Source: Clostridiales bacterium (GTDB lineage Bacteria > Bacillota > Clostridia > Caldicoprobacterales > Xylanivirgaceae). Taken from it: DNA of 43,243 nt. The notes beneath the pieces are model-generated. The model had not been told where the DNA came from and searched no databases. It worked only from the letters and a program-made list of their open reading frames with translations. The translations under genes and the position numbers were made by a program. The stretch lies in contig JAAZLT010000005.1 in the NCBI GenBank assembly GCA_012799205.1, forward strand, positions 1 to 43,243, written 5' to 3'. Positions 1 through 43,243 of the stretch are shown piece after piece (the first letter of the stretch is position 1; every line of letters starts with the position of its first letter).

Positions 1-56
1 TCTGACATATTATAAAAGTCCATAGGTTGCTTTTTTACTCTATCTTCATTGTCCAT
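1..56 (-). CDS. 5' end of a truncated CDS (MDNEDRVKKQPMDFYNMS...), product unknown
   Basis: Open frame from ATG at 56 to the window edge on the minus strand; the only SD-like sequences upstream are weak or distant. Confidence 0.35.
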   Translation of the reverse strand, partial: MDNEDRVKKQPMDFYNMS

Positions 57-260
57 ATCAACACCTACTTTCTCCTTTAATTTTATCACAAAACAAGAAC
101 TAAAGAAACAGCTATTTACTACTTATAAAGTAGTTACTTTTTATACCCCATCTGGGATATGTACATCTATCTTGCATACCCATCCCTACTAATTCATCTA
201 ACTAACATACTCAACCCTAAAATTTCTCTAATTTCAGACTTGTTCCCTCAAACAACAAAA

Positions 261-331
261 ATAAGGGTTTTCAAGATTAGTTCGTCATACAAATGAACTC
301 TGCATTTTCACTAATACTTGAAAACCCTTAT
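261..331 (-). terminator. Long-armed inverted repeat, likely 3' terminator of the rlmD-like gene
   Basis: ATAAGGGTTTTCAAG (261-275) is a perfect inverted repeat of CTTGAAAACCCTTAT (317-331); inner ATTAGT/ACTAAT extends pairing; minus strand continues into TTTTTGTTGTTT. Confidence 0.6.
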
Positions 332-353
332 ATATCAATACTTTAGCTGCATT

Positions 354-1733
354 TTATTTTTCTTCTCTTGACATCAAACAAACCGTCTCGACATGCACAG
401 TAAATGGAAACATGTCCACTGGCTGTACCCTTTGTACCTCATAGCCATATTTCCTAAGAGGTCCTAAGTCCCTAGCTAGCGTTGCAGGGTTACAAGAAAC
501 ATATATAATCTTCTCAGGTTTTATATCTGCAATCGTCTCTAAAAGTTTTATATCGCATCCCTTTCTAGGCGGGTCTAGAACCACGACATCTGGAACTATA
601 CCATCCCTCATCATATCAATTGCCATATCCTCTGCTCTACCTAATATAAACTCTGCATTATCTACAGCATTTAACCTTGCATTTATTCTAGCGTCTTTCA
701 CAGCGTCCTCCACTATTTCAATCCCATACACCTTGCCGGCATATTTGGATAAAAACAAAGATATGGTACCTATACCACAATAAAGGTCAAATACTATCTC
801 TTTTCCCGATAAATCTGCATATTCGAGTACCTTATTATACAGTATTTCAGTCTGAACTGGATTCACTTGATAAAATGATAGAGGCGATATCCTAAACCTA
901 TATTTCCCTATGGTGTCCTCTATAAAATCTTTACCCCATAGGGTCCTATTGTCCTTTCCAAGTATGACATTGCCCTTTCTTGGGTTTATATTCTGAACTA
1001 TGCTCTTAATCCCCTCAATATTATATTTTAATTCAGAAACCAATTTATCCTGATGGGGTAGTTTCTCTCCATTAGTGACTATTACAGCCATTATTTCACC
1101 TGTATTAAATCCTATCTTTGTCACAACATGCCTTATAATTCCCCTATGGCACTTTTCATCATATACGGGTATTTTATATCTATCTATAAATTCTCGGATG
1201 ATAGCCATTATCCGATCGTTCACTTCATGCTGTATGAGGCAAACATCCATATCTACAATATCATGGCTGCGCCGCCTAAAAAAACCTATCTTTGCATTTT
1301 TACCATCTGATCCAATGGGAAACTGTGCCTTGTTTCTATACCTCATAGGATTTTTCATACCCATAGTTGGTTTGACATCTATATCCTCTATCTTGCCGAT
1401 TCGCACAAGAGCATTCTCTACTACCTTTCTTTTATACTTTAATTGATTATTATAATTCATATGCCAGAGCTGGCATCCACCACATCTATCGAAATACTCA
1501 CAAAAAGCTTTGGTACGCGCCGGCGACTTCCCTAAAATCTTCATTAGCCTAGCAAATCCATAGTTTTTGTTTATTTTAGTCACTTTAGCTTCTACGAGCT
1601 CCCCGGGTAATGCCCCTTCAATAAACAGGGTATATCCATCTACCCTTCCTATACCTTCACCTCTAGAGCCTAAGTCTTCTATATCCACTTCATATATTGT
1701 GTTTTTCTTGACTGGTATATCCCTTCTTGCCAT
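354..1733 (-). CDS. rlmD: 23S rRNA (uracil-5-)-methyltransferase, RlmD/RumA family
   Basis: N-terminal TRAM-like domain, Cys cluster CEYFDRCGGCQLWH, SAM motif FDLYCGIGTISLFLSKYA, DPPRKGCD and YVSCNPATLARDL motifs; ATG at 1733 preferred over TTG at 1736. Confidence 0.9.
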   Translation of the reverse strand: MARRDIPVKKNTIYEVDIEDLGSRGEGIGRVDGYTLFIEGALPGELVEAKVTKINKNYGFARLMKILGKSPARTKAFCEYFDRCGGCQLWHMNYNNQLKYKRKVVENALVRIGKIEDIDVKPTMGMKNPMRYRNKAQFPIGSDGKNAKIGFFRRRSHDIVDMDVCLIQHEVNDRIMAIIREFIDRYKIPVYDEKCHRGIIRHVVTKIGFNTGEIMAVIVTNGEKLPHQDKLVSELKYNIEGIKSIVQNINPRKGNVILGKDNRTLWGKDFIEDTIGKYRFRISPLSFYQVNPVQTEILYNKVLEYADLSGKEIVFDLYCGIGTISLFLSKYAGKVYGIEIVEDAVKDARINARLNAVDNAEFILGRAEDMAIDMMRDGIVPDVVVLDPPRKGCDIKLLETIADIKPEKIIYVSCNPATLARDLGPLRKYGYEVQRVQPVDMFPFTVHVETVCLMSREEK

Positions 1734-1814
1734 CAATACCTTTCCTCCGTATTCAAGTTATCTGAACAGTTTTATATTAAAATAGGGATGGCTTATGTAC
1801 CATCCCTGCACTTT

Positions 1815-2228
1815 TTATATACATTCCATGAATTTTTCATATATCATAGGACATTCTTTTTTTATATTTATAGGTTTTAAATTGCTATCTGTTATTGCCT
1901 GCACGGTGGATCCATGAGCCAGAAGCGCACCATCGACCTTTTTTCTTATCTCATATTCAAGAACCACTCTTGCACCTTTAAATTTAGTCATCATTGTGCT
2001 TATGATAAGCTCGTCATCATCCTTCGCAGGCATCTTATAATGGCAATGTGTCTCCACTACAGGCATCATATATCCCATCTCTTCCATTTCTCTATAAGAA
2101 AAGCCCATACCTCTCATAAACTCTGTCCTACCTATTTCAAAGTATACATAGTAATTTGAATGGTGTACTATACCCATCCTATCGGTTTCTTTATACCTTA
2201 CCCTTATGGTTGTATCTACCTTTCCCAT
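1815..2228 (-). CDS. Acyl-CoA thioesterase, YbgC/4-hydroxybenzoyl-CoA thioesterase family
   Basis: Hotdog signature VRYKETDRMGIVHHSNYYVYFEIGRTEFMR. Confidence 0.85.
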   Translation of the reverse strand: MGKVDTTIRVRYKETDRMGIVHHSNYYVYFEIGRTEFMRGMGFSYREMEEMGYMMPVVETHCHYKMPAKDDDELIISTMMTKFKGARVVLEYEIRKKVDGALLAHGSTVQAITDSNLKPINIKKECPMIYEKFMECI

Positions 2229-2240
2229 ATGCCTTCACTC

Positions 2241-3671
2241 CTAACTCACCACATGCACTTTTATAAGGTTGGTCCTTCCGCCTTCCCCTACAGGCAGCCC
2301 TGCAGTTATTATTACTGTATCTCCCTCTTTTATAAATCCACCCTCTTTTGCAATCTTTACAGATTTCTCAATCATCTCATCTGTACTTTCAATATTTGGC
2401 GATAAAATTGGCGATACTCCCCATACTAGTCCAAGTTTTCTACATACGCCACTTGATGTCGTAGTAGCAATGATTGGCGGTCCTGGCCTATACCTAGATA
2501 CCATTTTAGCCGTATAGCCCGATTTGGTTGGAGTAATAATTGCATTGGCACCTAATTCACTTGCAACGGCGCAGCTTGCATGACTAATAGCCTGGGTCGT
2601 TGTGGATATATCACTCATGCAATCATCAGAGAAACTTGCCCCATAATCTATATCATCCTCTACCTGCAGCGCTATCTTGACCATAGTATTAAAGGCCTCC
2701 AAAGGATACTTCCCCATTGCGGTTTCCCCCGAGAGCATTATAGCATCGCTACCATCATATATGGCATTGGCCACATCACTAGCCTCTGCTCTAGTTGGTC
2801 TAGGATTTCGCATCATGGAATCTAGCATCTGGGTGGCAGTTATTACTGGCTTACCTGCGAGTATACATTTTTGAATTATTCTCTTTTGCACTAAGGGAAC
2901 ATTTTCTATAGGGATTTCTACCCCTAAATCACCCCTAGCAATCATAATCCCATCCGCTGCTTGAATGATATCATCTATATTGTCTACTCCCAGCTGATTT
3001 TCTATCTTAGCGATTATATGTATATCTTCCCCGCCATGTTCTTTTAGAAAACCTCTTATAGATATTATATCATCTGCATCCTGTACAAAAGATGCAGCGA
3101 TATAATCCACATCCTTTTCAATTCCAAATATTATATCTGCCTTATCCTTCTCTGTAAGGTTAGGTAGATTAAGGGGTATACCAGGTATGTTTACCCCTTT
3201 ATGATCACTTAATATTCCGCCGTTTAATACTGTACAGTAAACCTCAGTGTCAAGAACTCTATCAACCACAAGTTCAACCAACCCATCATCTATAAGTATA
3301 TGAGTTCCCTCGCGAACATCGTCTACTATATCTTCATATGATACATGTGCACGCGTTTCATCACCTGTGAAAGGTTTGGTAGTCAGTATAAAGGTCTGCC
3401 CCTCCCCTATATAGACTCTCTCCTCCTTAAATTTACCTAGACGAATTTCAGCACCTTTTGTATCTAATAGTATAGCAACAGGTAATTCTTTCTTTTTTCT
3501 GATCTCTTTTACAAGGTCTATTCTAGCGGCATGTTCTTCATGATCTCCATGGGAAAAATTTAATCTAACTACATTAGCACCCATCTCAAGGAGCTTGGAC
3601 AATACATTGGGATCACCGCTTGCTGGACCTAGCGTACATACTATCTTTGTCTTTCTCATATGGTTTCCCAC
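2241..3671 (-). CDS. pyk: Pyruvate kinase
   Basis: RKTKIVCTLGPAS, VRLNFSHGDHEEH, IIAKIENQLGVDNID, MIARGDLGVEIP, GKPVITATQMLDSM motifs. Confidence 0.97.
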   Translation of the reverse strand: MGNHMRKTKIVCTLGPASGDPNVLSKLLEMGANVVRLNFSHGDHEEHAARIDLVKEIRKKKELPVAILLDTKGAEIRLGKFKEERVYIGEGQTFILTTKPFTGDETRAHVSYEDIVDDVREGTHILIDDGLVELVVDRVLDTEVYCTVLNGGILSDHKGVNIPGIPLNLPNLTEKDKADIIFGIEKDVDYIAASFVQDADDIISIRGFLKEHGGEDIHIIAKIENQLGVDNIDDIIQAADGIMIARGDLGVEIPIENVPLVQKRIIQKCILAGKPVITATQMLDSMMRNPRPTRAEASDVANAIYDGSDAIMLSGETAMGKYPLEAFNTMVKIALQVEDDIDYGASFSDDCMSDISTTTQAISHASCAVASELGANAIITPTKSGYTAKMVSRYRPGPPIIATTTSSGVCRKLGLVWGVSPILSPNIESTDEMIEKSVKIAKEGGFIKEGDTVIITAGLPVGEGGRTNLIKVHVVS

Positions 3672-3688
3672 CTAATATATTATTCCAA

Positions 3689-4666
3689 TCATATAGATAA
3701 TATCTTGGACAACTCATATAATTCCATATCAAATTTTTTCTCTATACTTAGAGCTTCCTCTATATCCTTATCTATAATCTTATTATCTACCAAACAAACC
3801 ACTCTATTCCCAATGCCCTTGCTGAGTAAATCTACTGCATGAGCACCCATGCGACTGGCTAATATCCTATCAAACATAGATGGGTTACCGCCCCTTTGAA
3901 TATGTCCTAATATAGTGGCCCTTGTTTCAATACCGGTCTTTGCCTCTATCTTTTCACTCAGCCTCTCCGCTCTATTTGATTTATCAGCATGTCCAACACC
4001 TTCTGCTAGAAGGATTATATGTGATAGTTTGCCTCTTTCCTTACCATCGTTAAGATCTGCGCATATCTCATCTATATCAAATGGGAGCTCTGGTACTATT
4101 ATATTCTCAGCCCCACCAGCAACCCCTGCATATAGGGCAATATCTCCGGCATCCCTTCCCATTACCTCTACTATATTGGCCCTTCCATGGGATGTAATAG
4201 TATCTCTTATCTTATTAATTGCATCTAAAGCAGTATTTACAGCAGTATCAAATCCTATAGAAAAGTCAGTACATCCTATATCGTTATCTATTGTGGCAGG
4301 TATACCTACTGCCGGTACTCCAAGCCTTGATAGATCTTTAGCCCCGCGAAAAGACCCATCCCCGCCTATTATTACAACTCCTTCTATTTCATAGTTTTCA
4401 ATTACCTCTAGAGCCATTTTAAGACCCTCTTCGGAGTTGAATTGATCGCATCTAGCTGTTCTTAGTATAGTGCCGCCACGGTGCACTATATCACCTACTG
4501 ATGCCACATCCATCTCTTGGAACTCACTATGGATAAGCCCATTAAAGCCTAGTTTTACTCCAAATATTTTGATATTATTGTATATAGCAGTTCTCACTAC
4601 TGCCCTTATGGCAGCATTCATTCCTGGTGCGTCCCCACCACTAGTTATTACAGCGATTCTTTCCAT
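3689..4666 (-). CDS. pfkA: ATP-dependent 6-phosphofructokinase
   Basis: [50 protein letters not shown] motifs. Confidence 0.97.
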
Positions 4667-4690
4667 ATTTGTTGCCTCCCCATATATAAA

Positions 4691-4936
4691 TTAATTATTG
4701 TCTTCTTGGTGAGATAGTAGGTCGCCAAATTTAGTTAAAATCCTAGCCTTGCCCCTTATCTTCATAGCTGAAGTATTTTGGGTAAATTGCGCTACCATTA
4801 CTTCTCCCTTGTCAAGCTTTTCCGTATGATGAAATCTAGTATCGGCACCCCTTGTCATTCCTATAATACTAACACCATCTTCTAAGGCCTGTATACAGAT
4901 ATATTCACCTTGTACAGATTTGTTTTGAATCTCCAT
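4691..4936 (-). CDS. mtrB: trp RNA-binding attenuation protein (TRAP/MtrB)
   Basis: EDGVSIIGMTRGADTRFHHTEKLDKGEVMVAQFTQNTSAMKIRGKA closely matches the Bacillus TRAP core; good SD (GGAGGG) upstream of ATG. Confidence 0.9.
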   Translation of the reverse strand: MEIQNKSVQGEYICIQALEDGVSIIGMTRGADTRFHHTEKLDKGEVMVAQFTQNTSAMKIRGKARILTKFGDLLSHQEDNN

Positions 4937-4984
4937 GTCTTTCCCTCCAATAAAGATTTCACCGTATTTTATGGATTTATTTAT

Positions 4985-5013
4985 ATTATATCATTACTTA
5001 AGAGGATATTCTA
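4985..5013 (-). promoter_or_regulatory. Candidate sigma-A promoter (extended -10) for mtrB-pfkA-pyk
   Basis: TGATATAAT on the minus strand (TATAAT at 4985-4990); -35 is weak (TAGAAT). Confidence 0.4.
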
Positions 5014-5027
5014 TAATTTCATTATAT

Positions 5028-8000
5028 TTACTCAACTATCTTTACTGACTGCTCGCCCAAAAGTCTGTGAAGTTCTTTCAATGGCATAGTATCCTCTCGC
5101 ACCCACATCCTTCTATCTGCTAAATAACTCTCACCCGTCTCTTCCATATATAGATATACAGGTATATCGCCCCCATGTTCCTGGAGGATTGGGCATATTT
5201 GCTCCTTTATATTTATATCCCTTCCCTTAGAGATCTTAAGATAAAGTCTTTTATTTAATGTCTTTGTCAAAGGTGTTATCTTATCGGCTAGTATTTTTGG
5301 CTCTTCCTCTTCACGCATACTCACTCTGCCTTCCACTATTACAGTATTGTCTATATCTAATATCTTATTATACCTTTGATATACGATTGGGAACACTATA
5401 ATCTCTACAATACCGTATAGATCTTCTAATGTAACAAATGCCATTATATCATTTTTTTTAGTGGCCATTATCTTCCTATCAACTACTATACCGCCTACCT
5501 TTATACGCCCCCCATCCCTAAGGCCTTTAGCTCCAACCTTTGCTTCTAAGGGTTGTTCGTTCAGCTCTCTAAGCTCTAAAGTGGTATTTAATCTATTTAG
5601 TATAGACTTATATTCATCTAAGGGATGCCCACTTATATAGACACCTGTCATCTCCTTTTCCATAGATAACATAATCTCTTGGGAAAACTCATCTATATCG
5701 GGCAGTGTATCTTTCACTAGCATATCCCTATTATCTCCAACCATGCTTTCAAATAGGGATACTTGTCCCTTAATATTTCGCCTCTTATCTTGATGGACAC
5801 TATCGAGTATTCGATCATATACGCCCATAAGCTGTGACCTATATACCCCTATGGAGTCAAATGCCCCACATTTTATAAGGCTTTCTACCATTCTCTTGTT
5901 TAGATTTTTAGAGTCCACTCTATTACAAAAATCTGAGAAAGATACAAACCTACCTCCATTTCTTCTGGCCTCTATCATAGCCTCTATGGCAGACCTGCCT
6001 ACATTTTTTACAGCCGATAGACCAAAACGTATCTTGCCGTCTATAACTGTAAACTTGGAAAATCCCTCATTTACATCTGGTGGTAGTACATCTATTCCCT
6101 TTTTGCGGCAATATTGTATATAGCTGGCGACTTTGCTGCTATTATCCATTACACTCGTCATGAGAGCTGCCATAAATTCCACCGGATAATGGTATTTTAA
6201 CCATGCTGTTCTATATGCAATTAATGCATATGCTGCGGCGTGGGATTTATTGAAAGCATATTTGGCAAATTCCATCATCTCATCAAATATCTCTATTGCT
6301 TTCTCCTCTGATACGCCTTTACTAAGCGCACCGGATATAATTGTCTTTCCTTTTTCATCTTTCTGTCCATATATAAAATTATGTCTTTCCTTTTCCATTA
6401 CATCTATCTTTTTGTCTGCCATGGCACGTCTTACCAGATCGGATCGGCCCAGGGAATAGCCGCCAATATCTCTCACAATCTGCATGACCTGCTCCTGATA
6501 TACCATGCATCCATAGGTCACCTCTAATATAGGTGCCAACACTTCATCTGTGTAATTTATCTTCTCTGGATGGTTTTTATTATCCAAATACCTTGGGATC
6601 TGATCCATTGGCCCAGGCCTATATAAGGATATCCCCGCTATTATATCTTCAAATGCTCTAGGCTTTAGCTCCTTCATAAACTGTTTCATTCCGGAGTTTT
6701 CTAGTTGAAATACCCCTTCCGTATCACCCTTACCTAGCATCTTATATACATTTTCATCATCTAAAGGTATATTAGCTATATCGAGCTTGTTTTTTGTACT
6801 ATCCTCTATAAGTTCCAGTGTATCCCTTATAACAGTCAATGTTCTAAGGCCTAAAAAATCCATCTTAAGCAGCCCTAAATCCTCCAGATCTCCCATAGCA
6901 AATTGGGTAGTTATAGTATCGTCGTTTTTTTGGAGGGGCACATGATCTACCACAGGGTCTTTAGATATAACAACACCTGCAGCATGGGTAGATGCATGTC
7001 TTGGAAGGCCTTCAAGTTTTTTTGAAGTGTCTATTAGTGTCTTTACATTTGGATCATTTTCGTATAAGACATTAAGCTCTTTGTTTAACTTTAAAGCTCT
7101 ATCTATGGTCATTCCGATCTCAAAGGGTATCATCTTGGCTATCCTATCTACCTCACCATAGGGCATATCTAAAGCCCTTCCTACATCCCTTATAGCACCC
7201 CTTGCTGCCATAGTTCCAAATGTTATTATTTGGGCAACCCTATCCTCACCGTATTTCTCTACAACATAGTCTATTACCTCTTGACGCCTTTCAAAGCAAA
7301 AATCTACATCTATATCTGGCATACTAATTCTCTCAGGATTTAGAAATCTCTCAAATAAAAGATCATATTCTAGTGGGTCAATCTGTGTTATATCTAATAC
7401 ATAAGATACAATGCTTCCCGCTGCACTACCTCTTCCGGGCCCAACTATAATGCCGTTTTCTCTTGCATATTTTATAAAATCCCAAACAATCAAGAAATAA
7501 TCTACATATCCCATGCCATCTATGACATTGAGTTCATATTCTAACCGCTCCAATATATTTTTATCTATATTCTGATATTTCTTTCTCATACCCTTTATAC
7601 ATTGTTGTTTTAGATACTCATATGGGGTAAGATTTTCCGGCACATCAAATTTAGGTAGGTGGGCCGTTTCAAAATCAAAGTCTACCCTGCATCTTCTAGC
7701 AATATCTAAAGTATTTTTTAGGGCATCAGGATATTCATGAAATATTCTTTCCATTTCCTCCTGAGATTTGAGATAAAACTCTCTAGTCTCAAAGCTCATT
7801 CTATCCTCATCATCTACTGTTTTGCCTGTCTGTATACATAGCAATATATCATGGGCCTCTGCATCTTCCCTATTTACATAATGGACATCGTTAGTTGCCA
7901 CAAGTGGAATCCCCGTCTCTTGACTGAGCCTTACAAGTTGTTTATTTACCCTGCGTTGTTCCTTCATGCCATGATCTTGAAGCTCTAGATAAAAGTTACC

Positions 8001-8504
8001 TTGCCCCAGTATATTATTTAGGCGAATTGCAAGCCTTTTAGCCTCACCATAATTGCCCTTTATTATTTTTGAAGGTATATCTCCAGCAATACAACCACTT
8101 AGAGCTATAAGTCCCTGGCTATGTTTTTCCAATAGGTCATAATCTATTCGCGGCTTATAATAAAAACCTTCTATAAACCCCTGGGTTACTAATTTTATAA
8201 GGTTTTTATAGCCAGTTTGGTTTTTAGCCAGTAATACTAAATGGGCATAGTCACCGTTTGTCCTTGCTAGTTTATCATGCATAGAATTTGGGGCTATATA
8301 GACTTCGCATCCAATAATAGGGTGAATATTACGTTTTTTAGCCTCTTTATAAAAATCTACCACTCCATACATTACCCCATGATCTGTTATAGCGATACTA
8401 GACATGCCCAAATCGCTACATCTATCTAAAAGGTCTCCTATACGCCCCGCTCCGTCTAATAGGCTATATTCAGTATGAACATGCAGATGTACAAAGTCCC
8501 TCAT
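5028..8504 (-). CDS. dnaE: DNA polymerase III alpha subunit, DnaE type
   Basis: N-terminal PHP domain (FVHLHVHTEYSLLDG), VGPGRGSAAGSIVSYVL, MPDIDVDFCFERR, C-terminal OB-like region. Confidence 0.96.
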   Translation of the reverse strand: MRDFVHLHVHTEYSLLDGAGRIGDLLDRCSDLGMSSIAITDHGVMYGVVDFYKEAKKRNIHPIIGCEVYIAPNSMHDKLARTNGDYAHLVLLAKNQTGYKNLIKLVTQGFIEGFYYKPRIDYDLLEKHSQGLIALSGCIAGDIPSKIIKGNYGEAKRLAIRLNNILGQGNFYLELQDHGMKEQRRVNKQLVRLSQETGIPLVATNDVHYVNREDAEAHDILLCIQTGKTVDDEDRMSFETREFYLKSQEEMERIFHEYPDALKNTLDIARRCRVDFDFETAHLPKFDVPENLTPYEYLKQQCIKGMRKKYQNIDKNILERLEYELNVIDGMGYVDYFLIVWDFIKYARENGIIVGPGRGSAAGSIVSYVLDITQIDPLEYDLLFERFLNPERISMPDIDVDFCFERRQEVIDYVVEKYGEDRVAQIITFGTMAARGAIRDVGRALDMPYGEVDRIAKMIPFEIGMTIDRALKLNKELNVLYENDPNVKTLIDTSKKLEGLPRHASTHAAGVVISKDPVVDHVPLQKNDDTITTQFAMGDLEDLGLLKMDFLGLRTLTVIRDTLELIEDSTKNKLDIANIPLDDENVYKMLGKGDTEGVFQLENSGMKQFMKELKPRAFEDIIAGISLYRPGPMDQIPRYLDNKNHPEKINYTDEVLAPILEVTYGCMVYQEQVMQIVRDIGGYSLGRSDLVRRAMADKKIDVMEKERHNFIYGQKDEKGKTIISGALSKGVSEEKAIEIFDEMMEFAKYAFNKSHAAAYALIAYRTAWLKYHYPVEFMAALMTSVMDNSSKVASYIQYCRKKGIDVLPPDVNEGFSKFTVIDGKIRFGLSAVKNVGRSAIEAMIEARRNGGRFVSFSDFCNRVDSKNLNKRMVESLIKCGAFDSIGVYRSQLMGVYDRILDSVHQDKRRNIKGQVSLFESMVGDNRDMLVKDTLPDIDEFSQEIMLSMEKEMTGVYISGHPLDEYKSILNRLNTTLELRELNEQPLEAKVGAKGLRDGGRIKVGGIVVDRKIMATKKNDIMAFVTLEDLYGIVEIIVFPIVYQRYNKILDIDNTVIVEGRVSMREEEEPKILADKITPLTKTLNKRLYLKISKGRDINIKEQICPILQEHGGDIPVYLYMEETGESYLADRRMWVREDTMPLKELHRLLGEQSVKIVE

Positions 8505-8534
8505 CTTACTACCTCACTTCCTCTTATGCAAAAA

Positions 8535-8810
8535 TCACGTTCCTATCATCTCGTTTAAATCAAATTTGATAAGCTTTGTCATAGCTTCCATAGCCTCTAC
8601 CTCATCATATCCATCTATTTTTAGAATTATCTTATCACCAGAAGCTATATTAAGAGACATTACTCCCATAACACTTTTTGCGTCAATCTCCCTATCTCCT
8701 TTTTGGATTAATATCCTAGAAGAAAACTTGCTAGCTACTTGAACAAATAGAGCAGCTGGCCGAGCATGTATACCAGATTCATAATCTACAATCAATTCAG
8801 CTTCAACCAT
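8535..8810 (-). CDS. HPr family phosphocarrier protein
   Basis: GIHARPAALFVQ (His15 present) and AKSVMGVMSL (regulatory Ser46 present); immediately follows whiA. Confidence 0.92.
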   Translation of the reverse strand: MVEAELIVDYESGIHARPAALFVQVASKFSSRILIQKGDREIDAKSVMGVMSLNIASGDKIILKIDGYDEVEAMEAMTKLIKFDLNEMIGT

Positions 8811-9773
8811 TTATACCTCCCCCTTTTCCTCCCTTAAATCCTTAGCCAGTTTTTCAAGTTTTCTAAGTCTATGGTTCACCCCTGATTTGCCTATAGGTGG
8901 ATCTAATAGCTCACCTAGTTCCCTCAGACTTGCATCAGGATAATGCAGCCTGTATTGCGCTATCTCCCTCAAAGATGGCGATAGGTTTTTATAACCTAAA
9001 ACCTCATCTATATATTTTATGTTTTCAATTTGCCGCATAGAAGCATTAATCGTCTTTGCAAGATTTGCAGTTTCGCAGTTTACTATGCGATTTATATTAT
9101 TCCTCACATCTTTATATACACGGATGTTCTCAAAATCTAATAGGGCGGAGTGGGCTCCCATCATATTGAGAAGTGTTACAATATGCTCTCCCTCTTTCAT
9201 ATACACAACATATGTATTTTTCCGTTCGATTGTTTTGCTTTGCAATCCAAGAGAATTGATAAGAGCGCAAAGTTCTTGACCATAGTATTTTCTATGGGTG
9301 ACAAATTCCAAATGATACATCTTCTCAGGGTCTGACATAGACCCGCTACCTAAGAAGGCCCCCCTTAAATAGGCCATCTTAAAGTCTCTATTGTGGACTA
9401 ATTGCCTATGAATCCCTCTATATAGATCTACATTACCCTCATGGTCTGTACTTATACTATGGGTGTCTAGGAGTATTTGCTTAGTGTCTTTTGAACTTGG
9501 TACAATTAAAAGATAGTTGTTATTCTTTCGCAGACGAATATTCTTTCTAACCGCAATCTCTGCATTTATATTATACAGTTTCTTAATAAGTGCAAATATT
9601 TTCCTTGCTAAAGGTGCATTTTCTGTGGATAGTTTTAGACTATATTTGCCTAGCCCGGAAATTTGTATTATGCCACTTGAATGTATTATGCCCGCTAGTT
9701 CAGCTACCATAACGTCCTTTTTATCCGTAGATATCCTACACAGCTCACTTTTTGTTCTATAAGAAAAAGACAA
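8811..9773 (-). CDS. whiA: DNA-binding protein WhiA (sporulation/cell-division regulator family)
   Basis: LAGLIDADG-like N-terminal region, C-terminal HTH SLREIAQYRLHYPDASLRELGELLDPPIGKSGVNHRLRKL. Confidence 0.93.
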   Translation of the reverse strand: MSFSYRTKSELCRISTDKKDVMVAELAGIIHSSGIIQISGLGKYSLKLSTENAPLARKIFALIKKLYNINAEIAVRKNIRLRKNNNYLLIVPSSKDTKQILLDTHSISTDHEGNVDLYRGIHRQLVHNRDFKMAYLRGAFLGSGSMSDPEKMYHLEFVTHRKYYGQELCALINSLGLQSKTIERKNTYVVYMKEGEHIVTLLNMMGAHSALLDFENIRVYKDVRNNINRIVNCETANLAKTINASMRQIENIKYIDEVLGYKNLSPSLREIAQYRLHYPDASLRELGELLDPPIGKSGVNHRLRKLEKLAKDLREEKGEV

Positions 9774-9806
9774 CTAAAGACACCTCCATATTCTAAGTCC
9801 TCTTTT

Positions 9807-10721
9807 CTATAACTCACCCACCACTCGCAATTCCGGAGATAACTCTACCTGAAATTTTTCGTATACCCTTGTTTGTATGAAATCGATTAAATTTAAGACA
9901 TCCTTACAGGTCGCATTCCCCAAATTTATTATAAAGCCTGCGTGCTTAGTAGAGACCTTGGCATCTCCAATTCTATATCCCTTCAAACCTGCATCTTGTA
10001 TAAGCTTTCCTGCATAATGACCTTCTGGTCTTTTAAATGTGCTTCCACCGCTAGGATAGGATAGGGGCTGCTTTTCTCTTCTTTGGCTCATAAGATAATC
10101 CATATTCTCCTTTATAATAGCAGGGTCTCCATATCTAAGGTTTAATGTAGCCTCTAAAGCGATTAGATTATCCTTTTGCACTTTGCTGCTTCTATATCCA
10201 AACTCTAATCCGTCACCTTCTATCCTAACTATATCTCCATCTAAATTGACACAAGTTACATCTACAGCTATATCTTTTATCTCGCCCCCATATGCGCCGG
10301 CGTTCATAAATATGGCTCCACCTAAGGTTCCAGGTATGCCATGCGCAAATTCAAGCCCAGATAATTTACTCTCTAAGGCCCTATGTGCGAGAGTAGATAG
10401 TAAAATACCCGTTTGTACCTTTATATTATTGTCGTCTATTTCAGTCTCACTAAATCTGCTTGCAATCTTTAATACAATCCCCCTCATCCCTCTATCACCT
10501 ACGAGTAGGTTGCTTCCATTACCCATTATAAAAAGGGGTATATCTTTATCCTTGCAAAGTTTTATTATATCTATAATCTGTTCTTTAGCAGAGGGCATTA
10601 CCATTATATCGGCATTGCCACCTATTCTAAAGGATGTGTGGTTTTTCATAGGTTCATCAAGTAATATATTATCTCTTGGTATGATCTGTCTTATACAGTC
10701 ACTTATTCGCTTTATATCCAT
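9807..10721 (-). CDS. murB: UDP-N-acetylenolpyruvoylglucosamine reductase
   Basis: NHTSFRIGGNADIMV, GIPGTLGGAIFMNAGAYGGEI, YPSGGSTFKRPEGHYAGKLIQDAGLKG motifs. Confidence 0.95.
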   Translation of the reverse strand: MDIKRISDCIRQIIPRDNILLDEPMKNHTSFRIGGNADIMVMPSAKEQIIDIIKLCKDKDIPLFIMGNGSNLLVGDRGMRGIVLKIASRFSETEIDDNNIKVQTGILLSTLAHRALESKLSGLEFAHGIPGTLGGAIFMNAGAYGGEIKDIAVDVTCVNLDGDIVRIEGDGLEFGYRSSKVQKDNLIALEATLNLRYGDPAIIKENMDYLMSQRREKQPLSYPSGGSTFKRPEGHYAGKLIQDAGLKGYRIGDAKVSTKHAGFIINLGNATCKDVLNLIDFIQTRVYEKFQVELSPELRVVGEL

Positions 10722-10805
10722 ACGCCCTATCTCCTATATTTTTTTGCTACTACAGCTTTAGTTTACATTATTTTTGCGCTTTATACAAGGTATGATCATA
10801 TATAC

Positions 10806-10846
10806 AAAAAAAGAGCAAGTGGTTTTACCCTATAACCCCTTACTCT
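10806..10846 (-). terminator. Rho-independent terminator downstream of the ROK kinase gene
   Basis: Minus-strand AAGAGTAAGGGGTT...AACCACTTGCTCTTTTTTT: imperfect stem plus U tract. Confidence 0.7.
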
Positions 10847-10870
10847 TGTGATCACAACATATTATAAACT

Positions 10871-11824
10871 TTAATCTGCCCTTGCTAACATTGCAGCACC
10901 TATTATCCCTGCATCATTGCCCAGCTCTGATAGATATATATTAGCAGAACCTGCATCTTTATAGAATATATGCTTTGATACAGACTCCCTAATGGCATCT
11001 AATAAAAAGTCTCCCGCTCTAGATACTCCACCGCTTATAGCTATTACAGAAGGGTCTAAAAGGTTTATTATATTTATTATGCCTACTGTAAGGTAATGTA
11101 TATATGAATCAAATATATTAAGGGCTATCTCATCCCCAGCTTTGGCCGCATCTATAACTATCCTTGCATCTATTTTGTCAAGGTCTCCATCTACTTCTTT
11201 ATATATAAGGCTATCCGGATTTTCCTTCGCAGCACTTTTCCCATCTCTTATAAGGGCAGATGCAGATGCATATTCTTCGAAACAACCTCTATTGCCACAG
11301 TTACATTGGATTCCATCCACTACTATTATCATATGCCCTAATTCAGCTGCCACCCCATGACTGCCTGTATATGGCTTGCCATCTATTATAATTCCGGAGC
11401 CTACACCTGTCCCCAATGTTATTGTAACTGAATTTTCAAACCCTTTACACACTCCAGCCACAGATTCTGCAATACCCGCAACATTGGCATCGTTTTCTAT
11501 ATATACGGGTATATTCAGGTGTTTTTGGAGCTCCTCCTTTACAGGTATATCCTTCCAATAAAGATTATTTGCCTTTACAACAACGCCACGCTCTCTATCA
11601 ATACTACCAGGCGAGCCTATGCCTATGGCCTCTATATCCGAAAGTGCATATCCGCCTTTTTTAAGTAGGTCTTTTATAAGGCCTGCCATATCAGCTATAA
11701 TCTCCTGAAATGGACGAGATGCACCGGTTGAAACTTCTCCCTTCAAGAGTATATTTCCTTTATCATCTACAATACCAGCGCCAATATTTGTACCGCCTAA
11801 ATCTACTCCTACATATAATTTCAT
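10871..11824 (-). CDS. ROK family sugar kinase, probable glucokinase
   Basis: VGVDLGGTNIGAGIVD, TLGTGVGSGIIIDG, CNCGNRGCFEEYASA motifs. Confidence 0.9.
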   Translation of the reverse strand: MKLYVGVDLGGTNIGAGIVDDKGNILLKGEVSTGASRPFQEIIADMAGLIKDLLKKGGYALSDIEAIGIGSPGSIDRERGVVVKANNLYWKDIPVKEELQKHLNIPVYIENDANVAGIAESVAGVCKGFENSVTITLGTGVGSGIIIDGKPYTGSHGVAAELGHMIIVVDGIQCNCGNRGCFEEYASASALIRDGKSAAKENPDSLIYKEVDGDLDKIDARIVIDAAKAGDEIALNIFDSYIHYLTVGIINIINLLDPSVIAISGGVSRAGDFLLDAIRESVSKHIFYKDAGSANIYLSELGNDAGIIGAAMLARAD

Positions 11825-11830
11825 AAATTA

Positions 11831-12775
11831 TTAACCTCCTCCATTGTTATTTTCATTTGTCTGTATAAGTGCCTTTAGCCTATCGTCAATAACTTGCGCT
11901 GCATTATATCCAAGTTTTTTAAGGCGCCAATTTCTAGCTGCCACCTCTACAATTATTGCAAGGTTTCGACCTGGCCGCACTGGCACCACAATCTTTGGCA
12001 CTTTAGCACCCAAAATCTCAGTATATTCATCTACAAGCCCTAGCCTGTCATATTCCTTATTGCTATCCCAAAATTCTAGCTGAATAGCCAGATCTAGGGG
12101 CTTATTATTTATAACTGCTCCAACTCCATACATTGCCTTTATATCTATTATACCAATTCCTCTAAGTTCCATAAAATGTTTTATAAGTTCAGGCGACTCA
12201 CCAATAAGTCTATGTTCGGCGACCTTCTTTATCTCTACTGCGTCATCTGCAACTAACCTATGGCCCCTTTTTATAAGCTCCAGAGCAGTTTCGCTTTTGC
12301 CTATACCGCTTTCACCCATTAAAAACATGCCAACCCCATATATATCAAGCAAAACTCCATGTTTTGTTATCTTAGGCGCCAATTGTGAATCCAGGTAACC
12401 AACTAGTCTATCTATAAGTGTAGTAGTTGAGAGTCTGGATCGCAATATTGGCCTTTTATACTTTTTAGCATAATGCATAATATATTCTGGGATCTGCATA
12501 TCCCTAGATATAATTGCACAGGGTATATCATGTTTAAAATATTCATTTAGGTTTTTCTCTCTCGCATCGGGCTGTTGCTGTTTAAGATATTCCATCTCAG
12601 ATTTGCCTATAACTTGGATTCTATGATAGTCGAAGTAATCAAAGAAGCCTGCAAATTGGAGCCCGGGCCTGTTGATATCGCTAGTGTCTATCTCCATGGA
12701 CAGTACGTTTTCAGCACAATATATATTTTCTAAATCAAATGCCTTTATAATGTTTTTAAAGGGAATACTACTCAA
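11831..12775 (-). CDS. hprK: HPr kinase/phosphorylase
   Basis: Walker A GESGIGKSETALELIKRGHRLVADDAVEI; C-terminal VRPGRNLAIIVEVAARNWRLKKLGYNAA. Confidence 0.95.
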   Translation of the reverse strand: MSSIPFKNIIKAFDLENIYCAENVLSMEIDTSDINRPGLQFAGFFDYFDYHRIQVIGKSEMEYLKQQQPDAREKNLNEYFKHDIPCAIISRDMQIPEYIMHYAKKYKRPILRSRLSTTTLIDRLVGYLDSQLAPKITKHGVLLDIYGVGMFLMGESGIGKSETALELIKRGHRLVADDAVEIKKVAEHRLIGESPELIKHFMELRGIGIIDIKAMYGVGAVINNKPLDLAIQLEFWDSNKEYDRLGLVDEYTEILGAKVPKIVVPVRPGRNLAIIVEVAARNWRLKKLGYNAAQVIDDRLKALIQTNENNNGGG

Positions 12776-13590
12776 GATATAACACCTCCTAAGATAAACC
12801 TTTCTACCACATGGGCAACTCCCGACTCACTATTTTTTAGGGTTACATAATCAGCTATACTTTTTATATCCTCAGGTGCATTGCCCATGGCGACCCCTAG
12901 ACCTGCATACTCTATCATAGATATATCATTATAGCTATCTCCTATGGCTATTATATCCCTTCTATCTATGCCAAACTTTTGTGCTAGGTATTTGATAGCA
13001 TTTCCCTTCGTAGCATCGATATGGGTGAATTCTAGAAAGTTTGGTCTAGATATTGTAACCTGTAAGCTATCGCCATAAAGATCTGCATATCTATCCCTTA
13101 ACTCTAGCACCTTATCTGGTTTATCTATAATTATAAACTTGGTGACTCCTTTATCTGCACACTCTTCCAGGTCCTCTATAACTATACCAGGCTGTCCACT
13201 TATCATTTTATAATGATCACTATGCTCGTTTTCTTGCTCTATATAGTACTCATCATCTATATAGGCCTGTATATGATATCCGTCTTTTTTGCTCTCTCTT
13301 ATAAGATCTCTTGACATATCGTTTTCAATGGGTATGTGAATCAATGTTTCATTTGAGAGTAAGCCTTTTATAACTGCCCCCTGATATGTAATCACGGGTA
13401 CATCTATTCCTAGCTCCTTTATATAGGGAAGAGTGGAGCTAAACATCCGACCTGTAGCAATTGTTACAATTATTCCTTTCCTTGCCGCTGTTAAGAGGGC
13501 ATCTTTATCACTGCTACTTATTCTTAAATCATGTCCTAGTAGCGAATCGTCTAAGTCTGTCACTAGCATTTTATATTTCCCAGTTTGCAA
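12772..13590 (-). CDS. Cof-type HAD hydrolase
   Basis: VTDLDDSLL motif I, IAIGDSYNDISMIEYAGLGVAMGNAPEDIK motif IV; stop overlaps the hprK start by 4 bp. Confidence 0.88.
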   Translation of the reverse strand: MQTGKYKMLVTDLDDSLLGHDLRISSSDKDALLTAARKGIIVTIATGRMFSSTLPYIKELGIDVPVITYQGAVIKGLLSNETLIHIPIENDMSRDLIRESKKDGYHIQAYIDDEYYIEQENEHSDHYKMISGQPGIVIEDLEECADKGVTKFIIIDKPDKVLELRDRYADLYGDSLQVTISRPNFLEFTHIDATKGNAIKYLAQKFGIDRRDIIAIGDSYNDISMIEYAGLGVAMGNAPEDIKSIADYVTLKNSESGVAHVVERFILGGVIS

Positions 13591-13643
13591 ACCATCACCT
13601 ACTATCTAATATTATCATAACTATATTATACGTTAAAATCTCT

Positions 13644-15512
13644 CTATTGCAAATACTCCTTTATCTTATTTGCAGCCTGTTTATTCATTCCCTTAACACT
13701 ACAGAGCTCCTCTAAGCTAGCAGATTTGATCTTTTCTATAGAGCCAAACTCTCTAAGAAGTGCAATTCTCCTTTTTGGACCGATTAGAGGAATGTCTTCT
13801 AGGCTCGAATGTAGTGTATTCTTTTTTCTAAGGCTTCTATGATAGGATAGTGCAAATCGATGCGCTTCATCTCTGATTCTTTGAAGTAGATGAAGAGCAT
13901 TTGAATTCCTAGGAAGCACTATAGGATCTGATTCACCTACAACATATATCTCTTCATTTTTCTCTGCAAGGCTAATTATTGGTATATCTCCAAGCCCTAA
14001 TCCATCCAGTACAGACGCTGCTGCCTTTAGCTGGCCTTTACCTCCATCTATGAGTATGAGTTCTGGTAATTTAGAAAACTTGCCCGATTCTTTATCCCTT
14101 TCCCCTAATTCTATCCCTTGTATTTCTTTTAATGCCCTCTTATAGCGCCTACCTATGACCTCAGTCATACTGGCATAGTCATCAGGTCCAAGCACAGTCT
14201 TTATTCTAAATCTTCTATAATCGCTCCTTTTGGCCTCCCCACCCTCAAATACAACCATAGACCCTACAGACTCTACACCTTGCATATTGGAAATATCAAA
14301 GCCCTCTATGCGGTAGGGGGTGCTATCGAGTTTTAAATAATCCGCAAGTTCTATACATGCTCCTACGGTCCTCTCCTCTTTACGCTTGGTACGAGCCACC
14401 ATAGTCTGGGCCGCCTCCTTAGCATTTTTGGCAGCCATATCTACAAGTCTACTCTTCTCGCCTCTTTTTGGCACCCTTATATATACCCTGTTTCCTCTCT
14501 TCTCTGTTAGCCAGCTCTCTATTATATTAAGATCTTCTATATCTCTATCTAAAAATATCTCTTTGGGTATATAGCAATCCTTCGCATAAAATTGTTTTAT
14601 AAATGATTCAGCCACATTGGTCATATCATTGCCAAAGCTATCTTCTAATACAAAATGTTCTGAACCATTTAATTTGCCCTGTCTTATAAAGAAAGTCTGG
14701 GCAATTATATTGGATTTACCCTTTGCAAAGGCTATTACATCACGATCTATCATATCATCAGTCCAAATGATCTTTTGGCTCTCCAACACCTTCTCAACAG
14801 CCATTATCTTATCTCTTATACTAGCGGCCTTTTCAAACTCTAATGCATTTGATGCGAGTTTCATCTCCTTTTTTAGATCATCTAATAATCCCTGATGCTT
14901 TCCATCTAAAAAATCGCATATCTTATCTATCATCTCATTATATTCACCCTCGTCTACATTCCCAAGACATGGGGCAATACAATCTCCTATATAATAATGT
15001 AGACATGGCCTTTGGGGCTTAAAATCCCCCTCTAAATTCCTAGAGCAATCCCTTATAGGGAATATATTTCTTATGACCTCTATGGTGTCTTTCACAGCTT
15101 TAGAGCTTGTATAAGGTCCAAAATATCTTCCACCATCTCTTTCGATGGCCCTTACCAGAATCACCCTTGGATACCTTTCATTCACTGTTACCTTTATATA
15201 GGGATAATGTTTATCATCTTTTAAGAGTACATTATATTTAGGACGGTATTTCTTTATAAGATTAGATTCTAAAATAAGGGCCTCTAACTCTGAATCTGTA
15301 ATAATATATTCGAAATCCTCTATGTTTTGCACCATAGATCGCACTTTTTGCGAATGGCTACGAGAGGATTGAAAGTATTGACGGACCCTATTTTTAAGGG
15401 ATATGGCCTTACCCACATATATTACATCTCCCTCTTTATCTTTCATAATATATACACCAGGGCTACTAGGCAGTAACCCAAGTTTTTCGTCAAGTCCCAT
15501 CATAGATAGCAA
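13644..15512 (-). CDS. uvrC: Excinuclease ABC subunit C
   Basis: GIY-YIG start PGVYIMKDKEGDVIYVGKA, UVR motif, LILIDGGKGQLKAA, C-terminal HhH. Confidence 0.95.
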   Translation of the reverse strand: MLSMMGLDEKLGLLPSSPGVYIMKDKEGDVIYVGKAISLKNRVRQYFQSSRSHSQKVRSMVQNIEDFEYIITDSELEALILESNLIKKYRPKYNVLLKDDKHYPYIKVTVNERYPRVILVRAIERDGGRYFGPYTSSKAVKDTIEVIRNIFPIRDCSRNLEGDFKPQRPCLHYYIGDCIAPCLGNVDEGEYNEMIDKICDFLDGKHQGLLDDLKKEMKLASNALEFEKAASIRDKIMAVEKVLESQKIIWTDDMIDRDVIAFAKGKSNIIAQTFFIRQGKLNGSEHFVLEDSFGNDMTNVAESFIKQFYAKDCYIPKEIFLDRDIEDLNIIESWLTEKRGNRVYIRVPKRGEKSRLVDMAAKNAKEAAQTMVARTKRKEERTVGACIELADYLKLDSTPYRIEGFDISNMQGVESVGSMVVFEGGEAKRSDYRRFRIKTVLGPDDYASMTEVIGRRYKRALKEIQGIELGERDKESGKFSKLPELILIDGGKGQLKAAASVLDGLGLGDIPIISLAEKNEEIYVVGESDPIVLPRNSNALHLLQRIRDEAHRFALSYHRSLRKKNTLHSSLEDIPLIGPKRRIALLREFGSIEKIKSASLEELCSVKGMNKQAANKIKEYLQ

Positions 15513-15585
15513 AACTCCTTTTACTAGAAAATATAATCTCTTACGTGGTAACCTTATCTCAACTCGGATAGATTATCCTTTATTC

Positions 15586-15634
15586 AATAAATGCATGCAC
15601 ATAAACGATAAAGTTTTATATACATGCATTTATT
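15586..15634 (-). repeat. 12-bp perfect inverted repeat (AATAAATGCATG/CATGCATTTATT, 25-nt loop) just downstream of an extended -10
   Basis: 586-597 and 623-634 relative to 15000; TGGTATAAT on the minus strand lies immediately upstream. Confidence 0.6.
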
Positions 15635-15653
15635 ATACCATATAATGAATTTA

Positions 15654-17078
15654 TCAGTAACCAAGTTCTCTAGCTCTGTGTAAGATCTTACCCGCTATTG
15701 GTGCCGCTACCTTTCCTCCCGTTCCACTATTTTCCACTATAACCGCAATTGCAAGTGTAGGGTTCTCTGCCGGTGCAAATCCAATAAACCATGCATGGGG
15801 ATGTGCATTAGGGTCTTTTTCAGATTTAACTTCAGCTGTACCCGTCTTGCCTGCAACACTCAAGCCGCCTACGTTACTAGCTCTACCGGTGCCCTCTGTT
15901 ACAACCCTCGTCATAATTTGTTTTATACTTACTGCATCTTCTGGTTCTAATACCTTTAAAAACTTTTTAGGCTCTAGCTCTTTTAATACTCTTCCCCTTC
16001 TGCCTATGACGCTATGAAGCAGTTTTGGCTCCATCATTATGCCGTCATTTGCAATAGATGAGATCATCATAGCCATGTGCATAGGTGTGACTAAAGTCGT
16101 CCCTTGCCCTACGCTAGTCCATCCTATATCTATATCAGTGGATGCCTTATTTAAGTTTAGCCTGCTCATTTCCACCCTTAGATCTTCAAACAAAAAATCT
16201 TTATTAAATCCAAATTCCCCACTTTTTTTTAGAATTGATTGCCAGCCCATATTGATACCAAGCTGGGCAAATGCCCCATTACATGAGTGGATCATAGCAT
16301 TAGATATATCCAGCTCACCATGAGCCTGGCCACCATAGCAGGATATCTTTTTACCCTGAACATCTAAGCTACCTATACAGTTAAACGTCCAAGTGTCTAT
16401 ATCATCTATGCTCTCCAATGCATCAGCTAATACAACAGTTTTAAATATAGATCCTGGTGGATATAGACCTTGGACTGATCTATTTAGTAAATTATCCGTT
16501 TTTATATCCTTCATATTATTTGGATCAAAAGAGGGGCTGCTTACCATAGATAATATCTCCCCGGTCTTAGGGTTCATAAGTACTACACTCCCCTTGCTAC
16601 CCCCTAAAAGACTGGCTATATATTCAGATAGCTGTATATCTATGGTCAAGACTATATTATTCCCTCTCTCCTGTGAGAGAAAGGCCTTTTGGTATATGCG
16701 CTCAAATATATTATTGTTATATCCCATCAGATATTTTACATAGTGAGCCTCAGCCCCAGATCTGCCACTTTCTGTGTGAAACCCTATAACATGGGCCCCA
16801 TAGTGGCTTTGATTGCTATATTGTCTAAAATAACCTCTAGTACTGTCCTCTTTTGTAGTTACAAGGAGCGTATCATTTCTATCTAAAATATCACCTAAAA
16901 TTATTTTAGGCTCTTGGCTATGGATCCTAACCCTGGTATTATAGGGGCTTGAAAACCATCTTTCACCATAGAAAAATAGGGCATAGCCCATATAGCCGCC
17001 CAGAAGAAAGAACATTATCAAAAATATAATAAGCGCCGTCTTTATATTTTTCTTATAATTTTCAAATCTATCCTTCAT
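15654..17078 (-). CDS. Penicillin-binding protein 2/FtsI-type transpeptidase (PbpA-like)
   Basis: Single N-terminal TM, SIFK catalytic motif (YPPGSIFKTVVLAD), SCN (MIHSCNGAFAQ), KTGTAE; no PASTA domain evident. Confidence 0.92.
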   Translation of the reverse strand: MKDRFENYKKNIKTALIIFLIMFFLLGGYMGYALFFYGERWFSSPYNTRVRIHSQEPKIILGDILDRNDTLLVTTKEDSTRGYFRQYSNQSHYGAHVIGFHTESGRSGAEAHYVKYLMGYNNNIFERIYQKAFLSQERGNNIVLTIDIQLSEYIASLLGGSKGSVVLMNPKTGEILSMVSSPSFDPNNMKDIKTDNLLNRSVQGLYPPGSIFKTVVLADALESIDDIDTWTFNCIGSLDVQGKKISCYGGQAHGELDISNAMIHSCNGAFAQLGINMGWQSILKKSGEFGFNKDFLFEDLRVEMSRLNLNKASTDIDIGWTSVGQGTTLVTPMHMAMMISSIANDGIMMEPKLLHSVIGRRGRVLKELEPKKFLKVLEPEDAVSIKQIMTRVVTEGTGRASNVGGLSVAGKTGTAEVKSEKDPNAHPHAWFIGFAPAENPTLAIAVIVENSGTGGKVAAPIAGKILHRARELGY

Positions 17079-18444
17079 CCTCTTCTAAGGCCTCCTCTAG
17101 CTCTTCACCCTGTATATTATAACTCTTTATGGCTACGCCTTCTATGATTCCTATCATGGCAAAACTTACCACCATAGAACTGCCTCCATAGCTTGCAAAG
17201 GGCATTGTGACACCTGTAAGTGGAATGAGCTTTATAACCCCACCTATTATTATAAAGCTTTGAATAGCCAGTGATGCGGTGGCTCCCATGGCTAGTAGAG
17301 AGTCTAAGGCATATTTGCTATTCATAGCGATATATGCGCCTCTTACAGTAATAATAGCATAAAAGGCTATAACCATAAACCCAATTAATATGCCCATCTC
17401 TTCACATATGGCTGCAAATATAAGGTCTGTCCTGGATGCTGGAATGATATATGGTATGCCAAGGCCTAGTCCTGAACCAAATAGGCCCCCGCTACCTATA
17501 GCTATAAGAGCATGGGCTATTTGATACCCTCTATCTTCTATTTGAGCCCAAGGATTCCTCCAAGCTTCGACCCTCACCTTGACATGGCTAAATAACCGAT
17601 AGCTTATAAATGAGCCCACTGCACCAGCGCCGGCAGCCAATAAAGTTATATATACATCTGATGTGGCGATAGGATATATAAATATAAATACCATAAAAAA
17701 ATGTAGTGCCCCACCTAGGTCTCTCGAGAACACCAGTATGAGCATACATAGCCCTGTAAATATAAATACTGGCAGACGCTCTTTAAAGCCCCTCTTTTGG
17801 CTAAATTCTATGGCAAATACAAATATAAGTATTAGCTTTACAAGCTCTGAGGGCTGGAAACCAAACTCCCTTCCTGACACCTCAATGCTTATCCAATTTT
17901 TAGCCCCGCCTATGACCCTTCCAAATAAAGGCGCAAGAGAAAGTAGCACTACCCCAGCTATCATCATAGGATATAAAAGCCACCGCGTGTCTGAAATTTT
18001 TAGAGCTACTACTGTAGAGATCACCAGGGCAATAGACCCAAGTGCAAACCATTGTACTTGGTTTCTAGCTAGATCTGGGCTAAGCCTTTGTAAGAGCAAA
18101 AGGCCTATTATAAAAAGGGTGTTAGCTATTATAAGCAAAATGCCGTCTAGCCCCCTAAATAGCAGCTTTAATATAAAATATTGTACTAAAAATACCGCTG
18201 CTGCAAGACCTGCTAATATTACAATATCATAATCTATAGTCTTTACCTCTCTAAAGGATAAAAGTCCAAGACCTGTTATAAGCAGCAATATACTTATAAA
18301 TACCAGTATACCCTCATCTTTGCCCCTATCATCTTGACCCATAGAGGCAGTATCCCTTAGACATAGGAAAAAGATGCACCCAATTAGGAATACATACCAA
18401 TATCTAAGGGTTATTGACATTATTTCATATAATCTATCTTGCAT
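17068..18444 (-). CDS. FtsW/RodA/SpoVE family glycosyltransferase
   Basis: Multi-TM; FGRVIGGAKNWISI..QPSELVKL, TDLIFAAICEEMG, GVTMPFASYGGSSM. Confidence 0.93.
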   Translation of the reverse strand: MQDRLYEIMSITLRYWYVFLIGCIFFLCLRDTASMGQDDRGKDEGILVFISILLLITGLGLLSFREVKTIDYDIVILAGLAAAVFLVQYFILKLLFRGLDGILLIIANTLFIIGLLLLQRLSPDLARNQVQWFALGSIALVISTVVALKISDTRWLLYPMMIAGVVLLSLAPLFGRVIGGAKNWISIEVSGREFGFQPSELVKLILIFVFAIEFSQKRGFKERLPVFIFTGLCMLILVFSRDLGGALHFFMVFIFIYPIATSDVYITLLAAGAGAVGSFISYRLFSHVKVRVEAWRNPWAQIEDRGYQIAHALIAIGSGGLFGSGLGLGIPYIIPASRTDLIFAAICEEMGILIGFMVIAFYAIITVRGAYIAMNSKYALDSLLAMGATASLAIQSFIIIGGVIKLIPLTGVTMPFASYGGSSMVVSFAMIGIIEGVAIKSYNIQGEELEEALEEDEG

Positions 18445-18465
18445 CGATTCACTGCCTTTCCAGTG

Positions 18466-20145
18466 TTAGAATAATCCGGTTATCCTTCCATCACTGTCTA
18501 CATCAATGTTTTGGGCAGAGGGGGCCTTTGGCAGACCTGGCATTGTCATTACATCGCCTGTTAAAACTACTATAAAGCCAGCACCGGAAGAGACCTTCAC
18601 GCTTCTTACGGTTATCTTAAATCCTTGTGGCCTTCCTAGCTTTTTAGGATCATCTGATAGAGAATATTGAGTCTTAGCCATACATACTGGAAGGTTTGCA
18701 AAGCCATTTTTAGACAGCCTTCTAATCTCTCTTCTAGCTGCTAGTGTAAACTCTACTCCATCTGCTCCATATACCTTCTTTGCTACTGCTTCAATCTTTT
18801 TATCTATAGGTAGATCTTCATCATATATATATTTAAATGAGCTATTATCCATCTCAGTAAGTTCTAATACCCTCTTAGCAAGCTCTATACCACCGCTGCC
18901 TCCTTGGCCCCATACATCTGTCATTATAGCATCTATACCTAGCTTTTCACAGCCCTTTTGCACCAGCTCTATCTCTTTATCTGTATCCGTAGGAAATTTA
19001 TTTATTGCAACTACTGCAGGAAGCCCAAATCTATCTTTTATATTTTCTATATGTTTTAAAAGATTTGGCATGCCCTCTTTTACCGCCTCTAGGTTTTCCT
19101 CAGATAGATCCTTTTTCTTAACGCCTCCATGATTTTTAAGTGCTCTGATAGTTGCAACTATTACCACAGCAGAGGGCTTTAAATCGCCTATTCTACATTT
19201 TATATCAAAAAATTTCTCAGCCCCAAGATCTGCTCCAAAACCGGCCTCAGTTACAACATAATCAGATAGCTTCAGGGCAAGTTTTGTGGCCATTATACTA
19301 TTGCATCCATGAGCTATATTAGCAAAAGGTCCTCCATGTACCAGCGCAGGGGTTTTTTCTAATGTCTGTACTAAATTTGGCTTTATAGCATCTTTTAAAA
19401 GAGCTGTCATAGCACCTTCTGCACCTAAATCCTTTGCCATAATTGGCTCATCATCTATACTATATCCAATTACAATATTGCCTAATCTCCTCTTAAGGTC
19501 TCCAAGGTCTGCTGCAAGGCATAGTATTGCCATAATCTCAGATGCAACTGTTATATCAAATCCATCCTCTCTTGGAACTCCACTTGTTCTGCCGCCTAAT
19601 CCACATACTATAGATCTAAGTTGTCTGTCATTCATATCCACGCATCTTTTCCATGTGATCTTGCGAGTATCTATCTTAAGAGTGTTGCCCTGATGTATGT
19701 GATTGTCTATCATGGCTGCTAGAAGGTTGTTTGCAGCACCTATGGCATGTAAATCTCCTGTAAAGTGTAAGTTTATATCCTCCATAGGTATTACCTGTGC
19801 ATATCCACCACCGGCGGCCCCTCCCTTTATGCCAAACACAGGCCCTAGAGATGGCTCTCTAAGGGCTACCATGGTCTTTTTATTAAGGCTATGTAGCGCA
19901 TCAGCAAGTCCTACAGATACAGTTGTCTTGCCCTCTCCTGCTGCTGTAGGTGTTATGGCAGTCACAAGTATAAGCTTTCCATCCTGCTGCCCTTTTGTCT
20001 TTTCTACTAGATCATAGCTTAATTTTGCCTTATATCTACCATATAGTTCAAGATCCTCTGGCTCTATATCCATACTCTTTGCAATCTCAACTATAGGGCT
20101 TGGCTTAGCTGTCTGTGCAATTTCTATATCGCTTTTATACTTCAT
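18466..20145 (-). CDS. fhs: Formate-tetrahydrofolate ligase
   Basis: [66 protein letters not shown] supports start MKYKSD at 20145, not the longer ORF-track start. Confidence 0.96.
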
Positions 20146-20235
20146 TTTACGCGCCTCCTGTTTAAATATTGACATTATTATAACATAGTTTTTTATAAAA
20201 ACGCCAAAATGATTTCCAAATCCCCCAATAAATGA

Positions 20236-20241
20236 TATAAT
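20236..20241 (+). promoter_or_regulatory. Extended -10 (TGATATAAT) of the receiver-domain gene
   Basis: TATAAT at 20236-20241 with TG one base upstream; TTTCCA 17 bp upstream. Confidence 0.45.
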
Positions 20242-20283
20242 ATTTAAAGGAATCTATTGATTTATAAAGAGGAGAGGATGGCA

Positions 20284-20682
20284 ATGATTCTACGTGTGCT
20301 AATGGTAGATAATAGCTATCAAGCACGTCGCGATGTAGACAATAAAGTAAATTGGGTAGAAAACGACTTCGAGCTGGTGGGTGAGGCTAATAATGGTGAA
20401 GAAGCCCTTGCACTAATGCCACATGTATCGCCACATGTCATATTCACCGAAATTCGCATGCCCGTTATGGATGGTATCACGTTTATAGAGACCGCCAAAA
20501 AACGCTGGCCCGATGTTAAATATGTGATTGTAAGCAATTATGACAACTTTGACTACCTACGCCAAGCAATGAAAGTAGGCGCCTATGATTACATACTAAA
20601 ACCTGTCAGAGTTGATGAAATAAACCAAGTGCTCAGAAGAGCCAAGCTGGAAATTGAAACTGGCATTCGAAGATTCTTTTGA
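20284..20682 (+). CDS. Stand-alone response-regulator receiver domain (YesN-like), atypical phospho-site
   Basis: LMVDNSYQARRDVDNKVNWVENDFELVGEANNGEEAL...VIFTEIRMPVMDG...VIVSNYDNFDY...YILKPV; no output domain; GGAGAGG SD favours the ATG at 20284 (or 20278) over TTG 20257. Confidence 0.9.
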   Translation: MILRVLMVDNSYQARRDVDNKVNWVENDFELVGEANNGEEALALMPHVSPHVIFTEIRMPVMDGITFIETAKKRWPDVKYVIVSNYDNFDYLRQAMKVGAYDYILKPVRVDEINQVLRRAKLEIETGIRRFF

Positions 20683-20687
20683 GAAAA

Positions 20688-20720
20688 ACGCTTTAGACCT
20701 AAGTCTAAAGCGTCTTTTTT
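20688..20720. terminator. Bidirectional Rho-independent terminator between receiver gene and cdaR
   Basis: ACGCTTTAGAC-CTAA-GTCTAAAGCGT with T tract on + and T run on -. Confidence 0.92.
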
Positions 20721-20723
20721 TAT

Positions 20724-21935
20724 TTAGTCTATATCTGCTACTATCTCTTTTGGATCTATAGATATAATCTCAACACCTACAGGTGCATCTACCTTTATTG
20801 AGATCTTCTTCTCACCTCTAGATGCCTTCTCTAAATCTACATATGCCCTTATGTCCTCATCTTCTAGTTTATCTATCAATGGCTTATGTCCTTTTACAAC
20901 TATAGTAGCTTTCTCCCCAGAGAGATTGGCTGTTCTATTTGTATTTAAATTTTCCACATCTATCTCTATAGAAAATTCTCTTTCTATCTCTATTTTTTTA
21001 ATCCTCACAACTACACTGACCTCAGATGGCTGGGCCGGGTCTAGATATATATCATCGTACTTTTGCAATTTCACTGTGTGCTTTATATCCGCCTTGGCAT
21101 CATTTATATCAATGAGCTCTGTACCAATAGATTTCATATCATTTAATAGCTTTTCACTACCACTAACCGTAATAGATTTAGGTTGTATCTCTATATCGTC
21201 TATTTCATACCCCTCAGCAGGCTTACCTGATATAGAGGCTTCTATGGTAAGATCCTTCTTAGGATATATAGGTATCATCACTATAGAAAAATCTTGATCC
21301 ATAGTAATAAACTTTGAATCTATATGTTGCCCATTCTCATCTAAAAGCTCTATAGAAAGTGATTGTTCTATAGGGGATTTGCTTTGTTTTAGATCCAGCG
21401 ATACCCTTCCTCTTACTATCTTATCCACTAGAGATTGTGGGCCAGATAAGAATACCTTATCGGGTTTTAGGGTATATGGCTGCATCTGATAGTTTGTAGC
21501 CTCTCGCCCCCTTATATCTACTTCAACGGGCACCTGTTTCGATGTCCTCTTATCTATTAAGATGGTCTTTTCGGGCCGCTTTTCAAGCCGTATGCCCATG
21601 GGAATTCCCTCTATATCTATTTCTATCTTTTGCTCCCCTGCCTTTTCCACATCTGCTAGATCTATATAGCCTTTTATTTTGCTCTCGTCTATTCTATATA
21701 AATCCCTTGCTCTGCCTCTAAGTCTCACTGTTATAGGATCTTCTATATCCCGAACTAGGCTCAGTTCCTTAGAGTCTAGATGGGATTCATTTCTTACACT
21801 GACGGGGATGTTGCCATAGCTTTTTGGCACCTCCGGGTTTTCCTCGCCAATGGCTATAAACCAGAGAATAATTGCAAATACAATGGATATTATTTTAGCT
21901 GGCCAGTTTCTGTGTCTATCCATATCCCTACTCAC
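20724..21935 (-). CDS. cdaR: YbbR-domain protein, CdaR-like regulator of diadenylate cyclase
   Basis: N-terminal TM, repeated YbbR domains, overlaps cdaA. Confidence 0.88.
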   Translation of the reverse strand: MSRDMDRHRNWPAKIISIVFAIILWFIAIGEENPEVPKSYGNIPVSVRNESHLDSKELSLVRDIEDPITVRLRGRARDLYRIDESKIKGYIDLADVEKAGEQKIEIDIEGIPMGIRLEKRPEKTILIDKRTSKQVPVEVDIRGREATNYQMQPYTLKPDKVFLSGPQSLVDKIVRGRVSLDLKQSKSPIEQSLSIELLDENGQHIDSKFITMDQDFSIVMIPIYPKKDLTIEASISGKPAEGYEIDDIEIQPKSITVSGSEKLLNDMKSIGTELIDINDAKADIKHTVKLQKYDDIYLDPAQPSEVSVVVRIKKIEIEREFSIEIDVENLNTNRTANLSGEKATIVVKGHKPLIDKLEDEDIRAYVDLEKASRGEKKISIKVDAPVGVEIISIDPKEIVADID

Positions 21936-22782
21936 CTTTCATCCTCCACTTTTTAAAATCAAATGCTCTATGTTCCCCTTCTTGACCATATATCTCCTGC
22001 AAGATATCTTTTAATATCTTATGATCTAAATACCTAGTGAGCTTGCCATTATCTGCCATAGATATTATACCAGTCTCTTCTGATACGATTATGGCAACTG
22101 CATCTGATTGCTCTGATATTCCAATGGCAGCTCTATGGCGCGTGCCTAGCTGCTTGTCCAGATCTGGCGTGTTTGAAAGTGGAAGGAAACACCCAGCTGC
22201 AATTATTCTATCTTCCCTTATCACAGCTGCCCCATCATGTAATGGAGTATTTATTACAAATATATTTTCTATAAGCTGCTGAGATAGTCGTCCATCTATT
22301 GTAATACCAGTCTCTATAACATCATTTAACCCTGTCTTTTTCTCTATTACTATAAGTGCACCTATTTTATCCTCTGACATGCTCTTAATAGCTTTTATAA
22401 GCTCCTCTACTACAAAGGATGAATCTCTCTCGTCTTGAATTAAATTGGTTGCCCTATCAAATATATTGCCCCTACCTATTTGCTCTAGGGCACGCCTAAG
22501 CTCTGGTTGAAACACTACCAACAGAGCTATAACCCCAACGGTGACCGTATTTCTAAGTATCCAATAAACAGTATTAAGGCTTAAAACACCACTTAGCCAT
22601 GTTATAAATAATAATATAGTGAGGCCCTTTAATACCTGCTCTGCCTGTGTTCTTTGTATTAAGAGTATAAGGCGGTATAATACATAGGCCACCAGAAGTA
22701 TATCTATTATATGACGTATGACGTATGGAAATTGTATATACGGTTCCATGAAATATATTATGTCGTATAGCCTTGTGAGCAT
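21928..22782 (-). CDS. cdaA: Diadenylate cyclase CdaA (c-di-AMP synthase)
   Basis: Three TMs; DGAAVIREDRIIAAGCFLPLS and GTRHRAAIGISEQSDAVAIIVSEETG DAC motifs. Confidence 0.96.
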   Translation of the reverse strand: MLTRLYDIIYFMEPYIQFPYVIRHIIDILLVAYVLYRLILLIQRTQAEQVLKGLTILLFITWLSGVLSLNTVYWILRNTVTVGVIALLVVFQPELRRALEQIGRGNIFDRATNLIQDERDSSFVVEELIKAIKSMSEDKIGALIVIEKKTGLNDVIETGITIDGRLSQQLIENIFVINTPLHDGAAVIREDRIIAAGCFLPLSNTPDLDKQLGTRHRAAIGISEQSDAVAIIVSEETGIISMADNGKLTRYLDHKILKDILQEIYGQEGEHRAFDFKKWRMKGE

Positions 22783-22827
22783 ATCCTACCCCCTTAATTG
22801 ACTCTTAGAGCACTTGACTCTATTTAT

Positions 22828-22856
22828 ATTATACACTATAAATATCATATAGTGAA
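22828..22856 (-). promoter_or_regulatory. sigma-A-type promoter for cdaA-cdaR with embedded dyad
   Basis: Minus strand TTCACT-N17-TATAAT; CACTATA-TGATATT-TATAGTG dyad at 22834-22854. Confidence 0.6.
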
Positions 22857-23843
22857 CTAATTTACTAGTTTGATTTTATAGCCGCAATTATTACATTTTG
22901 AATCCTTTATGCCAATTATAGACACCCTATATCCCCGTCTAATAAGCAGGTGCCCACATCCGGGGCAATAGGTATTATTGTCTACCCCCAACATATTTCC
23001 AATATATACATAGGCTAGGTGCCTTTTTGCTATTTTGGCTAGGTCTAACATGGTCTTTTCAGAAGTAGCAGGTCTATCCATTAAATAATTTGGATAATAT
23101 TTGGATAGATGAAGGGGTATATGGCTATCTATATGAGATATCCATTTTGAAAGCTTATCTATCTCTTCAGTCCCATCATTTAACCCATTTATCACAAGTG
23201 TAGTTAGCTCAACATGGCAGGTGCTGGCAGCTATCTTTATAGTATTTTTTACAGGTTCAAGTGAGCCTTTACATACTCTATTATAAAAGCCCTCTGTAAA
23301 TGCCTTCAAATCTATATTCATAGCATCTATTAGAGGCAATAGTTTTTTCAGGGGCTCTTTATTTATGAAACCATTTGTCACAAGTACATTTTTAAGCCCC
23401 CTCTTCCTAGCTAGCTTGGCTATATCATATACATATTCAAAACCAATTAAGGGTTCGTTGTATGTATATGCAATGGCAAAACTTGAAAGCTCTAGGGCCT
23501 TATCTACCACTTTTCTAGGGTCGATCTTTTCTGTGACTCTGTCTCGTTGCGAGATCCGCCAGTTCTGGCAAAACTTACACTGCAAATTGCACCCTAGTCC
23601 ACCTATAGATAGTATATCATAGCCGGGATAAAAGTGATATAAGGGTTTCTTCTCTATGGGGTCTATGGCCATAGAGGATATACTTCCATAATTTAATGCA
23701 TAGAGATTCCCACCTTCGTTCTTCTTTTGTCTACATATACCCATCTTTTGATTGGCTATAGAGCATCTATGGGGACAGAGTTCACATATTACGGCCCCAT
23801 TCTCTCTGGAAAAGAATCTAGCCTTTATCATATATCTCACCAC
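22857..23843 (-). CDS. AmmeMemoRadiSam system radical SAM enzyme
   Basis: CELCPHRCSIANQKMGICRQ, radical SAM CX3CX2C GLGCNLQCKFCQNWRIS, C-terminal zinc-ribbon-like CPGCGH...CNNCGY. Confidence 0.92.
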   Translation of the reverse strand: MVRYMIKARFFSRENGAVICELCPHRCSIANQKMGICRQKKNEGGNLYALNYGSISSMAIDPIEKKPLYHFYPGYDILSIGGLGCNLQCKFCQNWRISQRDRVTEKIDPRKVVDKALELSSFAIAYTYNEPLIGFEYVYDIAKLARKRGLKNVLVTNGFINKEPLKKLLPLIDAMNIDLKAFTEGFYNRVCKGSLEPVKNTIKIAASTCHVELTTLVINGLNDGTEEIDKLSKWISHIDSHIPLHLSKYYPNYLMDRPATSEKTMLDLAKIAKRHLAYVYIGNMLGVDNNTYCPGCGHLLIRRGYRVSIIGIKDSKCNNCGYKIKLVN

Positions 23844-25184
23844 CTATTTGTATCTTATGACTTTAAAGCGCTCCATCTTATATCTCTCATTGGGCCTAAT
23901 ACCAGCCTTTTGAAGTGCTATACTGACCTGCTCCTCAGGGGAGTCTATGCCTTCAATATTTGGAAGTAGTAGTCCCCTTTTTAAGCCCTTTTTAACTATT
24001 ACACCATATTTTTTTACATTCAAATCCTCTATTGAATCTATGGGCTCAGGATTTTCAAGCACATCTACAGAATATACTATATCAGATAGCTCCCCTCGCC
24101 TTACAGGCGTAAATCTTGGATCTTCAGTGCCGGCACTTATGGCATTATCTATTAGCTCTTTTGCTATATTCTCTTTGGTAGGCCCAATTGTACCTATGCA
24201 GCCCCTTAGATTTCCATGTATATTTAGGGTTACAAATACCCCTGCCCTATTTTCTATCATCTGCCTTGGCAAGTCCTCTGTAGGCTCTATAATCTCTCCG
24301 GTATTTATATATGTCTCCAAAGCCCTTCTAGCAAGGGATACATAGGGGCCCTCCCCATTAGCTTTTGGGAGAATAGATGCTACGCTATACCCTACACCAA
24401 AGGGCCCCTCATAAGAGAGTAGCCTTGGATTTATATCTTGTCCATAAAGTGCACCAAAACCCATAATGATGGGGCGAAGTCCACATTCTCCGCCATCTCT
24501 AATAAGTCCCCTATCCAGATTCATAAGCCCTTTTACAGAGCCTTCCTTTATATTATCTGTTATGGCCTTATCCAGTTTAGGACCCGCCGGATTAAATCCA
24601 TATGGCCCATCCTCTGCCAGTCTATGGGATAGATCCGCACTGGAGATAATCACCGTATCTGTACCTAAGTTCTCTATGGCCTCTGCTATGGATGTGCCAA
24701 ATCTATGGATCTGACTATATTCTAAAAATGAGACAGTTATATGAACTAACTTAAATTCTCTATAGTTTTCGAGTACAAAATGCAAAGGCACCAATGCACC
24801 CCAATCTAGATCAGTTGATACGCCATATGTCTTTGCGCTTTTGACATCTAGGCCAATACATGGTATGTCCATGTTTCTCGCTGATTGCATAATTTCTATA
24901 CCTAGATCTATGTCATTTTCAAACTTGTACTTCAGCCTAGGTCTTCCGAATCTACCCATATCTCCACTTAATATGTTATCCATCATAATCACAATTGTAT
25001 CCTCAAACATAGGTCCATGAGGCGTTATAAGGACTATGGTAGAGGGTGCCAACTTTGCTATCTCCTTTGAACATTCCATAAGGGCGTCTATAGTCGACTG
25101 AGCCTTTTTTTCTTCACCACGCCCGATCTTGGGCATTATAATAGGTGGATGAGGCATTATATATAGTCCCTTGACATTTTTCAT
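23844..25184 (-). CDS. Fused Memo/LigB-like (AmmeMemoRadiSam B) and AMMECR1 (AmmeMemoRadiSam A) protein
   Basis: N-terminal PHPPIIMPKIGRGEEKK...ITPHGPMFED (LigB/Memo-like); C-terminal LRGCIGTIGP and DPRFTPVRRGEL (AMMECR1). Confidence 0.9.
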   Translation of the reverse strand: MKNVKGLYIMPHPPIIMPKIGRGEEKKAQSTIDALMECSKEIAKLAPSTIVLITPHGPMFEDTIVIMMDNILSGDMGRFGRPRLKYKFENDIDLGIEIMQSARNMDIPCIGLDVKSAKTYGVSTDLDWGALVPLHFVLENYREFKLVHITVSFLEYSQIHRFGTSIAEAIENLGTDTVIISSADLSHRLAEDGPYGFNPAGPKLDKAITDNIKEGSVKGLMNLDRGLIRDGGECGLRPIIMGFGALYGQDINPRLLSYEGPFGVGYSVASILPKANGEGPYVSLARRALETYINTGEIIEPTEDLPRQMIENRAGVFVTLNIHGNLRGCIGTIGPTKENIAKELIDNAISAGTEDPRFTPVRRGELSDIVYSVDVLENPEPIDSIEDLNVKKYGVIVKKGLKRGLLLPNIEGIDSPEEQVSIALQKAGIRPNERYKMERFKVIRYK

Positions 25185-25272
25185 GCTTATCGCTCCTTTA
25201 ATATTTCTTGTTTTAGTGCGATCTTCTCCTATTGAGTGAATTCTATTAGCCTATTATATTAATATTTTACCT

Positions 25273-25300
25273 ACTATAAGTTTAGCACAAGTATAGCCAA
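25273..25300 (-). promoter_or_regulatory. Candidate sigma-A promoter for the AmmeMemoRadiSam pair
   Basis: TTGGCT-N16-TATAGT on the minus strand. Confidence 0.45.
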
Positions 25301-25311
25301 AAGTGCAAAGA

Positions 25312-26034
25312 TTATGGCTCTGAGAAGTAATCGACTATCCCACAGTATATGGCATAGGCTACATCATCTAGATATCTATCTGTCTTAAGTAGTTTTTCTT
25401 CATCTGGATTTGAAAGAAAACCACATTCTACTAAGACACTTGGAGCAGAACTGGCCTTTAATATGAGAATGTTGTCTACAGATTTTATCTGCCTATTATT
25501 ACCCCTATTTAATATATCAATGAGTTTCAGCTGGATACATTGGGCTAGATTTTTACCTTCGCCACTGCCATCCATATAAAAGACTTGAGCGCCATAGTAT
25601 TGAGATTGGTTAAAATAGTTTAAATGTATGCTTACGACTATATCAGGATTACTGTTTTTTATTATCTCTACTCGTCTTTGCATATCCTGTCGTTTTAAAT
25701 TTCCCACGCCCTTACCAAGCCTTGTATCATATAACCCCTCGTCGCTTGTACGAGTCATAATAACTGTACTTCCCTCTCTTGCAAGTGTCTCCTTTAGTTT
25801 ATATGCTATTTTAAGATTTATCTTATCCTCTCGAGTGCCAGATGGACTTACTGCACCAGGATCTATACCACCATGACCTGCATCTATTACAATTGTCTTA
25901 CTGCCTAATGGTAGATTAAATGTCTGTATAGATCTAATCTTTCGTATCTTCAAAATGTATGTCCCTGCAATTAGAATACCAACTATTAACCATAGGATAA
26001 AGAGCGTACGCCTTTTTATAAATATTACCCTCAT
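25312..26034 (-). CDS. cwlD: N-acetylmuramoyl-L-alanine amidase, CwlD-like
   Basis: N-terminal TM; IVIDAGHGGIDPGAV, SIHLNYF, LVECGFLSNPDEE amidase_3 motifs. Confidence 0.85.
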   Translation of the reverse strand: MRVIFIKRRTLFILWLIVGILIAGTYILKIRKIRSIQTFNLPLGSKTIVIDAGHGGIDPGAVSPSGTREDKINLKIAYKLKETLAREGSTVIMTRTSDEGLYDTRLGKGVGNLKRQDMQRRVEIIKNSNPDIVVSIHLNYFNQSQYYGAQVFYMDGSGEGKNLAQCIQLKLIDILNRGNNRQIKSVDNILILKASSAPSVLVECGFLSNPDEEKLLKTDRYLDDVAYAIYCGIVDYFSEP

Positions 26035-26040
26035 ATTTAA

Positions 26041-26085
26041 ACCCCCGGATAAGAATTTTCTATTTATACATATTCCACCGGGGGC
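26041..26085 (-). repeat. All-GC inverted repeat between the glucan synthase gene and cwlD
   Basis: CCCCCGG (26042-26048) pairs with CCGGGGG (26078-26084), 29-nt loop; the 3' arm lies at the expected cwlD SD position. Confidence 0.6.
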
Positions 26086-26100
26086 TTGACCTATGATTTT

Positions 26101-29100
26101 TTATAGATTTATTTCTATCTGATGATGACCTCCATCATCCTTTAGATGGATAATATTATCCCCTTGTCCATCCCTGCCGTTTCGCACACGTATGCTATAG
26201 AGGGTGTTTATATATCTATAGCGAATTGTAAACTCGCTCCATTCAGTGGGTATACAGGGATCTATAGTTAGTACATCCCCTTTCTTTTTTAACCCTAAGA
26301 GCGATTCTATTGCAATCCTATACATCCAGCTAGCAGCTCCAGTATACCAGGTCCATCCACCTCTTCCTTCGTAGGGTGGGGCAGAGTACACATCTGCAGC
26401 CATCACATAGGGCTCAACTCTATATCTAAAGGCCTCTGTCGGGGTCTTTGAGTGGTTTATAGGATTTATCATGTTATAAAGCTCCATTGCAATATTACCA
26501 TCTTTAAGCATTGCATAGGCAAGTATGACCCAAGTAGCCGCGTGGGTATATTGCCCTCCATTCTCTCTCACTCCAGGCACATAACCCTTTATATAACCAG
26601 GGTCTAGTTCTGTACCAAAAAACGGTGGCCAGAGAAGTTTTATAATGCCTGTCTCCCTATCTATTAGATGATTTTCTAAAGAGCGCATAGCCTCCTTGAC
26701 CCGCTCACTGCGCCCGCCCTTTGATATTATACTCCATGATTGGCTTATGGAATCTATCTGGCATTCGTCATTATATTCAGATCCAAGTGGTGTTCCATCG
26801 TCAAAATATGCCCTTCTATACCAACCACCATCCCAGCCATGATCCTCTATAGACTTAAGGAGTTTATCCGCTATAGCACTTAGGGCCTTAGCTCTATCCA
26901 TATCCCCTTTCATCTCGCATATAGGAATAAAGTCATTTAACACCCTATACATAAACCAGCCTAGCCATATACTCTCTCCTTGGCCTTCTCTGCCTATTCT
27001 ATCCATGCCGTCATTCCAATCTCCACCGCCTATTAGCGGCAGCCCATGAACTCCAAATTTAGAGGCCCTCTCAATTGCTCTAATGCAATGATCATATAGA
27101 CTCTCCTTATCTTTTGACACTCTTGGTGAGTTATACCTATCCTTTTCATCTGGGCTAAGCTCTATATCCTCAAGATAGCTAAGCCCCTCATCTAATATGC
27201 TCTCATCACCTGTCACATTAATATAATCAGCTGTTAGGAAAGGTAAGAACAATAGATCATCAGTAATCCGGGTCCTCACACCCCTATTTGGCGGATGCCA
27301 CCAATGCTGTACATCGCCCTCTTTAAACTGATGCTCAGCATGAAGTAGAATCTGCCTTCTGGCAATCTTGGGATGGCTATGCATAACCGCTAATACATCC
27401 TGTAGCTGATCTCTATAGCCATATGCGCCTCCAGCCTGATAAAATGCAGTTCTTGCCCAAAGTCTGCTGCTTATGGTCTGGTAGAGTAGCCATCTATTTA
27501 TAAGGATATTAAATGATTGATCTGGAGTGTTGACCTGCACAGTCTCCAAGGTCTTATCCCAAAATTGTTTTACTTTTTCTAATTCTGTAGATACATTCTC
27601 AAACCTTCTATACTTTGCTGTAAGAGATTCTATATCTCTCATATCTTGGCTTTGCCCCAGTATTAAGGCAATATTTTCTTTTGAATCGCCTGGTATGGTG
27701 ACCTTTATATGGATAGCACCGCATGGATCGAAGCCTGCGCCGGCCGTGTTACTAAGCCTTATCCTCTCAAGCGCTGCAGGTTTTTTATAGTTCCCACCTC
27801 TGCCTATAAACTCTCCCCTATCTGAAGTAAAGGACATTATAGGTTTATTGGAAAACATAAATGCCTGCTCATCTATGAACTCTTCATTATGTGGATTGGA
27901 TGTCAAAAGAACATCTAGATCTCTATCATATTTAGATTTTATAAACTCTGTTCCGGCGGTTCTATCCACCCCTAATGCCCATTTGCAATAGTAGTATATA
28001 CTTATATCCCTTGGTTGAGAGCTTGGATTGTGGATTGTCATCATATTTATCTTTACCGGATTTTCTCTTGGCACATATACAGTCTGAGTGCAATACATTC
28101 CATGGCTATTATGCTCAAATGTAGTATATCCCTGACCGTGCCTAATTACATACTCTCCATCCCCCCTAATCGGAGAAGGTGTAACTGTCCAGGCATGGCC
28201 TGTCTTATCATCTCTTATATATATGGCCTCTCCTGGCGGATCTACCACGGGATCATTTGACCATGTAGTTAGCTTGTTCTCCCTACTATTTTTATTCCAT
28301 GTATATACAGTGCCTAGCTCCGTTATAAGGGTTCCAAAGCTTTCATTGGCAATTACATTGCTCCAAGGAGCAGGCGTGAACATTCCTTCAGTCAATTGCA
28401 TTATATATTCTCTGCCATTTTGCCAAAATCCGCCCAGTCCATTATAAAACATTAGCTCATCTTTAGGAAATTTAGGAGGATGTACATTTACATATTTATA
28501 TGACGAAATTCTATCCACAGACTTTGGAAGTATATAGGGCCGCCTTCTGTATAGCTGCATTTCTAAGTTTCCATCATCTCCTCTTAGAACCAGGGCACTG
28601 GCAGATATTATGGCCTTTATCTCATCCTTTTCCATCTGATCTGCCTGCCTCAAATATATACCTCCCGGGCAATCCTTAAGATCTCTACAATGCCCTATAG
28701 AGATAATCTCCTCTAGCCGTTCTGTAATAGGCTGTTCATAGCTGCTGCCATATTCATTTAACACTACAATATCTACCTTAAGTCCCTTGGTATGCCAATA
28801 TTCATGAGCAGATAATATTTTATTTACTAGAGATATATGTGCCATAGATTTAATCGCAATTACTACTATTGGTAGTTCTCCTGAAATCCCATGAGCCCAT
28901 AGGGCAGTCCTTCCCCTATTGTTTTTTACTATTATATCACCCTGTCCTGCCTTATTAGGGGAGTGGTAGAGTATGTGAGATGCCAGCTCCTGATAAAAAT
29001 TAGCATCCTCTAGGGAAATACCTAGGTATTTAAGTTCTACTTGATTTCTGGTCCAAGCAAGTTCAAATGCAGACTCTATTGAGCCCTGGCTGCTGTTTTC

Positions 29101-32100
29101 TCTTGCAAGTGATATGGCTTCATCCCTACTTGTGGCAGCACCAGTTATATAGGATACCTTTGCCGATCCCCCGGCGTCTATGCCAACCCTCTTTCTAAGG
29201 CTCATTATAGGATCTATCACAGCCCCTACTGTATTAGATAGGGGAGTGCCTGGATCCATGGAGACTGGAGAGGCGGTATCTCGACCCCTTCCTATAAATT
29301 TCATCCTATTGGTTTCATATTGCAGCGCCCCTATATCCTCCCCTTCCTCCACTAATACACTATGGACAACCCATATATCACTCTCCAGATTAGCTCCCGG
29401 GCGCCTTCGGGCAATTAATGCGTTATATTCTGGCACAAATTCTGTCACTACAAATAGATTATTAAATGCTCTATGGGCAATATCACTTATAAGGGGTGCT
29501 ATAACTAGCTCAAAATAGCTGGTTACATCTACTACCCTCCTATAGCTGCTAGTATTCTTTAGCGTCAATCTCCTGATCTCTACATCCTGGGTCGGAGAGA
29601 TGATTATATCAGTACGGGTCTTAATACTCCCATCTTTTCTTTTAAATGTGGCTCTATCTACAGCAAATTCTACGCCATATTTATCTGCCCTATGGCCACA
29701 AGGCATATAGGTAGCCGACCAGAAATTATTGGAGTTGAGATTTTGTACATAAATAGATGGTCCCCAATCATCTTTGGTAGTGTCCTGCCTCCACCTGCTT
29801 ATAGCTGCATCCTTATATTTTATATAACCTCCACCGCTATTGGTAATAACTGTAGATAGATTTTCATTAGATAGTATCTGAACCTGGGGGAGCTGGGTTC
29901 TTGGGCTACTAAACCGTCTCACCTTATCTGAATGCGTTCTCAGGTCCCTATGAACAGGCAGTGTAGGTTCTATAAAGTCCTTTAGGTATACCTTTTTTAC
30001 AGGAATCCTCTCTTGGAGCAAAAGATTTACCGATCTTACAATAGGATGGCTGTGAAAACGCTTTTGCATCACATTATCATATAGCATATTTGAAATGGCC
30101 ATAAGGCTCATTCCCTTATGGTGGGCCATGAAACTTTCTACTACTGCGCTATCTTTGCCCCTAGGTAGCCTTGAGGGAGTATAATCTATGGCTTCAAAAA
30201 GGCCATACTCTCCTTCTAGGCCCTTTTCTATGAGATGATGTATATTTTGCATTGCAAGATTTTTATCTACCTGAAGCGCCAATACAGAGGCATAAGGGGT
30301 TATTACAAGGTCTTCACCAAGGCCGGATTTTAGGCCTAGACCCGGCACTCCAAAGGCCTTGTATTGATAATTAAAATGTCTGTCAAATGCGTTATATCCA
30401 GACTCTGATATGCCCCAGGGCAAATTCCTTCGCCTTGTATATTCTATCTGCCCGCGAATGACACCTTTATATGTCTCGTTAAAAAGAGTATAGGGGTAGT
30501 CTCTCATAACTAAAAGGGGCATCATATATTCAAACATAGTGCCACTCCAAGATAGGAGCGTCTTTGTATTCCCTATAGTAGTTAGGGCACGTCCCATTTT
30601 AAACCAATGCCTCTTTGGCACATCCCCCTTCCCAATGGCTATAAGACTTGCCTGCCTTGCCTCGGAAGCCAGTATATCATAAAAACTATTTGTAAGCTGT
30701 CCACTTTCGACATCATAACCTATGGAGAAAAGCTCTCTTTCGTTATCGTAGAGCTTTGCAAAATTCATCTTCATAAATAACATCTCCACTCGCTCTATGA
30801 GCATGTCTATATCCGCTAAAAAAGTTTGTAGACCCTTATGTGATAGGTTTATGGCCTCCTTAAATTCATCAACCCATTTATGGCTGACATCGCTGCTCTT
30901 AGCCCCAGCAAGCCGAGACTTTTGCCCTCCATCTATTTCATCTAGGATATTTAAAATCTCTTCATATCCTTTAATATATTCGGATATACTTAATGGACTA
31001 TTAAGCTTACTCAGCATCTCTAATAGCCCTTCGTCCAATCCCCTCTCGTTTAAACTATCTTCTAATAAAAAGTCTGGAATGTCGGCTAATATCCCGACCC
31101 AGGGTAAAAATGTATTGAGCTCCCTTTTATATGCCTTGACTACACTCTCTATGCGAGAAATAGGGCTACTATCCTGCGCATCTAGCAATCTCTTCCATCT
31201 AGTTAATGTGAAATCTCGTCTTACAACCTCATCTGGCAGTACAGTCAATATATCCTCATATTCTCTACCTGAGTATGCATATATAGTATCCCTTAAACCC
31301 TCTATAACCACACTATTTACTATTGGTGCCTCCCTTAACCTAGATAGCTCCTCTATGAGCACAATTAAATATCCTGCTAGATTTCCGTTATCTACTGTGG
31401 ATACATATGCGGGAATAAGAGGCTTTAATGTTCTAGTGTCATACCAGTTATATATATGGCCCTCCCATTTTTCTAGTTTTTCTACCGTGGCTATAGTATC
31501 TTTAGCTCTTTCTACAAATTCTAAATTCCCTATATAGCCAAGATCCTTTGCTGCAAGGGCTGACATAAGACCTAGCCCTATATTTGTGGGGGATGTCCTA
31601 TGAGCCACACCAGTTATAGGGTTAAGTTGGTAATTATCCGGCGGAAGCCAATTATTTTCCTGAGTCATAAAGTCCTCGAAATAGCCCCAGGTCTTTCTAG
31701 CTAGCCGCCTAATGGTCTTAATCTCTTGCTGCTCTAATTTATCGCTGGAATAGTCAATTGGCCTGCTGATTATATAGGCTATCCAAGGAGCAAATATCCA
31801 AATCATTGCAAGTATTAGGGCAAATATGGTATTGGGGCCCTCAATGGCCAGAATCGCCATTACTTGAAACATGCCTATGATGATTGAATATATCATCTTT
31901 GTAATAAAGTCTGCAAAGTTTCCTGTAAATCTTCTTTCTGTATCGGCTGCTGTAACCCACTCTAACATATTCTTTCGGGTGAAAAATACTCTGACTATGC
32001 TTCGAAGGATAGCATCAAGCATTAAATGCCCCTGATATGCTATAAACACCATAAATAGGGTGGATTGCCATATAACAGAGCCTATCTCAGAAAATATCTC

Positions 32101-34599
32101 ATCTATTCCAATTTGCCGGCGCCAATGCCTATAGTATCCTATTAGGCAGTCAAGCGTGTCTATTATAAATGGGTAGACAACTGTCAAGATAGCTAAAGCC
32201 AGCCAACCCTTTGAGCCCTTTAGTATATTTAGTGAACCCAATATAAATATAAATAGAAGCATAGTCGGCACCAGGCTTCGCCTCATATTATCTAGTATCT
32301 TCCACTTAGACAGTAAAGATAGAGGCGAGCGTTTGCCAAGCCAGGGCATAAGCTGCCAATCTCCTCTAGTCCATCTATGTTGTCTCATACCATAGGCCAC
32401 ATAATGGGAGGGGTACCCATCTATGAATTCCAGATCTGTAGCAAGGCCCGTTCTTATATAAGAGCCCTCTAGTAGATCATGGCTTAGAACACTATTTTCT
32501 GGAATGGCACCATCTAGGACCTCTAAAAATATATCCACATCATATATACCCTTGCCTACAAATATGCCCTCTTTAAATAAATCTTGGTATATATCGGATA
32601 CAGCAGTGGTATATGGATCTATACCCGCCTGGCCCGAAAATTTAAGCGAGAAAAATGAGCTAGCAGCACTTTCAATATCCACTCCAATTCTAGGCTGAAT
32701 TATCCCATATCCATCTACCACTAAAGTAGCATCATCATTTAATACGGGTCTATTAAGTGGATGCCCCATTATACCTATAAGCTCTTTTGCAGTCTCTCTT
32801 GGCAGCTGGGTATCGGCATCTAATGTGATTACATATTTTATCCTGGGAAGTATACTAAGATCTCCCTCTTTTATATAATAGCTTGTTCCGCCATCTCCTC
32901 TAAGTAGCCTATTGAACTCTACTAAAGCCCCCCTTTTACGCTCCCATCCCATCCATAGTCTTTGATCCTCATTCCATTGCCTACTTCTATTGAAATAGAA
33001 AAATATACCCTCTCCATATTTGGCGTTTAGGGCCCTTATCGCCTCTATTCCTGCCTGAGCGATTTCGTCATCTGATGATTCGTATTCATTAGGCCCATCC
33101 TTAAAATCCCCTACAATAGCAAAATGGAGTCTTTTGTCTTTATTAGCCATATAAAAGACTTCCATTTGCTTGGCTAATTCCTCTACGCTCTTTTTACTTG
33201 TCAGTAGTGTAGGAGTTATGACCATGGTCTCAAATTCTTTAGGGATACCATCTTTAAGCTCAAGTCTTGGCAATATGCTAGGCGGATACTTAGTAGTTAT
33301 AAGCCAATTAGCTAAACCTATGACTATACTTAATATGGGAACTAGAGCCAGCAATATATAGAGTATAGTTAAAGCATTGAAGCCTTCAGCTAATATACCT
33401 GATGTTAGCAGGAATAGCCCTATACATAGAGCAGTTAATCCCATTATTCCCCCTATATAGACTTTGGCTCGATCATATATTCTTCTATCTTCTAAGCCTA
33501 TATAATCCTTAAGTATCTGCCTACCCTTGCCTACTAGATAATAACCTACATGTTTAAATTTAATATCATCCTGCATGGAGTCGTCTCTATTTTCTATACA
33601 CTCTAATACGAGTCTTGCTACATAGACTTCGTCTAGGTCCGCCCTTTTCGCAAGTTTCGCCAGCTCTTTCCTATAATAGTCGCGGGATTTAAAATCCATC
33701 CTACCGTAAATCTGAGCTGGGTCTTTTCTCAGTACTCTATCCATCAAAGATAGATCTTCTATAATATCTTCCCATCTTATCTCTGATACTAGCTTCAAGG
33801 ATGTGATTACATTTCCCATAGAGACCTTAGCTTCGGTTTGCCTTTTATACTCTCTTTGTGCTACACTATCCGCACTATCCCCTTGCCTAATTAGACGTCT
33901 ATCTATTTGCTTTATAATAGTCGCGGCTTCAGCGCCATGATCTTGTAGACATCTTAAAAGTGAATCTGCATAGGACATTTGCATATATTTATAATGCCTA
34001 TCATGCTGATCCAATACGGCATATAGTTGAACTGAGGATTTCTCAAAAGCTTCGATCATTCTTTGACCCCATCTATATCCCTCATATTTGAGTTTTTGTG
34101 TATTTTCTATATCTACAGCCATGTACTCTATGTTTTGTATAAGTACTATTTTAAGCATAAGTGGAATAGCCCAAAGTTCAGATATGGTAAGTGGAGTCAC
34201 CTTTTGGTATTGGTCTATAAATTTATATATTATATCACTATCTAGTCTTCCCGATGTAAAATCTATAATCTCTCTTGCAATTTCATATACCCGTAGATCT
34301 TCTCTGTAATCTGCTCCTTTAAGTACGGGTAGATCTTTGAAATAGCCATTGCGTAAATTAAATTGTATATCTTTAATATGCCCCTCAATTATATAGAAAT
34401 TATCCACTAGCCACTCTGCCGCTGGCACCATGTTAGACTCATGTTTTATATTTGAATAAATAGATCTATAGGACTCAATTAGTTTAGCACTACTTCTTTT
34501 CATGTCTATAACCACTGGTGGTTTTGGCATTCCATCTATTACCCTACTTTGCTCCATTGCTACTTGTTCTGCTCTCTCTTGTAAGGTTTCTGTATTCAA
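26101..34599 (-). CDS. Cyclic beta-1,2-glucan synthase-like protein (NdvB/Cgs type)
   Basis: GT region with YVITLDADTQLPRETAKELIGIMGHPLNRP and MRQHRWTRGDWQLMPW, central glucoamylase-like region, C-terminal GH94-like GGGDWNDGMDRIG; SD AAAGGAGA supports a TTG start at 34599 rather than 34620. Confidence 0.9.
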   Translation of the reverse strand: MNTETLQERAEQVAMEQSRVIDGMPKPPVVIDMKRSSAKLIESYRSIYSNIKHESNMVPAAEWLVDNFYIIEGHIKDIQFNLRNGYFKDLPVLKGADYREDLRVYEIAREIIDFTSGRLDSDIIYKFIDQYQKVTPLTISELWAIPLMLKIVLIQNIEYMAVDIENTQKLKYEGYRWGQRMIEAFEKSSVQLYAVLDQHDRHYKYMQMSYADSLLRCLQDHGAEAATIIKQIDRRLIRQGDSADSVAQREYKRQTEAKVSMGNVITSLKLVSEIRWEDIIEDLSLMDRVLRKDPAQIYGRMDFKSRDYYRKELAKLAKRADLDEVYVARLVLECIENRDDSMQDDIKFKHVGYYLVGKGRQILKDYIGLEDRRIYDRAKVYIGGIMGLTALCIGLFLLTSGILAEGFNALTILYILLALVPILSIVIGLANWLITTKYPPSILPRLELKDGIPKEFETMVITPTLLTSKKSVEELAKQMEVFYMANKDKRLHFAIVGDFKDGPNEYESSDDEIAQAGIEAIRALNAKYGEGIFFYFNRSRQWNEDQRLWMGWERKRGALVEFNRLLRGDGGTSYYIKEGDLSILPRIKYVITLDADTQLPRETAKELIGIMGHPLNRPVLNDDATLVVDGYGIIQPRIGVDIESAASSFFSLKFSGQAGIDPYTTAVSDIYQDLFKEGIFVGKGIYDVDIFLEVLDGAIPENSVLSHDLLEGSYIRTGLATDLEFIDGYPSHYVAYGMRQHRWTRGDWQLMPWLGKRSPLSLLSKWKILDNMRRSLVPTMLLFIFILGSLNILKGSKGWLALAILTVVYPFIIDTLDCLIGYYRHWRRQIGIDEIFSEIGSVIWQSTLFMVFIAYQGHLMLDAILRSIVRVFFTRKNMLEWVTAADTERRFTGNFADFITKMIYSIIIGMFQVMAILAIEGPNTIFALILAMIWIFAPWIAYIISRPIDYSSDKLEQQEIKTIRRLARKTWGYFEDFMTQENNWLPPDNYQLNPITGVAHRTSPTNIGLGLMSALAAKDLGYIGNLEFVERAKDTIATVEKLEKWEGHIYNWYDTRTLKPLIPAYVSTVDNGNLAGYLIVLIEELSRLREAPIVNSVVIEGLRDTIYAYSGREYEDILTVLPDEVVRRDFTLTRWKRLLDAQDSSPISRIESVVKAYKRELNTFLPWVGILADIPDFLLEDSLNERGLDEGLLEMLSKLNSPLSISEYIKGYEEILNILDEIDGGQKSRLAGAKSSDVSHKWVDEFKEAINLSHKGLQTFLADIDMLIERVEMLFMKMNFAKLYDNERELFSIGYDVESGQLTNSFYDILASEARQASLIAIGKGDVPKRHWFKMGRALTTIGNTKTLLSWSGTMFEYMMPLLVMRDYPYTLFNETYKGVIRGQIEYTRRRNLPWGISESGYNAFDRHFNYQYKAFGVPGLGLKSGLGEDLVITPYASVLALQVDKNLAMQNIHHLIEKGLEGEYGLFEAIDYTPSRLPRGKDSAVVESFMAHHKGMSLMAISNMLYDNVMQKRFHSHPIVRSVNLLLQERIPVKKVYLKDFIEPTLPVHRDLRTHSDKVRRFSSPRTQLPQVQILSNENLSTVITNSGGGYIKYKDAAISRWRQDTTKDDWGPSIYVQNLNSNNFWSATYMPCGHRADKYGVEFAVDRATFKRKDGSIKTRTDIIISPTQDVEIRRLTLKNTSSYRRVVDVTSYFELVIAPLISDIAHRAFNNLFVVTEFVPEYNALIARRRPGANLESDIWVVHSVLVEEGEDIGALQYETNRMKFIGRGRDTASPVSMDPGTPLSNTVGAVIDPIMSLRKRVGIDAGGSAKVSYITGAATSRDEAISLARENSSQGSIESAFELAWTRNQVELKYLGISLEDANFYQELASHILYHSPNKAGQGDIIVKNNRGRTALWAHGISGELPIVVIAIKSMAHISLVNKILSAHEYWHTKGLKVDIVVLNEYGSSYEQPITERLEEIISIGHCRDLKDCPGGIYLRQADQMEKDEIKAIISASALVLRGDDGNLEMQLYRRRPYILPKSVDRISSYKYVNVHPPKFPKDELMFYNGLGGFWQNGREYIMQLTEGMFTPAPWSNVIANESFGTLITELGTVYTWNKNSRENKLTTWSNDPVVDPPGEAIYIRDDKTGHAWTVTPSPIRGDGEYVIRHGQGYTTFEHNSHGMYCTQTVYVPRENPVKINMMTIHNPSSQPRDISIYYYCKWALGVDRTAGTEFIKSKYDRDLDVLLTSNPHNEEFIDEQAFMFSNKPIMSFTSDRGEFIGRGGNYKKPAALERIRLSNTAGAGFDPCGAIHIKVTIPGDSKENIALILGQSQDMRDIESLTAKYRRFENVSTELEKVKQFWDKTLETVQVNTPDQSFNILINRWLLYQTISSRLWARTAFYQAGGAYGYRDQLQDVLAVMHSHPKIARRQILLHAEHQFKEGDVQHWWHPPNRGVRTRITDDLLFLPFLTADYINVTGDESILDEGLSYLEDIELSPDEKDRYNSPRVSKDKESLYDHCIRAIERASKFGVHGLPLIGGGDWNDGMDRIGREGQGESIWLGWFMYRVLNDFIPICEMKGDMDRAKALSAIADKLLKSIEDHGWDGGWYRRAYFDDGTPLGSEYNDECQIDSISQSWSIISKGGRSERVKEAMRSLENHLIDRETGIIKLLWPPFFGTELDPGYIKGYVPGVRENGGQYTHAATWVILAYAMLKDGNIAMELYNMINPINHSKTPTEAFRYRVEPYVMAADVYSAPPYEGRGGWTWYTGAASWMYRIAIESLLGLKKKGDVLTIDPCIPTEWSEFTIRYRYINTLYSIRVRNGRDGQGDNIIHLKDDGGHHQIEINL

Positions 34600-34696
34600 T
34601 ATATAGTCTCTCCTTTGCAAGTGATTTATATATTGCCTTATCTAATTATGTGCTTTTTTAGCAATATGAATACATTTAAGGATGGAATGACATAAA

Positions 34697-34726
34697 AAAA
34701 GAATCATAGCTTTTAGCTATGATTCT
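34697..34726 (-). terminator. Rho-independent terminator overlapping the 3' end of the NfeD-like gene
   Basis: Minus-strand AGAATCATAGCT-AAA-AGCTATGATTCT followed by TTTTTT. Confidence 0.9.
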
Positions 34727-35231
34727 CTATCTCCCTAACTATAATCTTAAAACCCTCTTTTTTTATGACCTCAACTATAGTGCCTGCCGGTATAGATTCT
34801 CCCTCTGTGATCACATCAAATTTCTCTCCGTCGAATTCTACAGTCCCAGTGGGTCTTAGCATGGTAAGCGCTCTTCCCTGCTGGTTTAATGAGGGCCTTT
34901 TATCTTCCACTCTAGCATGTGTTTTGCCAGCCTCTGGTTGAGATTTTAACACAAGAATTTTAGACAGCCTGCCATCTCTAGTGATAGAGCGATAAAACCA
35001 GATCACGAGGGCTGTTATCACCACTAATATAATTGCAATCAGCATTATCAGTACAGCCGGCGCCACTAAACCATATGCAAGTCTCAGCCCAATTATGAGG
35101 GATATTATTCCTAGAACCCCTGCGATTCCAAAACCTGGTACTATAATCTCTATTGCTATTAAGGTTGTTCCCAATATAAAAAATGCGATCATGAGCCATC
35201 CTAAATTCATGGCAATCAACTCTAGACCCAT
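34713..35231 (-). CDS. NfeD-like membrane protein with C-terminal OB domain
   Basis: Four hydrophobic segments; C-terminal LRPTGTVEFDGEKFDVITEGESIPAGTIVEVIKKEGFKIIVRE. Confidence 0.88.
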   Translation of the reverse strand: MGLELIAMNLGWLMIAFFILGTTLIAIEIIVPGFGIAGVLGIISLIIGLRLAYGLVAPAVLIMLIAIILVVITALVIWFYRSITRDGRLSKILVLKSQPEAGKTHARVEDKRPSLNQQGRALTMLRPTGTVEFDGEKFDVITEGESIPAGTIVEVIKKEGFKIIVREIENHS

Positions 35232-35445
35232 ATAATCTCCCCCTTATATAATACTTCCCCTTGAAGCTAACTTCATTATATCATCACATGGACCCTGTTA
35301 CAACACACAGACACGATTTTGCCACCCCAATCTAGATGCGATAATTTAATGGGATTGATATCTATTAAAATCTAAATTACATAGTTATTTTATTGCCTAA
35401 GATGCTATAATATACTTATTAAGAGCATTGTATGGAGGCGGTATT

Positions 35446-36789
35446 GTGGCCGAATATGGATTAGTACTAGCGGGTGGAGGAGCTAGGGGAAGCTATGAGA
35501 TAGGTGTATGGAGAGCCCTGCGGGAGATGAATATTAAAATCACAGCCATTACAGGTACCTCAGTCGGGGCCTTAAATGGTGCTGTCATGGTGCAAGATGA
35601 TTTTGACAAGGCCTATAAGCTATGGGATAGCCTAGCTATTAAAGATGTAATAAGGTTTCAAAAAGAGATAGATTCTATACATGATCTATATAAATATCCC
35701 ATAGACCTATTCCCTGCCATAAGAGAGGCAATATATGCTGGAGGATTAGATACTGCTCCTTTATCTAAACTAATAGCCAGTATAATAGATGAGGATAAAA
35801 TAAGGAACTCACCCATAGATTTTGGCCTAGTAACATTTTCACTATCTAAATTAAAACCTATAGAATTATTCAAAGAAGATATACCAAAGGGTCAGCTTAT
35901 AGATTATTTGCTTGCCAGTTCCTGTTTCCCTTCCTTTCGACCAGTTGAAATAGATGATGATCGATTCATAGACGGAGGAATATATAATAATGTCCCCATA
36001 TCTCTTATGGTACAAAAGGAGATTGAAAATATAATAGTTGTAGATATATCCAATAATGGCATACCAAAGGATGTGGACGTAACAGGGCTTAACATAATAC
36101 ATATTAAACCTTCTGAGAGCGTAGGAGCTAAATTAGATTTTAACACCAAACAATCAAGGCTTAATATGGATATAGGATATCTAGATACCTTAAGGGCCAT
36201 GGGAAAGGTTTGTGGAAACATATATTATATAAAAGAAATACCGGATAGAGGCTTTAGGGATATATATATAGATTATATGGCCCTTAAGACCATTTATTCA
36301 CTTTTAGGTATTGATAGGAAAGATAAGTTTCTACCCATAAATAGGATGATAATATCTAAGGTCTATACTAGTCTTCAGGGCAATATGTTAGAGTATATCT
36401 TTACGAAGAAAGGTGCTAGAATAGCCTTATTAATTTCTATGGCAGAAATTGCAGCCCAAGAACTTAAAATAGAGCGAAAGGCCATATATTCATTTAGAAA
36501 CTTAAATGACCTAATGCTAGATAAATGTAATAAGATCTTAAACACAAGGGAATTTGATCATTATACAGATCAACTTCTCATGTCTATAGCCAACATTAAG
36601 GAATCTGATATCATAGATGTGATAATAAATATGCCGGTGACAATGGGGTTTTTGCCCCTGCTTCTGTCCAATCCCAAGCTTAAAGGCGAACATATTGTAT
36701 ATCTTAGACGAGTTGTAGCTATGACCATGCCAAATATATCTATAGCTAGTATATATATTTACCTGCTCATGCACATAAAAGAGCTATGA
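35446..36789 (+). CDS. Patatin-like phospholipase family protein
   Basis: GLVLAGGGARGSYEIGVWRAL oxyanion motif, GTSVGALNG nucleophile elbow, DGGIYNNVP; GGAGG SD supports GTG at 35446 rather than TTG 35428. Confidence 0.9.
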   Translation: MAEYGLVLAGGGARGSYEIGVWRALREMNIKITAITGTSVGALNGAVMVQDDFDKAYKLWDSLAIKDVIRFQKEIDSIHDLYKYPIDLFPAIREAIYAGGLDTAPLSKLIASIIDEDKIRNSPIDFGLVTFSLSKLKPIELFKEDIPKGQLIDYLLASSCFPSFRPVEIDDDRFIDGGIYNNVPISLMVQKEIENIIVVDISNNGIPKDVDVTGLNIIHIKPSESVGAKLDFNTKQSRLNMDIGYLDTLRAMGKVCGNIYYIKEIPDRGFRDIYIDYMALKTIYSLLGIDRKDKFLPINRMIISKVYTSLQGNMLEYIFTKKGARIALLISMAEIAAQELKIERKAIYSFRNLNDLMLDKCNKILNTREFDHYTDQLLMSIANIKESDIIDVIINMPVTMGFLPLLLSNPKLKGEHIVYLRRVVAMTMPNISIASIYIYLLMHIKEL

Positions 36790-36812
36790 TTAACTGCTAT
36801 CATAGCTCTTTT
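36777..36812. terminator. Bidirectional terminator between convergent patatin and mrp genes
   Basis: AAAAGAGCTATGAT-N8-ATCATAGCTCTTTT, 14-bp perfect arms. Confidence 0.9.
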
Positions 36813-36820
36813 GTCTGTAG

Positions 36821-37642
36821 CTAAACCTTCTCTACCTCTTTCACTACCTTTTTAAATGGGTCAATAATCCCTTTGCTAAAATCGTTCACACTACCTTTAC
36901 TGGCAATAGTGGATAATTCCCCAGACATAGGAAGCTTAGCCAGCAGCTTTATATCTTGACGTTCTGTAAATGCATCCGAATCTCCGTCATCAAATATGGA
37001 TATTCTCTCGTTGCAATTAGGGCATATCATATAGCTCATATTCTCCACCACACCTATTATAGGCAGGTTCATAGCCTTCACCATGTTGACAGCCTTAGCA
37101 ACTATCATAGATACCATATCTTGCGGAGTTGACACCATTATCATGCCATTTATGGCCATAGATTGCATAACGGTCAGCGCAACATCACCAGTACCTGGCG
37201 GCATATCAATTACTAGATAGTCTAGTTCTCCCCATACTACATCTGTCCAGAACTGCTTTACAGCTCCTGCGATTAAGGGTCCTCGCCATATAACTGGCTG
37301 CTCTTCATTATCCATGAAAAAGTTTAAAGATATTACATCTATACCCTCCATAGAGCTGACAGGTATTATTCCAAGTTCATTTTGCATAGCCTTTGCATTT
37401 TCTAGCCCCATAAGCCTTGGCACGCTAGGCCCCGTTATATCTGCATCCATTATTCCAACCCTATAACCCTTAGATCTTAGCATACGAGCTAACATAACAG
37501 AGACTGTAGATTTTCCTACACCACCCTTACCGCTCATTACCCCTATTACACGTTTTATACGGTTGTGAGGGTTATTTTCTATATCGCAGTTTTCTTGTGA
37601 TGTACATCCATCCGCTACCGGGCAGTTATCACAATTTGACAA
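36821..37642 (-). CDS. mrp: Mrp/NBP35 family ATP-binding Fe-S carrier
   Basis: N-terminal CDNCPVADGC..QENC Cys motif, deviant Walker A GVMSGKGGVGKSTVS, CPNC. Confidence 0.93.
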   Translation of the reverse strand: MSNCDNCPVADGCTSQENCDIENNPHNRIKRVIGVMSGKGGVGKSTVSVMLARMLRSKGYRVGIMDADITGPSVPRLMGLENAKAMQNELGIIPVSSMEGIDVISLNFFMDNEEQPVIWRGPLIAGAVKQFWTDVVWGELDYLVIDMPPGTGDVALTVMQSMAINGMIMVSTPQDMVSMIVAKAVNMVKAMNLPIIGVVENMSYMICPNCNERISIFDDGDSDAFTERQDIKLLAKLPMSGELSTIASKGSVNDFSKGIIDPFKKVVKEVEKV

Positions 37643-37716
37643 TTACACCATCTCCTAAATTTATATATTTTCATATTCCATGATATACCTAAGCCCCCCC
37701 TAAGGCAACCCCTTCA

Positions 37717-38550
37717 TTAGAGAATATGCTTAAATGTGCCTGCCTTATAATTGCCTAATATCTTGAAATTAGAGCAATGCCTCTGTATCCTTTTTAGAGC
37801 ATACTTTACGTTATCATCCCTGAGATTGCCCTCAAAGTCTATATAGAACATATATTCAAAGGGTCTACTAACTATAGGTCTAGATTTAATACTGAGCATA
37901 TTTAAATTACTTTTAGCAAACTGTTCAACCACCTTGTATAAGGACCCTGCTGTATGGTTTAAAGTTAAATTTAGGCTTATCTTATTATAATCAGCTTTAA
38001 TTTCATTTTCTCTGGCGATTATAACGAACCTAGTATAGTTGGATGAATTATCTTGTATATCACTTACCAATATATCTAGCCCGTAGAGTCTAGCGGCCTC
38101 AGTGCTCCCGATTGCAGCTAAGGCTTTATCCTTTTGCCCTTTCACCCATTTGGCGCTCTTAGCTGTATCAAAAAATGGGATAGCCTGCCAATTTTGAGAC
38201 TGACCTAAAAACTTTGCACATTGCTGTATTGCCTGTGGATGGGAATAGATCTCCTTTATATCCTCTAACCTAGCTCCCGAAATGGTTAAAAGATTATGCT
38301 CAACCCTTAAAAACAATTCTCCCTGAATTTTGGCATTATATTGATTTAAAAGGTCAAACACCTGCGTTATCATACCTACTGAGGAATTTTCTACAGGTAG
38401 GACCCCGAAATCCCCATCCCCACTATCTAATAGCTTAAATATATCATCAAAACTATTTTGAGATAAAGGATCCACCTCATCCCCAAAGTATATACGCGTT
38501 GCCTGATAACTAAATGAACCGGGGATCCCTAAATATGCAACCCTTTGCAT
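37717..38550 (-). CDS. pheA: Prephenate dehydratase with C-terminal ACT domain
   Basis: AYLGIPGSFSYQA, GVLPVENSSVGMI, NYTRFVIIAR; ACT LNHTAGSLYKVVEQFAKSNLNM. Confidence 0.93.
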   Translation of the reverse strand: MQRVAYLGIPGSFSYQATRIYFGDEVDPLSQNSFDDIFKLLDSGDGDFGVLPVENSSVGMITQVFDLLNQYNAKIQGELFLRVEHNLLTISGARLEDIKEIYSHPQAIQQCAKFLGQSQNWQAIPFFDTAKSAKWVKGQKDKALAAIGSTEAARLYGLDILVSDIQDNSSNYTRFVIIARENEIKADYNKISLNLTLNHTAGSLYKVVEQFAKSNLNMLSIKSRPIVSRPFEYMFYIDFEGNLRDDNVKYALKRIQRHCSNFKILGNYKAGTFKHIL

Positions 38551-38551
38551 A

Positions 38552-39583
38552 TTAGCTCTCCTGCCTACGTGTTAGTATCTTTCCCTCTAAAAGGGCAATC
38601 TTTTCTATATTTTTCACCAATTTGGCGAATCGTTCTGGCTTTAGCGACTCTTCCCCATCACTGAATGCATTCTCTGGATCATTATGAACTTCTATCATAA
38701 GGCCATCTGCTCCGGCTGCTACTGCAGCTTTGGAAAGGGTTTCTACCAGCTCCCACCTGCCTGAAGCGTGGCTTGGATCTACAATGATAGGAAGGTGACT
38801 TAATTGCCTTATAACCGGTATGGCACTTATATCTAGAGTATTTCTAGTATATGTCTCAAAGGTTCTTATGCCTCTTTCGCAAAGTATCACTCTTTCATTG
38901 CCTTCAGACATAATATATTCTGCTGACATCAAAAACTCATGAATAGTTGCAGATAGCCCTCTTTTTAGGAGCACCGGTTTGTCTATCTTGCCCACTTCTT
39001 TTAAGAGTTCAAAATTTTGCATATTCCTAGTTCCTATCTGGAGTATATCTGCATATTTTGCCACTATCTCCACTTGGCTAACTGACATGACCTCTGTCAC
39101 AATGGGTAGCCCTGTCTCCTTCTTTGCTGCCTTTAGTAGCTTTAATCCTTCTTCTCTAAGACCCTGGAAGCTATAGGGAGATGTCCTAGGCTTATAGGCC
39201 CCGCCTCTTAGAAATTGCGCCCCCGCCTCTTTCACTTGACGGGCTATACTTATAATCTGTTCCTCGCCCTCCACAGAGCAAGGCCCTGCCATAATTGCCA
39301 TATGTCCGCCGCCAATCCTTGCGCCGTCTACCTCTATTATGGTCTCTTCTGGATGAAATAATCTGTTGGCCCTCTTAAAGGGTTCTTGAACCCTCATTAT
39401 TTTATCTACTGCATCTATTGCACTTATTTGATCGGTAGTTATTCCACTTGTATCGCCTATGAGACCCAATATACAATAACTTACCCCTTGCACCCTCTGC
39501 ACTGTTAAATCAAACCGCTCTAACCTCTCTACTACATGATCAATCTGCTCTGGTGTTGCCGATGGTTTCATTACTACTATCAT
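38552..39583 (-). CDS. aroF: 3-deoxy-7-phosphoheptulonate (DAHP) synthase, type I-beta with N-terminal ferredoxin-like domain
   Basis: [64 protein letters not shown]. Confidence 0.95.
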
Positions 39584-39616
39584 ATCTCATCCTCCTAAAA
39601 TTTTATTTTCAAATAT

Positions 39617-39644
39617 AAAAAAAGACCCGTATAACGAGTCTTTT
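39617..39644 (-). terminator. Rho-independent terminator in the aroF leader (candidate attenuator)
   Basis: AAAAGACTCG-TTATA-CGGGTCTTTTTTTAT, about 30 nt upstream of the aroF ATG. Confidence 0.85.
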
Positions 39645-39674
39645 AAAATCTTTGTATATTTTATACCTAGCTCA

Positions 39675-39806
39675 TTATATTCCTATGGGTTTAAAACATA
39701 TTCTATTGCATGACAAATATCCAGCGCTAAAGCCCTGGCCAAAAAATATAAAGAATATAAAAGCTATTGCATTTAATATGGCAAGCAATTCTATTATATT
39801 TGTCAT
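39675..39806 (-). CDS. Unlisted 43-aa Phe-rich small ORF: candidate leader peptide (or small membrane protein)
   Basis: MTNIIELLAILNAIAFIFFIFFGQGFSAGYLSCNRICFKPIGI; SD GGGAGG 9 nt upstream; tandem stop TAATGA; located between promoter and terminator. Confidence 0.7.
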   Translation of the reverse strand: MTNIIELLAILNAIAFIFFIFFGQGFSAGYLSCNRICFKPIGI

Positions 39807-39849
39807 AGCAAAGAACCTCCCTTAAGAATTTATTCAAAATATTTATTAC

Positions 39850-39878
39850 ATAATATACGAGTCCAGATTAAAAGTCAA
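39850..39878 (-). promoter_or_regulatory. sigma-A promoter for the small ORF-aroF-pheA transcript
   Basis: TTGACT-N17-TATTAT on the minus strand. Confidence 0.75.
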
Positions 39879-39895
39879 TCAATTTTAACAGATAT

Positions 39896-40111
39896 CTATT
39901 CCCACATATCCTCCATGAGCTCTTTAATACTATTTTTCCTATCTTCAGTGGCTTTGAGGTCTACTTTTATGCCGTCTTTATATATAATTATGACATCGCC
40001 CTCTTTTAAGTGCTTAGGAAATAGTTCTATATGCATTTCTATAAAACTTTCATCCTCCAGCTCACAGATCACCTGGTCATCTTCGATTCTATCTACTATA
40101 GCCTTTTTCAT
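39896..40111 (-). CDS. DUF3006 family protein
   Basis: MKKAIVDRIEDDQVICELEDESFIEMHIELFPKHLKEGDVI, next to a ComEC-like MBL gene. Confidence 0.8.
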   Translation of the reverse strand: MKKAIVDRIEDDQVICELEDESFIEMHIELFPKHLKEGDVIIIYKDGIKVDLKATEDRKNSIKELMEDMWE

Positions 40112-40122
40112 CTTTAATCACC

Positions 40123-41016
40123 TCATTTAAACTCGACTTTCTTGCCATCACATCGGATATGGATGGTGCCAAGCTCATCTGTCCTATATATAGAAATATT
40201 ATTATCCTTAAGCCTTTCCAATATTTCAACATGGGGATGGCCATATTTATTATCTTTGCCACAGCTTATTATCCCATACTCTGGAGATACAGCATCTAGA
40301 AACTCCTCTGTGCTTGAAGTGGTAGAGCCATGATGCCCCAGCTTCAATACCTGTGCCCTTAGGTTTTGCCCACTTGAGATCATTTCCATTTCTGCCTCTG
40401 TTTCTGCATCGCCAGTAAATAGAAAACCCATCTCTCCATATACTAATCTTAAAACTGCACTGCTATTATTTAGATCTTCATATGAATCCTTCTCTATAGG
40501 TCCTACAAATTGTGCATTCACATCTTCTAATGGAATCTTTGCCCCGGCATAAGCCGCCTTAAACTTAAGCCCTTTTGCCTGTACAGCCATTACAAGATTT
40601 TCAAATGTCTTAGTTGTATGGGTAGCTTTTGGCATGTATACAGCACCTATATCCATTTGCTCTACGACTTTTACAAGCCCCCCTATATGATCGGCATGGG
40701 CATGAGTTGCAATTACAATATCTAGTCTATCTATGCCCTTTTCGTCTAAAAATTTTAATATAGTATCTGCAGATTTGGCCTCTCCTCCATCTATAAGTAT
40801 GGTATTACCCTCTGGAGTATGGATAAATGCACTGTCTCCCTGATCTACATCTAAAAAATATATATCCAGGTCACCTGTTATAGGCGTGCTATCGTCCGCA
40901 TCTGTAAAAATACCTAATTCGGGAAATAAGATGGATGCTACTATTAAAATTATGGCAAATATTAAATATCTGCCAACATTATGTTTTTTCAAAATATGTC
41001 TCCTTCCTATAAACAA
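40123..41016 (-). CDS. ComEC/Rec2-like MBL-fold metallohydrolase
   Basis: FLDVDQGDSAFIHTPEGNTILIDGG, THAHADHIGG, LFTGDAE, LKLGHHGS motifs. Confidence 0.9.
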   Translation of the reverse strand: MFIGRRHILKKHNVGRYLIFAIILIVASILFPELGIFTDADDSTPITGDLDIYFLDVDQGDSAFIHTPEGNTILIDGGEAKSADTILKFLDEKGIDRLDIVIATHAHADHIGGLVKVVEQMDIGAVYMPKATHTTKTFENLVMAVQAKGLKFKAAYAGAKIPLEDVNAQFVGPIEKDSYEDLNNSSAVLRLVYGEMGFLFTGDAETEAEMEMISSGQNLRAQVLKLGHHGSTTSSTEEFLDAVSPEYGIISCGKDNKYGHPHVEILERLKDNNISIYRTDELGTIHIRCDGKKVEFK

Positions 41017-42128
41017 ACCTTCTTCTCTTCTAATTGCCTATCTATATACTTATTCATAAACATTCTCAAAGTTGCTGCTATGGGTACCCCTAGAAACATT
41101 CCCAATACACCATAGACTTTGCCACCTATGAGTATGGCTACCATAACCCAAAATGGAGAGAGGCCAACATGACTGCCCAGTATCTTAGGTCCTAGATACC
41201 AACCATCAAATTGCTGTAAAAGTAATATATATATAGTGGTCCAAAGAGCTTTTATAGGACTATAAAATAGGGTTATTATAAATGCAGGTATCATGCCCAA
41301 AAACGGTCCAAAATAGGGTATCATATTAGTAGTCCCCACAATTAGACTTAAAAGTAGGGCAAATGGAATTTTGAGAAGCTTGAGACCTATATAGCAAAGG
41401 ATACCGATTATAAGGGAGTCTAGGGCTTTTCCCAATATAAACTTGGAGAAAATAGTATTTATCTCAGCAAAATTTTTGATAATCCTATTTGCATTTCTTT
41501 TGTCAGTTAATGCATAGGTAAGCCTTATAGACATATCTTTAAACTTTTCCTTATCCTTTAGAATATATATGGATATAATTACTGTAAATAGACCCCTTAC
41601 TATAGAAAAGGTAATATCCACTAGCTTAGATAAGGTCATATTAAGACCCCTAGTGACATATCTATATACATTTTCCATGAGTTCTTTGGATCTTTCCTCT
41701 ATATTTGCACCACTTGCCTCATCCCATCCAAATTTATCTGCATTGGCTTCTATCCAATCTTGTGCAGTGTTTCTATAACCTGGAATAGAAGATACAAGAT
41801 CTTTTATACTGCTACCTATCTTTGGTGCGATAATAGTGATAAGCACTGTAATTACACCTATGAATATCATATATGTAATAAGTAGGCTCCATGCCCTGTG
41901 TAATTTAAATCTCTTTTCTATCCGAGACATTATGGGATTTAACACATATGCTATACAAAAGGCCCATATAAACATTATGGTAACAGGATTTATAAGCTTA
42001 GCCATAGGGGCTATATTAGATATAATTTTGAAAAATATAAATGATAATATGATTAAAGGTAATAGTTCAATGTATGGAATCTTCGAATTTTTGAACAATA
42101 TATCCCCCCTAATATACAAAATATACAA
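41007..42128 (-). CDS. AI-2E family (YtvI/PerM) membrane transporter
   Basis: Multi-TM; GTTNMIPYFGPFLGMIPAFIITL and LGPKILGSHVGLSPFWVMVAILIGGKVYGVLGMFLGVPIAA. Confidence 0.88.
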   Translation of the reverse strand: MYILYIRGDILFKNSKIPYIELLPLIILSFIFFKIISNIAPMAKLINPVTIMFIWAFCIAYVLNPIMSRIEKRFKLHRAWSLLITYMIFIGVITVLITIIAPKIGSSIKDLVSSIPGYRNTAQDWIEANADKFGWDEASGANIEERSKELMENVYRYVTRGLNMTLSKLVDITFSIVRGLFTVIISIYILKDKEKFKDMSIRLTYALTDKRNANRIIKNFAEINTIFSKFILGKALDSLIIGILCYIGLKLLKIPFALLLSLIVGTTNMIPYFGPFLGMIPAFIITLFYSPIKALWTTIYILLLQQFDGWYLGPKILGSHVGLSPFWVMVAILIGGKVYGVLGMFLGVPIAATLRMFMNKYIDRQLEEKKVCL

Positions 42129-42250
42129 AGTATTCTTCCTTGTAAAAAATTATACTACTAATCTAGTTTAATGTCCATGCACCCATAGACCATATATAAT
42201 AGTATCCCATTTTTTCACATGAATAATAATCTATTCAAAATACTTATAGA

Positions 42251-43243
42251 TTAGAGCATGTCCCGTCGTAGTTCAGCCGAAGATCTTCTGGATAGGTAGG
42301 CCGGTGCAATATCAAATACTGTCTTAGCGCCTATATGTCCTTCCCCATTGAGCCTATATATTGCCCTTGCATATGCCACTAAGACACTTGCAGTGAATTC
42401 TGCATTGCTCCCTAGTCTAAGTGAATATTCGATTGTAGATATGTTTTCTTCCTCTTTGCCTGTCTTTCCGCTATGTATTATAAGCCCCCCATGAGGTGAC
42501 CCCGAATGATTCATTCTTAATTCATTACTATCCACAAATATAACCTCTGTCTTGTAATCTGCAAAATAATTTGGCATAGTTTTTATATCCCTTTCTATGC
42601 GCCTTTTATCTGCGCCTTCCTTTGCCACTACGAAACATCGTCTTATATGTTTTTGTGCATTGGAAAGCTCCGAGACACCCCCCTGCCTTATGTCATCTAT
42701 TTTAGACTCTATAGGAAGCGTATACTGGATCCCGTCCTCTACCCCATCCACTTGCCTTATGGCATCTGAATGCCCTAGACTTATGCCTGGTCCCCAAAAG
42801 GTATGTCCCAAACCTATAGGAAGTATGGCCTCTGCCATAAGCCGATTTATAGAAAACAGCCCTGGATCCCATCCGCCGGATATAAGTGAAGTATTGCCTC
42901 CTTTTTTTGCTGCATTGTCTATAGATTCAAAATATTCAGGAATCCTCTCATGTGTATCAAAGCTATCTACAGTGTTAAACATGCTTGCAAAATACGGGCC
43001 CTGCTCTATAAGGTCTGTTGCTGAGCCGCCGCATAGTATCATAACATCTATTTTCTTTTTATAGTCCTTGGCACTGTTGGTGTTTACCACCTGTATATTA
43101 GAATCCCTTATCCTCAAACTGTCAGGTGCCCTTCTAGTGAATATACCCACTAGATCCATATCTTCGTTTTGCTCTATGGCTAGTCTAACTCCCCTGCCTA
43201 CATTCCCATAACCTACTATTCCAAGTTTAATTTTATCTCCCAA
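42251..43243 (-). CDS. ddh: meso-diaminopimelate D-dehydrogenase (complete or nearly so; start at window edge)
   Basis: LGIVGYGNVGRGV, FDTHERIPEYF, ISGGWDPGLFSINRL, GPGISLGHSDAIRQVDGV motifs. Confidence 0.93.
   Translation of the reverse strand: MGDKIKLGIVGYGNVGRGVRLAIEQNEDMDLVGIFTRRAPDSLRIRDSNIQVVNTNSAKDYKKKIDVMILCGGSATDLIEQGPYFASMFNTVDSFDTHERIPEYFESIDNAAKKGGNTSLISGGWDPGLFSINRLMAEAILPIGLGHTFWGPGISLGHSDAIRQVDGVEDGIQYTLPIESKIDDIRQGGVSELSNAQKHIRRCFVVAKEGADKRRIERDIKTMPNYFADYKTEVIFVDSNELRMNHSGSPHGGLIIHSGKTGKEEENISTIEYSLRLGSNAEFTASVLVAYARAIYRLNGEGHIGAKTVFDIAPAYLSRRSSAELRRDML

Follow-up and report, generated by a model that had tools for sequence, protein, structure and literature searches.

The window, by which we mean the whole stretch of 43,243 nucleotides analysed here, carries on its forward strand at 20284..20682 a lone pseudo-receiver gene encoding 132 aa, recognised by translation, Pfam, orthologues and an AlphaFold2 model. 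The translation reads MILRVLMVDNSYQ...VIFTEIRMPVMDG...VIVSNYD...YILKPV...IRRFF*, and the receiver model PF00072 spans residues 5-117 with 77.5 bits (Pfam cut-off 30.2); only 15 residues follow before the frame stops at residue 132, with a terminator behind it, so that the protein has no output domain, the AraC-type DNA-binding domain included. The start at 20284 is favoured by ribosome-site spacing and by the orthologues, an in-frame ATG at 20278 being a possible alternative. Upstream, a promoter scan (10/12 with TG) placed a putative promoter at 20213..20241 (+), consisting of a -35 TTTCCA, a 17-base spacer and the extended -10 TGATATAAT, and a terminator scan placed an intrinsic terminator at 20688..20713 (+), between the receiver gene and the convergent ybbR gene. 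Whole-genome searches recovered single-copy orthologues, 76-92% identical, in 22 of 30 genomes of the window's order, and in all 22 the motif TGnTATAAT lies about 30-56 bases upstream of the receiver start region. The -35 element (20213-20219) is a conserved TTTYCAA-like sequence, not TTGACA, in most orthologues, and with both elements retained the receiver gene looks independently transcribed; together the predicted signals show what reads as its own conserved transcription unit.

Beyond the terminator lie ybbR (cdaR) and cdaA (20724..22782, -; Pfam YbbR, DAC and CdaA_N), conserved convergent neighbours taken here as context, with a candidate relation only. The pair adjoins the receiver gene in each of the 22 genomes that have it, the usual position being between ftsW and ybbR; family f2 has a different flank on the ftsW side, and genus g6 carries the receiver gene inverted at the same site (L128:7580-9860 and L129). 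One g6 genome (G006) has an apparent transposase gene, IS30-like by eye, inserted between receiver and ybbR, and in G003 (L031:6421-7128) an extra gene for about 235 aa with CxxC motifs occupies that place. A preliminary description of this DNA had called the receiver an orphan without output domain and without a kinase nearby, which is borne out: no histidine kinase was seen among the window genes, where a Pfam scan covered ten neighbours and inspection by eye the other ORFs, and the only kinase among the ten scanned neighbours is an HPr Ser kinase at 11831-12775. No known RNA element was found near the receiver gene. Further along, at 26101-34620, the window encodes a 2839-aa protein that resembles by eye a cyclic glucan synthase (NdvB-like), and in a large part of the order this gene keeps its place next to those for the amidase and CdaA. 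In family f4 only, ftsW and receiver/ybbR are separated by a conserved gene for a predicted protein of about 100 aa, by eye a possible winged-helix protein (L128:6833-7135, L129:7220-7522, L043:5230-5568, L044:5016-5354 and L121:4755-5051); we rejected it as a partner of the receiver because it is limited to this family and is present also where the receiver is absent.

At the phospho-acceptor position the window protein has Glu56, encoded by GAA at 20449..20451 (+), and the orthologues have Glu in 20 of 22 cases (GAA or GAG), Ala (GCC) in both genomes of genus g5 and Asp in none. The preliminary description had read this Glu from the window and proposed an alignment of homologues as a check on whether it is fixed; the answer is positive, with g5 as the informative exception, and close homologues with Asp, which it had named as grounds for giving the claim up, were not encountered. 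The altered acidic pocket (VDN) and the retained switch Ser and Lys of that description are likewise present: the second acidic (DD2) position, Asn10 (20311..20313, +), is Ser in 16 and Asn in six of the orthologues and never acidic, Ser84 is kept and followed at T+1 by a bulky Asn85 (20533..20538, +), and the residues from Tyr103 (K-3) to Lys106 (20590..20601, +) are conserved in every orthologue, with Ile or Leu at position 104. T+1 (position 85) is Asn, His or Tyr throughout the 22, whereas it is mostly Gly, Ala or Cys in a comparison set of 40 YesN-type receivers, of which 38 belong to the same order and two to other families of the class; small T+1 residues give access to the phosphorylation site (PMC12632262). 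Moreover, all 40 of these receivers keep both Asps, and a loss common to 22 of 22 orthologues against 40 of 40 that retain the residue is not a matter of chance. On three separate counts, the acceptor Asp, the second acidic residue and T+1, these alignments show a dead phosphorylation site, while Glu is evidently favoured at the acceptor position, yet replaceable.

By the absence of the acceptor Asp the family belongs to the ALR, or pseudo-receivers (Maule 2015; Bourret 2025), with which it shares the receiver fold, the retained first acidic residue and Lys and the lost second acidic residue; the second position is non-acidic in about 80% of pseudo-receivers (PMC12632262), and Glu was the commonest replacement, at 26%, in a 2015 survey of aspartate-less receivers (PMC4395418). 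It differs from them in being free-standing without an output domain, single-copy and order-wide, and in its natural Ala variants. With Spo0F and CheY it has in common the single receiver domain without output, but these signal by phosphotransfer to Asp, and the window protein has neither the Asp acceptor nor the Asp/Glu acidic pair of such phosphorylated single-domain regulators, which makes the usual route impossible. The pseudo-receivers of FrzS and ChxR work without phosphorylation (PMC1974792, PMC4395418), but each is part of a larger protein, the likeness drawn here being one of mode of action.

Pairwise dN/dS among the receiver orthologues is 0.01-0.06 where estimable, and 70 of the 132 columns are invariant. 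On average the receivers are 84% identical to the window protein, compared with 64% for CdaA, 58% for UvrC, 56% for the amidase, 50% for FtsW and 38% for YbbR; well-sampled neighbours range from about 37 to 64%, and formate-THF ligase reaches 78% in a sample of only three genomes of the same family. These figures show a gene that, to judge by its substitutions, is under very strong purifying selection. The two Ala proteins of g5 are part of this pattern, being 83-84% identical to the window protein with a dN/dS of about 0.03 between them. The usual Arg/Lys-Phe-Phe end is missing from G019 and G027, so the last few residues are not essential.

Beyond the order, identity does not exceed 43% even for the best matches, all of which lie in long YesN-like proteins; no lone orthologue was found outside the order in 391 genomes sampled from the class, nor in a scan of 84,980 species genomes that relies on short exact peptides. 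As far as seen, the family is confined to a single order of uncultured anaerobes of the Clostridia type, several of them from biogas digesters. In a tree of neighbouring proteins the gene goes back to the root of the order and was lost at least three times, so that some lineages can do without the receiver. Five genomes lack the gene cleanly from an otherwise intact locus, and in G014 no receiver end adjoins ybbR. A limited search of open-access papers returned no description of the family, which appears undescribed in the papers searched, its kind being already known. The novelty is modest, considering that pseudo-receivers are a known class in which no substitution is commoner than Glu; what is unusual is a stand-alone, order-wide family under extreme constraint that comes with a natural Glu-to-Ala test.

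Structure prediction, another check proposed in the preliminary description, gave a confident receiver fold for the window protein (AlphaFold2, pLDDT 94.9, pTM 0.89), a predicted (beta-alpha)5 arrangement of five strands and five helices which together with the PF00072 match makes it a receiver domain. The best PDB relatives are the Geobacillus AraT receiver structures 6swb and 6swf (AraT: E 4.6e-13, TM 0.87), and the nearest relatives outside the family are receivers of YesN-like proteins, mostly 500-580 aa long, which places it among the YesN-type receivers. Those of the AraC-family regulators AraT (6swb) and XynC (6swl) resemble it most, both in sequence (up to 42-43%) and in fold, but retain Asp and the acidic pair and bear an AraC-type output domain. 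In a comparison with a YesN profile under leave-one-out control, with z from 40 partly related receivers, the orthologues deviate in alpha1 (z=-1.8), the alpha1-beta2 loop (-1.8) and the beta4-alpha4 loop (-2.0). The deviation is largest at the kinase-docking positions of alpha1 (z=-2.6) and absent from the alpha4-beta5-alpha5 set (+0.14); positions 13, 14, 17 and 21 come from the RR468 rewiring named in the PDB title of 4jav, position 18 is our addition, and the set, borrowed from another system (HK853-RR468), may not map exactly onto this receiver. Within codons 13-21 (20320..20346, +) all five of these positions are rewritten, and Asp17, Asp19 and Lys21 are invariant. Read from the alignment, the comparison shows a kinase-docking helix that is apparently rewritten beside an alpha4-beta5-alpha5 face that is apparently kept. 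Conserved residues peculiar to the family are spread over nearly every face of the receiver, and no single binding surface stands out; overall, we infer a surface pattern that points away from kinases and towards the retained association face and a new alpha1 surface.

We consider it fairly probable that this protein is a YesN-derived, stand-alone, aspartate-less pseudo-receiver that has lost the capacity for ordinary phosphorylation and serves constitutively as an adaptor binding other proteins. The phosphorylation-independent pseudo-receiver put forward in the preliminary description is strongly supported by the sequences, with no acceptor Asp or second acidic residue in 22 of 22 orthologues, a bulky T+1 and strong purifying selection. 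As an adaptor, the protein would associate through alpha4-beta5-alpha5, either with itself or with a YesN-type receiver, and would present the newly fixed alpha1 / alpha1-beta2 surface to a second partner; its activity would be set by its abundance and by what it binds, and Glu56 probably does no more than keep the pocket shut and ordered. Dimerisation via alpha4-beta5-alpha5 in the absence of phosphorylation is frequent among pseudo-receivers, some of which use alpha1-beta2 to bind ligands or proteins (PMC12632262). Against the adaptor, the sequence and predicted-structure analysis turned up neither a partner nor a dimer nor a phenotype; the spread of family-specific residues over the surface, the borrowed docking positions and the losses of the gene in some lineages also count against it. 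A 2025 review calls the working of bacterial pseudo-receivers a mystery (PMC12632262), and the present family is a clean subject in this respect, being one small domain without a confusing output domain whose extreme conservation marks the functional surface.

A possible but doubtful alternative is that the protein regulates YesM/YesN two-component systems, capping or pairing with YesN-type receivers or serving as a kinase decoy. Its derivation from YesN receivers and its retained alpha4-beta5-alpha5 face are consistent with such a role, but the decoy form conflicts with the rewritten docking positions, and some receiver-bearing genomes have just one YesM kinase that we could find. YesM kinases are more numerous in genomes with the receiver (4.3) than in those without (1.6; p=0.013), but this association falls away once genome size is included (t=1.3), and we rejected kinase number as a link to the receiver.

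It is unlikely that Glu56 is a fixed phosphomimetic whose negative side chain locks the domain in a phosphorylated-like active state. The Asp-to-Glu change D54E in NtrC reportedly mimics phosphorylation, and in the present family the prevalence of Glu with both GAA and GAG codons indicates selection, with the switch residues Ser84, Tyr103 and Lys106 kept alongside. That aspartate-less receivers have Glu more often than any other substitute (PMC4395418) also speaks for it, but the metal-binding second acidic residue is gone in every orthologue, and the activity of ChxR is not abolished by a change of its Glu to Asp or Ala (PMC4395418). Both g5 genomes have Ala, moreover, with no visible relaxation of constraint, and because Ala occurs naturally, phosphomimicry by Glu is not essential to the family. 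The constitutive activity through a phosphate mimic that the preliminary description had suggested is hence conceivable, though not established, for the 20 Glu members and falls as an essential family feature; this natural variant separates the phosphomimic idea from other explanations.

Modulation of the neighbouring CdaA-YbbR cyclic-di-AMP synthase, or binding of cyclic-di-AMP, is rather improbable. Adjacency to ybbR-cdaA holds even in lineages in which the other flank has changed or the receiver is inverted, and another pseudo-receiver, ShkA, binds a cyclic dinucleotide (PMC12632262), but the receiver gene is convergent to and transcribed apart from ybbR-cdaA, cdaA-ybbR stays intact where the receiver was lost, and plain conserved gene order can explain the adjacency. 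A broader form of the adaptor, which we put forward tentatively and regard as unlikely, would make it a core housekeeping adaptor of one order that swapped its docking surface for a partner surface and kept its dimer face, a phosphate-independent hub perhaps coupling regulator dimers to the cell-envelope or cyclic-di-AMP functions encoded alongside. A sequencing error, recent mutation, pseudogene or decaying truncated YesN regulator, as a truncated YesN-like protein with its catalytic residue missing might suggest, is refuted almost to certainty by the length, substitutions, promoter and place common to the 22 orthologues and by a dN/dS of at most 0.06.

Two further associations were rejected: a link to motility, flagellin being missing from several receiver-bearing genomes, and a link to sporulation, for which Spo0A, found in 30 of 30 genomes, gives no discrimination. 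Nearly all 30 genomes of the order encode two proteins with a Spo0A C-terminal domain, which to our knowledge is unusual among spore formers.
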